Assembly (NCBI RefSeq): GCF_026625725.1
Contig: NZ_CP113060.1
Span: 1,990,001-2,054,000 of the forward strand
DNA from: Pseudomonas sp. SL4(2022)
Lineage (GTDB): Bacteria; Pseudomonadota; Gammaproteobacteria; Pseudomonadales; Pseudomonadaceae
DNA: 64,000 nt
Direction of reading: 5' to 3'
In this document: one piece after another, positions 1 through 64,000 of the stretch
Position numbering within the stretch: the stretch's first letter is position 1
Layout of the letters: each line of letters begins with the position of its first letter
Translations under genes and position numbers: made by a program
The notes under the pieces: model-generated
Database searches by the model: none
What the model was told of the DNA's origin: nothing
Seen by the model: the letters and a program-made list of their open reading frames with translations, nothing else

Positions 1-176
1 CACTGTTTTTCGCCTATCACGTGCTTTGGCCACAGGGCTTCGGCGGGGCTTTCGACTGGCCATCGGCACTGCTGGCCGTGGCGGCTGCGCTGGCGCTGCT
101 GCACTTCAAACGCGGGGTGATGGAGGTGTTGCTGGTGTCGGCACTGGCTGGGCTGGCGGTGTACCTATTGCGTTGA
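1..176 (+). CDS. Probable chromate transporter ChrA, C-terminal fragment
   Basis: An open frame runs from the window edge to a TGA at 174-176 and encodes about 57 residues. Two hydrophobic stretches are separated by a short polar link with HFKRG followed by a conserved-looking Val/Leu-rich helix ending in YLLR. This pattern resembles the last membrane helices of CHR-family chromate/anion transporters. The start lies outside the window. Another multi-spanning membrane protein cannot be excluded because no catalytic motif falls in this fragment. Confidence 0.5.
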   Translation, partial: LFFAYHVLWPQGFGGAFDWPSALLAVAAALALLHFKRGVMEVLLVSALAGLAVYLLR

Positions 177-216
177 AGTCGCGCGCCCGCTGCCAATGCA
201 ACGGGCGCGCTGTCCG

Positions 217-1569
217 TCAGAGAAACCAACGGTATTCCCGCGGAGTGACTTCTTGCATAAAGGCCAGATGGTCCTGGCGCTTGTTTTCGCAGTAAACCAT
301 CACGAATTCCTCGCCCAGGCCTTGGTTGACCACCGGGTGGTCGCGCATGGCGCTGACTGCGCCGAGCATGTCCTGCGGGAAGTCGATGCCGCTTTGGCGG
401 TTTTCGTTAAGCGGCGCAATCGGCTCTTTACCCGCATCCAGGCCGGACTCCATGCCGGTGAGGATCGCCGCCAGCACCAGATAGGGGTTGGCGTCGGCGC
501 CGGCCAGGCGGTGTTCGATGCGCAGGTTCTTGCCGTCCGATTCGGGGATGCGGATGCACGCATCGCGGTCCTCGAAGCCCCAGCTGGCGCGGCTGGCGGC
601 GTTGACCATGGCGCCGTAGCGGCGGAAGGCGTTGTGGTTGGCGGCGAAGATCGGCATGCAGTGCGGCAGCAGCTCCAGGCAACCGGCCACGGCGTGGCGC
701 AGCGGGCGCTGCTCATCGGCGGCCAGCAGGTTGTGGCCGGCGGCGTCATACAGGCTGACATGCACATGCATGCCGCTGCCCGGCGCGTGCAGGTAGGGCT
801 TGCTCATAAAGCTGGCGCGCTGGCCATGTTTGAGCGCCACGCCGCGGGTGCTGCGGCAGAACAGGGCGGCCCAGTCGGCGGCGCGCAGGCCGTCGTCGCA
901 ATGGCCGAAGTTGATCTCGAACTGGCCAGGGCCAAGCTCGGCAGTGATCACGTTGGCGTCGATGCCCTGTTCATTGGCGGCGTCGACGATGGCGTGCAGC
1001 ACATCGCTAAAGCGCGACAGGCGTTCGATGTGCATGTTCGGCTGATCGTCGGCATCGCCGCACAGCGGGTCGCGTGGGAACTGCGGCAGGCCGTCCTGCA
1101 GCATGCGATCAAACAGGTAGAACTCCAGTTCAAAGGCCACCACCGGACGGATACCCCGTGCTTCCAGGCGCTTGAGCACGCGGGCGAGGACTTCACGCGG
1201 TTCGAATTCGATGGGCGCAGCGGTGCCGTCGGAGCTGATCAGCATCTGCCCCAGTGGCTGGCTTTCCCAGCGCACCGGCTTGAGCGTGCCAGGGATCAGC
1301 CGGCGCGGTGCATCCGGGTCGCCGTCGTTGAAGCAGTAATCGCCAATCGGGTGCAGGCCGCCCTGCACGCCGAGCAGCACGCAGTTCTGCGGGATTTTCA
1401 GCGGGCTGCCGGCGGCGACCTTCTCCAGCATGTCGATGGGGTAGCGCTTGCCGTAGAAATGCCCGGGGATGTCCAGGCTGATCAGGTCGACATAGCGCAC
1501 TTCGGGGTGGGCGCTGCGGAAGGCGCGGACTTCGCTGAGCAGGTCGGGGAATGCTGTTGTTATTGTCAT
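217..1569 (-). CDS. Glutamine synthetase family protein, gamma-glutamylpolyamine synthetase-like
   Basis: A 450-residue protein with the glutamine synthetase fold: an N-terminal beta-grasp region to about residue 105, then a catalytic domain with the metal-binding ELEFYL motif, GSGMHVHVSL and the NPYLVLAAIL segment. The length and the C-terminal end REYRWFL fit PuuA/PauA-type enzymes that ligate glutamate to a polyamine or other amine using ATP, rather than housekeeping GlnA. It lies 18 bp downstream of an HTH-cupin regulator and in the same direction as a FAD amine oxidase, the usual company of gamma-glutamyl-putrescine pathways. The actual amine substrate cannot be read from sequence. Confidence 0.85.
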   Translation of the reverse strand: MTITTAFPDLLSEVRAFRSAHPEVRYVDLISLDIPGHFYGKRYPIDMLEKVAAGSPLKIPQNCVLLGVQGGLHPIGDYCFNDGDPDAPRRLIPGTLKPVRWESQPLGQMLISSDGTAAPIEFEPREVLARVLKRLEARGIRPVVAFELEFYLFDRMLQDGLPQFPRDPLCGDADDQPNMHIERLSRFSDVLHAIVDAANEQGIDANVITAELGPGQFEINFGHCDDGLRAADWAALFCRSTRGVALKHGQRASFMSKPYLHAPGSGMHVHVSLYDAAGHNLLAADEQRPLRHAVAGCLELLPHCMPIFAANHNAFRRYGAMVNAASRASWGFEDRDACIRIPESDGKNLRIEHRLAGADANPYLVLAAILTGMESGLDAGKEPIAPLNENRQSGIDFPQDMLGAVSAMRDHPVVNQGLGEEFVMVYCENKRQDHLAFMQEVTPREYRWFL

Positions 1570-1587
1570 GGCGGCTATCTGCGTGGG

Positions 1588-2145
1588 TCAGGTGAAGACC
1601 CAGAGCACTCGTGTGGGGGAATCGGAAAGGTTGGCGTAGCGAAACTGCGCATGCGGCGGCAGCTGGAAACTGTCATTCGGGCCGAGGGTGACCGGCTCGG
1701 CGGCGTCGCCGTACCAGATCGTCAGCTCGCCTTCGAGGACAAAGCCGCCTTGTTCGGAGCTGTCGTTCAAATGCCCGTCGCCGCTGGTGGCGCCCGGGTC
1801 CAAACGGCTTTCGAGCATGGAGAAGCCGCCAGCCATGGTCGGCGAGGCGAGTACATCGGTGATGCCGCCGGCGTAATACAGCGTGCGGCGCTCGCCCGGT
1901 CGGGTGACCCAGGGCACGTCGCGCGGCTTGCTCAGGCTGTAGAAATAGGTGGTCGGCACGCCGAGGGTTTCGCTGATCGCGGTGAGGTCGGCCACGGTAG
2001 GGCGTGACAGGCCGCGTTCGACCTGGGAGAGAAAGCCCACCGAACGGTCGATGCGCGCCGCCAGCTCACCGAGGGTGAGGTTTTTGTGCTTGCGCAGGTC
2101 GCGGATCAGGATCGCCAGACCTTCGACTTCTTCCTGCATGTCCAT
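1588..2145 (-). CDS. XRE-family regulator with cupin domain (PuuR/PauR-like)
   Basis: A 185-residue protein with an N-terminal helix-turn-helix of the XRE/Cro type (about residues 12-65, including the LTLGELAARIDRS and GFLSQVERG helices) and a C-terminal cupin (about 105-183). This architecture is that of PuuR and PauR, repressors of polyamine catabolism that sense the amine through the cupin. The start at 2145 is preferred because AAGGA lies seven bases upstream; an ATG at 2151 would sit directly against that site. It is transcribed toward the ligase gene and probably controls it and the oxidase upstream. Confidence 0.85.
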   Translation of the reverse strand: MDMQEEVEGLAILIRDLRKHKNLTLGELAARIDRSVGFLSQVERGLSRPTVADLTAISETLGVPTTYFYSLSKPRDVPWVTRPGERRTLYYAGGITDVLASPTMAGGFSMLESRLDPGATSGDGHLNDSSEQGGFVLEGELTIWYGDAAEPVTLGPNDSFQLPPHAQFRYANLSDSPTRVLWVFT

Positions 2146-2162
2146 ACTCATGTCCTTTGTAT

Positions 2163-2302
2163 AAATCTGTTTTCAAGCGTCGCGAGCGAAGGTGAGGCAA
2201 GGCGAAACGCGCCGAAGAAGCGGAGTTTACGGGTTGTAAATGAGCATTCTGAGGCGTGTTTCAACACAGCATCACCGAGCGCAGTAGCTTGAAGACAGAT
2301 TT
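2163..2302. repeat. MITE-like element with 16-bp terminal inverted repeats
   Basis: The left end 2163-2178 (AAATCTGTTTTCAAGC) and the right end 2287-2302 (GCTTGAAGACAGATTT) are inverted copies that match at 15 of 16 positions, enclosing 108 bp with no ORF. The element fills the whole gap between the regulator and the oxidase genes, and its right arm reaches the first base of the oxidase stop codon. Size and structure fit a non-autonomous miniature inverted-repeat element. No transposase is present in the window. Confidence 0.7.
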
Positions 2303-3591
2303 CAAATTACGTCGCGCAGGCGATACCAGGCCTTGCCCACGGCTTCGATCGGCGCGGCCAGTAAATCACCGCCGGGGAAACGCGGGTTGCTCAGGCCCTG
2401 GTACAGCTCAAGCAGGTCGGCGTCACCGAGGATCGCGTCGCTGACCGCACGGGCGGCGGCCAGGGTCGGCAGGATGCCGTGGCCGGAGAAGCCCTGCAGC
2501 CAGTACTTCTGCCCACTGCGGCCGACGTCCGGGGTGCGGTGCATCGTGCAGTCGATATGCCCGCCCCAGCCGTAGTCGATCTGCACGCCGCGCAGTTGCG
2601 GGAACACCCGCTCCAGATACGGCCGGGTGGCCGCTGGTACGTCTTTGGGGATGCCGCCCAAGTAGGTGCAGCCGCCGCCGAACAGCAGGCGGTTGTCCGG
2701 GGTGACGCGGAAATAGTCGGGGACGAACTGGTTGTCGATGGCGCAGGTGCCGCGCGGGAACAGCGAACGTGCCAGCTCCGGGTCCAGCGGCGCGGTGGCG
2801 ACCTGGTAGGAGCCCACCGGCAGCAGGCGCTTCGACAGCTGTGGATCGAGCTTGTCGATGTAGGCGTTGCAGGCCAGTACCAGCACATTGCTGCGCACCT
2901 CGCCGTGTTCGCTGCGCGCTACATAACCGTCCGCAGTTTCTTGATAACTCAGTGCCTTGCTCTGCTCGAAGATCTTGCCGCCCGCTTTCTCGATGGCATC
3001 GGCCAGGCCCTGGGCCAGTTTCAGCGGGTTGAGGTGGGCCGCGCCGCTGTCGTGCACGGCGGCCAAGTAACGCGGACTGGCAATCCACTGCGGCAATTCG
3101 TTTTTCGGGATAAAACTGAGCTGGTTATAGCCGTATTTGTGTTCGGCTTCTTCGATGCTGTCCTGCAGTTGGCGCACGCGACGCGGCAGCACGGCGGTGT
3201 AGATGGCGCCGGTGCGGTAATCAATATCGAACTGATGCCGCTCGGGCAGCTCGCGCATTTCTTCGGCTGCCCAGACCATGCTGTCCCACAGGCGACGGGC
3301 GCGCTCCAGGCCTAATGCCTTCTCAAACGGCGGCATATCGCAGGACCAGCCCGGCAGCGCCTGACCACCGTTGCGCCCGGAGGCCGCCCAGGCCAGGCGA
3401 CTGGCCTCCAGCAGTACCACCTTCTTGCCCGCCAAAGCCAGGCGCAGCGCGCTGTGCAGCCCGCTGAAACCACCGCCGATAATCAGCACATCGCATTGCA
3501 ACGCTTCCTGCAGGCGCGGGCGCAGCGGGATGGCGCCGGGGTAGGTGCCGGCGTAGTAGGTGCCGATGTGCTGGGCGGATTGTTTGAACAT
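2302..3591 (-). CDS. FAD-dependent amine oxidoreductase (PuuB/PauB/OrdL-like)
   Basis: A 429-residue DAO-type flavoenzyme. The dinucleotide-binding motif IIGGGFSGLHSAL lies near residue 35, followed by the acidic end of the second strand (VVLLEA). The family oxidatively deaminates amines such as gamma-glutamylputrescine, releasing hydrogen peroxide or reducing an acceptor. The start at 3591 has GAGG six bases upstream; the longer frame at 3603 has no ribosome site. It is co-directional with the ligase and cupin regulator, with the MITE-like element between, so it may be transcribed with them or from its own AT-rich upstream region. Confidence 0.85.
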   Translation of the reverse strand: MFKQSAQHIGTYYAGTYPGAIPLRPRLQEALQCDVLIIGGGFSGLHSALRLALAGKKVVLLEASRLAWAASGRNGGQALPGWSCDMPPFEKALGLERARRLWDSMVWAAEEMRELPERHQFDIDYRTGAIYTAVLPRRVRQLQDSIEEAEHKYGYNQLSFIPKNELPQWIASPRYLAAVHDSGAAHLNPLKLAQGLADAIEKAGGKIFEQSKALSYQETADGYVARSEHGEVRSNVLVLACNAYIDKLDPQLSKRLLPVGSYQVATAPLDPELARSLFPRGTCAIDNQFVPDYFRVTPDNRLLFGGGCTYLGGIPKDVPAATRPYLERVFPQLRGVQIDYGWGGHIDCTMHRTPDVGRSGQKYWLQGFSGHGILPTLAAARAVSDAILGDADLLELYQGLSNPRFPGGDLLAAPIEAVGKAWYRLRDVI

Positions 3592-3600
3592 GGTGCGCCT

Positions 3601-3655
3601 CATGAAATTCTATTTAAATAATTTCATGAAAATCTACGCCATAAATTTCATAAAA
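3601..3655 (-). promoter_or_regulatory. Candidate operator: repeated ATTTCAT/ATGAAAT elements upstream of the amine oxidase
   Basis: A 9-bp inverted repeat CATGAAATT/AATTTCATG occupies 3601-3609 and 3620-3628, and a further ATTTCAT lies at 3645-3651, 24 bp after the copy at 3621. The tract is strikingly AT-rich for this genome and ends 10 bp before the oxidase start. An HTH-cupin regulator encoded two genes away is the obvious candidate binder, but this is inference. Confidence 0.4.
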
Positions 3656-3676
3656 CCAAGTGCAAAGACGTTTGGC

Positions 3677-4132
3677 CTAGTTGAGATCGATGGCTAAACG
3701 CAGACGATCTTTATGCTGCAAACCTTGTTCGAATAGCGGTTCGGGATAGTGGCGAAGAAAGTAATCCGGCTCGACGGCATACACCCGAAGCCCGGCGCGC
3801 TGGTAGAAGGTCAGTTGGTGGCCAAAGCTGCCGGTGGCGACTTCCAGGCGCATTGCGCCCAGTTGCCGGGCGCTGTGCAGGGCGTGCTGCAGCAGTTGCG
3901 TGCCGATGCCCTGGGCCTGGCAGTTAGGGTCGACGGCGATATTCATCAGCTCCAGGATTCCAGGGCCGCGCGCCTGTAGCACATAGAGACCGACGACCAG
4001 GTCATCAAGCTCGGCGAGGTAGCAGTGACCGTCCGCCAGGTAGGCTTGCACATACGGTAGATGCGGATCGGCTTCCAGCAGCAGGGCCGTCGGCAGCTGC
4101 GCGGCATTACAGGCGCGAATAGTTAGGTTCAT
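3677..4132 (-). CDS. GNAT family N-acetyltransferase
   Basis: A 151-residue single-domain protein with the GNAT core. The acetyl-CoA pyrophosphate loop is QAQGIGTQLL (about residues 72-81), preceded by the beta-4 strand LELMNIAVDP and followed by the FYQRAGL beta-6 motif. The acceptor is unknown. Its start is only 8 bp after the stop of the GGDEF cyclase gene, so it is probably the last gene of that leftward operon. That placement could mean a role in the same response or simple co-transcription. Confidence 0.8.
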   Translation of the reverse strand: MNLTIRACNAAQLPTALLLEADPHLPYVQAYLADGHCYLAELDDLVVGLYVLQARGPGILELMNIAVDPNCQAQGIGTQLLQHALHSARQLGAMRLEVATGSFGHQLTFYQRAGLRVYAVEPDYFLRHYPEPLFEQGLQHKDRLRLAIDLN

Positions 4133-4140
4133 GGCCAGCT

Positions 4141-5792
4141 TCAGCGCACCTGATTGCGCCCGTTGTGCTTGGCCGCGTACAGCGCGCGGTCTGCTTTATC
4201 CAGCAGATCATCGGCACCTGTTGGTGCATCTTCGGTGGAGGAAATGCCGGCGCTCAGGGTGACCGAGAACTGCAGGCCATTGGCGATAAAGTGCAGTTCG
4301 GCAAAGCGCTGGCGGATTTCATCGAGAATGCGCCGCGCCTGGTCAGACGGGCAGTCCGGCAGCACCACAAGGAATTCTTCACCGCCGTAGCGGCCAAGGC
4401 TGTCGATGCGCCGCAGGCGCTGGCGCAGCAGGTTGGCCAGGGCACGGATGACGTTGTCGCCAGCGGCATGGCCGTAGCTGTCGTTGACCTTTTTGAAGAA
4501 GTCGATATCCAGCATGGCTACGCTGGCCGGTTTACCGCTGCGCTGCGCACGCTCAAGCTCGACTGCCGCCTGTTCTTTGATATCGGCGTGTTTGAGCAGG
4601 CCGGTGAGGCTGTCGCGCGACAGCGCGTTGCTCAGCAGGCGCGCGCGCTGGGCGCGGGAAAACACGGCCGCCACCAGGGCGTTGTCGGAAATCGGTTTGG
4701 TGACGAAGTCATCGCCCGCCTTGATCAGGGCATTCATCTGTCGGTTGATGTCGGTTTCGGCCGAGAGGTAAACGATCGGTACACGCAGCCAGTCGTCGTT
4801 CATGCGGATGATCTGCGCCAGCTCCGGGCCGGTGCAGCCGGGCATGCTGACATCGAGCAGCACCACTTCGGGGTTGAAGCTGCGCATGCGGGAAAAGATC
4901 TCTGCCGGTTCGTGGAGCATTTCCACCAGCATGTTGGCACCGCGCAGGATCAGGCTGAAGCGGCTGGCCAGTTCGCGGTCGTCGTCAATGATCAAAACCC
5001 GGTAAGGCGCGCCTTGTTGCTGGGCAAAGCAGCGTTCCAGACGGTTTTCCAGTTGCGGGATGTCCACCGGCTTGGTGAAGAAGCCCAGGGCGCCGACACG
5101 CACGGCTTGTAGGTGGGTGGCAAAGTCGTCCTGAGTGGTAATCACCAGCAGCGGCAGCGGTTCATCCAGGCGCTGTTGCAGGTTGGCGGCATACTCCAGG
5201 CCGGTGAGGGCTTCGTCAGGCAGGTTGACGTCGACGATCAGCGCGTCCGGCAACTGCTTTTGCAGGGCCGCGTCGAGCTCGGCGATGCGGGTGAAGTGTT
5301 CGGCCTGGTAACCAAAGTTATTCAGTGTCAGGCGCATGCTTTCGCCAATCGCACGCTGATCTTCGAGGATATAGATGCGCCGCGCGCTGCTGTTGACGCG
5401 TGGCGTCTTGAAGGGCTGCGGGGCCTGCTCCTGTTGACGTTCGGCCTGGAACTGCTGGCTGGCCAGCTGTTGCAGGCTGCGGCTGAAGTCCTGCAGGCTC
5501 TGTTGTTCCTGCTGCAGGGTTTCCAGCCACTGATCGGCTTCCTGTTCCAGCTCACGGGCGCGCTGGCCGAGGCTGCTGAAGCCGAACGTGCCGGCGGCGC
5601 CGGCGAGCTTGTGCAACTGATCGCGCAGGGTTTGCAGGTGCTGTTGTTGCTCCAGCGGATCGGCGCTGTGCAGCAGGCCCTCGGCATTGCGGCCGAGGGC
5701 TGGCAGCTCCTCGTGCAAGCGCTGGGCGAAGGCATTGCTGAGCTGCTGCAGGCGTTGCTGCAGTTCATCGGCGGGGGGGGGCCATTACTCAT
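4141..5792 (-). CDS. Hpt-REC-REC-GGDEF diguanylate cyclase (frame broken at a C9 run)
   Basis: Read with one added base in the run at 5773-5781, this is a 550-residue protein. It has an N-terminal Hpt domain (phosphorylatable His in HKLAGAAGTFGF), two receivers (about 140-255 and 262-375; phosphoacceptors in LIVDVNLP and VLLDVSMP) and a GGDEF domain (about 385-550) with active site RYGGEEF and an RRID inhibitory site five residues before it. It should make cyclic-di-GMP under phosphorelay control. The ATG at 5790-5792 overlaps the upstream receiver's stop by eight bases, which supports this start, but as sequenced it is out of frame with the remainder. The in-frame alternative is a TTG at 5718, which would lose the first Hpt helix. 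Confidence 0.8.
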
Positions 5793-6171
5793 GAGCCTGG
5801 CTCCAGATTTGCCGCACCTGGGCGGCCAGTTGCATCGGGTCGAAGGGCTTGATGATCACATCACGGGCGCCGAGGCTGCGGTAGAGGGCTATTTCCGCCG
5901 GCTGTACCTTGGCGGTCATGAATGCCACCGGCACCTGGTTGATGTCGATGAGTTGGGCGATTCGTGCCAGGGTTTGCGGCCCGTCCATGTCCGGCATCAT
6001 CACATCCAGCAGGATAAAGTCCGGGGCAAAGTCTTGCAGTTGATCCAGTGCATCCTGGCCATTGGCACAGCTGAGCACTTGGAAGCCGCCAACGGCCTCC
6101 AGCGCCAGTTTGGCCACCGCCTGGATTGAAGGGTCGTCTTCCACATGCAGGATGCGCTGTAGTTCAGGCAT
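5785..6171 (-). CDS. Single-domain response regulator (CheY-like)
   Basis: A 128-residue receiver with nothing attached. The acidic pair is in HVEDD (11-13), the phosphoacceptor is Asp56 (ILLDVMMPDMDG), Thr86 and Lys108 (IIKPFDP) complete the switch. It begins one base after the stop of the giant kinase gene and overlaps the Hpt-cyclase gene by eight bases, so the three are almost certainly co-translated. It probably shuttles phosphate from the kinase to the Hpt domain of the cyclase, in the manner of Spo0F-type relays; this direction is inferred from gene order. Confidence 0.9.
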   Translation of the reverse strand: MPELQRILHVEDDPSIQAVAKLALEAVGGFQVLSCANGQDALDQLQDFAPDFILLDVMMPDMDGPQTLARIAQLIDINQVPVAFMTAKVQPAEIALYRSLGARDVIIKPFDPMQLAAQVRQIWSQAHE

Positions 6172-6172
6172 A

Positions 6173-9100
6173 TCAGGTGTTCTCGGCGCTGGAGAGCGAC
6201 TCAGGTGTCGGTTCTGCAGCCAGATTAGTCAGTTCAAACCAGAAAGTCGCGCCCTGTCCGGGCGGCGAGTCGAAACCAATGCGGCCGTCCATGCGCTCGA
6301 TGATTTCCTTGCTGATGGCCAGGCCCAGGCCTGTGCCGCCTTTCTGTCGGGTATCGGTGGCATCCGCTTGGGAAAACTTGCTGAAAATCCGCGATTGGAA
6401 ATTTTCCGGCACGCCCGGGCCATGGTCGCTGACGCTGACCCTGACCTGCTGACCCTGATGGGTCACCTGTACGTCAACCGTCTGCCCGGCAGGAGAGAAT
6501 TTCGCTGCGTTGGACAGCAGGTTGGCCAGCACTTGTGCCAGGCGCAGGCGGTCAACCTGCACCACGGCTGGGGTGGCTTCGGTTTGCAATTTCAGTTGTA
6601 CGCGGAAGTGCTCGGCATACGGCTGATTCTCTTCGATGGCCTGTTCCAGTAGCGGCTGTAGAGGCTCGGGCCGCAGTTCGAAGAACATCTTGCCCGCGAC
6701 CAGTTTTTCCATGTCCAGCAGGTCATTGATCAGCAGGTTGAGGCGTTGGCTGTTGTCCTGGGCGATTTGCAGCATTTGCTGCATGCCGGCGGGCACGGCA
6801 CCGAGGGCGCCGCCGTTGACCAGACCGAGGGAGCCGGCGATGGCGGTCAATGGTGTACGCAGTTCATGGCTGACGGTGGAGACGAACTCGTTTTTCATCC
6901 GTTCGATGCGTTTACGCTCCTCGATATCACGGATCACCGCAATAAAACGCCGTTCGCCCTGGTGGCTGATCTGTGAGATGGCCAGCTCGATGGTGAAGGT
7001 TTCGCCGTTGCTGCGCAGGGCCGTCAGTTCGATTTCCTTACCGAGCATCTGCTGGATACCGGTTTTCAGGAAATGACTGAGGTAGCGGGCGCGCATCGAA
7101 CGTTGCGGCTCGGGCAGCAACAGGGTGGCACGGTGCCCGGAAACCTCCAGGTGGCTATAGCCGAAAATACGTTCGGCAGCGTGGTTGAAGGTTTCGATAT
7201 AGCCCTGCTGGTCGATGGTGATGATCGCATCGAGTACGTTGTCGAGCAGGGCTCGCAGGTAATCCTCACGTTCACGAATGGCCATTTCTGTGGCGATGCG
7301 TTCGTTGAAGTCCTGGATTTGCACCACAAAGTGCACCGGTTGGTCGTTGCTGTCGCGCACCAGAGAGACGCTGAGCAGCACCCAGATGATCCGCCCCTGG
7401 CTGTCCAGGTAGCGTTTCTCCATCTGGTAGGTGTTGACCTCGCCTGCCAGCAGTTCTTCGACATGCTGCAGGTCGGCGTCCAGGTCGTCAGGGTGGGTGA
7501 TTTGCTGAAAGCTGGTTCGCTGCAATTGCTCGCGGCTATAGCCGAGCATGCTGCAGAGCACTTCGTTGACTTCCAGCCACTGGCCTTGCAGGGACACCAA
7601 TGCCATGCCCTGCGGCGCGGTACTGAAGGCACTGCTAAAGCGCTGTTGGCTAAGGCGCAATTGGTCTTCCACGGCTTTGCGGTCGCTGATGTCCCAGATA
7701 AACCCGGAGATCCACTGCAGCTGGCCGTCGTTGTCATATTCGCCACGGCCTTTTTCACGCACCCAGACGCTGTGGCCATCGGCATGCAGCAGGCGATAGG
7801 TCAGTTCGAAGGATTCCTGACGTTCGACCGCGGCCACCGCGCGGTAGGTGATCGGCAGGTCATCGGGGTGTACCACGCTGGCGAAGCTGCGGATGCGGTT
7901 GTTGATGAAGTCATAGGCCGGGTAGCCGCTGAGGCTGTGGATCTCTTCGCTGAGGTAGCTCATCGACCAGTCCGCATCGTTGCGGCAGCGATAGACCGCC
8001 CCTGGCAGGTTGGCCACCAAGCCGCGGAAGCGACTCTCGCTCTTTTGCAGGGCTCGGGCGGTCTGCTGCAGTTCGTTGATGTCGCTGGCAATACCCAGGT
8101 AGCCGCTGATATGGCCCCGGCCATCGCGCATGGCACTGACGGTGAGGTTGACGGTACGCGGTTCGCCATTCTTGCGCAGGTAAGTCCACTGCCGCGTTTC
8201 CGGCTCGCCTTTGGCCGGGATGCAGGTGAGGACGGCAAAACCCTGGATGACCTGGCCTTCCTGCAGGCTGAGTTGGTGAGCGCGAGCCTGGATTTCGTCT
8301 TCGCGATGAAACAAAACAGGGCTGTGTTGGCCAATAACTTCGGCACTGCGGTAGCCCAGCAGGCGTTCGGCGCCGGAGTTAAACAGGGTAATCAGACCAT
8401 CCAGATCGCTGGTGATGATGCTTACACCGGTGGCAGAGTCGAGTACGGCCTGGAGAAAGCGCCGAGCTTCGCGGGTCTGCTCTTCATGTTGCAGACGCTC
8501 CAGGGTGGCGCCGACCCAGCGGGCGAACAGGCGCATGAACTCTTCGTCAGCATCGTCGAAACTGCTGCGGGCGCTGCTGGCTGCAAAGCACAGGGTGCCA
8601 AAGCGTTGGCCGGCCACCCAGACGCTGGTGCCGATATAGCTTTCCAGCGCAAAAAGCGGGTAGCAGGGATGCGTGGCATGTTCGCTCTGACTCATGGCGG
8701 CGATGGCCAGTACGTCTGTACTGCGCAGGGCGATGCTGCAGTAAGTGTCGCCCAAGCTGAAACACTGGCCGTCCTGCAGGCCAGTGTGGGGGGATACCTG
8801 AACCATGACCCGGTAGGTGTCACCTTCAACTTGGCTGATGATGCCAATCGGCATGCCATAGAACGCGGCGCCCAGTTGCAGGGCCTGCCGCAGTTGCTCG
8901 TGGGTACTCAGTTTGGGCAGGGCGGCGATTTCATTGAGTGCATGTAGCGCGGCCTGTTGGCGTTGCATGTGCACTTGAGTCTGTTCGCGTTGCTGATCAC
9001 GGCGCAGTGCTTCCAGGAGTTGGCCGAGGGTGGTCAACAGGGGTTGCAGCTGTACGGCAAAGTCAGCGCTGTAGCCGCCCTCGCGGTTGGCCAGGCCGAG

Positions 9101-10639
9101 CATGCCGAGCAGTTCGCCGTTGGCATGGATGGGCAGGCCGGCAAACGCCTGCAGCGCTGGGTGGCCGGACGGCAGGCCGCCGCTATGCGGGTGGTTGGCC
9201 GGATCATTGCTGATCAGCGCCTTGCCACTGCGGATGACCTGGCCGAACAGGTTGGCGAGGTTATGGAACTCCAGGCCAGCCGCTGCACGCATATCGTAGT
9301 CCGCGTGGCTGTGTTCATCCCAGGCGATGTTGCTGATGGCAAAGGTGCGCAAGAACGGGGCGCCTTGCGCATCGGCAAGGATTTCGCCGATAAAACCGAA
9401 TTGGCTGGCTGTGAGGTCGAGAATCCGCTTGAGCAAGGCATCGAAGGCTTCGCGCTGGTTATGCGCATTGATATACGCCGCCTGTGCTTCGCTGATCAGG
9501 CCGAGCAACTTGCGCGAAGCTTCGCTTTGCTGATGCTTGTCCTGCAGTTCCTGATGATGGCGTCGCAGCAGCATCTGGCTGCTGTAGCGGGTTGCTTGCA
9601 GGAGCAATAACAGCAACGCTTCTGCTGCCAGCCAGGCGAGTAGCCACTTGCCCATCAGCCAGCGTTTTTCTTGTTGGTGATGGTCATGGAGTGCACTGAT
9701 GTCGCGCCAGGTCAGGGCGACCACTGTCGGTGCATCGCCCGGCTGGGCGACGGCTGGATAGCGGTCGAGTGGCAGTTGATTGAGCAGGTATGTCTGCCCG
9801 TGGTCTTGCAGCAGTCGCAGGCTGTCGCCTGTGGCCGGTTCAGGCAGCAGATTGCGGCTTTGCCAGTGCTGCGCTTCGGGGCGTGAGAAACCTTCCAGGT
9901 ACCAGGTCGGAGGCGTGCTGGATGCTCCCGCCGGGCGTTCAGCGGAGTATTCGCTCAAGGCCGCACGGGTCATGCGCAGGGCAATGCCTGCGCCTAGCTC
10001 GCGATCCAGCTGTTGCAGGTTGTGCGCCAGATTCAGGCTGATCTCCAGCGCCCCAATGGTCAATGGCGCCTGGTTGCCCTCGACCTGCAGCGGGATGATG
10101 GCGCGTGATACCAGGCCTTCTTCGGAATCCCCCAAACCACTCTTGCGGGTGGCCGACTGCAGGGCGTCAAGCAACATGCGCCGGGGGGCTTGCGGCTCGT
10201 CGGCAAAGCGTTCTGGCTGGTGTACGCGCAGCAATACTGTGCTATCGGCCAGGTGCAGGGTGAGGCTGAACGGGTGGCTCTGTTGCAGGTTACGCCAGCG
10301 TGGCGCCAGGCGTGCGAACAGTTGCCCGCGGATGTTTTGCAAGGCGCGCGCCTGGTCTTCAACCTGTGGATTCAGGGTTGCCGCCTCACGCACCAGTTCA
10401 ACCAGCCAGGCATCCGCAACCAGGGTTTCGCCGAGCAGTTGCGCCTGGTGCTCCATGTTCTGTTGGGCACTGCGCAAGGCCAGGCGCTGCGCCTCATGCA
10501 GGTGGGTAAGCTGCATCTGCCAAAGCGCTTCACGCTCATTGATGGCGGCCGTGCCCAAGACAATGAACAGCAGCGCCAGGCTGAAACTGCCGAAACCGAC
10601 GATCCAGTGGATCATCGAGGGCTTTACCTTTGTGTGCAT
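6173..10639 (-). CDS. Very large membrane sensor histidine kinase with two GAF and four PAS domains
   Basis: A 1488-residue kinase. A membrane helix near residues 10-32 and another near 325-350 flank a roughly 290-residue periplasmic region. Cytoplasmic order is two GAF-like domains (about 395-545 and 575-735), four PAS/PAC units (about 740-1245), a HisKA domain with the phosphorylated His in SHELRTPLTAIAG, and a HATPase with GTGLGLAISKEI. It ends without a receiver of its own; the receiver is the next gene. The ATG at 10637-10639 overlaps the stop of the upstream GGDEF-EAL gene by one base (TGATG). The stimulus is unknown; GAF plus several PAS suggests integration of redox or ligand cues. 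Confidence 0.88.
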   Translation of the reverse strand: MHTKVKPSMIHWIVGFGSFSLALLFIVLGTAAINEREALWQMQLTHLHEAQRLALRSAQQNMEHQAQLLGETLVADAWLVELVREAATLNPQVEDQARALQNIRGQLFARLAPRWRNLQQSHPFSLTLHLADSTVLLRVHQPERFADEPQAPRRMLLDALQSATRKSGLGDSEEGLVSRAIIPLQVEGNQAPLTIGALEISLNLAHNLQQLDRELGAGIALRMTRAALSEYSAERPAGASSTPPTWYLEGFSRPEAQHWQSRNLLPEPATGDSLRLLQDHGQTYLLNQLPLDRYPAVAQPGDAPTVVALTWRDISALHDHHQQEKRWLMGKWLLAWLAAEALLLLLLQATRYSSQMLLRRHHQELQDKHQQSEASRKLLGLISEAQAAYINAHNQREAFDALLKRILDLTASQFGFIGEILADAQGAPFLRTFAISNIAWDEHSHADYDMRAAAGLEFHNLANLFGQVIRSGKALISNDPANHPHSGGLPSGHPALQAFAGLPIHANGELLGMLGLANREGGYSADFAVQLQPLLTTLGQLLEALRRDQQREQTQVHMQRQQAALHALNEIAALPKLSTHEQLRQALQLGAAFYGMPIGIISQVEGDTYRVMVQVSPHTGLQDGQCFSLGDTYCSIALRSTDVLAIAAMSQSEHATHPCYPLFALESYIGTSVWVAGQRFGTLCFAASSARSSFDDADEEFMRLFARWVGATLERLQHEEQTREARRFLQAVLDSATGVSIITSDLDGLITLFNSGAERLLGYRSAEVIGQHSPVLFHREDEIQARAHQLSLQEGQVIQGFAVLTCIPAKGEPETRQWTYLRKNGEPRTVNLTVSAMRDGRGHISGYLGIASDINELQQTARALQKSESRFRGLVANLPGAVYRCRNDADWSMSYLSEEIHSLSGYPAYDFINNRIRSFASVVHPDDLPITYRAVAAVERQESFELTYRLLHADGHSVWVREKGRGEYDNDGQLQWISGFIWDISDRKAVEDQLRLSQQRFSSAFSTAPQGMALVSLQGQWLEVNEVLCSMLGYSREQLQRTSFQQITHPDDLDADLQHVEELLAGEVNTYQMEKRYLDSQGRIIWVLLSVSLVRDSNDQPVHFVVQIQDFNERIATEMAIREREDYLRALLDNVLDAIITIDQQGYIETFNHAAERIFGYSHLEVSGHRATLLLPEPQRSMRARYLSHFLKTGIQQMLGKEIELTALRSNGETFTIELAISQISHQGERRFIAVIRDIEERKRIERMKNEFVSTVSHELRTPLTAIAGSLGLVNGGALGAVPAGMQQMLQIAQDNSQRLNLLINDLLDMEKLVAGKMFFELRPEPLQPLLEQAIEENQPYAEHFRVQLKLQTEATPAVVQVDRLRLAQVLANLLSNAAKFSPAGQTVDVQVTHQGQQVRVSVSDHGPGVPENFQSRIFSKFSQADATDTRQKGGTGLGLAISKEIIERMDGRIGFDSPPGQGATFWFELTNLAAEPTPESLSSAENT

Positions 10640-12954
10640 CAATAGGCCCCGGGACGAATGACGCTGTTGCTCCCGTGATACACGGGTGGCTGGGCATTTT
10701 CCAGCTGTTCTGTGAGTGCAGCGGCCGGCTGCGGCCGACCGAAATGGTAGCCCTGGCCATGGTCACAGCCGAGCTGACGCAGCAACTCAAGCTGTTCCGC
10801 GCGTTCAATGCCCTCGGCCAAAATCTTTAGCCCCATGCTGTGACCGAGGGCGATTACTGCACGGGTAATGGCGATGTCGTCCTGGTCATCAGGCAAGCCG
10901 GCGACAAAACTCTGGTCAAGCTTGAGCTTGTGTACGGGCAAGCGCTTGAGGCGGGCGAGTGAGCTGTAGCCGGTCCCAAAGTCATCAATAGCCAGACGCA
11001 CGCCCAGGTTACGCAGGCGTTCGAGTAGCCTGAGGGCGGTATCAGGATCATCCATCACCGCACTTTCGGTCACTTCAAGCTCCAGGCAGGCGGCGGGTAG
11101 ACCGCTGTCGCTCAATACTTCAGCAACCCGCAGGTCCAGTTCGCCACGGCTGAACAGGCGGCTGGAAATGTTGACCGCAACAAACTGCAGGTTAATGCCC
11201 GCTGCCCGCCAGGCGACCATCTGTCGACAGCTCTGTTGCAGAACCCAGGCATCAATGGCGCTGATCAGGCCGGTTTCTTCGGCTATCGGGATGAACTCGC
11301 CAGGCCCGACCAAACCGCGTTGCGGGTGTTCCCAGCGCACCAGAGCTTCGACGCCGATCAGCTGCTGGCTATGCAGGCAGAGCAGTGGTTGGTAGTAGAC
11401 CCGCAGTTCCTGGCTATCCAGCGCATGGCGCAGGGCGCTGGCCAGTTCGACGCGCTGGTGGGCATGGGCCGTCAGCTCCTGGCTGTAGAAGGCATAGCTC
11501 TCGCGGCCGCCACTTTTCGCCTTGAACAGCGCCGAGTCGGCATTGCGTAGCACCTGGGCGACATCCTGTGCATCTTCCGGGTATAGACAGATGCCAATAC
11601 TGGCGGTCACAAACAGTTCGTGGTCAGCCACTTCGAAGCCGGTGGCCAGGCAGCTTTGCAGGCGCTGCGCCATAACCGCAGCCTGTTCGGCGCTTTGGCA
11701 TTGTTCGTAAAGCAGGCCGAACTCGTCACCCCCGAGGCGGGCCAGGGTCATGCGCTTACCCAGTTGCTCGCTGAGTCTCTCCCCCACGGCTTTCAACAGC
11801 AGGTCACCGATGTTGTGGCCGAGGCTTTCGTTGATGTGCTTGAAGTGGTCGAGGTCGATCAATAGCACCGCCCCCGTGTGCTGGTCGCTGCGGTCGCGCT
11901 CCAGTGCGTGCTCGACCCGCTCGGTGAACAGCAGGCGGTTGGGCAGGTTGCTTAGCGGGTCGTGGTGGGCGAGGTAGTCCAGCTCACGCTGCGAGCGCTT
12001 GAGGGCGCTGATATCGGAAAACACGGCCACATAGTGGCTGATCTCGCCTTGCTCGTCATGAATCACCCGGATGCATTGCCACTGCGGGTAGATTTCGCCG
12101 TTCTTGCGGCGGTTCCACACTTCGCCACTCCAGGAGCCGCGTTGTTGCAGGGTATGCCACAGGTTGTCGTAGAAGCCTTTGTCATGACGGCCGGACTTCA
12201 GCAGGCTGGGTGATTGGCCGAGGATTTCCGCTTGTTCATAGCCGGTGATACGGGTAAAGGCCGGGTTGCAGTGAACGATACGCTGCTCGGCGTCGGTGAC
12301 CAGTACGCCTTCCTGGGTGGCATCAAACACGGCAGCCGCCTGGCGCAGGCTGTCTTCATCACGGCGGCGCTGGGTGATGTCGCAGGCGGTGCCGATCAGT
12401 CGCTCGGCGTGTCCTGATGGATTGAACAACAGGCGGCCGCGGAACTGAATCCAGCGGTAGCTGTTATCGGCTTGGCGCAGGCGATAGTTGATCTCGTAGG
12501 GCGCCGGGTTGGATGCCTCCAGGCGCTGTTGCAAGGTGCGCTCGAAGGCCTCGCGATCATGCGGGTGCAGGTGTTCTAGCCATTGTGGCTGGTCGATCTC
12601 GCTGGGCGTGCCGAGCAACGCTGCGTAGCCGGGGGAGAAATACAGTTGATGGCTTTGCAGGTCCCAGTCCCACAGGCCGTCCTGGGCGGCATCCAATGCC
12701 TGTTGCAGGCGTTTCTCACTGTGCTGCAGGGCTTCGCGACTGCGTTGATGCTGACGGTGATGGGTGCGCAGGATGACAAACAGCAGAACGCCGGTCACGC
12801 CGACAAAGGCCAGGCCTTTTAACAGTTGCGCGCGCTCCAGCTGCTCAAGGGACAACCCCAGAGCGATCAGCTGGCTGTCACTGAATAATACCCAGAGGCT
12901 GGCCGCCAGGAGGTAGGCGAGGGTCAAACGCCAGGCACTAAAAGATGCAGTCAT
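10639..12954 (-). CDS. PAS-PAS-GGDEF-EAL protein, PA0285-like
   Basis: A 771-residue protein with two N-terminal membrane helices (about 10-26 and 45-66), two PAS domains (about 82-325), a GGDEF domain (LARLGGDEF) and an EAL domain (about 505-755). The GGDEF site is intact but there is no RxxD inhibitory site. The EAL side keeps EALVRW, AVNIS, LEVTE, IDDFGTGYSS, KLKLDQS and LAEGIE, so phosphodiesterase activity is plausible. It is the first gene of a leftward operon leading into the kinase and is divergent from desA. This matches the position of PA0285 next to PA0286 desA in P. aeruginosa, recalled from memory. Confidence 0.88.
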   Translation of the reverse strand: MTASFSAWRLTLAYLLAASLWVLFSDSQLIALGLSLEQLERAQLLKGLAFVGVTGVLLFVILRTHHRQHQRSREALQHSEKRLQQALDAAQDGLWDWDLQSHQLYFSPGYAALLGTPSEIDQPQWLEHLHPHDREAFERTLQQRLEASNPAPYEINYRLRQADNSYRWIQFRGRLLFNPSGHAERLIGTACDITQRRRDEDSLRQAAAVFDATQEGVLVTDAEQRIVHCNPAFTRITGYEQAEILGQSPSLLKSGRHDKGFYDNLWHTLQQRGSWSGEVWNRRKNGEIYPQWQCIRVIHDEQGEISHYVAVFSDISALKRSQRELDYLAHHDPLSNLPNRLLFTERVEHALERDRSDQHTGAVLLIDLDHFKHINESLGHNIGDLLLKAVGERLSEQLGKRMTLARLGGDEFGLLYEQCQSAEQAAVMAQRLQSCLATGFEVADHELFVTASIGICLYPEDAQDVAQVLRNADSALFKAKSGGRESYAFYSQELTAHAHQRVELASALRHALDSQELRVYYQPLLCLHSQQLIGVEALVRWEHPQRGLVGPGEFIPIAEETGLISAIDAWVLQQSCRQMVAWRAAGINLQFVAVNISSRLFSRGELDLRVAEVLSDSGLPAACLELEVTESAVMDDPDTALRLLERLRNLGVRLAIDDFGTGYSSLARLKRLPVHKLKLDQSFVAGLPDDQDDIAITRAVIALGHSMGLKILAEGIERAEQLELLRQLGCDHGQGYHFGRPQPAAALTEQLENAQPPVYHGSNSVIRPGAY

Positions 12955-13121
12955 GGGCTACGGGTCAATCCATTGTCGGGGGCAGCAGTATAGAGGTTGG
13001 TCAGGGGGCGGCATTCTTATGCAAAAGACCAACTGGTTTTCTGATCCGGGTCAGGGATAATGTGTACAGATGTGCGCTAAAAAACCGCCATGTCTTTCCT
13101 TTTTTATGAGGCACGTGATCC

Positions 13122-14306
13122 ATGTGGTACAACGGTTTTCTCGACTTGTCGATCTGGCAACTGATCGCGGTCACCCTGCTGCTGACGCATGTGACCATCG
13201 TCAGCGTCACGGTATACCTGCATCGCTACTCAGCGCATCGCGCCCTCGAATTGCATCCGGCGCTGAAACACTTCTTCCGCTTCTGGCTGTGGCTGACTAC
13301 GGCGCAGAATACCCGCGAATGGACCGCGATTCATCGCAAGCACCACGCCAAATGCGAAACCGTCGATGACCCGCACAGCCCGGTAATCAAGGGCCTGAGC
13401 ACCGTATTGCGCAAGGGGGCGGAGCTGTACCGCGAAGAAGCGCAGAACCCGGAAACCCTGCGGATTTACGGCAAGAACTGCCCCGAAGACTGGATCGAGC
13501 GCAACCTCTACTCGCGCTTCCCGGTTGGCGGCGTGGCGCTGATGGGGGCCATCGACCTGGCCCTGTTCGGCGCTGCCGGCATCACCATCTGGGCGGTACA
13601 GATGATGTGGATTCCGGTGTGGGCAGCGGGCGTGATCAACGGTCTCGGCCATGCTGTTGGCTATCGCAACTTCGAATGCCGCGATGCGGCGACCAATCTG
13701 CTGCCCTGGGGCATCCTGATCGGCGGCGAAGAACTGCACAACAACCATCACACCTACCCGAATTCGGCCAAGCTGTCGGTGAAGAAGTGGGAATTCGACA
13801 TGGGCTGGTTCTGGATCAAGCTGTTCAGCTTGCTCGGCCTGGCTCAGGTGCAGCGTGTTGCGCCCATCGCTCACCGGGTCGAAGGCAAGCGCAGCCTGGA
13901 CATGGACACCGCCATGGCCATCCTCAACAACCGTTTCCAGATCATGGCGCAGTACCGCAAGCTGGTGATCGCGCCGCTGGTCCAGCAGGAGCTGGCCAAG
14001 GCCGATGCCTCGGTGCGTCACCACTTCCATCGTGCCAAGCGCCTGCTCTCGCGGGAACCGAGCCTGCTCGATGAAGGCCACCAGGCGCGCATCCAGCGCA
14101 TGCTGGAGCAGAGCCAGGCGCTCAAGGTGATTTACGAAAAGCGCCTTGCCCTGCAGCAGATCTGGGTGAAAACCAGCGCTAATGGCCACGAGATGCTTGA
14201 AGCCATCAAGCAATGGGTCACTGAGGCGGAAGCCAGCGGTATTCAGTCGCTGCGTGAGTTCGCTGAGCAACTGAAGACCTATTCATTGCGCCCGGCCGCT
14301 GTCTGA
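13122..14306 (+). CDS. desA: Acyl-lipid delta-9 fatty acid desaturase DesA
   Basis: A 394-residue integral membrane di-iron desaturase. The three histidine clusters are HRYSAH (from residue 34), HRKHH (about 71-75) and HNNHH near residue 205, set between hydrophobic hairpins. DesA introduces a cis double bond at position 9 of acyl chains in membrane phospholipids under aerobic conditions. Length and genomic position (divergent from a GGDEF-EAL gene) fit P. aeruginosa PA0286. ATG 13122 follows GAGG. A GATAAT at 13056-13061 is a possible -10 box. A strong terminator follows. Confidence 0.9.
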   Translation: MWYNGFLDLSIWQLIAVTLLLTHVTIVSVTVYLHRYSAHRALELHPALKHFFRFWLWLTTAQNTREWTAIHRKHHAKCETVDDPHSPVIKGLSTVLRKGAELYREEAQNPETLRIYGKNCPEDWIERNLYSRFPVGGVALMGAIDLALFGAAGITIWAVQMMWIPVWAAGVINGLGHAVGYRNFECRDAATNLLPWGILIGGEELHNNHHTYPNSAKLSVKKWEFDMGWFWIKLFSLLGLAQVQRVAPIAHRVEGKRSLDMDTAMAILNNRFQIMAQYRKLVIAPLVQQELAKADASVRHHFHRAKRLLSREPSLLDEGHQARIQRMLEQSQALKVIYEKRLALQQIWVKTSANGHEMLEAIKQWVTEAEASGIQSLREFAEQLKTYSLRPAAV

Positions 14307-14325
14307 GTCGAGGTGACGTAACGTG

Positions 14326-14350
14326 AGCCCGCCTATTGGCGGGCTTTTTC
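14326..14350 (+). terminator. Rho-independent terminator after desA
   Basis: AGCCCGCC (14326-14333) pairs with GGCGGGCT (14338-14345) around a TATT loop, followed by a run of T to 14349. It lies 20 bp after the desA stop. Confidence 0.9.
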
Positions 14351-14435
14351 TTGGCACCCTATGCTCCGCAGATCCCCTGCTGATTTCTGGCGTATGCTGA
14401 TTCCGTGGCCCGATGAGCAATGCGTGGCGGTATTT

Positions 14436-15407
14436 ATGGATGAACACAGCAAACTGCAGTTTGAGTTGGAGGAATTGACCCTGGCGCTGTTGCACACCCG
14501 TGGCGAGGTGGCGCGTCTGCAGGAGCGTGAGCAGTTATTCAGCACCCTGCTGGGAAGTGTCAATGCGGTGCTCTGGGCATTTGACTGGGATGCTCAGCGC
14601 GTCATTTATGTCAGCCCAGCGTATGAGCGTGTATTCGGTCGCTCTGCCGCGTTGCTGCTGGCGGGCTATGAGGAGTGGCGCAATAGCATCTACCCGGACG
14701 ATCTGGAGTACGCCTCGACAAGCTTCGCTCAGGTGCTGCAGAGGGGCGCAGTAGAAGCACGTGAATACCGGATCTTACGCGGGGATGGTCAGGTCCGCTG
14801 GCTCAGTGACAAATGCTTTGTCAGCCGTGAGAACCCCTTGGGGCAGCCCCATGTCATCGTCGGCATTGCCGAAGACATTACCGAAAAGAAACAACTGGAA
14901 GGCGAGCTGCATCGTTTGGCCACCACCGATGTACTGACGCAGAGTGCGAACCGTCGGCACTTCTTTGAGTGTGCTGAGCGTGAATTTGCCCAGGCCCGTG
15001 AGTACGGCAGCCCACTGGTTTTTCTGCTGCTTGATTTGGACGATTTCAAGCAAATCAATGACCGTTACGGCCATCAGATGGGGGATCAGGTGCTGCAACG
15101 TCTGGCTTATACGAGTACCACGGTGTTGCGGCGGGGGGATTTGTTTGGTCGTATTGGTGGTGAGGAGTTTGCGGCGCTGTTTCCCCGGTGCGAACTGGCT
15201 CTGGCTGAGCAGATTGCCGAGCGACTGCAACGAGATGCGCGGCGGTTGAGCTTTAATCAGGACAACACGACGTTTGGCATCACCCTGAGTCAGGGGCTGA
15301 CCAGCCTGCGCCCCGACGATGCTGGTCTGGATGCGCTTTATGCGCGTGCCGATGCGGCCATGTACCGCGCCAAGCGTCAGGGCAAGAATCAGGTCGTGAT
15401 TGATTGA
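14436..15407 (+). CDS. PAS-GGDEF diguanylate cyclase, PA0290-like
   Basis: A 323-residue soluble protein. A short N-terminal helix (residues 1-35, coiled-coil-like with Leu/Glu) leads to a PAS/PAC domain (about 40-155) and a GGDEF domain (about 160-322) with GRIGGEEFAAL. RRGD five residues before the site forms an RxxD inhibitory site, so product feedback is likely. It should synthesise cyclic-di-GMP. ATG 14436 is chosen because it gives the length I recall for PA0290 and begins MDEHSKLQ; a frame open to 14361 exists but would run through the region just after the desA terminator. Confidence 0.85.
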   Translation: MDEHSKLQFELEELTLALLHTRGEVARLQEREQLFSTLLGSVNAVLWAFDWDAQRVIYVSPAYERVFGRSAALLLAGYEEWRNSIYPDDLEYASTSFAQVLQRGAVEAREYRILRGDGQVRWLSDKCFVSRENPLGQPHVIVGIAEDITEKKQLEGELHRLATTDVLTQSANRRHFFECAEREFAQAREYGSPLVFLLLDLDDFKQINDRYGHQMGDQVLQRLAYTSTTVLRRGDLFGRIGGEEFAALFPRCELALAEQIAERLQRDARRLSFNQDNTTFGITLSQGLTSLRPDDAGLDALYARADAAMYRAKRQGKNQVVID

Positions 15408-15840
15408 GTTAATGTGGCGGTAATTCGCCATCTATTGGGTTTTAATCGGCAAGAATCTGCTTGCTCCGCTTTCTACAGGTGTCTCGGTTTTGCCTTGCTT
15501 TCGCGCCACGCTACGCATCATAAGGGCTGCGGCCAGGCTGGCGCAGTATCTGCATAGGGCTCGCTCATAACGGCCAGGAATCCCGCCGACCAATAAGAAT
15601 GAAGAGCCCAGACCATGACCTGCACCTGCCCACATACAACTCCTCATTCCCCAGTACGCGCTGAGAGCCATCGCGCGTTCACCTGATCCTGCTTGTGTTC
15701 GGTGGTGATTGCCCGCACCGGTTTGTGCCCGCGTGTCACCGCCCCGACATGAGCCCCGAATTCGGTGCGCGCCTGCCGCTTCATTGTCTGAAGTTTTCAG
15801 CGCACCGATGTGCAACCCACACATAACTGGAGAACACATA
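15408..15840 (+). other. 433-bp non-coding stretch upstream of the OprE-like porin
   Basis: No credible gene was found on either strand; the reading frame on the minus strand here is antisense to the porin signal peptide and has biased composition. A clear ribosome site (GGAG) precedes the porin ATG. The porin promoter must lie here, but I could not pick a convincing sigma-70 or Anr-type site by eye. Confidence 0.5.
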
Positions 15841-17217
15841 ATGAGAAAGACCTCCCTGGCCCTGGCCGTTGCGGCCAGCACCCTGGGCTTGTCTCTGAGC
15901 CAAGCGGCGTTTGCCGACTTTATTGGCGACAGCAAAGCCAGCATCAGCATGCGTAATTTCTACTTCGATAACGACAACCGTGAGAGCCAGGGTGATGTGG
16001 GCGTTAATGCGTCCCACACTGGCCAAGTGCGTGAGTGGGGGCAGGCGTTCCAGCTTAATTACACCTCTGGTTTTACTGATGGCACCGTAGGTTTTGGCAT
16101 GGATGCACTGGGTCTGGTAGGTGTGCGTCTGGATGGCGGTGGTCGTGCCGGCAAAGCAGGTATTGATCGCACGCCTAGTGCGCTGTTTCCGCTGGAAAGC
16201 AACGGCAGTGCCGTGGATGATTTCAGCAGCATGGGGCTGACTGGGAAGATCCGTGTTTCCAAAACTGTGGCGCAGATCGGTACATTGCAACCGAAACTGC
16301 CAGTGGTGACCTTTAACGACGGTCGTCTGATCCCTCAGACTTTTGAAGGTGCCCAGATCACCTCGAATGAAATCGACAACCTGACTGTGATTCTCGGTCA
16401 ACTGGAGCATGCCAAAGGCCGTACTTCCAGTAACGCGGAGTCTCTGGCTGTTGCCGGTGCTCGCGTCGGTGCCGACAGCAACAAGTTCTATTACGGCGGT
16501 GCTGACTATAAGGTCAACCCGGACCTGTTGTTGCAGTACTACTACGGCAACCTGGACGACTTCTACAAACAGCATTTTGTTGGCCTGGTGCATAACCTGC
16601 AGCTGGGTGCGGGCTCTCTGAAGACGGATCTGCGCTACTTCGACACCGGCTCGGATGGCAAGAACAGCGGTGCCGCTGGTCGTGCAGACGGTTACCTGGG
16701 CTCTGGGTACTACGGCCGTAACCTTGCCGGTAATGGCATCACCACTGGTGAGATCGACAACCGCACCTGGAGTGCCTTCTTCACTTACAGCCTGGAAGGT
16801 CATGCGCTGAGCGCTGGTTACCAGCAGGTGTCCGGTGACAGCAACTTTATCCAACTCAACCAGGGTTCCATTCCAGGCCAGGGCGGGGCGACCACCTATC
16901 TGGTCACTGACCGTCAGATCACCAACTTCGGCCGTGCAGGTGAGCGCACTTGGATTGGTCAATATGGCTACGATTTCGCCAAGGTTGGAGTTCCGGGTCT
17001 GACCGCGAACGTGCTGTACATGAAAGGTGACAACATCAAGTCCGCCGGCGGTGATCTGGAAGAGTGGGAGCGTGACCTGACTGTTAGCTATGTGCTGCAG
17101 GAAGGCAGCTTCAAAGGGCTTGGCTTCGCGTGGCGAAATGCTTCGCTGCGCTCCGAAGCCGCAGCTGATACCGATCAGAACCGTCTGATTGTCAGCTACA
17201 CCCTGCCACTGCTCTGA
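15841..17217 (+). CDS. oprE: OprD-family outer membrane porin, OprE-like
   Basis: A 458-residue outer-membrane protein. The first 25 residues form a classical signal peptide (MRKTSLALAVAASTLGLSLS, cleavage after AFA). The mature part alternates short beta strands with Gly/Asp-rich turns and begins FIGDSKASISMRNFYF, typical of the OprD/OccD-OccK superfamily. It ends in YTLPLL, an aromatic/hydrophobic terminal strand. The position between a PA0290-like cyclase and aguA matches oprE (PA0291). The family takes up small anionic or amino-acid-like nutrients; the substrate here is not evident. Confidence 0.88.
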   Translation: MRKTSLALAVAASTLGLSLSQAAFADFIGDSKASISMRNFYFDNDNRESQGDVGVNASHTGQVREWGQAFQLNYTSGFTDGTVGFGMDALGLVGVRLDGGGRAGKAGIDRTPSALFPLESNGSAVDDFSSMGLTGKIRVSKTVAQIGTLQPKLPVVTFNDGRLIPQTFEGAQITSNEIDNLTVILGQLEHAKGRTSSNAESLAVAGARVGADSNKFYYGGADYKVNPDLLLQYYYGNLDDFYKQHFVGLVHNLQLGAGSLKTDLRYFDTGSDGKNSGAAGRADGYLGSGYYGRNLAGNGITTGEIDNRTWSAFFTYSLEGHALSAGYQQVSGDSNFIQLNQGSIPGQGGATTYLVTDRQITNFGRAGERTWIGQYGYDFAKVGVPGLTANVLYMKGDNIKSAGGDLEEWERDLTVSYVLQEGSFKGLGFAWRNASLRSEAAADTDQNRLIVSYTLPLL

Positions 17218-17271
17218 TTGTGGCGGTTTCAGGCCGAGCTGTTGCATCCAGCTCAGCCTGAGCAGCAAACG

Positions 17272-17300
17272 AAACCCGGACTCTGTTCCGGGTTTTTTAT
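17272..17300 (+). terminator. Rho-independent terminator after the porin gene
   Basis: AAACCCGGA (17272-17280) pairs perfectly with TCCGGGTTT (17287-17295) around a six-base loop and is followed by a six-T run. Confidence 0.95.
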
Positions 17301-17343
17301 TGCCTGCGTTTTACCTCTGTGTTGCTTGGCGACCAAGTCTTGC

Positions 17344-17364
17344 TATTCAATATTCAAAAGAATA
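17344..17364 (+). promoter_or_regulatory. Candidate operator for the BigR-like regulator
   Basis: TATTC-AAAA-GAATA at 17351-17364 is a perfect interrupted palindrome, with a further TATTCAA directly upstream at 17344-17350. It lies about 30 bp before the ArsR-family start, where autoregulators of this family bind. The assignment is positional. Confidence 0.45.
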
Positions 17365-17394
17365 GATTGTTTTTATCTTAATTGAGTGTGGGCC

Positions 17395-17718
17395 ATGACC
17401 CCAGATGCCGCCCCCCTGGATATTCAGCAACTGCGCGCCAATGCCGATGCCGCTGGGCAATTGCTCAAAGCGTTGAGTAATCCGGACCGCCTGTTGTTGC
17501 TGTGCCAACTCTCGCAAGGCGAGCGCAATGTCAGTGATCTGGAGGCGTTGCTGGCCATTCAGCAGCCGACGCTGTCACAGCAACTGGCGGTGCTCCGGCG
17601 TGAAGGCTTGGTAGCAACCCGCCGGGACGGCAAGCAAATCTATTACTGCATCAGCAGTCCGGCGGCGCTGGCGGTGATCAGCACCCTGTATCAACTGTTC
17701 TGCTCAGGTGCCCAATGA
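17395..17718 (+). CDS. ArsR-family regulator, BigR/SqrR/YgaV-like persulfide sensor
   Basis: A 107-residue winged-helix protein: recognition region PTLSQQLAVLRREGLVATR (about 58-76) and wing RRDGKQIYY. Metal-site motifs of classic ArsR are absent. Cys37 (LLLLCQLS) and Cys103 (QLFCSG, in the last helix) occupy the places of the redox-active pair of BigR, SqrR and YgaV, which sense reactive sulfur species through a di- or tetrasulfide bond. An additional Cys85 is present. It overlaps the following sulfur transporter gene by four bases (ATGA). A GTG start nine bases upstream is an alternative. Confidence 0.8.
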   Translation: MTPDAAPLDIQQLRANADAAGQLLKALSNPDRLLLLCQLSQGERNVSDLEALLAIQQPTLSQQLAVLRREGLVATRRDGKQIYYCISSPAALAVISTLYQLFCSGAQ

Positions 17719-18569
17719 TGATTATCGACTGGTACAACTTCACGCCTTGGAGCGCTCTCGCCGGTGGTGCCTTGATCGGGTTGGCAGCGAGTCTGTTTGC
17801 CGTAATGAATGGGCGTATCGCTGGCATCAGTGGCCTGCTCGGCAGTCTGCTGGACGGTGGTGAGGGGCGCGGAGAAAAAGCTCTGTTTCTGCTGGGTGTG
17901 CTGCTTGCTCCTCTGCTTTGGCAAGTGGCTACTCGGTTGCCTGAAATGCAGATCGACAGCGGCTGGCTGGCGCTAACGATTGCCGGCCTGCTGGTCGGGG
18001 TCGGCACGCGATATGGCGCCGGTTGCACCAGTGGACATGGCGTATGCGGTCTCTCACGGCTTTCGCCGCGCTCACTGGTGGCTACCTTGACCTTTATGGC
18101 GGCGGGATTCGCCAGCGTATTTATCCTGCGTCATCTGCTGGGGGGGTTAGATATGCGCAAACTGGTGGCGTTTCTCGCGGGCGTACTTTTTGGCATTGGC
18201 CTGCTGACTGCGGGCATGGCGAATCCGGCCAAAGTGCTGGCTTTTCTTGATGTGGCCGGTGCCTGGGACCCTTCTCTTGCCTTGGTGATGGCGGCTGCTA
18301 TTGGTGTGGCATTCCTGCCATTCAGCTGGGTTCGGCTGCAGCGCACCAGCTTGCTGGGTGCGCCGATGCAAATGCCGACAAAGCGTGAGCCGGATCGCCG
18401 TTTGGTTGGGGGCAGCTTGCTGTTCGGTATTGGTTGGGGAATTGCAGGCATCTGCCCCGGGCCTGCCGTGGCGCTGCTGTTGACCGGGCGCTGGCAAGTG
18501 CTGTTATTCAGCTTCGCCATGCTGGCTGGAATGCTCGCTTTTACTGTGCTGGAGCGCCGGCGCGGATAA
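17715..18569 (+). CDS. YeeE/YedE-family sulfur transporter (PmpA-PmpB fusion)
   Basis: A 284-residue membrane protein with about eight to nine hydrophobic segments. The first half carries the hallmark GAGCTSGHGVCGLSR (about residues 98-112), with two cysteines in the pore region; the second half repeats the fold and has GIAGICPGPA with another Cys. The family moves thiosulfate or sulfane sulfur across the inner membrane; PmpA and PmpB are usually separate proteins of about 140 residues, joined here. Co-transcription with a BigR-like repressor suggests induction by sulfide or persulfide. Confidence 0.85.
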   Translation: MMIIDWYNFTPWSALAGGALIGLAASLFAVMNGRIAGISGLLGSLLDGGEGRGEKALFLLGVLLAPLLWQVATRLPEMQIDSGWLALTIAGLLVGVGTRYGAGCTSGHGVCGLSRLSPRSLVATLTFMAAGFASVFILRHLLGGLDMRKLVAFLAGVLFGIGLLTAGMANPAKVLAFLDVAGAWDPSLALVMAAAIGVAFLPFSWVRLQRTSLLGAPMQMPTKREPDRRLVGGSLLFGIGWGIAGICPGPAVALLLTGRWQVLLFSFAMLAGMLAFTVLERRRG

Positions 18570-18588
18570 CGCTGAAGACCGGGTGATC

Positions 18589-18761
18589 ATGATGAAAGCC
18601 AATGTCGGTAACCTGCGCGTTGCGCCGGGCTGATTCTGCTGGGTCTGAGCTTCGCAGGCATGTAATTGGCCTCTGGCGTTGTCCCGCTGGCCACTGGCGT
18701 GTTCCGCTTCCGTCCGGTGTATCTGCTGCTGGGCATCAATACCTGCAAAAGCAAAGGCTAA
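18589..18761 (+). pseudogene. Decayed DUF2892 (YgaP-like membrane) gene
   Basis: Translation from 18592 gives MKANVGNLRVAPG, then a +1 shift gives LILLGLSFAGM, an in-frame TAA, and LASGVVPLATGVFRFRP followed by LLGINTCKSKG and a stop at 18759-18761. The start, the central LVPL-TG-FRF segment and the LLGINTC end are those of DUF2892 proteins. One frameshift and one stop interrupt about 57 codons. It follows the sulfur transporter by 19 bp, where such genes commonly sit in BigR-type operons. Confidence 0.75.
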
Positions 18762-19018
18762 ACGCATCGCGTCATATCAAGCTGACCTGCCCCGGGCCGT
18801 TCAAACGGCGATTACTGGCTCCGCCGTCTCCTTCTGCCGTTCTCGCGTCACACCATCACCGTCACCACATGTCCGTCATGACTCGCAGTTGCAGCGGGCG
18901 TTCTGCTGGCCGTCCGAAGTTGGGCTAAAACTAAATGGACGCAAGCCGATATGCGTCATACGCAAACACATAATCCCCGATCACCCATCGCCAATGGGTG
19001 CGCTTTGAGGCTCTCTCT
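18762..19018 (+). other. 257-bp stretch without a recognisable gene
   Basis: Between the DUF2892 remnant and the PAS-MCP gene I see no conserved reading frame, terminator or repeat. Only the GAGG ribosome site eight bases before the ATG at 19019 is evident. Confidence 0.4.
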
Positions 19019-20338
19019 ATGTTCGGTACAGCGCTTCGCACGGAGTTACAGCAGTCCCAGTTGCAGTTGGCGTCCTATCAGCATCTCCTGGCTGCTATAC
19101 GCCAGGCCTTTGCCGTGATCGAATTTACGCCAGAGGGTGAAATTCTCGATGCCAGCCAGCCGTTTCTCTCGGTTATGGGTTACAGCCTCGATGAACTGCG
19201 TGGTCAGCATCACCGCCTGCTTTGCAGTCATGAGCAAACCTCAAGCCCGGCTTATGCGCAGTTCTGGCGACGGTTAGCCAGTGGCGAGACGTTCTGCGAC
19301 CGCTACAAGCGCGTGGCCAAAGGGGGGCGCGAGGTGTGGCTGGAGGCCTGTTACATGCCGGTGCGCAATGCCGATGGCAAGGTCGTACGGGTGGTCAAGA
19401 TCGCTACCGATATCACCGCGCGCATGCATGCCGAGTTGCAGCACGAGAGCTACATGAATGCGCTCAACCGCTCAATGGCGATGATCGAATTCAACATGTC
19501 TGGCGAGGTGCAAACGGCCAACGAGAACTTCCTCGGTACGACGGGGTATCGGCTCGATGAGATTCGCGGCAAACATCACCGGCTGTTCTGTGCTCACGAA
19601 GAGGTGAGCAGTGAGGCCTATCGCAATTTCTGGCAGCGACTGACGCACGGTGAAGTGTTTTCAGGGCGCTTCAAGCGGGTCGGTAAGAGTGGGAGAACAA
19701 TTTGGCTGCGTGCCACCTATAACCCGCTGTTTGATGCCAATGGACGGCAGTATGGTGTGGTCAAGTTTGCCACTGACATCACCGAGCAGGTTGAGCAGCG
19801 TGAAGCGGAGTCCGCCGCCGCTCGACTGGCGTATGGCATTGCCCGGCAAACCGGCAGCAGCGCGGATGCCGGTAGCGAGACGGTCCGTGAGGCCGTGCAT
19901 GTGGTCCGGGGGGTGGCTGAAGAACTGGTGGACGTGGCGCAGCGCATTGAAGCCCTGGGGGCGCAGTCTGAACGCATCAGCAGCATCGTTCAGGTGATCC
20001 GCGGGATTGCCGAGCAGACCAACCTGCTGGCCTTGAACGCCGCCATCGAAGCGGCCCGTGCTGGCGAGCAGGGGCGCGGGTTTGCGGTGGTGGCCGATGA
20101 AGTGCGCAACCTGGCGGCGCGCACCAGTCAGGCCACCGTTGAAATCAACGACGTGGTGCGCCTTAACCATGATCTGGCCACGCAGGCCGTCAGTGGCATG
20201 GATGGCAGCAAGCAGCATGCGGAGAAGGGCGTGCTGCTGGTCAATCAGGCCGGTGAGATGATCCTGAAAATCCGTGATGAAGCGCAGCGGGTGGTTGATG
20301 CGATCGGTCAGTTCACCAATGTGATAGAGGACGAGTAG
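19019..20338 (+). CDS. Soluble PAS-PAS-MCP signalling protein, BdlA-like
   Basis: A 439-residue protein with no membrane segment. Two tandem PAS/PAC domains (about 20-140 and 142-262) share the repeated motif GHYxLDELRG-HHRL and end in VVKIATDIT and VVKFATDIT. The C-terminal half is a methyl-accepting signalling domain with the conserved hairpin tip [21 protein letters not shown]. aeruginosa BdlA, needed for biofilm dispersion and tied to cyclic-di-GMP, has the same layout and nearly the same size. No CheR-docking pentapeptide is visible at the end. ATG 19019 has GAGG eight bases upstream; a longer GTG start at 18998 lacks one. Confidence 0.8.
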
Positions 20339-20361
20339 CGCCCCTCTGCAGTCGGGGCGCT
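20337..20361. terminator. Hairpin between convergent genes
   Basis: AGCGCCCC (20337-20344) pairs with GGGGCGCT (20354-20361) around nine bases, exactly between the ends of the PAS-MCP gene and aguA. There is no T run, so intrinsic termination is uncertain. Confidence 0.5.
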
Positions 20362-20366
20362 AACCC

Positions 20367-21473
20367 TCAGCGTCCTTGAGGGGCAGGCTGTTGTTGGGTG
20401 ATGCAGTGGATGTTGCCACCGCCCAGCAGAATTTCCCGCCCGGGCACCATCACCACCCGGTGCGCCGGGAACAGGCGAGCCAAAATGGCCTGGGCTTCGG
20501 CATCTTTAGGGTCTTCGAAGCTGGGCGCGATGATGCCGCCGTTGACGATCAGGAAGTTGACATAGGAGCCCGCCAGACGGATCGACGGATCGCGCTCCTG
20601 AGTGCCGGCCACCAGGTCCACCCCTGCGCATTCTTCATCGGTCGCATACAGCGGGCCGGGAATCGGCATTTTGTGCACGATTAATTGACGACCTTTGGCG
20701 TCACGGGCATTTTCCAGCACGCGCATGGCGGCCTGGCAGCGCGGGTAGTTGGGGTCATTGGCGTCATCGGTCCAGGCCAGCAGCACTTCACCGGGGCGCA
20801 CGTAGCAGCAGAAGTTGTCAACGTGGCCGTCGGTTTCGTCATTGAACAGGCCGTCCGGCAGCCAGATCACCGTGTCGATGGCCAGGTGATCCGCCAGGTA
20901 CTGCTCAATCTGCTCGCGCGTCAGGTGCGGGTTGCGGTTGGGGTTGAGCAGGCATTCTTCGGTGGTGATCAGGGTGCCTTCGCCGTCGACGTGGATGGAG
21001 CCACCTTCCAGCACCAAGTCATCGGTGCGGTAGCGGGCGCACCCTTCGATCTGCAGGATTTTGCGCGCCACCTGATCGTCACGCATCCAGCTGGCGTACA
21101 ACCCGCCGTTATGGCCGCCCCAGGCATTGAAGGCCCAGTCCACGCCGCGCACTTCACCGCCGCTGTTGGTCACAAAGGTTGGGCCGGTGTCGCGGACCCA
21201 GGCGTCGTCGGTGGTGATCTCCACCACGCGGATATGGGGGTGGGCCAGACGCTCGCTGGCGTTTTCGTACTGCCCGGCAGACACGGCAACCGTCACGGGT
21301 TCGAATTCGGCAATGGCCTTGGCCACGGCCGTGAAGGCCGCCTGCGCCGGTTTGCCGCCCAAACGCCAGTTGTCCGGGCGCTCCGGCCAGACCATCCAGG
21401 TTTGGCTGTGAGGTTCCCACTCGGCGGGCATGCGAAAACCATCGGCGCGTGGGGTGGTGGTCAGGGCTGTCAT
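20367..21473 (-). CDS. aguA: Agmatine deiminase AguA
   Basis: A 368-residue peptidylarginine-deiminase family enzyme that converts agmatine to N-carbamoylputrescine and ammonia. The catalytic Cys357 is in [10 protein letters not shown] near the end. WVRDTGP and DGHVDNF carry the acidic and His residues of the active site, and [12 protein letters not shown] is the family signature. The start at 21473 gives the length known for P. aeruginosa AguA. The partner gene aguB, usually adjacent, is not in this window; instead a divergent amidase sits upstream. Confidence 0.93.
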
Positions 21474-21887
21474 AGGTTCACCAAAAATGAGGCGGCTGGG
21501 TGGGTGGCAGTCGATGTCCGGCATGGGCTGCTACCTTACACAGGCGCTGTGCGGCGGTCATCTGACGCGAACAGTGCAGTGTTAGCGTAGCGTGGGTGCA
21601 GGCTCGTTGCAGTGGATGGGCTATTTATAGCCGATAAAAATCGGCTTTTGAAGCATAAAAATCTTCCTTGAAGCGTTTTTTATCGATTAATATCGAATAA
21701 AAATCTGGTTACAGGGGTTCTTTACATCGACGTTTGGTTTCGCATGCCCAGCGTAAACCTCGCGTTAAAACGGATTGAGTGCCGAGTGTGTGCAGCGCCA
21801 TGCTGGCTGACGGGTGCTGCCAACCAACCTTTACTTCACACGGCAGTGTGCGCACTGCATAACCCGCATCCCTTAGGTGGTGACAAC
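21474..21887. promoter_or_regulatory. 414-bp divergent regulatory region with AT-rich repeats
   Basis: The region separates aguA from the amidase and holds no gene. ATAAAAATC occurs three times (21634-21642, 21655-21663, 21697-21705) and TTGAAGC twice, while GCGTTTTTTATCGA at 21673 and TCGAATAAAAATC at 21693 form an imperfect inverted repeat around ATTAATA. The base composition here is far lower in GC than the flanks. This is a good candidate for a shared operator, for instance of an AguR-like or other regulator encoded elsewhere. Confidence 0.45.
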
Positions 21888-23597
21888 ATGATCGAAGTAA
21901 CCGAGCTTTCCATTGCCGAACTGCGCGCCGCACTGGCAGCCGGTCGCACAACGGCGGTCGAGTTGGTGCAGGCCTATTACGCCCGCATTGATGCTTATGA
22001 CGGTCCTGCTACACCGACCCGCCTCAATGCCGTGGTGGTGCGTAACCCGGACGCCCTTAAGGAAGCTCAGGCCTCCGATGCGCGTCGCGCCCGGGGTGAA
22101 ACCCTCGGCCCGCTGGATGGCATTCCGTATACCGCCAAAGACAGTTACCTGGTCAAAGGGCTGACGGCCGCGTCTGGCAGCCCGGCCTTCAAAGACCTGA
22201 TCGCCTACCGTGATGCCTTTACCGTGGAGCGTCTGCGCGCCGGTGGAGCTATTTGCCTGGGCAAGACCAATATGCCGCCCATGGCCAACGGTGGCATGCA
22301 GCGCGGCGTCTATGGCCGTGCGGAAAGCCCTTACAACGCCGCCTACCTGACTGCACCTTTTGCCTCTGGCTCGTCTAACGGAGCCGGTACGGCCACCGCC
22401 GCCAGCTTTGCCGCCTTTGGGCTGGCTGAAGAAACCTGGTCGAGCGGGCGCGGCCCGGCCTCGAATAACGGTTTGTGTGCCTATACGCCGTCGCGCGGGG
22501 TGATTTCGGTGCGGGGTAATTGGCCGCTGACGCCGACCATGGACGTGGTGGTGCCCTATGCGCGCACCATGAGCGATCTACTGGAGGTGCTGGAGGTGGT
22601 GGTCGCCGATGACGCCGACACGCGCGGCGACCTCTGGCGTTTGCAGTCTTGGGTGCCGATCCCGAAAGCCTCGGACGTCCGTCCGGCCGGCTACGCCCAA
22701 CTCGCTGCCAAGGCTGACGCGTTGGCCGGCAAGCGTTTGGGTGTGCCGCGCATGTTTATCAACAAGGATGATGCCGCTGGCACCAGCGAGAACCCTGGCA
22801 TCGGCGGGCCGACCGGCCAACGCATCCACACCCGGCCTACCGTCATCGCGCTCTGGGAGCAGGCGCGCCAGGCGCTGGAGGCTGCCGGCGCGGAGGTGAT
22901 CGAAGTGGATTTCCCACTGGTGTCCAACTGTGAAGGTGACCGCCCCGGTGCGCCGACCGTGTACAACCGGGGTATCGTTACGCCCGAGTTCTTGCATGAC
23001 GAGTTGTGGGAACTGAGCGGCTGGGCGTTTGATGACTTTTTGCGGGCCAACGGCGACCCCAAGCTGAATCGCCTGGCTGATGTCGACGGCCCGCAAATTT
23101 TCCCCCATGACCCCGGCACCTTGCCCAACCGCGAAGGCGACCTGGCCGCCGGTATGGATGAATACGTCAACATGGCCAAACGCGGCCTGAAGAACTGGGA
23201 CGAAATCGAAACGCTGCCCGACGGCCTGCGTGGCCTGGAGCACACGCGCAAGATCGATCTGGAAGACTGGATGGACAGCCTCGGCCTCGACGCCGTGCTG
23301 TTCCCCACGGTGGCTGACGTTGGCCCGGCGGATGCCGATATCAATCCGGTTTCGGCCGACATCGCCTGGAGCAACGGGGTGTGGGTGGCCAATGGCAACC
23401 TGGCCATTCGGCACCTGGGCGTGCCCACCGTGACCGTGCCGATGGGCGTGATGGCGGATATTGGCATGCCGGTCGGGTTGACCTTTGCCGGCCGTGCTTA
23501 CGACGACTCGGCGTTGCTGCGTTTGGCGGCCGCGTTTGAGTCCACCGGCTCAAAACGCCAGATCCCGCCACGCACACCGCCGCTGTCAGGCCGTTGA
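21888..23597 (+). CDS. Amidase-signature family hydrolase
   Basis: A 569-residue cytoplasmic amidase-signature protein. The catalytic Lys is in YTAKDSYLVKG, the cis-Ser in ASGSSNGAG, and the nucleophile Ser in TWSSGRGPASNNG, giving the Ser-cisSer-Lys triad. The usual GGSxRxPA is altered to SSGRGPA. The large insertion between about residues 330 and 430 makes it longer than GatA. Substrate unknown; it could cleave an amide or carbamoyl product linked to the neighbouring agmatine pathway, but that is only suggested by position. ATG 21888 follows AGGTGG; the frame is open to 21744 but without a ribosome site. Confidence 0.8.
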   Translation: MIEVTELSIAELRAALAAGRTTAVELVQAYYARIDAYDGPATPTRLNAVVVRNPDALKEAQASDARRARGETLGPLDGIPYTAKDSYLVKGLTAASGSPAFKDLIAYRDAFTVERLRAGGAICLGKTNMPPMANGGMQRGVYGRAESPYNAAYLTAPFASGSSNGAGTATAASFAAFGLAEETWSSGRGPASNNGLCAYTPSRGVISVRGNWPLTPTMDVVVPYARTMSDLLEVLEVVVADDADTRGDLWRLQSWVPIPKASDVRPAGYAQLAAKADALAGKRLGVPRMFINKDDAAGTSENPGIGGPTGQRIHTRPTVIALWEQARQALEAAGAEVIEVDFPLVSNCEGDRPGAPTVYNRGIVTPEFLHDELWELSGWAFDDFLRANGDPKLNRLADVDGPQIFPHDPGTLPNREGDLAAGMDEYVNMAKRGLKNWDEIETLPDGLRGLEHTRKIDLEDWMDSLGLDAVLFPTVADVGPADADINPVSADIAWSNGVWVANGNLAIRHLGVPTVTVPMGVMADIGMPVGLTFAGRAYDDSALLRLAAAFESTGSKRQIPPRTPPLSGR

Positions 23598-23677
23598 ATC
23601 GCGTGCTGAGTTGACTCAGCGCGTGTTTCAGCTGGGGGCTGGCACGCAGTGCGCGAGGAGTAGTGGGCTATAGGTAG

Positions 23678-23887
23678 TCAGGCGCTGTGACGGTGGTGCA
23701 GTTCGAATTGCTGGTGGCCGTCGTCCCAGCCGGCTTCCCAGGCAGCGATCAGCACGTCGGCGGCTAGCCCGCGCGGGGCGTTGGTCTGTCCGGTCAGCCC
23801 TGCCATGTAGCCCTGTTGGTAAGCCTTGTTGAGGCTTTCCAGGCTCCAGTGCTGGGCATCTTCCGTGGTGAGGTCGGCGCAGGCCAT
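23678..23887 (-). CDS. Small RMF-like protein
   Basis: About 69 residues. The central AYQQGYMAGLTGQT and the terminal AAWEAGWDDGHQQF mirror the Gly-Tyr-Gln-x-Gly and Trp-x-x-Gly-Trp-Arg/Asp pattern of ribosome modulation factor and related small proteins. True RMF is basic and binds the ribosome; this protein is acidic, so a different role is likely. The start is uncertain: ATG 23887 has a poor ribosome site and a GTG at 23974 would add 29 residues. It lies between the amidase and gshA, facing the former. Confidence 0.5.
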   Translation of the reverse strand: MACADLTTEDAQHWSLESLNKAYQQGYMAGLTGQTNAPRGLAADVLIAAWEAGWDDGHQQFELHHRHSA

Positions 23888-24036
23888 AGCGGCAGCTCGC
23901 AGTAGATTGACCCCTATGATGCTAGCTGCATGCTCTGGGCGAGGTGTTGCCGCTGATCCCACTTTTGCCACCACTGGTGGTTTATGTGATGCAGTTGGCG
24001 AAATGCCGGCTGCGCGCGAGCCGGCATTCTTTGCCG

Positions 24037-25617
24037 TTAAACAGCTAGCGCCAGGATGCTGGCCTGATAGGCAGCGGCAAAGCTGTCGAAGTCGCCCTCT
24101 TCGTGTGCTTCCAGCTCGGCTTGCTCCTGCAGCGACTGCGCGGCGCTGGCCTCGAAGGCCGCTTGCTGTTCGGCGCTCAACGGCTGACTGCGGAAGTAAG
24201 CGGCATGCAGCTTGCTCTGGCGCAGGGCGAACTCGGTAAAGCTCAGGCCTTGTTGCAGTTGCGCCAGCACCTGGGCAGACGGCGTCAGACTGGAGTCGGC
24301 GACCTTCGCCTGTTGCGCTTGCAAGGCCAGGCTATGGGCATTGCTACCCTGGTTCTGGTCGAGCAGCTCGGCCAGCGGACGGATTTGTTCCAGCAACTCA
24401 TCGGCCCAGGCCTGTAGCGCCACCGGCTGGCCATTGCGGTGCAGCTGCAGGCCTGGGCGGCGGCCTTCCTTGACCACGCTGAGGAAATTGTCGGTGCAGG
24501 CATGGCATTCGCCACTTTGCAGCAGCGGGCTGTCAGCCAGTGCGCAGAACAGCAGGAAGGCGTCGAGGAAGCGCGACTCGGTCAGATCGATACCCAGCGG
24601 CAGGAACGGGTTGATGTCCAGGCAGCGCACTTCAACGTATTGCACACCACGGGCCATCAGCGCCTGGATCGGCCGCTCGCCGCTGTAGGTCACGCGTTTC
24701 GGGCGGATGTTCGAGTAGTACTCGTTTTCGATCTGCAGGATGTTGGTATTGAGCTGCAGCCACTCGCCACCCTTCTTCGCGCCGATTTCTACGTAGGGCG
24801 GGTAGGGCGTGCCGACCGCTTGACGCAGGCTGTCGGTGTAGCTGGCCAGGTCGTTGTAGCAGGGCGTCAGGCCGGACTGGGCGCTGCTCTGATAGCCCAG
24901 ATCGCTCATGCGCAGGCTGGTGGCGTAGGGCAGATAGAGGGTTTCTGCGTCCAGCTCCTGCAACTGATGTGGGCGGCCGCGCATAAAGCCCTTGTGCAGC
25001 GCCGGTGAGGCACCGAACAGGTACATCAGCAGCCAGCTGTAGCGGCGGAAATTGCGGATCAGCGCGATATAGCGTGCCGACTGGTAATCCCGCGCGCTGC
25101 GCGTGTCGCCTTCGGCCTGCTGCTGCAGCTGCCACAGCCCTTCCGGCAGGGAGAAGTTGTAGTGGATGCCGGCAATGCATTGCATGGTCTTGCCGTAACG
25201 CAGGGCCAGGCCCTTGCGGTAGACGTATTTGAGTTCGCCGATATGCGAGCTGCCATAGCGGGCGATGGGGATCGTTTCCTCGTCCGGCAGGGCGCAGGGC
25301 ATCGAAGGGCTCCACAGGTATTCGCCGTCCAGCTTGCTGTAGGCGAAACGGTGGATCTGCTCCAAGTCAGCCAGGGTCGTGTGCGGATCAGGCTCGGCCG
25401 GGGTGATAAATTCCAGCAGCGATTCGGAATAGTCCGTGGTGATCTGCGTGTGGGTCAGCGCCGAGCCGAGGGCTGCCGGGTGCGGGGTCAGAGCCAACTG
25501 GCCGTTGCCGTCGACGCGCAGGCATTCGCGCTCGATACCGTGCAGGCACTGGGAAAGCAGGGAGAGGTTGGCGCGCTCGCCAAGCTGGGCCAGGCGGCGG
25601 GGTAACAGGTCGCTCAA
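24037..25617 (-). CDS. gshA: Glutamate-cysteine ligase GshA
   Basis: A 526-residue ATP-dependent ligase that makes gamma-glutamylcysteine, the first step of glutathione synthesis. The N-terminal GIERECLRV and [13 protein letters not shown] motifs and the central [12 protein letters not shown] are diagnostic of the proteobacterial type I enzyme. Translation probably begins at a TTG (25617) with AAGGA eight bases upstream. Together with tex, ompR and envZ it keeps the Pseudomonas order. Confidence 0.95.
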
Positions 25618-25714
25618 GATTGCATTCCTTCACGCATCGGTCGCCCCAATATGGGGACGACAAGCCTGCTCTACAAGGGGGCGAGAAAACCGCTTTCAGC
25701 GGTCGGTAGCGCTT

Positions 25715-25744
25715 TATAACCCGAGGTGGGTGAAGAAGGTTATA
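25715..25744. repeat. Inverted repeat upstream of gshA
   Basis: TATAACC (25715-25721) and GGTTATA (25738-25744) form a 7-bp inverted repeat separated by 16 bp, about 100 bp upstream of the gshA start. It could be an operator or part of a promoter; no regulator is indicated. Confidence 0.35.
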
Positions 25745-25795
25745 GCTGGGCGCAGTGCTTTTGCATCCGGGCGACGCGGCAGGGGCGGGCGCATG

Positions 25796-25826
25796 GCCCA
25801 CGGACATAATGGTTATGTCCGTGGGC
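25796..25826 (-). terminator. Perfect 14-bp hairpin after tex
   Basis: GCCCACGGACATAA (25796-25809) pairs without mismatch with TTATGTCCGTGGGC (25813-25826) around a three-base loop, six bases past the tex stop. There is no T run on either strand, so it may protect the 3' end or act in Rho-dependent termination. Confidence 0.6.
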
Positions 25827-25832
25827 GCTGGC

Positions 25833-28160
25833 TTATTTCTTCAGCTGTTTGGCATTGGCAAACAGCGCCGCCATGCCACCGCTGGCCGGCGCGGGCTTAT
25901 CCTGGCTGGAGTGGCGTTCGCTGCGCGGCGCATTGCCGGCAGGTTTGCCACCTCGGGATTGACCCCCGCGCGGGCCTTCGATTTTCTCGCCGGGGGTATC
26001 GCCCATGCGCATCGACAGAGCGATGCGGTTGCGTGGGATGTCGACTTCCATGACCTTGACCTTGACCACGTCGCCGGCCTTGACCGCCTCGTGCGGGTCC
26101 TTGATGAACTTCTCCGACAGCGCCGAGATGTGCACCAAACCGTCCTGGTGCACGCCGATGTCGACGAAGGCGCCAAAGTTGGTCACGTTGGTGACGACGC
26201 CTTCGAGCATCATGCCCAGCTTGAGGTCGCTGAGGGTTTCCACGCCTTCCTGGAACTCGGCAGTCTTGAACTCCGGGCGCGGGTCGCGGCCGGGTTTCTC
26301 CAGCTCGCTCAAGATATCGCCGATGGTCACCAGGCCGAATTTATCGTCGGTGAACTGCTTGGGATCAAGGCGCTTGAGGAAGGCCGAGTCGCCGATCAGC
26401 GAGCGGATATCGCGGCCGGTGTCGGCGGCGATGCGCTGCACCAGTGGGTAGGTTTCCGGGTGCACGGCGGAGGCGTCGAGCGGGTTGCTGCCGTTCATCA
26501 CGCGCAGGAAGCCGGCGGCCTGTTCGAAGGTCTTGTCACCCAGGCGCGGCACCTTAAGCAGGTCGGCGCGGCTGTTGAACGCGCCGTTGGCGTCGCGGAA
26601 GGCGACAATATTCTGTGCCAGGGTGGTGTTCAGCCCGGAGATGCGTGCCAGCAGGGCGGCGGAGGCGGTGTTCACATCGACGCCGACGGCGTTTACGCAG
26701 TCCTCGACTACCGCATCCAGCGAGCGCGCCAGCTTGAGCTGCGACACATCATGCTGGTACTGGCCGACGCCGATGGATTTCGGGTCGATCTTCACCAGCT
26801 CGGCCAGCGGGTCCTGCAAGCGACGGGCGATGGACACCGCGCCACGCAGCGACACGTCCATGTCCGGGAATTCCTTGGCCGCCAATTCGGAGGCCGAATA
26901 CACCGAAGCGCCGGCCTCGGACACCATGACCTTGGTCAGATTCAGGCCTGGCAACTTTTTGATCAGGTCTGCGGCCAGCTTGTCGGTCTCGCGGCTGGCG
27001 GTGCCGTTACCGATAGAGATCAGGTCGACTGCGTGTTTGGCGCACAGCTTGGCGAGGATCGCCAGGGTGCCGTCCCAGTCATTGCGCGGCGCATGCGGGT
27101 AGACGGTGGCGGTTTCCAGCACTTTGCCGGTGGCATCGACCACGGCCACTTTGCAGCCGGTGCGCAGGCCCGGGTCCAGCGCCAGGGTGGCACGTGGGCC
27201 GGCCGGCGCGGCGAGCAGCAGGTCGTGCAGGTTGCGCGCGAAGACGTTGATGGCTTCGTCTTCTGCGCCTTCACGCAGTTCGCCGAACAGGTCAGTTTCC
27301 AGGTGGGTGTAGAGCTTGACCTTCCAGGTCCAGCGCACCACTTCGCTCAGCCATTTGTCGGCGGCGCGGCCACGGGCGCTGATGCCGAAGCGCTCGCCAA
27401 TCATGCTTTCGCAGGGGTGCATGCTGCCTGGCAGCTCGTCGCCAACTTTCAGGCTGGCGCTCAAAACACCTTCATTACGGCCCCGGAAAATCGCCAGGGC
27501 GCGATGCGACGGTGCACCCTTGAACTTCTCGTCGTGCTCGAAATAGTCGCGGAACTTGGCGCCTTCGGTCTCTTTACCGGCAACCACGCGGGCGCTGAGG
27601 ATGGCGTTGTCCTTGAGGAAGCTGCGCAGGCTGGCCAGCAAGTTGGCGTCCTCGGCGAAGCGCTCCATGAGGATGTACTTGGCGCCTTCGAGTACGGCCT
27701 TGATGTCGACAAAGCCCTTTTCGGCGTCGATAAAGCGTTCTGCTTCATTTTCCGGTGTTAGTGTCGGGTCATTGAAGAGTGCGTCGGCCAGCTCGCCGAG
27801 GCCGGCCTCCAGGGCAATCTGACCCTTGGTGCGGCGCTTCTGTTTGAACGGCAGATACAAATCTTCGAGCCGGGTCTTGGTGTCGGCGAGGTTGATTTCG
27901 CGCGCGAGTTCAGGGGTCAGCTTACCCTGCTCTTCGATGCTGGCGAGGATGCTGGCGCGGCGCTCATCGAGTTCACGCAGGTAACGCAGGCGTTCTTCCA
28001 GGGTGCGCAACTGGGTGTCGTCGAGGCTGCCGGTGACCTCTTTACGGTAGCGTGCGATAAACGGCACGGTAGAGCCTTCGTCGAGCAGCGCCACGGCGGC
28101 GGCGACCTGTTGCGGGCGTACGCCCAGTTCTTCGGCGATGCGGTTGTTGATGCTGAGCAT
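25833..28160 (-). CDS. tex: Tex family transcription accessory protein
   Basis: A 775-residue nucleic-acid-binding protein. Domains in order: helical Tex N-terminal region, YqgF/RNase H-like core ([18 protein letters not shown], about 325-345), helix-hairpin-helix pair ([17 protein letters not shown] to [15 protein letters not shown], about 505-560) and a C-terminal S1 domain ([20 protein letters not shown], about 650-720), followed by a low-complexity Gly/Arg/Ser tail. Tex is an essential or near-essential RNA-binding protein in several bacteria. ATG 28160 is chosen from the family's [12 protein letters not shown] start. Confidence 0.95.
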
Positions 28161-28385
28161 AGAAAAAGCTACCCACACTGAAACGAAAAACCGGCCACGC
28201 AGAGCACGGGCCAGACACGAAAGCCGCGCATTATAAACACTGCCCGGCAGCGTGCCGGGAACCCGTCCGGGAAAAATCTGCTAACAATGGACTGCACGTT
28301 GGCTGCGGCTCCTGAGCCATAATGGCGGCTATTACACACTGCCAGCGCGTCCGCGCCCGGCGGATGCCCGGACAAGGAGCCCTGA

Positions 28386-29120
28386 ATGAGCAGCACTGCA
28401 CTTCCCGTTGAAGGCGAGAAAATCCTGATCGTCGATGACGACGCGCGCTTACGTCGCCTGCTGGAGCGCTTCTTCGACGAGCAGGGTTATCGCGTGCGCG
28501 CGGTAGAAAACGTCGAACAGATGGACCGTCTGCTGGCCCGCGAGCTGTTTAACCTGGTGGTGCTCGACCTGATGCTGCCGGGCGAGGACGGCCTGTCCGC
28601 CTGCCGCCGTCTGCGTGAGGCGAACAACCAGGTGCCGATCATCATGCTCACCGCCAAGGGCGACGAGGCCAGCCGTATCCAGGGTTTGGAACTGGGCGCC
28701 GACGATTACCTGGCCAAGCCGTTCAACCCTCGCGAGCTGTTGGCGCGGATCAAGGCCGTGCTGCGTCGCCAGGCCCCGGTCGTGCCGGGTGCGCCGGGTA
28801 GCGAAGACGAAAGTGTGAGTTTCGGCGAGTACGAACTGTCCCTGGCCACCCGCGAACTGAAGAAGGGTGACGAGGTACATATGCTCACCACCGGCGAGTT
28901 CGCCGTGCTTAAGGCACTGGTGCAACACGCCCGCGAGCCGCTGACCCGCGACAAGCTGATGAACCTGGCCCGCGGCCGCGAGTGGGATGCGCTGGAGCGC
29001 TCCATCGACGTACAGATTTCCCGTCTGCGCCGCTTGATCGAGCCCGATCCGTCCAAACCGCGCTATATCCAGACGGTCTGGGGCGTGGGCTATGTGTTTG
29101 TGCCGGATGGCAACAAGTAA
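28386..29120 (+). CDS. ompR: Response regulator OmpR (AmgR)
   Basis: A 244-residue regulator: receiver domain (about 12-125) with IVDDD, phosphoacceptor Asp61 in VVLDLMLPGEDG and the Lys of YLAKPFNP, then an OmpR-type winged helix (about 145-242) ending VWGVGYVFVPDG. In Pseudomonas this is AmgR, which with the kinase AmgS controls the envelope-stress and aminoglycoside response. A strong AAGGAG precedes ATG 28386. The promoter lies in the 225-bp gap divergent from tex. Confidence 0.95.
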   Translation: MSSTALPVEGEKILIVDDDARLRRLLERFFDEQGYRVRAVENVEQMDRLLARELFNLVVLDLMLPGEDGLSACRRLREANNQVPIIMLTAKGDEASRIQGLELGADDYLAKPFNPRELLARIKAVLRRQAPVVPGAPGSEDESVSFGEYELSLATRELKKGDEVHMLTTGEFAVLKALVQHAREPLTRDKLMNLARGREWDALERSIDVQISRLRRLIEPDPSKPRYIQTVWGVGYVFVPDGNK

Positions 29121-29125
29121 CCGCC

Positions 29126-29198
29126 GTAGGATGGATGACGCTTTATTCATCCTCCTCTGTTTCTGCTCGGTGGATCGATGAGGCGCGATCCACCCTAC
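29126..29198. repeat. Palindromic GTAGGRTGGAT-type element between ompR and envZ
   Basis: GTAGGATGGAT (29126-29136) and ATCCACCCTAC (29188-29198) are inverted copies with one mismatch, enclosing two smaller hairpins (GGATG/CATCC and GGTGGATCG/CGATCCACC). A related element lies at 60200-60278. These are dispersed intergenic repeats; this one separates the two genes of a two-component operon. Confidence 0.65.
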
Positions 29199-29215
29199 AA
29201 CCGCATCGAGTCACC

Positions 29216-30528
29216 ATGAAAACCCCTCTCTGGTTCCCGCAAAGCTTCTTCGCCCGCACGTTGTGGCTGGTGCTGATCGTGGTGCTGTTCTCCAAGGCGC
29301 TGACCCTGGTTTATCTGATGATGAACGAGGACGTGCTGGTCGACCGCCAATACAGCCACGGCGCTGCGCTGACCCTGCGTGCCTATTGGGCGGCGGACCC
29401 GGAAGATCGCACCACCATCGCCGAAGCGGCCGGGCTTACCCGCGTTCCGCATGAGCAGGTGCCGGCTACTGAACAGCATTGGCCCTATAGCGAGATTTTC
29501 GCGCGGCAGATGCAGACTGAACTGGGCCCCGACACCGAAGTGCGGGTGCGTGCCAAGAGCCCGCCGGCGCTCTGGGTGCATGCCCCTGCGCTGGGCGACG
29601 ATTGGTTGCGGGTGCCGCTGTATCCGCATCCACTGCGCGGTCAGCGGATCTGGAGTGTCCTGGGCTGGTTCCTGGCCATCGGCCTGTTGTCGACCGCGGC
29701 GGCATGGATCTTCGTGCGCCAGCTCAATGCGCCGCTTAAGCGCCTGGTGTTCGCCGCTCGCCAACTGGGTAAGGGCCGCAGCGTGCGGCTGCCGGTCAGC
29801 GACACGCCCAGTGAAATGACCGAGGTGTACCGTGCGTTCAACCAGATGGCCGAGGATGTTGAGCAGGCGGCCCGCGAGCGCGAGTTGATGTTGGCGGGTG
29901 TTTCGCATGACCTGCGTACGCCCCTGACTCGTCTGCGCCTGTCTATGGAGTTCCTCAACACCGATTCGGAGCTGACCGAAGACATGGTGCGTGATATCGA
30001 GGACATGGATGCCATTCTCGATCAGTTCCTCGCCTTTATCCGTGATGGCCGTGATGAGCCGTTGGAGCAGCTTGATCTGCTGGAACTGATCCGCGAGGTA
30101 GTGGCGCCCTACAACCAGAAGCAGGAAATGGTGCGCCTGTGCCTGGAGGCGGTGCCAGCCTTCCCGTTGCGCCGGGTTTCACTCAAGCGGCTGCTGGTCA
30201 ACCTGATCGAGAACGCCCTGCGCTACGGCTGCAATGCCGTTGAGGTAGCGGTCTCTCTGTCGGGTGATCGCAGTGCGCCTTACGTGGTGCTGAGTGTATT
30301 GGACCGCGGTACTGGCATTGATCCGGCCGAGCTGGGCAGTATCTTCAACCCCTTTATCCGTGGTGATCGCGCCCGGGGCGGGCAGGGTGCCGGCTTGGGC
30401 CTGGCCATCGTCAAGCGCATTGCCGCGCTGCACGGTGGCAGTGTCGAGTTGCGCAACCGCTCGGGGGGGGGCTGGAAGCGCGGGTTTGTCTGCCCTTGGG
30501 GCTGTTGCTGCCCCGCGACGCCGCATAG
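29216..30528 (+). CDS. envZ: Sensor kinase EnvZ (AmgS), frame broken at a G9 run near the 3' end
   Basis: With one added G in the run at 30463-30471 the protein is 437 residues: membrane helix about 10-35, periplasmic loop, second helix about 145-170, HAMP, HisKA with AGVSHDLRTPLTRLRLS, and HATPase with GQGAGLGLAIVKRIAALHGG. The corrected C-terminus reads LEARVCLPLGLLLPRDAA and stops at 30526-30528, as expected for the family. As sequenced, the last about 25 residues are replaced by a Cys/Pro-rich tail ending at 30559. The core catalytic domain is intact either way. ATG 29216 lies 95 bp after ompR, across a palindromic repeat. Confidence 0.85.
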
Positions 30529-30594
30529 GGGCGCTGGCATACTGTCATCATTGAGCTGAACTATGCTGTGTCAGCGTCATGACATGAGGTCAGC

Positions 30595-33500
30595 ATGCCT
30601 GCCGTCCCACCCCGTCTCTCCATCTGGACATGGTTGCTGCCGCTGCCATTGCTCCATACTGCCACCTGGCTTTCCCTGGCGACCCAGTTCACTGAAGGGG
30701 CGGCGCTCTGGTATCTGCCGTTTGCCATAGGACTGGTGCTGGTGCTCTGGTGGGGGCCGCGTGTGCTGCTGGCGGTTTACCTGAACGCCATGTTCGCGAT
30801 ACCGCTCTGGGGGCTGGATTGGCAATGGGCCCCGCTGTATGCCATTTCGGAGACACTGGGCATTGCATTAGCCTGGTGGCTCCTGCGCCTGCGTCCATTC
30901 GATCCGTCCTTGCCCGACCTCAGCCATCTGCTGCGTCTGATGATGTTGGGCGTGTTGCTACCTGCTGTGCCGATGGCGCTTGGCGTGCAGGGCAACCTCT
31001 GGCTGACCGGTTACTTACCGCTTTCGGAGTTGCTGGCCGGTAGCATCACCCTGTGGTTGGCCGACAGCCTGACGTCTGTTGCCCTGGCTGTTCCGCTGCT
31101 GGTCTATCTGACGCCTCTGTTACGTCGCCATGGCTGGCTGCGTGGCACTTCACGCAAGGGCTACAAGCGGGTGCCCGAGGTGCTGCTGCAGTTGCCGCCT
31201 TGGTCGCTGCTGCTGGTGTTGCTGCTGAGCATGCCCTGGTTGCTGGGGATGTTGCCGTTGACCCTGAATCTGCCCTTGATTGGTGTGATGATGCTGGGGT
31301 TGGCGTTGGTCTGGGGCTTTGCGGGCAGTGTCTGTGGGGCCGTATTGAGTGTGCTGATGGTCTTGATTCTGCCGCTGCTGCGCGGCATGGGTGAGACTGA
31401 GGCATGGTTTAATCCGCAGCGTCTGGAACTGCATTTCAGTGTGCTGCTGTTTATGTTGGCCACCTTACTGGTGGGACGCAGCCTCAGTGACTTGCGCCTG
31501 TCGCTGGGGCGCAGCGCGCAGATGCAGCAGCAACTGGCGTTGGCCAACCTGGCGCTGGAAGCCAGTCCGCTGGGGGTGGTGATTGCCGATGCACGGCAAC
31601 CTGGCCTGCCGCTGATCTACTGCAACCCGGCGTTTGGACAGATCACCGGGTACAACCGTGCCGAGACCTTGGGCAATAACTGGAGTTTCTTGCTGGGTGA
31701 CGATCGTCAGCAGGAAGCCTTCAGCCGTCTGCAGCAGGCCGTGCGTGATGGCATGCCCTGTGATGTGGTGCTGCGTAACTACCGCAAGAGCGGGCAGATG
31801 TTCTGGAACGAGCTGACGCTGGCACCCATGCGGGATGACCTGGGCATCAGCCATTTTGTTGCATTGCAGAGTGATGTGAGTGCCCGCGAACAGTTGGCCA
31901 CTCAGGTGCGTTCGCAGAGTGACGAATTGCTCAGGCAGAGCTATCTGTTCAGTCAGACCGAGCATATCGCCAACCTCGGTGGCTGGGTGCTGAACATGCC
32001 GCAGCAGACCATGGATTGGAGCGCGGGCTGTTTCCGCATCTACGAACTGGATCCGAAGAACGGCACGCCCGACCTCAATAGCGCCTTGAGTTACCTGGAT
32101 GCCAGCGGCCGCGTTACGGCCGAGCAGGTGCTGCAGCAGCTCATTGATGGGTTGGAGCAATTCGATATTGAAGTGCGCCTGCTGACCGCCAAAGGTAAGA
32201 CTCGCTGGCTGCGCATTCGCGGTATCAGTGAGCGCGACGGCCGCGAGTTGGTGCGGGTGTATGGCGCACTGCAGGATGTCAGCGCGCGTAAATACGCCGA
32301 GCAGCAGTTGCGCGAGCGTGACGAGCGCCTGCATCTGTTTTTTGAAGCACCATTGATCGGGATGGCCCAGACCAGCCCTAACTTTGCCTGGGAAGAGGTC
32401 AATCACAAGCTGTGCAGCATCCTTGGTTGTAGCCGTGAGCAGTTAATGGCCAGCTCTTGGGAGAGTCTGTCGTTAAAAGAGGATCTGCGCATCGAGCAGC
32501 CTTTGCTTGATCAGGTGCTCATCGGTATGCGTGAAGGCTTCGAGCTGGAAAAACGCTTCCGCCGTGCTGACGGCAGTCTGGTGCATACCCGCGTCAGCCT
32601 GCGTGCCGTTCGCCACAGCACCGGGCGGGTTCGCATGTTTCTCTTGCTGGTGGAGGACATCAGCGAGCGCCTGCAGGCCGAGGCCCGCTATCGCACCCTG
32701 GTTGAGCACGCACCTGAAGCCATTGTGTTGTTTGATCTCAATGGCAATTTGGTCGAGTGCAACGAAAATGCCCTGCGCCTGCTGCGCTACAGCCGCGAGG
32801 AAATCGCCCGCCGGCGCGTATTTGATCTGAGCCCACCCAAACAGGCCGATGGCCGTCTGACCAGTGAGCTGGGCAGAATTTACCTGCGCCGGGTAATGGC
32901 CGGTGAGGCTCCGGTTTTTGAGTGGCTACACCGTGACAGCGCTGGCCGGCAGATTCCCTGCGAGGTTCGCCTGGTACGGATGCCCGGTGAGCCGATCCTG
33001 ATTCGCGGCAGCCTCACCGATATTTCCGAGCGTCAGCGTTATCAGCGCGAGATCGAGCGGCTGGCGTTTAGTGATGAACTCACCGGGTTGCCGAATCGGC
33101 GCTTACTGCTTGATCGCCTGCAGCATGCGATGGACCGCGAGTTGCGTGAAAACACCTTGGGCGCCTTGTTGTTTATCGATCTGGATCACTTCAAGACAGT
33201 CAATGACAGTCTGGGTCATCTGGTTGGCGATGGCCTGCTGCGCGAAGTGACGGCGCGCCTGGCCAGCGGTCTGCGCGCTGAAGACACCCTGGCGCGGATG
33301 GGGGGAGACGAATTTGTGGTCCTGCTGGAGGGGCTCGACAGCAATGCGCAACTGGCTGCCGAGTCTGCTGCGATTACCGCCGAGAAGCTGCTGAAAAGCC
33401 TAGCCGGCACCTGCTGGATCGACGGTCATGAGCTGTCCATCAGTGCCAGTATCGGCATTGCGTTGCATCCGTTTGGCAGTCAATTGGCCTCTGATGTACT

Positions 33501-34365
33501 GAAGCAGGCCGATACTGCGATGTACCGGGCCAAGCAGAGCGGGCGCAATGCGCTGCATTTCTTCGCGCCAGAAATGCAGGCAGCCATCGACCAGCGCCTG
33601 CAGTTGCAGAGTGAGTTGCGCCAGGCTGTGCAGCGCAACCAGTTGCATCTGGCGTTTCAACCTCAGGTGGCCCTGAGCAATGAACGGGTGACGGGCGCCG
33701 AGGTGCTGCTGCGCTGGGTGCACCCCGAGCGTGGGGAGATCATGCCGACAGACTTTATCCCATTGGCCGAAGAAACCGGGCTGATCGAGGAGTTGGGCGG
33801 TTGGGTGCTGGAACAGGCCTGTGCCGCTTTGGCGCGCTGGTTGCCGCAGTGGCCGTACATGGTTCTGGCGGTCAACCTCAGCCCGCGAGAATTGCGTCAG
33901 CGCAGTTGCGTGACACGCGTCAGCGAATGTCTGCAGCGTCATCAGGTCCCGGCGACAGCATTGGAACTGGAAATTACCGAAGGCGTGCTGCTGGAAGAGG
34001 TCGAGCAGTGCATCAGCAATATGCAGGCGCTCAAGGCGCTCGGTGTGCGTTTCGCCATCGATGACTTCGGTACGGGCTACTCCTCACTGACGTACCTCAA
34101 GCGCCTGCCACTGGATCGCCTGAAGATCGACCGCAGTTTTACCTGGGACATGGACGGTGAAGATGGCAGTGGTCTGATGCTGGTGCAGACCATCCTCGTC
34201 ATCGCTCGCAACCTGGGCCTGGAGTGTGTTGCCGAAGGCATCGAAAGCCAGTGGCAACTCGACTGCCTGCGCCAGCAGGGCTGTTCATTGGGGCAGGGCT
34301 ATCACTTCAGTCAACCGTTGAAAGAGGCGGATTTCCAGGCCTGGCTGGAGCAGCACCAGCTATAG
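30595..34365 (+). CDS. MASE1-PAS-GGDEF-EAL cyclic-di-GMP enzyme
   Basis: A 1256-residue protein. About eight membrane helices in residues 1-300 form a MASE1-like sensor, followed by four PAS/PAC units (about 305-815), a GGDEF domain (ARMGGDEF with RAED inhibitory site) and an EAL domain (about 1000-1250). The EAL motif itself is EVLLRW, but AVNLS, LEITEG, IDDFGTGYSS, RLKIDRS and AEGIE are kept, so both activities are possible. GAGGT precedes ATG 30595. It follows envZ by 66 bp and converges on rimK, an enzyme known in other pseudomonads to respond to cyclic-di-GMP. Confidence 0.88.
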   Translation: MPAVPPRLSIWTWLLPLPLLHTATWLSLATQFTEGAALWYLPFAIGLVLVLWWGPRVLLAVYLNAMFAIPLWGLDWQWAPLYAISETLGIALAWWLLRLRPFDPSLPDLSHLLRLMMLGVLLPAVPMALGVQGNLWLTGYLPLSELLAGSITLWLADSLTSVALAVPLLVYLTPLLRRHGWLRGTSRKGYKRVPEVLLQLPPWSLLLVLLLSMPWLLGMLPLTLNLPLIGVMMLGLALVWGFAGSVCGAVLSVLMVLILPLLRGMGETEAWFNPQRLELHFSVLLFMLATLLVGRSLSDLRLSLGRSAQMQQQLALANLALEASPLGVVIADARQPGLPLIYCNPAFGQITGYNRAETLGNNWSFLLGDDRQQEAFSRLQQAVRDGMPCDVVLRNYRKSGQMFWNELTLAPMRDDLGISHFVALQSDVSAREQLATQVRSQSDELLRQSYLFSQTEHIANLGGWVLNMPQQTMDWSAGCFRIYELDPKNGTPDLNSALSYLDASGRVTAEQVLQQLIDGLEQFDIEVRLLTAKGKTRWLRIRGISERDGRELVRVYGALQDVSARKYAEQQLRERDERLHLFFEAPLIGMAQTSPNFAWEEVNHKLCSILGCSREQLMASSWESLSLKEDLRIEQPLLDQVLIGMREGFELEKRFRRADGSLVHTRVSLRAVRHSTGRVRMFLLLVEDISERLQAEARYRTLVEHAPEAIVLFDLNGNLVECNENALRLLRYSREEIARRRVFDLSPPKQADGRLTSELGRIYLRRVMAGEAPVFEWLHRDSAGRQIPCEVRLVRMPGEPILIRGSLTDISERQRYQREIERLAFSDELTGLPNRRLLLDRLQHAMDRELRENTLGALLFIDLDHFKTVNDSLGHLVGDGLLREVTARLASGLRAEDTLARMGGDEFVVLLEGLDSNAQLAAESAAITAEKLLKSLAGTCWIDGHELSISASIGIALHPFGSQLASDVLKQADTAMYRAKQSGRNALHFFAPEMQAAIDQRLQLQSELRQAVQRNQLHLAFQPQVALSNERVTGAEVLLRWVHPERGEIMPTDFIPLAEETGLIEELGGWVLEQACAALARWLPQWPYMVLAVNLSPRELRQRSCVTRVSECLQRHQVPATALELEITEGVLLEEVEQCISNMQALKALGVRFAIDDFGTGYSSLTYLKRLPLDRLKIDRSFTWDMDGEDGSGLMLVQTILVIARNLGLECVAEGIESQWQLDCLRQQGCSLGQGYHFSQPLKEADFQAWLEQHQL

Positions 34366-34412
34366 GCTTGAGTATGCGTTTCGGTATCCCTGCTGTGATC
34401 TGCAGGACCGGC

Positions 34413-34430
34413 CCGGCCATCCTTGGCCGG
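34413..34430. terminator. Hairpin between convergent genes
   Basis: CCGGCCA (34413-34419) pairs with TGGCCGG (34424-34430) around TCCT, in the 83-bp gap between the ends of the MASE1 protein gene and rimK. It lacks a T run. Confidence 0.45.
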
Positions 34431-34448
34431 CGTTCGCCTACATCCGGC

Positions 34449-35354
34449 TCACCCCTTGCCCTTGGTGCGGGTCAGGTGTGGGCCGCCGTTCTTCTCGATG
34501 TACTGGATGATCATTCCGGCGACATCTTTGCCGGTGGTGGTTTCGATGCCTTCCAGGCCCGGCGATGAGTTCACCTCCATCACCAGCGGGCCGTGGTTGG
34601 AGCGCAGGATATCCACGCCGGCCACGCTCAGCCCCATGACCTTGGCGGCGCGGATGGCCGTCATGCGCTCCTCTGGGGTGATCTTGATCAGGCTGGCGCT
34701 GCCGCCGCGGTGCAGGTTGGAGCGGAATTCGCCGGGCTTGGCCTGGCGCTTCATCGCCGCAATCACCTTGTCGCCGACCACGAAGCAGCGGATATCCGCG
34801 CCGCCGGCTTCCTTGATGTATTCCTGCACCATGATGTCCTGCTTGAGGCCCATAAAGGCCTCGATGACCGACTCGGCCGCCGTCGCCGTTTCACACAGCA
34901 CCACGCCGATGCCTTGGGTACCTTCCAGCACCTTGATCACCAGCGGTGCGCCGTTGACCATCTGGATCAGGTCGGCGATGTCATCCGGTGAGTGGGCAAA
35001 ACCGGTGACCGGCAGGCCAACACCTCGGCGCGACAGCAGTTGTAGCGAACGCAGTTTGTCCCGTGAACGGGCGATGGCCACCGACTCGTTGAGTGGAAAA
35101 ACACCCATCATCTCGAACTGGCGCAGCACCGCGCAGCCGTAGAACGTCACCGACGCGCCGATGCGTGGAATGACCGCATCGAAGCCTTCCAGCGGTTTAC
35201 CCCGGTAATGGATTTGTGGCTTGTGACTGGCAATGTTCATGTAGGCGCGCAGGGTGTCGATCACCACCATCTCGTGGCCCCGTAGCTGTCCGGCTTCGAC
35301 CAGGCGGCGGGTGGAATACAGGCGCGGGTTGCGCGACAGCACGGCGATCTTCAT
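34449..35354 (-). CDS. rimK: Ribosomal protein S6 glutamate ligase RimK
   Basis: A 301-residue ATP-grasp ligase that adds glutamates to the C-terminus of ribosomal protein S6. It begins [18 protein letters not shown]; the ATP-grasp core includes [15 protein letters not shown] and [19 protein letters not shown], and the metal site lies in [14 protein letters not shown]. Its ATG overlaps the stop of rimB by four bases, so the two are translationally coupled. In P. fluorescens RimK activity is modulated by RimB and by cyclic-di-GMP. Confidence 0.95.
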
Positions 35355-35818
35355 TGGGCACCAGAAGGGTCTGCAAGGGTGGGTTTGTTTTGTACGTAGC
35401 TCAATGCCGGGTTGACCAGTAACTGCCCGGCAATCAGCGCCTTGGAGCCGAGCAACACGCGGTAGCGCATGGTTTTGCGGCAGGTCAGGGTGAACTCCAC
35501 CGGCCACTCGCGTTCGCCCAGGGTCAGGGGAGTGCGGATTACATAGCGCGACTGGCTCTGGCCGTTGGAGCTTTTGATGGTCTTTACCGATACCAGCTGT
35601 GCTTCGCAGCGGTGGCGGCGTTGCACCAGGGTGCCCAGGTGCGCCGTGAAGCGTACCCAGGGTTCGCCATCGCGATCGAACGGCTGGATCTCACTGGCGT
35701 GCAGGCTGGACGTGCTGGCGCCGGTGTCGATCTTGGCGCGCAGGCCAACCATGCCCAGCTCCGGCAGGTTTATCCATTCGCGCAGGCCAATTACGCCCAG
35801 TTGGTCAAAGGTCTTCAA
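35351..35818 (-). CDS. rimB: Retropepsin-like ATP-dependent zinc protease RimB
   Basis: A 155-residue retropepsin-like aspartic protease fold protein. The single catalytic motif is [14 protein letters not shown] (about 29-42), followed by the family segment VRFTAHLG. In P. fluorescens RimB acts with RimK to reset S6 modification. The likely start is TTG 35818 with GGAA upstream; no in-frame ATG is available. It is the first gene of a two-gene operon with rimK. Confidence 0.85.
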
Positions 35819-35915
35819 AAGGTAGTTCCAAGCTATTTGCGGGCATTCTAGTTGGCACGTGTGACAACTGCATCAGGCAAAATGTCCGTCTCACGGCGTG
35901 ATCAGCGAGGATCGG

Positions 35916-36347
35916 ATGAGCGATAAAAATGAAGACGACAAGGTGCGTCTGGACAAATGGCTGTGGGCGGCACGCTTCTATAAAACCCGCGCCTTGGCCA
36001 AGGCGGCCATCGAAGGCGGCAAGGTGCATCACCGCGGTGAGCGCTGCAAGCCAGGCAAGGAGCCGAAGGTGGGCGATGTCTATGTGATCCGCACCGGTTT
36101 CGAGGAGCGCAGCGTGGTGGTGCAGGCGCTCTCAGTGGTGCGCCGGGGCGCGCCAGAAGCGCAGGCTCTGTATGCCGAAACGGCTGAGAGCATCGTGCGC
36201 CGCGAGCAGGCCGCCGCCCAGCGTAAGGCAGGCGCATTAGGCATGCAAACCGAGGGGCGGCCGAGCAAGAAGCAGCGCCGGCAGATTCACGACTTCAACG
36301 AGCGGCAGGACGGTGGCCTGCGCCATCCCTGGGCGGATGAGGAGTGA
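35916..36347 (+). CDS. hslR: Heat-shock ribosome-associated protein HslR (Hsp15)
   Basis: A 143-residue S4-domain RNA-binding protein (VRLDKWLWAARFYKTRALAK, about 8-27, then GGKVHHRGERCKPGKE), with a basic C-terminal tail. Hsp15 binds stalled 50S subunits that carry nascent chains after heat shock. ATG 35916 follows GAGGA with good spacing. It precedes hslO, forming the usual pair. Confidence 0.93.
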   Translation: MSDKNEDDKVRLDKWLWAARFYKTRALAKAAIEGGKVHHRGERCKPGKEPKVGDVYVIRTGFEERSVVVQALSVVRRGAPEAQALYAETAESIVRREQAAAQRKAGALGMQTEGRPSKKQRRQIHDFNERQDGGLRHPWADEE

Positions 36348-36524
36348 TTCAGCGCTCGTAAAGGTTCCACGCTGTGTACATACAATCAGGCCATTCTTGC
36401 CAGCAGCGGTGGCCTTCTGCGGCCGTGATAGCTTCTTCCCGCAGGACCGATAGATAAGAGGCGCTTGGTCGGCTGGGCGTTTGCGCCTAAAATCGCCGGC
36501 CGAGTCACATTCAGTGAAGTTGGC

Positions 36525-37412
36525 ATGTCTGATTTTTCTCAACGCTTCTTGTTCGACGACAGCGATATCCGCGGCGAACTGGTCGGTCTGACCGACAGCT
36601 ACAGCCATGTGCTGGCCAAGCACACCTACCCGCAACCCGTCGCCCAACTGCTGGGTGAGCTGCTGGCTGCTGCTGCTTTGCTGATTGGCACCCTGAAATT
36701 CGAGGGCCTGCTGATCCTCCAGGCTCGCTCCTCCGGTGCCGTGCCCTTGCTGATGGTTGAATGCTCCAGCGAAGGCGAGTTACGCGGTATCGCCCGCTAC
36801 CACGCCGAGCAGATTGCTGCCGATGCCAGCTTGCGCGAGTTGATGCCCGATGGCGTGCTGGCCATGACCGTCGACCCGAAATCCGGGCAGCGTTATCAGG
36901 GCATCGTCGATCTGGAAGGCGACACCCTGGCCGACTGCCTGACCAATTACTTCGCCACCTCCGAGCAGTTGCCTACCCGCTTCTGGCTTAGCGCCGATGG
37001 TCAGCGTGCTCGCGGCCTGCTGTTGCAGCAGTTACCGGCCGACCGCCTGAAGGAGGCCGATGAGCGTGAAGCCAGCTGGCAGCATGCCATGGCTCTGGCC
37101 GATACGCTGAAGGCCGAGGAACTGCTCGGTCTGGATAACGAAACCCTGCTGCACCGTCTGTATCACCAGGAAGCCCTGCGCCTGTTTGATCCGCGTGTCC
37201 TGCAGTTCCGCTGTAGCTGCTCGCGTGAGCGCTCCAGTCGTGCCCTGATCAGCCTGGGACAGGCCGATGCCGAGGCGCTGGTGCAGGAGCATGGCGGCAG
37301 TGTGGAAATCGACTGCCAGTTCTGCAACGAGCGCTACCTGTTCGATGCGGCGGATGTACTGCAATTGTTTATTGATGGCAGCATCGATGCGCCGTCAGAC
37401 ACGCGCCACTAG
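36525..37412 (+). CDS. hslO: Redox-regulated chaperone Hsp33 (HslO)
   Basis: A 295-residue chaperone activated by oxidation. The N-terminal domain binds unfolded clients; the C-terminal zinc site is FRCSCSRE and DCQFCNER, the CxC-x-CxxC cysteines that release zinc and form disulfides during oxidative heat stress. The start [12 protein letters not shown] at 36525 is the family start; the longer frame to 36465 is not supported. Confidence 0.95.
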
Positions 37413-37479
37413 GCGTGCGGCTCTAAAACGAGGCGTGGAGAACTGATCAGAGGCTGCACCCGCAGTTTAGTTTTTCTGG

Positions 37480-37570
37480 CATAATCCGCGCACTTTTTCG
37501 CTGTAGTAGTGCTCTCTTTTCTACTACAAAACGTTCGGAAGACTCGGCCACGTGGCCGACGGGGACCCAC
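37480..37570 (+). promoter_or_regulatory. pckA promoter and structured leader
   Basis: TGGCATAAT (37477-37485) is a good extended -10 box; the -35 is weak. Downstream, TGTAGTAG (37502-37509) and CTACTACA (37521-37528) form an 8-bp inverted repeat, and TCGGCCACGTGGCCGA (37544-37559) is a perfect 16-bp palindrome immediately before the GGGGA ribosome site of pckA. The second hairpin could limit ribosome access. Confidence 0.45.
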
Positions 37571-39112
37571 ATGACGCAAGCCAACAACGCCGTGTACACC
37601 GACATCAGCGCTGCCCAACTGGTCGAAGAAGCCCTTCGTCGCGGTGAAGGCGAGCTGGCCGCCAATGGCTCGCTGGTCGTACGCACAGGCCATCGCACGG
37701 GTCGTTCTCCGGCTGACCGCTTCATCGTGCAAGAGCCGAGCACCGAGGCGAAAATCGCCTGGGGCGCAATCAACCGCCCGTTCCCGGCTGACAAGTTCGA
37801 TGCTCTGTGGGACCGCGTGCAGGCATTCTCCGACGCTCAGGACAGCTTCGTGTCCTACGTTCATGTAGGTTCTGCCGATGCGCACTACCTGCCGGTCAAG
37901 ATGACCACCGCCACCGCCTGGCAGAACCTGTTCGGCCGTTGCCTGTTCATCAATCCGGAGCAGTACAACCCGGCTGGCAAAGACGAGTGGCAAGTGCTCA
38001 ACGTCGCCAACTTCGAATGCGTACCGGAGCGTGATGGCACCAATTCCGATGGCTGCGTGATCCTCAACTTCGCCGCCAAGAAAGTCCTGATCGCCGGCAT
38101 GCGTTACGCCGGTGAAATGAAGAAAGCCATGTTTAGCGTGCAGAACTTCCTGCTGCCGGACGCTGACGTGCTGCCGATGCACTGCGCCGCCAACATCGGC
38201 GAAGAAGGCGACGTGACCCTGTTCTTCGGCCTGTCCGGCACCGGCAAGACCACCCTGTCCGCTGACCCAAGCCGCTACCTGATTGGTGACGACGAGCACG
38301 GTTGGGGCGTAGGCGTGGTGTTCAACATCGAAGGCGGTTGCTATGCCAAGTGCATCGACCTGTCCGAGAAGAACGAGCCGGTGATCTGGAAAGCCATCCA
38401 GTTCGGCGCTGTCCTGGAAAACGTGGTCCTCGACGAAAACCGCGTACCGAACTACGCCGATGACAGCCTGACCCAGAACAGCCGCGCGGCTTACCCGCTG
38501 GAGCTGGTCGAGAAGCGTTCCGAGAAGAACCTGGGCGGCGAGCCGAACGCAGTGATCTTCCTGACCTGCGACCTCACCGGCGTACTGCCGCCCGTGTCGA
38601 TCCTCAATGAAGAGCAAGCGGCGTACCACTTCCTCTCCGGCTACACCGCGCTGGTGGGTTCCACCGAAATGGGTTCGGGCGGCGGCATCAAGTCGACCTT
38701 CTCCACCTGCTTCGGCGCGCCATTCTTCCCGCGTCCGGCTGGTGAATATGCGGAACTGCTGATCAAGCGCATCCGCGGCTTTGGCTCCAAGGTCTACCTG
38801 GTCAACACCGGCTGGACCGGCGGTGGCTACGGCGTTGGCAAGCGTTTCAATATCCCAACCACCCGTGGCGTGATTGCAGCGATCCAGAGCGGCGCGCTGA
38901 TCGGTGCCGAAACCGAGCTGCTGCCAATCATCAACCTGAGCGTGCCGAAGTCGGTGCCGGGCGTTGAAACCAACCTGCTCAACCCGCGCAACACCTGGGA
39001 AGACAAGAACGCCTACGATGAAGCGGCGAAAGGTCTGGCCGGACTGTTCATCGAGAACTTCAAGAAGTTCGATGTCAGCGATGCCATCAAGAACGCCGGC
39101 CCACAGCTCTAA
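37571..39112 (+). CDS. pckA: ATP-dependent phosphoenolpyruvate carboxykinase
   Basis: A 513-residue gluconeogenic enzyme that converts oxaloacetate plus ATP to phosphoenolpyruvate, CO2 and ADP. The P-loop is [14 protein letters not shown] (about 218-231), followed by the metal-binding [10 protein letters not shown] and the substrate motif [14 protein letters not shown] near residue 40. Gene order hslO-pckA is conserved in Pseudomonas. A terminator follows 18 bp after the stop. Confidence 0.97.
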
Positions 39113-39130
39113 GCTGTATCCGAAGCGTTG

Positions 39131-39164
39131 AAAAAACCGCCGTTATCGGCGGTTTTTTATTTTG
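39131..39164 (+). terminator. Rho-independent terminator after pckA
   Basis: AAAAAACCGCCG (39131-39142) pairs with CGGCGGTTTTTT (39147-39158) around TTAT, with a T-rich tail. Confidence 0.95.
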
Positions 39165-39187
39165 GGAAACCACAGCAATATCCTGTA

Positions 39188-39240
39188 GGAGGCGCTTTAG
39201 CGGCGAGCTTTTAAGACGTTGTCGCGGCTAAAGCCCCTCC
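39188..39240. repeat. REP element
   Basis: GGAGGCGCTTTAGCGGCGA (39188-39206) and TCGCGGCTAAAGCCCCTCC (39222-39240) are inverted with 17 of 19 matches. The TGTAGGAG...GCTTTAGC...GCTAAAGC...CTCCC form is that of Pseudomonas repetitive extragenic palindromes. Confidence 0.85.
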
Positions 39241-39272
39241 CGCGGTACTTTGCATGTGCACTAAGAAACGGA

Positions 39273-39294
39273 AAAGCCGCCCTTAGGCGGCTTT
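39273..39294 (-). terminator. Terminator, best on the minus strand
   Basis: AAAGCCGCC (39273-39281) pairs perfectly with GGCGGCTTT (39286-39294) around CTTA. Read on the minus strand the stem is followed by TTTTCC. No intact gene on the minus strand ends here, which fits a lost gene upstream at 39300-39740. Confidence 0.65.
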
Positions 39295-39315
39295 GGGTGC
39301 GTATCTGCCAGCAGA

Positions 39316-39729
39316 TCAGGCACGTTTGCGTGTGTTGCGCGTTGCATTCTTGCTCAGGTGGCCGCTCTGCACGGCCTGGCTGTTGCTGTATGGCTGTTTC
39401 GGGCCACAGCGCTAACGGGGTTGGCAGCTCAGGCGATTTCCAGGGCCGTTGTCTGCGACTGTCGTCTTCAGCATGACTGGCTACTGCCAGGTAGGTGTCG
39501 ATATGTCGCGGGTGAGCACTGGCGCTTTCGAGTTGTATGGCGGCGTTAGGTCTATGGTTTGGCACACCTCACGGCGAACCTGAGTTTTCCCGCCAGACTG
39601 CGCATCGGCCTGTGGTTCGCATCAGCTACTCCGGTTCCGCCGGGGTCTTTGCTGCGCGGCCACCTGACCTGGGTGGTGAGCGATCTAGTGGGTAACCGGC
39701 AAGCTGCCGCTGAAACCAGATACCTGCAT
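39316..39729 (-). pseudogene. Possible remnant of a small minus-strand gene
   Basis: An ATG at 39729 has AGGAG six bases upstream and encodes MQVSGFSGSLPVTH before a TAG at 39685-39687. The same frame, interrupted by further stops, ends with a basic tail NATRNTRKRA at a TGA at 39316-39318, just before a minus-strand terminator. The good ribosome site and terminator suggest a decayed gene, but I do not recognise the family and a chance alignment is possible. Confidence 0.3.
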
Positions 39730-39865
39730 ACTCATCTCCTTTTTTATTGGCATGGTGTGAATGTACGCCTGTGTTGCCCATGGTGTTAGTTGGATTGGCA
39801 ATAGCGGTGCGCCTTGTAGGAATTAATCATTGTTTACCGCTGCGGCGGTCAATGGAGTGACAGCC

Positions 39866-41794
39866 ATGAGTACCCTGGAGCGTGTGTTCGGCTTCAAGCA
39901 ATTGCGCCCCGGTCAGGAGCGTGTGGTCACGGCCGTGCTAGCAGGACGTTCGGCGGCGGCGATCTTTCCCACCGGGTCGGGCAAGTCACTGTGCTACCAG
40001 TTGCCGGCGCTGCATCTGCCGCATCTGACCCTGGTGATCTCGCCCTTGCTGGCGCTGATGCAGGATCAACTGGCCTTTCTGCATAGTCGTGGCATCAGCG
40101 CCGCCAGTATCGATTCGGCGCAAAGCCGCGATGAGACCATCGCGGTGATGGCGCGAGCGAAAGCCGGCGAGCTGAAGATTCTGATGATCTCGGTCGAACG
40201 CCTGAAGAACGAGCGCTTTCGTAACTTTATCGGCCAGGTGCCGATTTCGTTGCTGGTGATTGATGAGGCTCACTGCATCTCCGAGTGGGGCCACAACTTC
40301 CGCCCGGACTACCTCAAACTGCCGGACTACCAGCGCCAGTTCGGCATCCCGCAGGTGCTGCTGCTCACCGCCACTGCGACACCCAAGGTGGTGGCCGACA
40401 TGCAGCAGAAGTTCGCCATCGCTGAAGCTGATGTGGTCACCACCGGTTTTTATCGGCCCAACCTCCACCTGCTGGTCGAGCCGGTTAGTGGGGCCGATAA
40501 ACTGCGCCGGTTGCAGCAGTGGCTGTTAGCCAAGGCCGGGCAACCCAGCATTGTCTATGTAACCCAGCAGCGCACCGCCGAGCAGGTGGCTGAGCGCCTG
40601 AGTGAGCGGGGCATTGCCGCCAGCGCCTATCACGCCGGCATGCCGCACGAGGCGCGCGAGGCGATTCAGCGCCAGTTTATGGCCGGACAAATCAACTGCA
40701 TCGTCGCCACCATCGCCTTTGGCATGGGCATCGACAAAAGTGACATCCGTAACGTGGTGCACTTTGATTTGCCCAAATCCATCGAGAACTACAGCCAGGA
40801 AATCGGTCGTGCGGGACGTGATGGCCAGCCCTCGGACTGCCTGGTACTGGCCAACCGCGACAGCCTCAACGTGCTGGAGAACTTCGTCTACGGCGACACG
40901 CCAGAGCGGGACGGCATTCGCTATGTGCTCGATCAGCTGTTGGCCGGCGGGCAAGACGGCGAATGGGAACTGATGCTCAACCCACTCTCCGAGCAGAGCA
41001 ATATTCGCCAATTGCCGCTGAAAACCCTGCTGGTGCAGTTGGAGCTGCGCGGCATCATCGCCCCACGCTACGCCTATTTCGCCGAATATCGCTTCAAATA
41101 CCGGCTCGAACCCGAGGCGTTGTTGGCTCATTTCAGCGGTGAGCGGCGGCAGTTTGTCGAGGCGCTGATCACCACCTCGCAGCGCGCCCGCACCTGGTGC
41201 ACGGTGGATTTTGCGCAGTTGTATCAACAGCATCAGGCCGAGCGCAGCCGGGTGATCACCGCACTGGATTACTTTCAGGAAAAAGGCTGGATCGAGGTGG
41301 AAAGCAAGCAGATGACCGAGGTCTATGCCTTGCTGCAGCCGGGGTTTGATGCCGAGGCGCTGAGCGCTGAATTGCATGGCTATTTCAGCCGGCAGGAGGC
41401 CAGCGAAATTCAGCGGATACACGCCATGCTCGCGCTGTTTGCCAGTCAGCAGTGCCTGAGCCAGCGCCTGGCCGCCTATTTCGGTGATGCCAACGCGCCG
41501 CAGCAGTGCGGGCATTGTTCGGTATGCCGTGGACAGGTCGCCCGCTTGCCCGAGCCGCCAACCCTGCCGCCGTTGGCGGAGCTGGATATGCGGGCGCTCT
41601 GTGACGGTTTTGTGCGCAAGCATCAGGAGTTAAAGGGCGTTGCGCCGAGCACCGAATGCCTGACGCGCTACCTCTGTGGCGTCAGTGTGCCGCTGTTCAC
41701 CGCGCTCAAGGCCCGTCAATTAGGCGGTTTTGCGGCGTTGGAGGCCTACCCCTACGCCGAGGTGCGCGCGTGGTCAACGGCGCAGCGCGTGTAG
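39866..41794 (+). CDS. RecQ-type ATP-dependent DNA helicase
   Basis: A 642-residue superfamily 2 helicase. Motif I is FPTGSGKSLCYQ (about 35-46), motif II DEAH near residue 133, motif III LTATATP, motif VI QEIGRAGRDGQ near 315. A RecQ zinc-binding region contributes CGHCSVC near residue 550. No HRDC domain follows, so it is a RecQ-like enzyme rather than classic RecQ. It unwinds 3'-tailed DNA in recombination and repair. ATG 39866 follows GGAG; it ends three bases from the convergent deaminase gene. Confidence 0.88.
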   Translation: MSTLERVFGFKQLRPGQERVVTAVLAGRSAAAIFPTGSGKSLCYQLPALHLPHLTLVISPLLALMQDQLAFLHSRGISAASIDSAQSRDETIAVMARAKAGELKILMISVERLKNERFRNFIGQVPISLLVIDEAHCISEWGHNFRPDYLKLPDYQRQFGIPQVLLLTATATPKVVADMQQKFAIAEADVVTTGFYRPNLHLLVEPVSGADKLRRLQQWLLAKAGQPSIVYVTQQRTAEQVAERLSERGIAASAYHAGMPHEAREAIQRQFMAGQINCIVATIAFGMGIDKSDIRNVVHFDLPKSIENYSQEIGRAGRDGQPSDCLVLANRDSLNVLENFVYGDTPERDGIRYVLDQLLAGGQDGEWELMLNPLSEQSNIRQLPLKTLLVQLELRGIIAPRYAYFAEYRFKYRLEPEALLAHFSGERRQFVEALITTSQRARTWCTVDFAQLYQQHQAERSRVITALDYFQEKGWIEVESKQMTEVYALLQPGFDAEALSAELHGYFSRQEASEIQRIHAMLALFASQQCLSQRLAAYFGDANAPQQCGHCSVCRGQVARLPEPPTLPPLAELDMRALCDGFVRKHQELKGVAPSTECLTRYLCGVSVPLFTALKARQLGGFAALEAYPYAEVRAWSTAQRV

Positions 41795-41797
41795 GCG

Positions 41798-42235
41798 CTA
41801 CTCGCCGATATCCTCATTCCACAGCGTCGGTTGGGCGGCAATAAAGTCCTGCATCAGGTGCAGGCATTCGCTGTTGTGCAGCACGTCGAGCTGTACGCCG
41901 CGCTCGCGCAGCAGCGCTTCTTCGCCGAGGAAGGTCTGGTTCTCGCCGATGATCACCTTGGGGATGCCGTACAACAGGATTGCGCCGCTGCACATCGCGC
42001 AGGGCGAGAGGGTGGTGTAGAGCACCGACTCGCGGTAGGTCTGCGCGGTTTGCCGACCGGCGTTTTCCAAGGCGTCCATTTCACCATGACGGATGGCGCT
42101 GCCCTGTTGCACGCGGCGGTTGTGGCCACGACCGATAATCTGGCCGTTGTGCACCAGCACCGAGCCGATCGGGATGCCGCCTTCGGTCAGGCCCTGGCGG
42201 GCTTCGTCGATAGCCGCTTGCATAAATTTGTCCAT
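41798..42235 (-). CDS. Cytosine deaminase-like nucleoside deaminase (yeast Fcy1 type)
   Basis: A 145-residue zinc deaminase. His50 and Glu52 (RHGEMDALENAGR) and Cys79/Cys82 (SPCAMCSG) form the metal site. LENAGR, LYGIPKVIIGEN and the terminal WNEDIGE closely track the yeast cytosine deaminase Fcy1 rather than tRNA-adenosine deaminase TadA, and it is unrelated to the amidohydrolase CodA. Cytosine or a related base or creatinine-like ring is the probable substrate. It starts 28 bp after the lipoprotein gene of the Mce operon and may be its last gene. Confidence 0.8.
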   Translation of the reverse strand: MDKFMQAAIDEARQGLTEGGIPIGSVLVHNGQIIGRGHNRRVQQGSAIRHGEMDALENAGRQTAQTYRESVLYTTLSPCAMCSGAILLYGIPKVIIGENQTFLGEEALLRERGVQLDVLHNSECLHLMQDFIAAQPTLWNEDIGE

Positions 42236-42263
42236 GGTTCGCCCCTCGCAAAAACACCTCAGT

Positions 42264-42875
42264 TTATTTTTGCTGCGCTGTCTGGCCTTGGGTCAGGGTC
42301 CATTCCAGCACCTCACGGGCCAGTTGGTCGCCGGCCTGGCCGAAGGCGTTGACCACTGCTGGCACTGAGGTGTCGCTGGCGGCCTGGCTGACTTCGAAAC
42401 GTCGGCTGGCGAGGATGCGCAGGCTGCCGCTCTGTACCAGGCGGGCTTCGAACAGGATGCGCGCGGCTGGGCGGCCGTTTTGGTATTCGCTGTGGAAAGC
42501 GCGCAGGTCGCCGTCCAGTTCAAGGTCGGCCTGCAGGCGGCTGTCATCGCTGCTGACGGCCTTGAGGCGGCCGTCGTCGAGGAAGGCGTCGATCAGCCGG
42601 TCGCGCAACAGCAGTGGCGCACGGTCGCTCCAGCGCACGCCCTGATAAGCGCTGATCTGGTCGCCCGGCGGCAAGACGGCAATCCGTGTGCTGTCGAGCA
42701 ATTGGCTGCTGTAGGGCTTGTTCACCCGCAGCGCCCAGTCGGCACTGACGTTATGGCTGGGCAGGCTGCTGGAGGGCAGGCGGTAGATGCTCAGCACCTG
42801 GCTTTTCGGCAATACCGAACAGGCAGTCAGGCTGCCGATCAGCAACAGGGCTGTGAGCAGGCGAAGACGACTCAT
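42264..42875 (-). CDS. ABC-type transport auxiliary lipoprotein (PqiC/Mce-associated)
   Basis: A 203-residue lipoprotein: signal peptide with lipobox LTACS (Cys19) followed by a PqiC/DUF330-like domain with RIAVLPPGDQISAYQGVRWS. Such proteins anchor MCE-type lipid transport systems to the outer membrane. Its ATG overlaps the end of the MCE gene by four bases. Confidence 0.85.
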   Translation of the reverse strand: MSRLRLLTALLLIGSLTACSVLPKSQVLSIYRLPSSSLPSHNVSADWALRVNKPYSSQLLDSTRIAVLPPGDQISAYQGVRWSDRAPLLLRDRLIDAFLDDGRLKAVSSDDSRLQADLELDGDLRAFHSEYQNGRPAARILFEARLVQSGSLRILASRRFEVSQAASDTSVPAVVNAFGQAGDQLAREVLEWTLTQGQTAQQK

Positions 42876-43789
42876 GGTTGAAACTCCTTGATGGTGTCGC
42901 TGCGCAGCAGATAACCAGCCGGGTCTTCCTCCAGGCGGCGGGCGAAGGAGCGCAGGGCGCTGAGGGTTTCGCGCAGTTCAATGATGGTCGGGCCCAGCTC
43001 GCCGATGCCCTGCATACCGCCATTGAGAGCGCTGCGATTGTCGCTGAGCAGGCGTTCGATCTCGCTGCTGCTGCGCTCCAGTGAGGTGATCATGCGCCCG
43101 GCACTGTGCAGCGCGTCATGGCCGGGGCCGCTGAGCAGTTGATTGGCGTTGCGCATCAGGCTGGCCGCTTCCTGGCTGGCGCTGCTCATCTGCTGCAAGG
43201 CCAGACGCAGTTCATCGCGCTGCTCGGCCACGCTGGCGCTGGTTTGTTCGACGTTCGCCAGGGTGCGGGAAACCCGCTCGATGTTCTCATCGGAGAACAG
43301 TTGGTTCGCCCGGTTGAGCAGCCGGGTGACGCTGAGCACCAGGTCTTCACCGTTGGCCATCAGGCGAGTCAGCGGTGAGGGATCGGCAATGATCTCCGCA
43401 CGTTTGCCCTCTTTTCCCACCAACACCTGGCTTTTCGGCGTGCCGCTGTGCAATTGGATCAACGCCGCACCGGTGATGCCGGTAATCGACAGGCGTGCGC
43501 GGGTGTCTTGTTTGATCGGCGTGCTGGCGCTGACGCGGATGTGCGCGCGGACCTTGCGCGGGTCTTTGGGGTCCAGGCGCAAGCTGATCACATCGCCCAC
43601 TTTGATACCGCTGTATTGCACGGCGCTGCCGGCCGAGAGCCCGCTGACCGCCTCCTTGAAGATTACGTCGTAATCGTGAAACGCCTGATCCGAACTGGCC
43701 TTGCTCAGCCACAGGGCAAAGCCCAGTGCGCCGGCCACCATGAGCACGGTAAACAGACCAATCAACACGTGGTGGGCACGCGGTTCCAT
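42872..43789 (-). CDS. MCE/MlaD-family substrate-binding protein
   Basis: A 305-residue periplasmic protein anchored by an N-terminal helix (residues 7-30). The MCE domain follows at about 38-120 (VQYSGIKVGDVISLRLDP and GITGAALIQLH), then a long helical segment rich in Glu/Arg/Ser typical of tube-forming MCE proteins. It carries lipids between membranes. Its start at 43789 overlaps the ATPase stop by one base (TGATG); the longer frame to 43867 overlaps the ATPase and is not used. Confidence 0.88.
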   Translation of the reverse strand: MEPRAHHVLIGLFTVLMVAGALGFALWLSKASSDQAFHDYDVIFKEAVSGLSAGSAVQYSGIKVGDVISLRLDPKDPRKVRAHIRVSASTPIKQDTRARLSITGITGAALIQLHSGTPKSQVLVGKEGKRAEIIADPSPLTRLMANGEDLVLSVTRLLNRANQLFSDENIERVSRTLANVEQTSASVAEQRDELRLALQQMSSASQEAASLMRNANQLLSGPGHDALHSAGRMITSLERSSSEIERLLSDNRSALNGGMQGIGELGPTIIELRETLSALRSFARRLEEDPAGYLLRSDTIKEFQP

Positions 43790-44577
43790 CAGGGGCTCCC
43801 TGGCGCGCCGTTGGCGGCCTGTTCGGCTGCGCGTCCGCGCGGGCCGTGAAAATAATCGTGAATCCATGGGTTGTCGGTGGCGGCCACCACGTCCAGGCGG
43901 TCGGCCACCAGCACGCGTTTTTCCGCCAGCACGGCCACCCGGTCGCAGATGGTGTAGAGCGTGTCGAGGTCATGGGTGACCAGAAATACGCTCAAGCCCA
44001 GCGCATCGCGCAGGGTCAGAATCAGTTGGTCGAAGGCCGCCGCGCCAATCGGGTCAAGCCCGGCGGTGGGTTCGTCGAGAAACAGAATGTCCGGCTCCAA
44101 GGCCAGCGCCCGCCCCAGTGCCGCGCGCTTGATCATGCCGCCCGACAGCTCCGTGGGGTATTTATCGCCTGCTGTGCGCGGCAGCCCGACCAGTGCCAGT
44201 TTGACCTGGGCCAAGCGTTCGGCCGAGGCACGGCTAAGGCCTGCGTGTTCGATCAGCGGCAGGGCGATGTTTTCCGTCACCGTCAGTGAGGAAAACAGCG
44301 CGCCACGCTGATAGAGCACACCAAAGCGTCGTTCCAGCCGCGAGCGCCGCTCGGGCGACAGGCTCAGCAGTTCTTCGCCGAACACCCTCACGGTGCCGGC
44401 GTTAGGCTGGCGCAGGCCGAGAATGCTGCGCAGCAGCACCGATTTGCCGGTGCCCGAACCACCGACCACGCCGAGCACTTCGCCGCGGTACAGGTCCAGC
44501 GCCAGGTCCTGGTGCACGGTCTGCGTGCCAAAGCGGTTGACCAGGTGGCGCACTTCGATAATTGCTTCGCCCATCAC
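43789..44577 (-). CDS. MlaF-like ABC transporter ATPase
   Basis: A 262-residue ATPase with Walker A GGSGTGKSVLLRSI (about 38-51), signature LSGGMIKRAAL, Walker B ILFLDEPTAGLD and the H-loop THDLDTLY. The variant LSGGMIKR is typical of MlaF/Ttg2A ATPases that drive MCE lipid transport. It overlaps the permease gene by four bases. Confidence 0.92.
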   Translation of the reverse strand: MMGEAIIEVRHLVNRFGTQTVHQDLALDLYRGEVLGVVGGSGTGKSVLLRSILGLRQPNAGTVRVFGEELLSLSPERRSRLERRFGVLYQRGALFSSLTVTENIALPLIEHAGLSRASAERLAQVKLALVGLPRTAGDKYPTELSGGMIKRAALGRALALEPDILFLDEPTAGLDPIGAAAFDQLILTLRDALGLSVFLVTHDLDTLYTICDRVAVLAEKRVLVADRLDVVAATDNPWIHDYFHGPRGRAAEQAANGAPGSP

Positions 44578-45719
44578 CAGCCCATCTCCATGAGGAACAG
44601 CGCGGCGAGGGCGTCGAGTACGATCACCACAAAAATTGACTGCACCACGCTGGAGGTGGTGCGTTCACCCACCGACTGCGCGCTGCCGGTGACTTTGAAG
44701 CCTTCCAGGCAGCCGATGACGGCGATCAGAAAGGCAAAAATCGGTGCTTTGGCCATGCCCACCAGAAAGTGCTTGAGGGCGATGTTTTCCTGCAGCATGG
44801 CCAAATACATGGCCGGTGAAATATCCAGGCTGAGGGCGCACACCACCGCGCCGCCGAGGATGCCGCTGAGCATGGCGATAAAGGTCAGGATCGGCAGGGC
44901 GATCAGCAGGGCGAACACCCGTGGCAGCACCAGCAGCTCCAGCGGATTGAGCCCCAGGGTGCGAATGGCGTCGATTTCTTCATTGGCTTTCATCGAGCCG
45001 ATTTGCGCGGTAAAGGCGCTGGCCGTGCGCCCGGCCATGAGAATGGCGGTGAGCAGCACGCCGAATTCGCGCAAAAACGAGAACGCCACCAAGTCGACCG
45101 TGTAGATGCTCGCGCCAAAGTCGGCGAGCACTGTGGCGCCGAGAAAGGCCACCACCGCACCGACCAGAAAGGTCAGCAGGGCCACAATCGGCACCGCGTT
45201 CAGCCCGCTCTGCTGCACATGTGCGACCAGCGAGGTGATGCGCCAGCGGCCAGGGCGCAGCAGGATGGCGAACATCGCGGCCAGGGTCATGCCGATAAAG
45301 CCGAGCAGGGTCACGGCCTGTTGCCACAACTCTTCCACGGCCTGGCCGATCTGCCCGAAAAACTCGCGCCAGGCCGGTATGCGTTTGGCGGGTTCAACAT
45401 CGCCCGCTTCGGCAATTGCGCTGCCCACGGCTTGCAGCAGGGCGCGGCGTTCAGTGCTCAGGTGCGGTGCCTGCTGCGTCAGTTGTGCCAAACGCTGGCT
45501 GCCGAGCAACTCCACCAGCAGGGCCGCACCGGCCGTATCGAGGGCGTTGAGCGCATCCAGATCGATAGGGGCGTCCGTCGGCAGACGACCGCGCAGGCCC
45601 TGCACCTGCGCTTCGAGGACGGCGTAGTGGGCCAGCGTCCAGTCGCCACCGATACGCAACCCAGAAGGCGCATCCGTGCGGCTGGATTCAAGCGGCGTAA
45701 TAAAAGGGGCTGTACTCAT
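44574..45719 (-). CDS. STAS-MlaE-type permease
   Basis: A 381-residue permease. The first 110 residues are an MlaB-like STAS domain (DLDALNALDTAGAALLVELL), fused to an MlaE permease with five to six membrane helices and the conserved FGVLLTAILMAGRTASAFTA and EEIDAIRTLGLNP motifs. Fusion of STAS and permease marks the second, non-Mla MCE system of pseudomonads (PA3211-like, from memory). First gene of a four- or five-gene leftward operon. Confidence 0.9.
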   Translation of the reverse strand: MSTAPFITPLESSRTDAPSGLRIGGDWTLAHYAVLEAQVQGLRGRLPTDAPIDLDALNALDTAGAALLVELLGSQRLAQLTQQAPHLSTERRALLQAVGSAIAEAGDVEPAKRIPAWREFFGQIGQAVEELWQQAVTLLGFIGMTLAAMFAILLRPGRWRITSLVAHVQQSGLNAVPIVALLTFLVGAVVAFLGATVLADFGASIYTVDLVAFSFLREFGVLLTAILMAGRTASAFTAQIGSMKANEEIDAIRTLGLNPLELLVLPRVFALLIALPILTFIAMLSGILGGAVVCALSLDISPAMYLAMLQENIALKHFLVGMAKAPIFAFLIAVIGCLEGFKVTGSAQSVGERTTSSVVQSIFVVIVLDALAALFLMEMGW

Positions 45720-45799
45720 GCGGCACAGCTTACCCTTGTCGCAGCGCATCCGCCCAGCGTCCGGCGAAGAGAGCGGTCACCGGGCTTGGTGAAATGGGC

Positions 45800-46726
45800 T
45801 TAACCGTCTGCAGTGATTTCGGCAATCAGCTCGCGCAGGGCTGCTTCGGCCTCCTCGTTGGCCAGCTGGCAGGTGCCGGCATTGGCATGACCGCCGCCGT
45901 TATAGCTCAGGCATAGCTCGCCGACATTGGTATTGGAGCTGCGGTCGAGGATCGATTTGCCGATGGCGAACACGGTGTTTTGCTGTTTAACGCCCCACAT
46001 CACGTGGATCGAGATATTGCACTGCGGGTAGAGGGCGTAAATGACGAAGCGGTTGACCGCATAGATTGTCTGTTCGTTGCGCAGATCCAACACCACAAGG
46101 TTGTGGTACACCGTGGCACAGCGCTGGATCTGCGCCTGGGCCTCACGTTGATGATCCAGATACAGCGCCACGCGTTCTTCAACATCCGGCAGCTGAAGAA
46201 TTTCATTGATGCCGTGGGTCTGGCAAAAGTCGATCAGCTGCATCATCAGCTGGTAGTTGGAAATACGGAAGTCACGGAAACGGCCGAGGCCGGTGCGGGC
46301 ATCCATGATGAAGCTCAGCAGCTCCCAGTCTTGCGGGTCGAGGATGTCTTCGCGGCTGAATTGTGCGGCGTCAGCTTTGTCCACGGCCTCCATCATTTCG
46401 TCCCAGTCCCTCGGGAATACATCGTGACCGCCGTAGTGCTTCCACACCACTCTGGCAGCCGAGGGGGCGTCAGCATCGATCAGGTGATTGCTCGCAGGCT
46501 GGTTGCGGATGGTTTCGCTGAGGTGATGGTCGAAGGCCAGGTAGCAGCCAGGCACGTAGGGCAGGTTAGTTGTGATGTCGTTGCTGGTGATCGCCACCTT
46601 GCCGTCCTGCATGTCCTTGGGGTGGACGAAGAGGATGTCGTCGATCAGCTTGAGGTGTTTGAGTAGGGCGGCGCACACCAGGCCGTCAAAATCACTGCGG
46701 GTGACCAAGCGGTAAGAACTGGACAT
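45800..46726 (-). CDS. DHH-family phosphoesterase
   Basis: A 308-residue protein with the DHH motifs TRSDFDGLVCAAL (N-terminus) and LAFDHHLSE (about 63-71), and the DHHA1 motif YNGGGHANAGT near the end. The superfamily includes exopolyphosphatases, nanoRNases and cyclic-dinucleotide phosphodiesterases; the substrate here cannot be fixed. GGAGA precedes ATG 46726. It is divergent from the small cupin gene. Confidence 0.8.
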   Translation of the reverse strand: MSSSYRLVTRSDFDGLVCAALLKHLKLIDDILFVHPKDMQDGKVAITSNDITTNLPYVPGCYLAFDHHLSETIRNQPASNHLIDADAPSAARVVWKHYGGHDVFPRDWDEMMEAVDKADAAQFSREDILDPQDWELLSFIMDARTGLGRFRDFRISNYQLMMQLIDFCQTHGINEILQLPDVEERVALYLDHQREAQAQIQRCATVYHNLVVLDLRNEQTIYAVNRFVIYALYPQCNISIHVMWGVKQQNTVFAIGKSILDRSSNTNVGELCLSYNGGGHANAGTCQLANEEAEAALRELIAEITADG

Positions 46727-46915
46727 AGAGCATCTCCGGAGCGGGTAAGCGGCGTTAAGAACGTATAGGCTCTCTTCAAGGTAGCACGCGGTTTATCCCT
46801 CAGCCTGGCAGGTGCGACTGCGCTTCCAGGCAGCTGAAGGTCGACCTCAGGACAGCTACGGGCAGGCTATGGCTCTAGGCTTCGGCTGTTTTCCTACCGA
46901 CCTCAGGAGCCACCT

Positions 46916-47257
46916 ATGTCACCGATTACTGTACTGCGTGATACCCAGCCGATTCCGCTGCTGGATGCCTGTAAGTGGACGCGCATCGCCGGCGAACCGC
47001 ACACCGTCAATCTCAACGCCTACACCTCGGCCGACGGTAGCAAGATCATGGGCACCTGGATCTGCACGCCTGGCAAATGGCAGGTGGCCTATGAAAAGTG
47101 GGAGTACTGCCACTTCCAGGAGGGCTATTGCATCATCACCCCGGAAGGTCAGGCACCGATTCATCTGCGTGCTGGCGATATCTTTATCGTCGAGCCGGGG
47201 ATGAAGGGCACCTGGGAGGTGGTGGAAACCGTGCGCAAGTACTTTGTGTTTGCCTGA
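46916..47257 (+). CDS. Small cupin-domain protein
   Basis: A 113-residue single cupin (Cupin_3 type): MGTWICTPGKWQVAYEKWEYCHFQEG forms the first half and the second half has PIHLRAGDIFIVEPGMKGTW. The Glu of YEKWEYCHF is the likely metal ligand. Proteins of this type are often called cupins of unknown function or ureidoglycine-aminohydrolase-like. CAGGAG precedes ATG 46916. CGACCTCAGGA is repeated at about 46842 and 46898 in its leader. Confidence 0.75.
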   Translation: MSPITVLRDTQPIPLLDACKWTRIAGEPHTVNLNAYTSADGSKIMGTWICTPGKWQVAYEKWEYCHFQEGYCIITPEGQAPIHLRAGDIFIVEPGMKGTWEVVETVRKYFVFA

Positions 47258-47274
47258 TCCGGTCAGTGCCTGTT

Positions 47275-47299
47275 GGCAGCCAATGCGGTATTGGCTGCC
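47275..47299. terminator. Bidirectional hairpin between convergent genes
   Basis: GGCAGCCAAT (47275-47284) pairs perfectly with ATTGGCTGCC (47290-47299) around five bases, between the cupin and DUF3313 genes. No T run. Confidence 0.6.
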
Positions 47300-47313
47300 G
47301 GGTCAGTGTTGTT

Positions 47314-47967
47314 TCAGGGCCTGAAATTGCGGGCATCCTGAGCCCAGGCATCGAGTGCCGGTTTGAGGTCCTTGAGTTGCAACTGGGTGCTGTCATTTTC
47401 CAGCTTCAGGCCATGCCCCTTGCGTACTACGCGGGTCACTGGCGCGCTGGTGCGGCCGTCAACGGCTTCCAGTTCGACGTAGATTTCGGTGTTCAGGTCG
47501 CGGGTGCCGGCGGCTGTGCTGGCGGCAGCGGCAACCAAGGCGACAGGCACCACTTCATAGACTTTGAGTCCTTCCGGTGAGAGGTTTACCGCAGTAATAG
47601 CTGAGCGTAAGACCAGCGTGTCGCGATCTGCATGCTCAACGATGCGCAACCGTCCAGCCAACTCCAGGCGTATCGCCTGTTGCAGGTACAGGGCGATGTT
47701 ATCCAGGGTCTGTTGGCTGACTTGGCTATTGGGGGTTGGGGCGGGATAAAACTGTGGCCGTTCGACCAGTACCGAACGGTAATTTTCGGCCTTGAAGTCG
47801 GGCGAAATCCAACGCATGACCGGTGCGCCGCTGGCCGATTGCGCCGGCTGCAACTGCGAGTAGTCGCTGAGAAAGCCCGAATACTGCGACGGGGTGGGCG
47901 TTTGGCTGGCGCATCCGGCCAGCAGTAGAACGGTGGTCAGGGCAAATACAGGGGTAGTGAGCTTCAT
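47314..47967 (-). CDS. DUF3313 family lipoprotein
   Basis: A 217-residue lipoprotein: signal peptide and lipobox LLAGCAS (Cys20), then a DUF3313-type domain with SQYSGFLSDYSQLQP and a long segment of alternating strands. Function unknown; related proteins sit in the outer membrane or periplasm. The start at 47967 gives the expected signal peptide; a frame open to 48030 would begin within the flanking gap. It lies 66 bp downstream of the methyltransferase and in the same direction. Confidence 0.8.
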   Translation of the reverse strand: MKLTTPVFALTTVLLLAGCASQTPTPSQYSGFLSDYSQLQPAQSASGAPVMRWISPDFKAENYRSVLVERPQFYPAPTPNSQVSQQTLDNIALYLQQAIRLELAGRLRIVEHADRDTLVLRSAITAVNLSPEGLKVYEVVPVALVAAAASTAAGTRDLNTEIYVELEAVDGRTSAPVTRVVRKGHGLKLENDSTQLQLKDLKPALDAWAQDARNFRP

Positions 47968-48033
47968 CACAAAGGTCTCGGTTGCGGGCAGTTGTCTAAC
48001 TGTAGACCAGGCTTGAAGCCTGTTCTGCATGAG

Positions 48034-48972
48034 CTAGTGGAGTTGGAATGCCAGGGCTTTGAGGGCGCTGTCCGGCTGGCTATCGGGGAATTCCGGCGGG
48101 TTGCTCAGGCGTTCGACAAAGCGCAGGCCCGGCGCTTCATCGGCCATGGCCTGAATCAGGTAATTCGGGCCGATTTCCGGCTCATTGCTGCAGGCCAGCA
48201 CTAACCCGTTCGCGCTCAACAGTTCTGGCAGGCGGCGTAGCACCTTGGGGTAATCCTTGCTCAGCACAAAGCTGCCGCGCTGAAAGGAGGGCGGATCGAT
48301 GATGATCAGGTCATAGGGCCTGTACTTGGCCACCTTGCCCCAGGACTTGAACAGGTCATGGCCCAGAAACACCACCTGGCTGAGGTCGTGCTGGTTTAGC
48401 CGGTGATTGTCACGGCCACGGCTGAGTGCGGCCCGAGCCATGTCCAGATTGACCACCTGCTGCGCGCCGCCGGCCAGTGCGGCCACCGAGAAGCCGCAGG
48501 TGTAGGCGAACAGGTTGAGCACGCGTTTACCCGCTGACTGGGCTTGGACCCATTGGCGGCCATAGCGCATGTCGAGAAACAATCCGCTGTTCTGCTTTTT
48601 GCCCAGGTCGAGGCGGTAGTGCAGGCCGTGCTCGCAGATATCCCAGTGCTCAACCGGTTCACCCAGCAGCCACTGCGTGGGGCTCTCGGGCAGGTAGCGC
48701 TGCTGCAGCAACAGGCTGTGCGCGCCGCTCTGTTGCCAGGCATTGGATTGACTGAGGTCGCGCAGCATCTGTTGCAGCGCGGCCAGTTCGGCATCGCTCA
48801 CCGGCTTGAACAGTGCCACCAGCACCACACCTTGCAGCCAGTCCACAGTGATCTGTTCCAATCCCGGCCAGCAGCGGCCACGGCCGTGGAGCAGGCGACG
48901 GGTTTCACTGGGTGGCGCAGCCAGGGCGTTGCACAAATGTTGCTGCAGGACGGCAAGGGCGGTGGGGTGCAT
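48034..48972 (-). CDS. Class I SAM-dependent methyltransferase, RlmI-like
   Basis: A 312-residue methyltransferase. A GLFLDMRYGRQWV block precedes the SAM-binding NLFAYTCGFSVAAL (about 150-163), and IIIDPPSFQRGSF carries the catalytic motif IV, as in RlmI/RlmK-type 23S rRNA m5C methyltransferases. It lacks the N-terminal PUA domain of RlmI, so the target could be another RNA or a protein. Possible partner gene: the DUF3313 lipoprotein just downstream. Confidence 0.75.
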   Translation of the reverse strand: MHPTALAVLQQHLCNALAAPPSETRRLLHGRGRCWPGLEQITVDWLQGVVLVALFKPVSDAELAALQQMLRDLSQSNAWQQSGAHSLLLQQRYLPESPTQWLLGEPVEHWDICEHGLHYRLDLGKKQNSGLFLDMRYGRQWVQAQSAGKRVLNLFAYTCGFSVAALAGGAQQVVNLDMARAALSRGRDNHRLNQHDLSQVVFLGHDLFKSWGKVAKYRPYDLIIIDPPSFQRGSFVLSKDYPKVLRRLPELLSANGLVLACSNEPEIGPNYLIQAMADEAPGLRFVERLSNPPEFPDSQPDSALKALAFQLH

Positions 48973-49122
48973 GGTCGTGGGCCTGTTTGTGAGGCCGCGA
49001 TTTTAGCAGGCGCGTCATTACCATCGTCTGCTTCGATAGTTTCTATCGCTAATGGCGTTTGGCATTCGTGCAGCCAAGTGCCTAGCATTGCCTTCTCTTT
49101 CAACCGCATTTAAGGAACGACC

Positions 49123-49725
49123 ATGCACATTGATGAAGCCATTCGCAGCCGCCGCGCCGTCAAGGGTTATGACCCGGCATTTACGCTGAGCGAGGCCGAG
49201 AAGGATGAGTTGCTGCAACTGGCGCTGCTGGCCCCGTCGGCGTTCAATCTGCAGCACGTGCGCCTGGTCGAAGTCAGCGATCCAGCGCTGCGTCAGCAAC
49301 TGCGTGAAGTGGCCTGGGGCCAGGCGCAAGTGACCGATGCCTCAATGCTGGTGGTGGTGTGCGCGCAAGTCGACAGCTGGGAACAGAATGTCAGCCGCGT
49401 CTGGGAAGGTGCTCCGCAAGAAGTACAGGCCTATATGGCTGGCGCCATCGACACCTATTACCGCGACAAACCGCAGGTTCAGCGTGACGAAACCATGCGC
49501 AGCTGCGGCCTGATGGCCCAGACCCTGATGCTCGCCGCACGCGGCAAAGGCCTGGACTCCTGCCCGATGGATGGTTTCGACTTTGAGGCGGTGGCCAAGC
49601 TGATCAACCTGCCGGATAACCACGTGATCGCCCTGATGGTTGCGGTAGGCAAGAAGACCCTCGAACCCAAGCCGCGCATCGGCAAACTGCCGTACAACGA
49701 GGTGGTGTTGCGCAACCGCTTCTGA
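49123..49725 (+). CDS. Nitroreductase family protein (PA5190-like)
   Basis: A 200-residue FMN enzyme with the start DEAIRSRRAVKGYDP and the phosphate-binding LLAPSAFNLQHVRLVE segment. The C-terminus GKLPYNEVVLRNRF is typical. It would reduce nitro or quinone compounds with NAD(P)H. A GGAA site precedes ATG 49123. The order with LysR and acyl-CoA genes follows P. aeruginosa PA5190-PA5185, but several genes intervene here. Confidence 0.85.
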   Translation: MHIDEAIRSRRAVKGYDPAFTLSEAEKDELLQLALLAPSAFNLQHVRLVEVSDPALRQQLREVAWGQAQVTDASMLVVVCAQVDSWEQNVSRVWEGAPQEVQAYMAGAIDTYYRDKPQVQRDETMRSCGLMAQTLMLAARGKGLDSCPMDGFDFEAVAKLINLPDNHVIALMVAVGKKTLEPKPRIGKLPYNEVVLRNRF

Positions 49726-49900
49726 TTGTCAGGCAGATGGCTGCGCGCTTCGGTCATTCTTCAACTATCACTGTGGTCAGCCTGCGGCTGTTCACACCAC
49801 TAAAGGTTGGATGACAAACGCGTTGTGGGGGGTGAATCTGGCGGGCATGCGGGCGCTATACATTGCCCTGCCGCCATAAGAACAAGCCTGAGGAGCCCCC

Positions 49901-51391
49901 ATGTCTGCCGAACATCTGGATGTCTTGATCATTGGTGCCGGCCTCTCCGGCATCGGTGCGGCCTATCACCTGATGAAGCATTGCCCCGGCAAGCGCTTTG
50001 CCATCCTCGAAGGCCGTGCGGCATTGGGCGGCACCTGGGACCTGTTCCGTTATCCGGGCATTCGCTCCGACTCGGACATGTTCACCCTCGGCTACAACTT
50101 CAAACCCTGGACCAACCCGCTGGCGATTGCTGACGGTCCGTCGATCCGTCGCTATATCGAAGAAACCGCGCAGGAAAACGGTATTCAGGAAAAGATCCGC
50201 TTCCGCCACAAAGTGCTCAAGGCAGACTGGTGCAGTGAGCGCGCCACCTGGACCTTACAGGTACAGCGCGGCGATGACGCCGAGTCGGTCAAACTGAGCT
50301 GCCAGCATCTGCTGATGTGCACGGGCTACTACCGCTATGAGGCGGGCTACACCCCCGAGTTCAAAGGCCGTGACCTGTTCCAGGGCGAATTTATCCACCC
50401 GCAGCTGTGGCCGGAAAACTTCGATTACAGCGGCAAGAACGTGGTGGTGATCGGCAGCGGCGCGACAGCCGTGACGCTGGTCCCGGCGATGGCCGACAAG
50501 GCCAGGCACGTGACCATGCTGCAACGCTCGCCGACCTATGTGGTGAGCCTGCCGCAGGGTGATCCGATCTCTGATGTACTGCGCAAGTTTCTTCCGGAAA
50601 CCTGGGTCTACCGTCTGGCTCGCACCCGCCAGGTGGCGATCCAGCTGGGCTTCTACAAACTTGCCAAGGCGTGCCCCAACCTGGTGCGCAAGGCATTGCT
50701 GGGCCTGGCCAGGCATCAGCTGGGTAAGAACTTCGACATGCGCCACTTCAGTCCGCGCTACAAACCCTGGGATGAGCGGGTATGTGCGGTGCCTAATGGT
50801 GACCTGTTCAAGGTGCTGCGCCAGGGCAAGGCCTCGGTAGTGACCGAACATATCGATGGTTTCACCGCCAAGGGCATCCGCTTGAAGTCCGGCGAGGAGC
50901 TGCCGGCGGATGTGATCATCAGCGCCACGGGCCTGGAATTGCAGCTGTTTGGCGGTATGCAGGTGGCTGTGGATGGGGTGCCCTTCGATGCGGCCAAGAG
51001 CATGGGCTATCGCGGCATCATGCTGCGCGATTTGCCCAATGCCGCTGTGGTACTGGGGTACACCAATGCCAGCTGGACGCTCAAGGCTGATCTTTCCAGT
51101 GAATACTTTTGCCGCCTGATCAATCACATGGATGCTACTGGCATGCGTCAGTGCACCCCACGTGACAGTGCGCGTCAGGTCAAGAGTGCGCCCTTCCTCG
51201 ACCTGGCATCTGGCTATATCCAGCGCGCCGCGGACAAAATCCCTACTCAAGGCGATCGCGCGCCCTGGAAGCTCTATCAGAACTACCTGCTGGATTTGGC
51301 GCTGCTGCGCTATGGAAAGGTAGAAGACGACTACCTGGCGTTCAGCTCACCGCATGTCGGCGAGTCCACTGCCGCTGCTACGGCGGTCTAG
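49901..51391 (+). CDS. Flavin-containing Baeyer-Villiger-type monooxygenase
   Basis: A 496-residue enzyme with an N-terminal FAD motif GAGLSGIGAAYHLM (about 12-25), the class B marker GGTWDLFRYPGIRSDSD, and a full Baeyer-Villiger fingerprint FQGEFIHPQLWP (F-x-G-x3-H-x3-WP) followed by the NADPH site GSGATAVTLVP. It oxidises ketones or other lipophilic compounds. GAGGAG precedes ATG 49901. No dedicated regulator is adjacent. Confidence 0.9.
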   Translation: MSAEHLDVLIIGAGLSGIGAAYHLMKHCPGKRFAILEGRAALGGTWDLFRYPGIRSDSDMFTLGYNFKPWTNPLAIADGPSIRRYIEETAQENGIQEKIRFRHKVLKADWCSERATWTLQVQRGDDAESVKLSCQHLLMCTGYYRYEAGYTPEFKGRDLFQGEFIHPQLWPENFDYSGKNVVVIGSGATAVTLVPAMADKARHVTMLQRSPTYVVSLPQGDPISDVLRKFLPETWVYRLARTRQVAIQLGFYKLAKACPNLVRKALLGLARHQLGKNFDMRHFSPRYKPWDERVCAVPNGDLFKVLRQGKASVVTEHIDGFTAKGIRLKSGEELPADVIISATGLELQLFGGMQVAVDGVPFDAAKSMGYRGIMLRDLPNAAVVLGYTNASWTLKADLSSEYFCRLINHMDATGMRQCTPRDSARQVKSAPFLDLASGYIQRAADKIPTQGDRAPWKLYQNYLLDLALLRYGKVEDDYLAFSSPHVGESTAAATAV

Positions 51392-51571
51392 AATTGAATC
51401 TGATGTAAGCCAAACGCTATATCAACCTGATGCGTTGAGCCTACAGCGATGTGGCCATTTGCCGCTTTGGTGGTTGGCACAAGGCCACTATGCTCTGTAA
51501 CAGCTATCACGGATGAATGGCCAGGTGTACTTGGCTGCTGTCACAGAGGAGTCCTCTAGAGGATGCGTAGA

Positions 51572-51742
51572 ATGGAATCGCTTCAGCAAGAACAGCGCTA
51601 TTTGCCAGAACTGCGAGCACATATCGACAAGCTGCTGGCCAAGGGGTGGGTAATTGCCGAGCGCAATCCACTGACCCTGCAGTCCGGTCGCAAGACCTAT
51701 ATGGTTGTGCACGGTATGTTGATTGGTGACGCTGCGTTCTAA
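51572..51742 (+). CDS. Small hypothetical protein of 56 residues
   Basis: A short ORF starting ATGGAATCGC with AGAGG nine bases upstream and ending at TAA 51740-51742. The sequence is acidic then amphipathic (LPELRAHIDKLLAKGWVIAE) and ends VVHGMLIGDAAF. I do not recognise a family. A strong terminator follows 21 bp later and no other gene reads through here, which supports it being expressed. A frame without these features elsewhere would be dismissed. Confidence 0.5.
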   Translation: MESLQQEQRYLPELRAHIDKLLAKGWVIAERNPLTLQSGRKTYMVVHGMLIGDAAF

Positions 51743-51763
51743 AGCTTGTCCAGTCGGTTTCCC

Positions 51764-51801
51764 AAACCACTGCCGGTCCTAGTGATCGGCAGTGGTTTTT
51801 C
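51764..51801. terminator. Strong terminator shared by convergent genes
   Basis: AAACCACTGCCG (51764-51775) pairs perfectly with CGGCAGTGGTTT (51787-51798) around 11 bases and is followed by TT on the plus strand. On the minus strand it lies 12 bp past the GGDEF-EAL stop. Confidence 0.8.
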
Positions 51802-51812
51802 TATGCGCCTGA

Positions 51813-54170
51813 TCAACCCGATGTGCGAGGCAGTTGCCAGTGGGTTGCCGCCAGCCAGCTGGCAAACGCGGCGGGTGGCAGCGGTTTGCTGAGCAGGTAA
51901 CCCTGGGCGATGTCGCAACCGAGCTGATCCAGACGGTCGAGAATGGCCTCGGTTTCCACCCCTTCGGCAACGATCTTCAGGCCCATGTTGTGGCCCAGCT
52001 CGATGGTCGAGCGGACGATGATGTCGTCATCGGGATTGCTCAGCAGGTCAAGCACGAAGGACTTATCGATTTTCAGCTCATGCACCGGCAGGCGCTTGAG
52101 TTGGGCCATGCTTGAGTAACCCGTGCCGTAGTCGTCGATCGACAGTTTCACGCCCAATTCGCACAATTCCCGCAATTGCCCCATGGCCAGTTCCGGGTCG
52201 GCCATCACCGCGCTTTCAGTGATTTCCACAATCAGGGCGGATGGCGGCACGCCATGCTCGGCCAGTTGCGCGGCGATAAAGCCAGCAAAGCCGGGATCGG
52301 CCAGATCCAGTGCGGAGATATTGATCGCAGTCATCAGCGCCAGCCCCTGTTCCTGCCAGGCGCGACTCTGCGCCACGGCGGTGTGCACCACCCAGCGGGT
52401 CAGGGCGCAAACGTTGCCGGTCTGTTCGGCCAAGGGGATAAATTCGTCCGGCGGAATAAACCCATGCACCGGGTGAATCCAGCGCACCAGGCATTCCACG
52501 CCATACAGGCTGCGCGTACGGATATTCAGCTTCGGTTGGAAATACAAGCTGAGCTGCCCGCCTTCCACCGCGCCTTTCAACTCGCTCATCAATGCCAGGC
52601 GCAGCAGGCTGTGGCGGTCCAGTTCTGGGCGGTAGAGGGCGTAGGGCGAGCGCTGCTGTTTGCCCAGGTACATCGCCACTTCGGCATGCTGCAGCAGGCT
52701 GCCGGCGCTTTCACCGTGGTCCGGATACAGGGCGATGCCAATCGTGGCGTTGAGGGTCATGCTGATGCCGCGCACGGCGAATGGCTCGTGCAGGGCGGCG
52801 CGGTAATGCTCGGCGGCAGGGATCAGCCAGCCGGGCTGGCAGGGGCTGATCAGCAGCGCAAACTCGTCACCACCGAGGCGCGCCAGTTGCTCGGTGGGGC
52901 GTAGCAGCACCTGCAGGCGCGCGGCGAGCTGGCAGAGCAGCTGGTCACCGGCGTCGTGGCCGAGGGTGTCGTTAAGGTCCTTGAAGTTGTCCAGGTCCAT
53001 CAGCAGCACGGCGACGCCTGCGCCTGGCGGACACTGCGTCAGGGCCTGTTGCAGTTCGGCGACAAAGCGGTTGCGGTTAGCCAGTTCGGTCAGCGGGTCA
53101 CGGTAAGCGAGAAAGCTGATGGTGGTTTCGCGCTCGGCAATGCCTTGCTGCATGGCGACGAATTCACGGGCGAGCAAGCCGACTTCGCCGCTCGCCTGCG
53201 TCTCCATAGGTACCTGATAGTCGCCGCTGGCGATGCGCCGCACGTTGTCGACCATCTGGCTCAGCGGCCGGCTAACGGTGTTGGCAATCCACAGCGCGCC
53301 GAGTCCGGCCAGCAGCAGGGCGATGGTAAAGATGGTTGCCAGCTGCCATTGCAGCGGTTGGTAATCAGCCAGCTCGGCGGCCAGCGAGCGCATCAGCAGC
53401 ACCTGCAGTTCGCTACTGGTGTCCACTAGAGGTGCGCGCAGGGCCACCTGTTCCAGTCCCTGTAAATCGAAGCGGAACACGCCCTCAGCATTGGGCAGCA
53501 GCTGGCTGGCCAGCTCGGCCCGAGGCAACGCCTGCAGGTTGCTGGCGAGTACCCGGTATTGGCCTGGGCGGCCATCAATGAACGCTACGTCAGCGCCACT
53601 AAGGCGCGCCAGGTGCGCGGTGGCCTGGTCATCCAGCTCGAAGGCCATCAGTAGCCAGCCCATCAGGTTGGGGCGCGGGGCGAAAATCGGCGTGGCGTTG
53701 ACATGCAATACGCGCTCGCCAAATACCACCAGGCGCTCCTCACTCTGTGGATCATCCACATCGAACATGGCACTCCAGGGCAGTTCCGCGCCGGGCAGCA
53801 GTTCACCGCTGGTGCCTGCGAGAATCAACCCTTCGGGGGCGCTGACCAGGGCAAAGCTGGCCTGGCTGCGCGAGGCAAACGACTCCAGTGCTGCAGACAG
53901 TGATTGCGCTTCCTGCTGGGGGCTGGCGATCAGGTCGGCGATTTCGCCGAGCAGGGTGAAGTCCTTGGCGATCAGATCGGCCATGGCGCTCTGCGCCTGG
54001 CGGCGGCTTTGCAGCTCGTTACTTAGCACGGCATGGGCGAAGTTCAGCTGCCCGGCCACCTGACTCAGGGTGTGTTGATACGTGGAGCGATAGACCAGCG
54101 CCAGCAATAACACCATGACCGTCAGCAACAACAGCAGAAAGAAGCCGAGAATCTTGCCGCGCAGGGTCAT
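51813..54170 (-). CDS. Periplasmic-sensor HAMP-GGDEF-EAL protein
   Basis: A 785-residue protein: membrane helix 7-28, periplasmic sensor domain 29-275, second helix near 280-298, HAMP, GGDEF (LARLGGDEF, with RPTE in place of an RxxD inhibitory site) and EAL (about 530-780). The EAL motif is ECLVRW, but NIS, VEITES, IDDYGTGYSS, LKIDKS and AEGVE are kept, so phosphodiesterase activity is plausible. Its ATG overlaps the stop of a periplasmic cupredoxin gene by four bases, which suggests that the cupredoxin reports to the periplasmic sensor. Confidence 0.88.
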   Translation of the reverse strand: MTLRGKILGFFLLLLLTVMVLLLALVYRSTYQHTLSQVAGQLNFAHAVLSNELQSRRQAQSAMADLIAKDFTLLGEIADLIASPQQEAQSLSAALESFASRSQASFALVSAPEGLILAGTSGELLPGAELPWSAMFDVDDPQSEERLVVFGERVLHVNATPIFAPRPNLMGWLLMAFELDDQATAHLARLSGADVAFIDGRPGQYRVLASNLQALPRAELASQLLPNAEGVFRFDLQGLEQVALRAPLVDTSSELQVLLMRSLAAELADYQPLQWQLATIFTIALLLAGLGALWIANTVSRPLSQMVDNVRRIASGDYQVPMETQASGEVGLLAREFVAMQQGIAERETTISFLAYRDPLTELANRNRFVAELQQALTQCPPGAGVAVLLMDLDNFKDLNDTLGHDAGDQLLCQLAARLQVLLRPTEQLARLGGDEFALLISPCQPGWLIPAAEHYRAALHEPFAVRGISMTLNATIGIALYPDHGESAGSLLQHAEVAMYLGKQQRSPYALYRPELDRHSLLRLALMSELKGAVEGGQLSLYFQPKLNIRTRSLYGVECLVRWIHPVHGFIPPDEFIPLAEQTGNVCALTRWVVHTAVAQSRAWQEQGLALMTAINISALDLADPGFAGFIAAQLAEHGVPPSALIVEITESAVMADPELAMGQLRELCELGVKLSIDDYGTGYSSMAQLKRLPVHELKIDKSFVLDLLSNPDDDIIVRSTIELGHNMGLKIVAEGVETEAILDRLDQLGCDIAQGYLLSKPLPPAAFASWLAATHWQLPRTSG

Positions 54171-54811
54171 GAGGCGTAGTCACCTTTGGTCATGGGGCGG
54201 GCTTTTGGTTCTTTCGGGCGCGGGTCGCGTTTCAGCGTGCCGGTCAGTTGCCAGGTCAGCGTGCCGTTGCTGGGCACGGCGCGGCTCAGGGCTTCCTGCG
54301 GGTCGGCGATGCGCGGGTGCCAGAGCTGCAGGGTTTGCCCAGCGGCGGCCTCGAAGCTCAGGCGGGCCTTGCCCTGGCTGTCGGTCTGGGCAAACCAGGG
54401 AGTGTCGAGTACCAGGATAAAACCGAGCATCCAGTCATGGATATTGCAGCCCAGGGTGACCAGGCCAGGCTGGTCGAAACGCATCTCCTGGGGTGCGGCC
54501 TTCTGCTGGTGCAGGCGCAGTTCGAAGCGCTTGGCCGGCGAGAAGGAGTAAACGTGGTGGTTGATCGGGTCGGCGTTGGGGAAGCTCACCGTGGTACCGA
54601 CCTGCACGGGCAGAACATAAGGGGTGAACTGGCGCTTCTGCTGGTCCATCACCGCATGGCTGGGTTGGCTTTGCGCCGGGCCGGGTTCGATCCACAGCAC
54701 GGCGTCGCTGAGCGGTTTGCCCTGATTATCGAGCAGCACGATTTGCAGATTCTGGGCCTGTGCCAGTGTGCCCAGCACCGCCAGCAGCAGCGCCAACGCC
54801 GATTTCAGCAT
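54167..54811 (-). CDS. Periplasmic cupredoxin-like protein
   Basis: A 214-residue secreted protein: signal peptide of about 19 residues (LGTLAQAQ), a transthyretin/carboxypeptidase-like N-terminal half, and a blue-copper-type site formed by His85 or His86 (NHHVYSF), Cys122, His125 and Met128 (GCNIHDWM). Proteins annotated 'methylamine utilization protein' have this fold. It would bind copper or transfer electrons in the periplasm. Coupled by four-base overlap to a GGDEF-EAL gene. Confidence 0.8.
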   Translation of the reverse strand: MLKSALALLLAVLGTLAQAQNLQIVLLDNQGKPLSDAVLWIEPGPAQSQPSHAVMDQQKRQFTPYVLPVQVGTTVSFPNADPINHHVYSFSPAKRFELRLHQQKAAPQEMRFDQPGLVTLGCNIHDWMLGFILVLDTPWFAQTDSQGKARLSFEAAAGQTLQLWHPRIADPQEALSRAVPSNGTLTWQLTGTLKRDPRPKEPKARPMTKGDYAS

Positions 54812-54879
54812 GATCGATTCCCCAAGGCCGCACGACAGTAGCCGTCAGTATAGGAAGGCTTTGTCCGGCTGCCGGGTGA

Positions 54880-55779
54880 TCAGCGCTGACCGATCTGCTG
54901 GATCTGTTCAATCAGCCACTGCAGTGCCGGGTCGCGTTGGCGCTGGGCCAGGCTGACAATTTCCAGGTGAAACGGGCCGAGAGCGAACGGCAGCTCGAAC
55001 AGTTGCAGCGGCAGCAGGCGGGCAAAGTGGCGTGCCAGTTGGGTCGGCAGCACGGCAACCAGTTCACTGCTGGCGACGATATGCGCGGCCTGCAGGTAAT
55101 TGGGCGTGGTGTAGCGAATCTCCCTGCACAGGCCCTGTTCGCCCAGCCATTGGTCGACCATGCCGCGGGTCTGACCGCCGTGTACCCACAGGTGGCGCAG
55201 CTGCAGAAAGGTCGGCAGGTCCATCGGTTGATTGCCCAGGGGATGGTCGCGGCGCAGCGCCAGTTGCAGGGTTTCACTCATCCAGTGCTGGCGGGCAAAG
55301 CGCGCGGGGATGTCCTCGAAGCGCCCCAGCACCAGGTCCAGCTCGCCCTTGTCCAGCGCTTCGGCCGGCAGGCTGGGGCTCAGGTGGCGGATGTCGATGC
55401 GCATGCCGGGTGCCTGCTGGCTGAGTTGTTCAAGCAGGAGCGGCATGCAGATCAGCTCGACATAGTCGGTGACGGCGATGCTGAAGTGCTGGCGGCTGTT
55501 GGCCGGGTCGAACACGTCGCCGGCACTGAGGCTCTGTTCCAGTTGCTGCAGGGCCGCGCGGATCGGCGTTTCCAGCGCCTGGGCGCGCGGCGTGGGCTGC
55601 ATGCTGCGGCCCACCCGCACCAGCAGCGGGTCGTCGAGCAGTTCGCGCAGGCGATTCAGCGCGTTGCTGACTGCCGGCTGGCTCAGGGCCAGGCGCTCGG
55701 CCGCGCGGGAAACGTTCTGCTCACGCATCAGCGCATCGAACACGCGCAACAGGTTGAGATCGAAGGTAGAGAAATTCAT
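54880..55779 (-). CDS. LysR-family transcriptional regulator (PA5189-like)
   Basis: A 299-residue regulator: N-terminal winged helix (FDLNLLRVFDALMREQNVSRAAE to LRELLDDPLLVR, residues 4-60) and a LysR co-inducer domain. The start MNFSTFDLNLLRVF at 55779 is the family start; the longer frame to 55815 is not used. It is divergent from the hydroxyacyl-CoA/acyl-CoA dehydrogenase operon and probably regulates it. Confidence 0.9.
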   Translation of the reverse strand: MNFSTFDLNLLRVFDALMREQNVSRAAERLALSQPAVSNALNRLRELLDDPLLVRVGRSMQPTPRAQALETPIRAALQQLEQSLSAGDVFDPANSRQHFSIAVTDYVELICMPLLLEQLSQQAPGMRIDIRHLSPSLPAEALDKGELDLVLGRFEDIPARFARQHWMSETLQLALRRDHPLGNQPMDLPTFLQLRHLWVHGGQTRGMVDQWLGEQGLCREIRYTTPNYLQAAHIVASSELVAVLPTQLARHFARLLPLQLFELPFALGPFHLEIVSLAQRQRDPALQWLIEQIQQIGQR

Positions 55780-55899
55780 CTGCTGAATACGACTTATCAC
55801 AAGACTAAATTTCAAAAATAGTAGCGCCTTGCTTAAGGTGGCTGGCGAATTTTCTTTGCAGCACAGGCATTTCGTTCGGCACTAATCAGAGGAGTGGAC

Positions 55900-57168
55900 A
55901 TGAGCAAGGCATTCGAGGTTCGACAGGCCGCCGTGATCGGCGCGGGCACCATGGGTCGCGGTATCGTTATGAGCCTGGCCAACGCCGGCATTCAGGTCCT
56001 GTGGCTGGACAACAACCCGCAGATGCTCGAGCAGGCCATGAAGGTGGTGGCCGAGACCAATGCCCATAACCTCAAGCTGGGACGGATCAGCGCCGAGCAG
56101 TCGGTCGCGCGCCTGGCCTGCGTCACTCCGGTGGGCGACTACGCCGCGCTGGCAGATGCCGATCTGGTGATCGAAGCGGTGTACGAGAACCTTGAACTCA
56201 AGCAGCAGATCTTTCGTACGCTCGATGCGACCTTGAAGCCCGGTGCGATCCTCGCCAGCAATACCTCTGCGCTGGATATCGATGCGATTGCCGCCGTTAC
56301 GGCGCGCCCGCAGGACGTGCTCGGTCTGCACTTCTTCAGTCCGGCGCACATCATGAAGCTGCTGGAAATCGTGCGTGGTGCCAAGACTGCGCCGGCGGTA
56401 CTGGACGCGGCACTGGCCCTGGGCCAACGCATTGGCAAAGTCAGCGTGGTGGCGGGTAACTGCGACGGCTTTATCGGCAACCGCATGCTGCACACCTATG
56501 TACGCGAGGCGCGCATGCTGCTGCTCGAAGGGGCTTATCCGCATCAGGTCGACGCCGCGTTGCAGGGCTTTGGTTTCGCCATGGGCCCGTTCCGCATGTA
56601 TGACGTAGTCGGCATCGACCTGGAGTGGCGCGCCCGCGAGCTGGCCGGCAAGGGCCAGGATGATCCGGCGGTGCAGGTGGATAATCGCCTGTGCGGCTTC
56701 GGCCGTTTCGGCCAGAAGGCGCGTATGGGCTACTACCGCTACGCCGAAGGCAGTCGCCAGGCCGAGCACGACCCTGAAGTGGATGCGCTGGTGCAGCAGG
56801 TGTCCGAACAGCTGGGTTTCACGCGCCGCGACATTGACCCCTCAGAGATTCTCGAGCGCTGCCTGCTGGCACTGGTTAACGAGGGGGCGAAAATCCTCGA
56901 AGAGAATATCGCCGCCAACAGCCACGACATCGATCTGGTCTACCTCAACGGCTACGGCTTCCCCGCCGACAAGGGTGGGCCGATGAGCTGGGCCGACAGC
57001 CAGGGTGTGGCGGCGATTCATGACCGTTTGAAGGCGCTGCAGGCGGCGTTCGGTGAGCACTGGCTGCCGGCACGCCTGATTGGAAAGCTGGCCAGCAGCG
57101 GCCAGCGCTTTGCCGACGTGCGGGTCGCCGACGTGCGGGTATCCGACGTGCAGGAGGGCCGGGTATGA
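55900..57168 (+). CDS. 3-Hydroxyacyl-CoA dehydrogenase (PA5188-like)
   Basis: A 422-residue enzyme. NAD-binding GAGTMGRGIVMSLANAG (about 12-28) is followed by the acidic NNP, and the C-terminal domain (about 195-400) has the duplicated helical repeat with GFAMGPFRMYDVVGIDLE and GYGFPADKGGPM. It oxidises 3-hydroxyacyl-CoA to 3-ketoacyl-CoA. GAGGAG precedes ATG 55900. The C-terminus contains a 15-bp tandem repeat (57112-57156) giving ADVRV, ADVRV and SDVQE. It overlaps the next gene by four bases. Confidence 0.9.
   Translation: MSKAFEVRQAAVIGAGTMGRGIVMSLANAGIQVLWLDNNPQMLEQAMKVVAETNAHNLKLGRISAEQSVARLACVTPVGDYAALADADLVIEAVYENLELKQQIFRTLDATLKPGAILASNTSALDIDAIAAVTARPQDVLGLHFFSPAHIMKLLEIVRGAKTAPAVLDAALALGQRIGKVSVVAGNCDGFIGNRMLHTYVREARMLLLEGAYPHQVDAALQGFGFAMGPFRMYDVVGIDLEWRARELAGKGQDDPAVQVDNRLCGFGRFGQKARMGYYRYAEGSRQAEHDPEVDALVQQVSEQLGFTRRDIDPSEILERCLLALVNEGAKILEENIAANSHDIDLVYLNGYGFPADKGGPMSWADSQGVAAIHDRLKALQAAFGEHWLPARLIGKLASSGQRFADVRVADVRVSDVQEGRV
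57112..57156 (+). repeat. 15-bp tandem repeat, three copies, in the hydroxyacyl-CoA dehydrogenase C-terminus
   Basis: GCCGACGTGCGGGTC (57112-57126), GCCGACGTGCGGGTA (57127-57141) and a diverged TCCGACGTGCAGGAG (57142-57156) encode repeated (A/S)DV(R/Q)(V/E). This extends the protein past the usual end of the family. Confidence 0.75.
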
Positions 57169-58955
57169 GTTACCAGGCCCCGTTGCGCGATATGCGTTTT
57201 GTCCTGCACGAGCTGTTCGATATCAGCGGCCACTGTGAACTGCTCGGCAACGGCCTTGACCGCGAGCTGATCGATGGCGTGCTGGAGGAGGGCGCGCGTT
57301 ACGCCGCCGAGGTGGTGGCGCCGCTGAATCGCAACAGTGATGAACAGGGTTGCCAGCTCAACGATGGCCAGGTGCGCACGCCGGATGGCTTTGCCGAGGC
57401 CTATCAGCAATATGTCGATAACGGCTGGGCGAGTATGACCGGGCCGAGCGAATACGGCGGCCAGGCGCTGCCGCAGATGCTTGCGTGCAACTTCCACGAG
57501 ATGTTGATGGGCGCTTCGCTGTCGTTCCGCGTGTATTCCGGGCTGACCGAAGGCGCGGTGCTGGCGCTGTACAAGCACGGCAGCGAAACCCTTAAAGACA
57601 CCTATCTGCACAAGCTGGTGAGCGGCCAATGGACCGGCACCATGTGCCTGACCGAGCCGCAGGCCGGCACCGACCTGGCCCTGCTGCGCACCAAGGCCGA
57701 GCCGCAGGCGAATGGCAGTTTCAAGGTCAGCGGCAGCAAGATCTTTATCAGCGGCGGCGAGCAGAACCTCTCGGAAAACATCATTCATCTGGTGCTCGCC
57801 CGTCTGCCGGATGCGCCAGCCGGGGTGAAGGGCATCAGCCTGCTGCTGGTGCCGAAATTTATCGCCGCGGCCGATGGCACGCCGGGCGAGCGCAATGCGC
57901 TGTCTTGCGGCGCCATCGAGCACAAGATGGGCATCAAGGGCGCGTCCACCTGCGTGATGAATTTTGATGGCGCCACCGGCTGGCTGATCGGTGAAGCCAA
58001 CCAGGGTCTGGCCTGCATGTTCACGATGATGAACGACGCGCGCTTTCAGGTCGGTTTGCAGGGCTTAGGCATCGGCGAAGCGGCCTTCCAGGGCGCGCTG
58101 CGGTATGCCCGCGAGCGCCTGCAGTCGCGCGCGCTGAGCGGGCCGGCGGAGCCGGGCAAGGCGGCCGATCCGATCATCGTTCACCCCGATGTGCGGCGCA
58201 TGCTGCTGACGCAGAAAAGCCTGGTCGAAGGCAGCCGTATGCTCGCCGTCTACTGCGCGCGCCAGCTTGATCTGGAGCACGCTCATCCGGACGCCGCGGC
58301 GCGCAAGGCCGCCGGCAAGCGCGCGGCGCTGCTGATTCCGATCGTCAAAGCCTTCTTCACCGACATGGGCCAGGAAGTCGCCAGCCATGCCGTGCAAGTG
58401 TATGGCGGCCATGGTTTTATCCGCGAGTGGGGCATCGAGCAGCTGATGCGCGACAGCCGTATTACCCAGTTGTATGAAGGCACCAACGGCATTCAGGCGC
58501 TGGACTATATCCGCCGCAAGGTGCTCGGTGACGGCGGTGCCGAGCTGTCGGCGCTGCAGGCCGAGTTCAGCGAACTGTGCGACGCTCAAGCGGGCCGCCT
58601 GGCATTGGCCGAGATGGCCAAGAGCGTGCAGGCGCGCCTGGGCGAGTGGCGCGAGCTGAGCAGCGCAGTGATTGCGGCTAGTCAGCGCGATGTGCAGGAG
58701 ATCGGCGCGGTGTCGGTGGATTTCCTCCAGTATTCGGCTTATGTGCTGCTGGCCGGCTTCTGGCTGCAGGCGGCGGCGCGGGCGCAGGATGCCCTGGAGG
58801 CGGGCCATGGCGAAGCGGCGTTCTACCAGGCCAAATTGCAGTCGGCCGACTTCTACCTGCGCCGGGTGTTGCCACGGGCCAGCGCCCATCGCGAGTCGCT
58901 GCTGGGCGGTGCTGACTGCCTGATGGCTATGGATGAGGCGAGTTTCGCTTTTTGA
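57165..58955 (+). CDS. Acyl-CoA dehydrogenase (PA5187-like)
   Basis: A 596-residue acyl-CoA dehydrogenase of the long FadE12/AcdB type. The flavin/substrate motif CLTEPQAGTDLALLRT (about 160-175), KIFISGGEQ, and the catalytic-base region DSRITQLYEGTNGIQ are intact, and a C-terminal extension beyond residue 450 is characteristic. The ATG is embedded in the stop of the upstream gene (ATGA). It introduces the alpha-beta double bond in acyl-CoAs. Confidence 0.92.
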   Translation: MSYQAPLRDMRFVLHELFDISGHCELLGNGLDRELIDGVLEEGARYAAEVVAPLNRNSDEQGCQLNDGQVRTPDGFAEAYQQYVDNGWASMTGPSEYGGQALPQMLACNFHEMLMGASLSFRVYSGLTEGAVLALYKHGSETLKDTYLHKLVSGQWTGTMCLTEPQAGTDLALLRTKAEPQANGSFKVSGSKIFISGGEQNLSENIIHLVLARLPDAPAGVKGISLLLVPKFIAAADGTPGERNALSCGAIEHKMGIKGASTCVMNFDGATGWLIGEANQGLACMFTMMNDARFQVGLQGLGIGEAAFQGALRYARERLQSRALSGPAEPGKAADPIIVHPDVRRMLLTQKSLVEGSRMLAVYCARQLDLEHAHPDAAARKAAGKRAALLIPIVKAFFTDMGQEVASHAVQVYGGHGFIREWGIEQLMRDSRITQLYEGTNGIQALDYIRRKVLGDGGAELSALQAEFSELCDAQAGRLALAEMAKSVQARLGEWRELSSAVIAASQRDVQEIGAVSVDFLQYSAYVLLAGFWLQAAARAQDALEAGHGEAAFYQAKLQSADFYLRRVLPRASAHRESLLGGADCLMAMDEASFAF

Positions 58956-59026
58956 CCGAAGCGCGTAGCGTGAGTGCAATTCACGCTGCTGTACGAGCCA
59001 TTTATTACAACAAGAGGATCACCCCC

Positions 59027-60190
59027 ATGCAGCCCTTTAGCTTTGCCACCACGGCGCAGATTCTGTGCGAGATCGGTGCGTCCCGGCGTCTGGCCGAGCT
59101 GTGCCGCGAGCGCGGTGCGCAGCGGGTGCTGATCGTCACCGATCCGGGCATCAGCAAGCTCGGCCTGCTGGCGGATGTGCTGCCAGGCTTTGCCCGCGCC
59201 GAGCTGACCGTCGAGGTGTTCGATCAGGTGGTCGCCGACCCGCCCGAGGCGATTTTGCGGGCAGCGGTTGCGCAGGCTCGTGCGCTTAACGCGCAGCTGA
59301 TCGTTGGCTTTGGCGGCGGCAGTTCGATGGACGTGGCCAAGCTGGTGGCGCTGCTGGCCCATCCCGACTGTGGCCAGGAGCTGGCGCAGATTTACGGCGT
59401 TGGCAATGCCCGAGGCCAGCGCTTGCCGCTGATTCTGGTGCCGACCACCGCCGGCACCGGTTCGGAAGTCACGCAGATTTCCATCATCACCACCGGTGAA
59501 ACCACCAAGATGGGCGTGGTTTCGCCGCTGCTGCTGCCGGACCTGGCGCTGCTCGATGCCGAGCTGACCCTCGGCCTGCCGCCGGCGGTCACCGCCGCCA
59601 CCGGTATCGATGCCATGGTGCATGCCATTGAGGCCTACACCAGCGCGCTGAAAAAGAATCCGCTGTCCGACCTGCTGGCCCGCGAAGCGCTGCGTCTGCT
59701 GGCGGCCAACCTGGATGAAGTGGTGCACAACGGCGGCAACCGCGAGGCGCGTCAGGCCATGCTGCTGGGCTCTTGCCTGGCCGGTCAGGCGTTCGCCAAC
59801 GCGCCCTGTGCAGCGGTGCATGCACTGGCCTATCCGCTGGGCGGGCATTTCCATATTCCCCACGGCCTGAGTAACGCCCTGGTGCTGCCGCATGTGCTGG
59901 CCTTCAATGCCAGCGTGGCCGCGCCGCTGTATGCCGAGCTGGCACCGCTGGTGCTGGGGGATCAGCTACGCGCGGGCAGCGCGACTCAGCAGACTGAGCA
60001 GTTGATCGGCGCACTGGCCGATTTCAGCCTGCGCAGCGGCCTGCCGACGCGTCTGCGTGATGCCGGCGTACCGCAGGACATGCTGCCGACGCTGGCGCAT
60101 GACGCCATGCTGCAACAGCGCTTGCTGGTGAATAACCCACGCGAAGTGAACGAAGCCCAGGCGTTGGCCATCTACCAAGTGGCGTATTGA
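59027..60190 (+). CDS. Iron-containing alcohol dehydrogenase (PA5186-like)
   Basis: A 387-residue group III dehydrogenase. NAD-binding GGGSSMDVAK (about 97-106), the PTTAGTGSE motif, and metal ligands Asp and His in DAMVHAIEAY, PHGLSNALVLPH and similar stretches. It probably interconverts an alcohol and aldehyde. AGAGGA precedes ATG 59027. It follows the acyl-CoA dehydrogenase by 71 bp with a small hairpin (AGCGTGA/TCACGCT) between. Confidence 0.9.
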   Translation: MQPFSFATTAQILCEIGASRRLAELCRERGAQRVLIVTDPGISKLGLLADVLPGFARAELTVEVFDQVVADPPEAILRAAVAQARALNAQLIVGFGGGSSMDVAKLVALLAHPDCGQELAQIYGVGNARGQRLPLILVPTTAGTGSEVTQISIITTGETTKMGVVSPLLLPDLALLDAELTLGLPPAVTAATGIDAMVHAIEAYTSALKKNPLSDLLAREALRLLAANLDEVVHNGGNREARQAMLLGSCLAGQAFANAPCAAVHALAYPLGGHFHIPHGLSNALVLPHVLAFNASVAAPLYAELAPLVLGDQLRAGSATQQTEQLIGALADFSLRSGLPTRLRDAGVPQDMLPTLAHDAMLQQRLLVNNPREVNEAQALAIYQVAY

Positions 60191-60199
60191 TTCATAGCG

Positions 60200-60278
60200 C
60201 GTAGGGTGGACATGGCGTAGCCGTGTCCACCTCCCGCTGGATAAATGGCGTACAAGCCTTCGGCATGCACGCCCTACG
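60200..60278. repeat. Palindromic GTAGGGTGGA-type element
   Basis: CGTAGGG (60200-60206) and CCCTACG (60272-60278) are outer inverted arms, enclosing GGTGGACA (60205-60212)/TGTCCACC (60224-60231). It resembles the element at 29126-29198 and lies between the alcohol dehydrogenase and thioesterase genes. Confidence 0.65.
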
Positions 60279-60301
60279 GTCTTCTTGCCCAAGGATTCCC
60301 C

Positions 60302-60748
60302 ATGAACCAACCCCAACACCTGCGCAGCGATTACCGACACTTCCAGCCGCTCACCACGCGCTGGCATGACAACGACGTCTACGGCCACGTCAACAACGTC
60401 ACCTACTACAGCTTCTTCGACAGCGCGGTGAACACCTACCTGATTGAAGTCGGCGGCCTGGATATCCATCACGGCAACGTGGTGGGCTTTGTGGTCAGTT
60501 CCAGCTGTGATTACTTTGCCTCCATCGCCTTCCCCGAGCGCATCGAAATCGGCCTGCGGGTCGGCAAACTGGGCAACAGTTCGGTGCAGTACGAGTTGGC
60601 CGTGTTCAAGGCCGATGAAGATGAAGCCTGTGCGGCCGGACGTTTTGTCCACGTCTTCGTCGACCGCAGGAGCAACCGCCCGGTGAGCATCCCCGAGAAC
60701 CTGCGCGCAGCGCTGACGGTGCTGCTGATGGACTCGGCAGGCGGTTAA
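60302..60748 (+). CDS. Hotdog-fold acyl-CoA thioesterase (PA5185-like)
   Basis: A 148-residue 4-hydroxybenzoyl-CoA-type thioesterase. The active-site region is WHDNDVYGHVNNVTYYSFFD (about 21-40, Asp/Tyr motif), with SCDYFASIAFPERIEI the central helix-strand. It hydrolyses short or aromatic acyl-CoAs. AAGGA lies before ATG 60302. Its end overlaps the convergent molybdoenzyme gene by four bases. Confidence 0.88.
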   Translation: MNQPQHLRSDYRHFQPLTTRWHDNDVYGHVNNVTYYSFFDSAVNTYLIEVGGLDIHHGNVVGFVVSSSCDYFASIAFPERIEIGLRVGKLGNSSVQYELAVFKADEDEACAAGRFVHVFVDRRSNRPVSIPENLRAALTVLLMDSAGG

Positions 60749-63066
60749 AGAATGCGCATGGGCGCCTGATGCGCGTGCAGGCGAATCGCCACGTACTTCG
60801 AGGTTGGGGTAAAGCTGCCCGCGCCAAAACTCTGCAGCGGCACCAACGGATTGGCTTCCGGGTAGTAGGCGGCGGCCTGGCCAGCGGGAATGTCGAAGGC
60901 CAGCAGGGTAAAGCCCATGACCTTGCGCTCGATGCCGTCATCCCAGATCGACTGGATATCGACCTGCTGCCCCGGCTGGAAACCCAAGCGCAGGATGTCG
61001 GCCTCGTTGACGAACAGCACCTGACGCTGGCCTTTGACCCCACGGTAGCGGTCATCCAGACCATAAATGGTGGTGTTGTACTGATCGTGGGAGCGCAGCG
61101 TCTGCAGGATCAGGTCCGGCGTTTGCCCGCTGCTGCGCACTTGCGGCGGCAGCAGGTCGGCGGGCAGCGGATTGGCCTTGAAGTTGGCCTTGTGGCTGGC
61201 GGTCAGCCAGCGGCGTTCGGCAGCGGCGTTGCCCAGGTAGAAACCGCCGGGGTGTTGCAGGCGCTGGTTGAAGTCGCTGAAGCCGGGAATGGTGTCGGCA
61301 ATCAGCTCGCGGATGCGCCGGTAATCGGCAATCAGCGCGTCCCAGTTCACCGGATGGTTACCCAGCGTAGCCTTGGCGATACCGGCAATGATCGCCGGCT
61401 CCGAGCGCATCTGCGCCGACAGCGGTTCGAGCTGGCCGTAGGAGGCGTGGATCATGCTGAACGAGTCTTCCACGGTCACCGCCTGCGGGCCGCCGGCCTG
61501 GTGGTCGATATCGGTGCGGCCCAGGCACGGCAAAATCAGCGCGTCGGCTCCGGTGGTCAGGTGGCTGCGGTTGAGCTTGGTGCTGATCTGCACGGTCAGC
61601 GCGCAGCTGCTCAGCGCGGCATGGCTGCGCGGGCTGTCCGGGGTGGCCTGGGCAAAGTTGCCGCCCAAACCGATAAACACTTTGGCCTGGCCGTCGAGCA
61701 TGGCGTTGATCGCCTCGACGGTGTTGTGGCCCTGCGCGCGCGGCACCTGGAAGTTAAAGCGTTGCTCCAGCGCATCGAGAAAGGCTGCCGATGGGCGCTC
61801 ATTGATGCCCATGGTGCGGTCGCCCTGCACGTTACTGTGGCCGCGCACCGGGCACAGGCCAGCGCCGGGGCGGCCGAGGTTGCCGCGCAGCAGTTGCAGG
61901 TTGACGATTTCCTGAATGGTCGCCACCGAGTTGTGGTGCTGGGTGATGCCCATGGCCCAGCAGATGATCACCCGCTCGGCGCGGCGGTAGAGCAGGGCGG
62001 CATGCTTCAGTTCGTCCAAGCTCAGGCCGGATTGCTCGACCAGCGAATCCCAACTGCTGGCATCCAGCAGCGCTAAATAGTCGTCCACGCCGTGGGTGTG
62101 TTCCGCGATAAACGCCAAGTCGAACACCGCCGGCTCGCCCTGGGCCAGCGCTTCGCGGTGCCATTGCAGGAGGAACTTGGCCATGCCGCGCAGGGCGGCT
62201 AAATCGCCGCCCAAGGCCGGGCGGAAGAACGCGGTGTTGAGCGGTTCGGAGCCGTTGCTGAGCATCTCCAGCGCATGTTGCGGATGCTGAAAACGCTCCA
62301 GACCGCGCTCCTTCAGCGGGTTGAAGCACACCACTTGCGCGCCACGTTGGACCGCCTCGCGCAGCGGTTCAAGCATGCGCGGGTGGTTGGTGCCGGGGTT
62401 CTGCCCAAGCACGAAGATCGCATCGCTGTGCTCAAAATCAGCGAAGGTCACACTGCCCTTGCCGACGCCCACGCTCTGCCCGAGGGCCACGCCGCTGGCT
62501 TCGTGGCACATGTTCGAGCAGTCGGGAAAGTTGTTGCTGCCAAAGGCGCGGACGAACAGTTGATACAGGTAGGCCGCTTCGTTGCTGGCGCGGCCGGAGG
62601 TGTAGAACTCGGCCTGATTAGGACTTTGCAGCGCATTCAGGTGCTCGGCGATCAGGGCGAAAGCGGCGTCCCAGCTGATCGGTTGGTAATGATCGCTGGC
62701 GGCGTCATAGCGCATCGGTTCGGTCAGGCGGCCCTGGTATTCCAGCCAGTAATCGCTTTGCTCACGCAATTGGCTGACGCTGTAGCGGGCGAAAAAGGCG
62801 GCGTCCACACGGCGCTTGGTGGCTTCCCAGTTGACCGCTTTTGCGCCGTTCTCGCAGAACTTGATGTGGCCGTCTTCCGGTGAATCACCCCAGGCGCAGC
62901 CGGGGCAGTCGAAGCCGCCGTGCTGGTTGGTTTTGAGCAGGGCACGCAGGTTTTTGAAGGGCTGCTTACTGTCCAGCCAGAAGTGCGTCACGCTGCGCAG
63001 CGCGCCCCAACCGGCGGCGGCGCCGGTGTAGGGTTTATAGCGTGGCTTGATCGGTTGCAGGCTCAT
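60745..63066 (-). CDS. FdhF/YdeP-family molybdopterin oxidoreductase
   Basis: A 773-residue Mo-bisMGD enzyme of the YdeP type. The N-terminal region has CPGCAWGDSPEDG, then DCSNMCHEASGVALGQ, the cofactor site FVLGQNPGTNHPRML, and the C-terminal MGD domain. YdeP-type proteins resemble formate dehydrogenase but their substrate is not settled. It is co-translated with fdhD (ATGA overlap at 63063-63066). The start there is clear; an upstream frame to 63246 lies inside fdhD. Confidence 0.88.
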   Translation of the reverse strand: MSLQPIKPRYKPYTGAAAGWGALRSVTHFWLDSKQPFKNLRALLKTNQHGGFDCPGCAWGDSPEDGHIKFCENGAKAVNWEATKRRVDAAFFARYSVSQLREQSDYWLEYQGRLTEPMRYDAASDHYQPISWDAAFALIAEHLNALQSPNQAEFYTSGRASNEAAYLYQLFVRAFGSNNFPDCSNMCHEASGVALGQSVGVGKGSVTFADFEHSDAIFVLGQNPGTNHPRMLEPLREAVQRGAQVVCFNPLKERGLERFQHPQHALEMLSNGSEPLNTAFFRPALGGDLAALRGMAKFLLQWHREALAQGEPAVFDLAFIAEHTHGVDDYLALLDASSWDSLVEQSGLSLDELKHAALLYRRAERVIICWAMGITQHHNSVATIQEIVNLQLLRGNLGRPGAGLCPVRGHSNVQGDRTMGINERPSAAFLDALEQRFNFQVPRAQGHNTVEAINAMLDGQAKVFIGLGGNFAQATPDSPRSHAALSSCALTVQISTKLNRSHLTTGADALILPCLGRTDIDHQAGGPQAVTVEDSFSMIHASYGQLEPLSAQMRSEPAIIAGIAKATLGNHPVNWDALIADYRRIRELIADTIPGFSDFNQRLQHPGGFYLGNAAAERRWLTASHKANFKANPLPADLLPPQVRSSGQTPDLILQTLRSHDQYNTTIYGLDDRYRGVKGQRQVLFVNEADILRLGFQPGQQVDIQSIWDDGIERKVMGFTLLAFDIPAGQAAAYYPEANPLVPLQSFGAGSFTPTSKYVAIRLHAHQAPMRIL

Positions 63067-63905
63067 GGCTGGGCGGCTCCGGATGCGGCCGGGCTGTAGA
63101 CCCGTGGTGCGCTGTGCTGGGGCAGGTGAATCAGGTTGAGGTTGTGCTGGCGCGCCCACTGCACGCTGAGGGTGGTCGGCGCAGACAGGCTGACCAGGGT
63201 GCCGATGCCAGCGCGCAGGGCCTTGTGGATCAGCTCCAGGCTGCAACGGCTGGTGACCACGGCAAAGCCCTGGCGCGGGTTTTCCCCTGCGCGGTGCAGG
63301 GCACCGAGCAGCTTGTCGAGGGCGTTATGCCGGCCGATGTCTTCGCGGCACAGGCGGATCTGCCCCTGATCATCAACAAACAGCGCAGCATGCACGGCGC
63401 CGCTGTGGCGGGCCATGGTTTGTACGGTTTGAATGCGCGTGCGCAAACCTTGTAAATGAGCGGCTGCCGGCAGGGGACTGGGCGTGAGGCTGGGCAATTG
63501 CGGCAGGGCTTGTTCCAGCGCCTCCACCCCGCACAGGCCGCAGCCGCTGTTGCCGGCCAGCGTACGGCGCTGCTGCTTGAGCGCCCAGAAGGCGCGGTTG
63601 CTGACCTGCACCTCGGCGCTGATGGCGCTGTCGTGCTGCTGGAGGCGAATATCGTAGACCTCATCGAAGCTGTCGATCAGACCGGCACTCAGGCTGAAAC
63701 CGTAGATAAAGTCTTCAAGGTCGCTGGGCGACACCATCATCACGCTGTGGCTGATGCCGTTGTAGCTGATCGCCAGGGCGGTTTCGCTGGCCAGCGCGGC
63801 GGCGCCGTCCTGCGGTGCGTCCGTTAGTTCGACATAGCAGTAGGTGGGCGCTGGCAGCAGTATCGGCGCGGATTCTTTAGCGATGGTCGGGGCGTGACGT
63901 GGCAT
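63063..63905 (-). CDS. fdhD: Formate dehydrogenase accessory sulfurtransferase FdhD
   Basis: A 280-residue sulfurtransferase that supplies sulfur to the Mo-bisMGD cofactor. The active pair is Cys122/Cys125 in NSGCGLCG, and CREDIGRHNALDKLLGA is the family signature. It lies upstream of, and overlaps, the YdeP-type gene, so the two should form an operon. The promoter must lie in the 95 bp to the window edge. Confidence 0.93.
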   Translation of the reverse strand: MPRHAPTIAKESAPILLPAPTYCYVELTDAPQDGAAALASETALAISYNGISHSVMMVSPSDLEDFIYGFSLSAGLIDSFDEVYDIRLQQHDSAISAEVQVSNRAFWALKQQRRTLAGNSGCGLCGVEALEQALPQLPSLTPSPLPAAAHLQGLRTRIQTVQTMARHSGAVHAALFVDDQGQIRLCREDIGRHNALDKLLGALHRAGENPRQGFAVVTSRCSLELIHKALRAGIGTLVSLSAPTTLSVQWARQHNLNLIHLPQHSAPRVYSPAASGAAQP

Positions 63906-64000
63906 GAGCAGGCTTCCCGGCAGCGAGGCAATAGCGCCAGCCTAGGCCGCTCTAACGGGGGCGTCTAATCGCTGTTGCCGATCTTGTGATCGACAGCATC

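Follow-up and report, generated by a model that had tools for sequence, protein, structure and literature searches.

A putative His-Asp-His-Asp phosphorelay onto a PleD-like diguanylate cyclase beside a PA0285 homolog in Pseudomonas sp. SL4(2022)

The window, that is, the whole stretch of 64,000 nucleotides analyzed here, belongs to the complete 4.44 Mb genome of Pseudomonas sp. SL4(2022) (NZ_CP113060.1). Open reading frames and Pfam matches confirm the five minus-strand genes that had been predicted at positions 3677-12954, joined at junctions of 1-8 bases (Table 1). The stop codon of G1 and the ATG of G2 have one base in common (TGATG; ATG 10639), 1 base lies between G2 and G3, the nominal ATG of G4 (5792) overlaps G3 by 8 bases, and 8 bases separate G4 from G5. 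Given these overlaps, we infer that the operon is expressed as a single transcript; a scan of the operon for promoters and terminators returned no promoter-like site inside it and nothing above chance. The same-species relative is Pseudomonas sp. HMWF032, and P. anguilliseptica and P. peli served as further relatives at the G1-G5 locus.

Table 1. Features at the locus, with positions counted in the window
Feature	Position	Strand	Description	Evidence
FAD-dependent oxidoreductase (DAO)	2302..3603	-	downstream flank kept in many relay carriers	Pfam
G5	3677..4132	-	GNAT acetyltransferase	Pfam
G4	4141..5792	-	Hpt-REC-REC-GGDEF diguanylate cyclase; Hpt-frame coding from about 5769	Pfam, residues, model
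C9 run	5773..5781	-	between G4 ATG and Hpt frame; ATG out of frame as assembled	
G3	5785..6171	-	single-domain receiver, 128 aa, presumed phosphoryl shuttle	Pfam, conserved partner gene across taxa
G2	6173..10639	-	sensor histidine kinase, 1488 aa	Pfam, TM prediction
G1	10639..12954	-	PAS-PAS-GGDEF-EAL, PA0285 homolog	Pfam, TM prediction, conserved GGDEF/EAL motifs
desA, fatty-acid desaturase homolog	13122..14306	+	divergent neighbor, marks PA0285 locus	
PAS-GGDEF protein (PA0290-like)	14361..15407	+	adjoins desA in carriers and non-carriers alike	Pfam

The domains originally listed (GGDEF-EAL, a 2xGAF-4xPAS kinase, a lone receiver, Hpt-REC-REC-GGDEF and GNAT) were recovered by Pfam, but that list had omitted the two PAS domains of G1 and the periplasmic dCache_3 domain of G2. 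G1 carries one predicted TM helix (residues ~42-66) ahead of its PAS-PAS-GGDEF-EAL body and is divergent from the adjoining desA, the same arrangement as PA0285, of which it was taken to be the ortholog. Together with the PA0290-like gene beyond desA, three c-di-GMP enzymes lie within 12 kb. G2 reads TM, periplasmic dCache_3, TM, GAF, GAF, four PAS, HisKA and HATPase, with no REC or Hpt domain of its own; its N-terminus scanned alone matched dCache_3 (E=2e-7) between hydrophobic segments 9-35 and 329-351. The HisKA and HATPase domains and a SHELRTPL H-box, whose phospho-His codon lies at 6866-6868, identify it as a histidine kinase. The phospho-acceptor Asp56 of G3 is encoded at 6004-6006, and the closest sequences of solved structure belong to single-domain receivers (e.g., 3dge).

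In G4, the Hpt His (codon 5611-5613) is followed by the REC1 Asp (5230-5232), the REC2 Asp (4852-4854) and GGEEF (4372-4386), so that a REC-REC-GGDEF body with a GG(D/E)EF motif and an RxxD I-site marks it as a cyclase of the PleD/GcbA type. The AlphaFold model of G4 (mean pLDDT 81; pTM 0.54, which leaves the relative placement of the domains unsure) contains four N-terminal helices, then two PleD-like receiver folds and a GGDEF domain. PleD structures were the best Foldseek matches of this model, in agreement with the profile search. Every part of a relay is thus present as predicted (kinase H-box, intermediate receiver, Hpt His and output receivers), all with their active-site residues, as are domains for both synthesis and breakdown of c-di-GMP (GGEEF and RxxD in G4; GGDEF and EAL motifs in G1).

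The unit formed by an array-type kinase, a lone receiver and an Hpt-REC-REC-GGDEF cyclase is conserved in gamma- and betaproteobacteria and in a cyanobacterium. The receiver-cyclase pair follows kinases in Thioalkalivibrio, Larsenimonas, Gilvimarinus, Sulfuricella, Gallionella, the cyanobacterium Hormoscilla and others, and the receiver lies directly 5' of the cyclase in 15 of 19 gammaproteobacterial neighborhoods. A stricter automatic count, whose receiver pattern misses some true receivers (e.g., in L057), placed a receiver before the cyclase at 26/29 Pseudomonas relay loci and at 29/30 named loci. For class loci the figure was 10/17, and none of the 15 GcbA loci had such a receiver. A few class-level cyclase homologs are without an adjoining receiver. 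In a betaproteobacterial MAG (L082:12070-15114), receiver, Hpt, REC, REC and GGDEF are fused in one protein of 1014 aa, and this fusion links the lone receiver to the Hpt domain. The fusion protein also bears ~320 additional N-terminal residues.

Matches to the G4 profile at E<=1e-75 were found in 68 of 369 gammaproteobacterial genomes (54/272 genera), with GcbA-type and partial matches included, and at E<=1e-120 in 43/299 genomes spread over the phylum, again with GcbA included. The Hpt His, the acidic residues, Asp and Lys of REC2, the I-site and GGEEF are kept in nearly all relay-type homologs, with few exceptions. The homolog of Thioalkalivibrio versutus (L060:16555-18246) has GGGEF instead of GGEEF at the cyclase active site. 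The retention of gene order and of the receiver-cyclase junction across families and classes is, as judged from these comparisons, beyond chance. A search of open-access literature returned no description of Hpt-REC-REC-GGDEF proteins or of this relay, an absence that weighs little given that subscription papers mostly fell outside its scope. As far as found, the relay is a widespread and apparently undescribed variant of a multistep relay onto a PleD-like cyclase.

Within Pseudomonas, the relay type was found in ~31 of 298 genomes (G4 profile, E<=1e-219). The PA0285 neighborhood has been described in PAO1, P. syringae, P. protegens and P. putida, in the last of which PA0285 adjoins desA (PMC10874727). 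Its usual form had been said to lack the relay, and all 12 non-carrier neighborhoods indeed contain desA and PA0285 but no relay. The view that the relay is an added module holds insofar as its distribution within Pseudomonas is uneven and most PA0285 genes have no relay next to them; it does not hold in that the cluster is an old one, conserved far beyond Pseudomonas, with the window carrying a reduced version of a longer array. In a tree of PA0285 homologs, Pseudomonas carriers fall in only one half, apart from the sister genus, and 5-6 changes are needed; both one arrival with repeated loss and repeated moves are possible explanations. The second relay copy of P. anguilliseptica MatS1 (L054) is almost identical to the copy of P. 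mendocina FFL34 (L051), which suggests recent horizontal transfer. Taken together, the relay appears as a patchy, partly mobile and old unit, assembled elsewhere than at the PA0285 locus.

In three carriers (G109, G014 and G138; loci L317, L318 and L319), the relay array adjoins desA with no PA0285 homolog there. A genome-wide search for PA0285 (E<=1e-180) gave no match in G014 and G138, and the single match in G109 was to a longer protein at another place in the genome. The EAL enzyme G1 is therefore to be seen as a neighbor and not a required part. These three relay loci contrast with the description of PA0285 as conserved in all Pseudomonas (PMC10874727). The GNAT gene G5 is missing in several relatives whose relay is intact and is, by this distribution, an optional passenger. 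A single obligatory unit of G1-G5 was rejected, with GNAT and PA0285 each missing in some carriers.

At the desA/PA0285 place, other Pseudomonas harbor a longer array composed of a REC-HDOD protein (by Pfam), a dCache/GAF/PAS kinase, one or two more kinases, a hybrid HK-REC(-REC), the lone receiver and the Hpt-REC-REC-GGDEF cyclase, the REC-HDOD, extra kinase and hybrid kinase genes being located between PA0285 and the lone receiver. Up to four kinases occur in these relatives, with unlike sensors and near-identical phosphoacceptor helices. The genome G109 has the full array together with a kinase that is 83% identical to G2 over the stretch searched, and because of this the window is most simply read as a pared-down, one-kinase form of the longer array. 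In G109, a single receiver is preceded by three kinases that are unlike in their sensor halves, whereas their near-identical phosphoacceptor helices read FVSTVSHELRTPLT, followed by GSLGL and NGGA motifs. Their cores are 58-62% identical to one another, compared with <=46% for the other kinase pairs sampled in G109 (210 pairs) and <=41% between array and other kinases; G2 has a core of this array type. Across the 12 genomes searched, cores >43% identical to G2 were present only in the window genome and G109, and no array-type kinase was found in ten non-carrier Pseudomonas genomes (best about 42-43% core identity to G2). The helix signature recurs in arrays of distant taxa. These features would fit several kinases feeding one receiver.

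The G4 profile also matches 286 of the 298 Pseudomonas genomes, nearly all of which have a homolog at about E=1e-155. In the window genome, this homolog (G000:C1:2451802-2453358; L224:6785-8473) is flanked by DsbD-like and MCP genes on one side and by DUF2333-like, NUDIX, SUI1-like and speA-like genes on the other (names from translations; locus order speA-NUDIX-GcbA-MCP-DsbD), which we take to be the order of PA4839-PA4845. PA4844 adjoins PA4843 (PMC3946381), and given this adjacency and the gene order the homolog was taken as GcbA/AdcA (PA4843). G4 and this homolog are paralogs within one protein family, with tandem receivers, I-site and GGEEF, but GcbA/AdcA differs from G4 in having neither the Hpt His nor the acidic pair and Lys of REC1, in having no adjoining receiver or kinase, and in forming a clade of its own. 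The possibility that G4 is simply GcbA was rejected on account of this separate clade and separate locus.

All 15 sequences of the GcbA clade are devoid of the Hpt His and of the REC1 acidic pair and Lys, while REC2, the I-site and GGEEF are kept. They form one clade with a support of 100 among Hpt-bearing homologs in a quick tree whose root is uncertain, a position that is more simply explained if GcbA has lost its Hpt function. The N-terminal region of GcbA is thus likely a relic Hpt domain. The partner kinase of GcbA was unknown in the study in which overexpression of GcbA raised c-di-GMP 29-fold (PMC3946381). The relic reading, which rests on the missing His and first receiver site of GcbA and on the absence of an array-type kinase from the ten non-carriers, would account for an N-terminal region that is unassigned, in a biofilm cyclase that is core to Pseudomonas and for which a partner kinase has been sought. 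If it is true, REC2 would be the only site through which an unrelated kinase acts on GcbA, or else GcbA would be regulated chiefly at the level of transcription (AmrZ).

Given its anatomy, the conservation of the unit and the receiver-Hpt fusion, a linear relay is the best reading of the operon, and we consider it probable that the genes encode a four-step His-Asp-His-Asp phosphorelay controlling a PleD-like diguanylate cyclase. G2 would sense periplasmic signals through dCache and cytoplasmic signals through GAF/PAS, autophosphorylate on its HisKA histidine and pass the phosphoryl group to Asp56 of G3, from where it would move to the histidine of the N-terminal Hpt domain of G4 and then to the receiver(s) of G4, chiefly REC2. 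Phosphorylation of REC2 would lead to dimerization of the GGEEF domain and c-di-GMP synthesis, subject to feedback via the RxxD I-site. G1 would degrade or balance c-di-GMP without being a required relay part; a net phosphodiesterase activity is reported for PA0285 (PMC10874727). In relatives, several kinases would feed the one lone receiver, of which the window would represent the one-kinase version. Each phosphotransfer step, as well as activation by phosphorylation, is what we infer from the domains and residues.

In SL4(2022) itself, G4 may not be full-length. The original prediction had taken the cyclase frame as intact, which is not so in this assembly given the C9 run: the ATG at 5792 reads ATGAGTAATGG, then nine C's, and its frame is not that of the Hpt domain. 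The first ATG, GTG or TTG in the Hpt frame is the TTG at 5718, and a start there would truncate the first Hpt helix; this codon was rejected as the natural start, as in relatives the start codon is at or adjoining the receiver stop. HMWF032 has CCAACCCCCC, a non-homopolymer sequence, where the window has CCCCCCCCC, and its cyclase is in frame. In all 19 relatives examined (HMWF032 and 18 others), G4 is in frame and starts in overlap with the receiver stop or close to it. As a check for errors, 400 kb stretches of the window genome were compared with HMWF032, and over the ~375 kb aligned there were ~10 isolated homopolymer differences of one or two bases, in both directions. At window position 18140 (genome 2008140), a run of seven G's stands against six in HMWF032, with the ORF intact in the window and broken in HMWF032. 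Another nine-base G run at 30463-30471 (ten in HMWF032) lies near the end of an open stretch of ~540 codons and alters its C-terminus. Sequencing error, slippage or recent loss could each be behind the C9 frame break.

It is possible, if doubtful, that the relay of SL4(2022) is decaying or off, with the C9 run genuine and fixed, the cyclase lost, and the PA0285 homolog the only part through which the operon still acts. The window is indeed without the reading frame present in HMWF032, and the accessory genes of the array are already gone from its lineage. However, G4 is otherwise near-identical to the HMWF032 copy (99.8%), so that any loss would be very recent; it is just as likely that one base was miscalled or that the nine-base run slipped, and the one-base homopolymer differences between the two assemblies run both ways. 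Decay in this strain is compatible with the linear relay for the family as a whole.

Hpt domains can operate in reverse, and PleD-type cyclases in Caulobacter are under direct control by kinases. The latter mode of control has been discussed (PMC3946381). On these grounds, a branched pathway can be envisaged in which the kinase phosphorylates the receivers of G4 directly, and the lone receiver and Hpt domain damp the signal, either as a sink for phosphate or as a route in the reverse direction. We regard this as unlikely: the receiver-cyclase pairing, the receiver-Hpt fusion and the near-invariant Hpt His are consistent with a forward flow of phosphate via the receiver and Hpt domain, and the orphan GcbA has neither the Hpt His nor an adjoining receiver.

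The nine-base C tract, directly after the start codon and within the coding start, could toggle the frame by slippage of a single base, and the in-frame sequence of HMWF032 contains no homopolymer of such length, which means that the tract differs between strains. A phase-variable switch, through which the relay cyclase would be made in some cells only, is nevertheless improbable, given that no other relative examined has such a tract, that G/C runs >=8 are no commoner in the window than in shuffles, and that a single genome copy cannot reveal variation in length. We hold it very improbable that the following are all true at once: convergent kinases acting through one receiver on an Hpt-bearing PleD-type cyclase, GcbA as an orphaned, Hpt-dead offshoot, and a relay in SL4(2022) made phase-variable by the slippable C tract. 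That G1-G5 are a chance neighborhood of signaling genes with no common pathway is hardly credible, as the kinase-REC-Hpt/REC/REC/GGDEF order is kept across classes and in a fusion, a conservation that refutes chance for G2-G4; G1 and G5, the PA0285 homolog and the GNAT, are dispensable neighbors and may be there by chance.

If the linear relay is right, it would constitute a conserved c-di-GMP input route in many proteobacteria, built of one or more kinases, one shuttle receiver and one cyclase with its own Hpt domain. Among known systems, PA0285 resembles G1 in its membrane location, two PAS domains, GGDEF, EAL and desA neighbor (PMC10874727), whereas its loci in non-carriers are without the relay. 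Lone receivers that link kinases to downstream relay partners, as presumed for G3, include MrrA of Caulobacter (PMC5964349) and Spo0F, but these serve other pathways and are not coupled to an Hpt-bearing cyclase. PleD of Caulobacter crescentus, the best match among solved structures, has the REC-REC-GGDEF body of G4 but no N-terminal Hpt domain, and no lone-receiver relay step leads into it. The nearest worked-out analog is CdgK/CdgS of Anabaena PCC 7120, in which a multi-sensor kinase acts through a receiver and an Hpt domain on the receiver of a cyclase; HK-REC1 was shown to pass phosphate to REC2-Hpt, and cyclase activity depends on the receiver Asp (PMC9927289). In CdgK/CdgS, the hybrid kinase itself contains the middle receiver and the Hpt domain, and the cyclase bears a single receiver; in G2-G4, by contrast, the receiver has a gene of its own (G3) and the Hpt domain is joined to the cyclase (G4).
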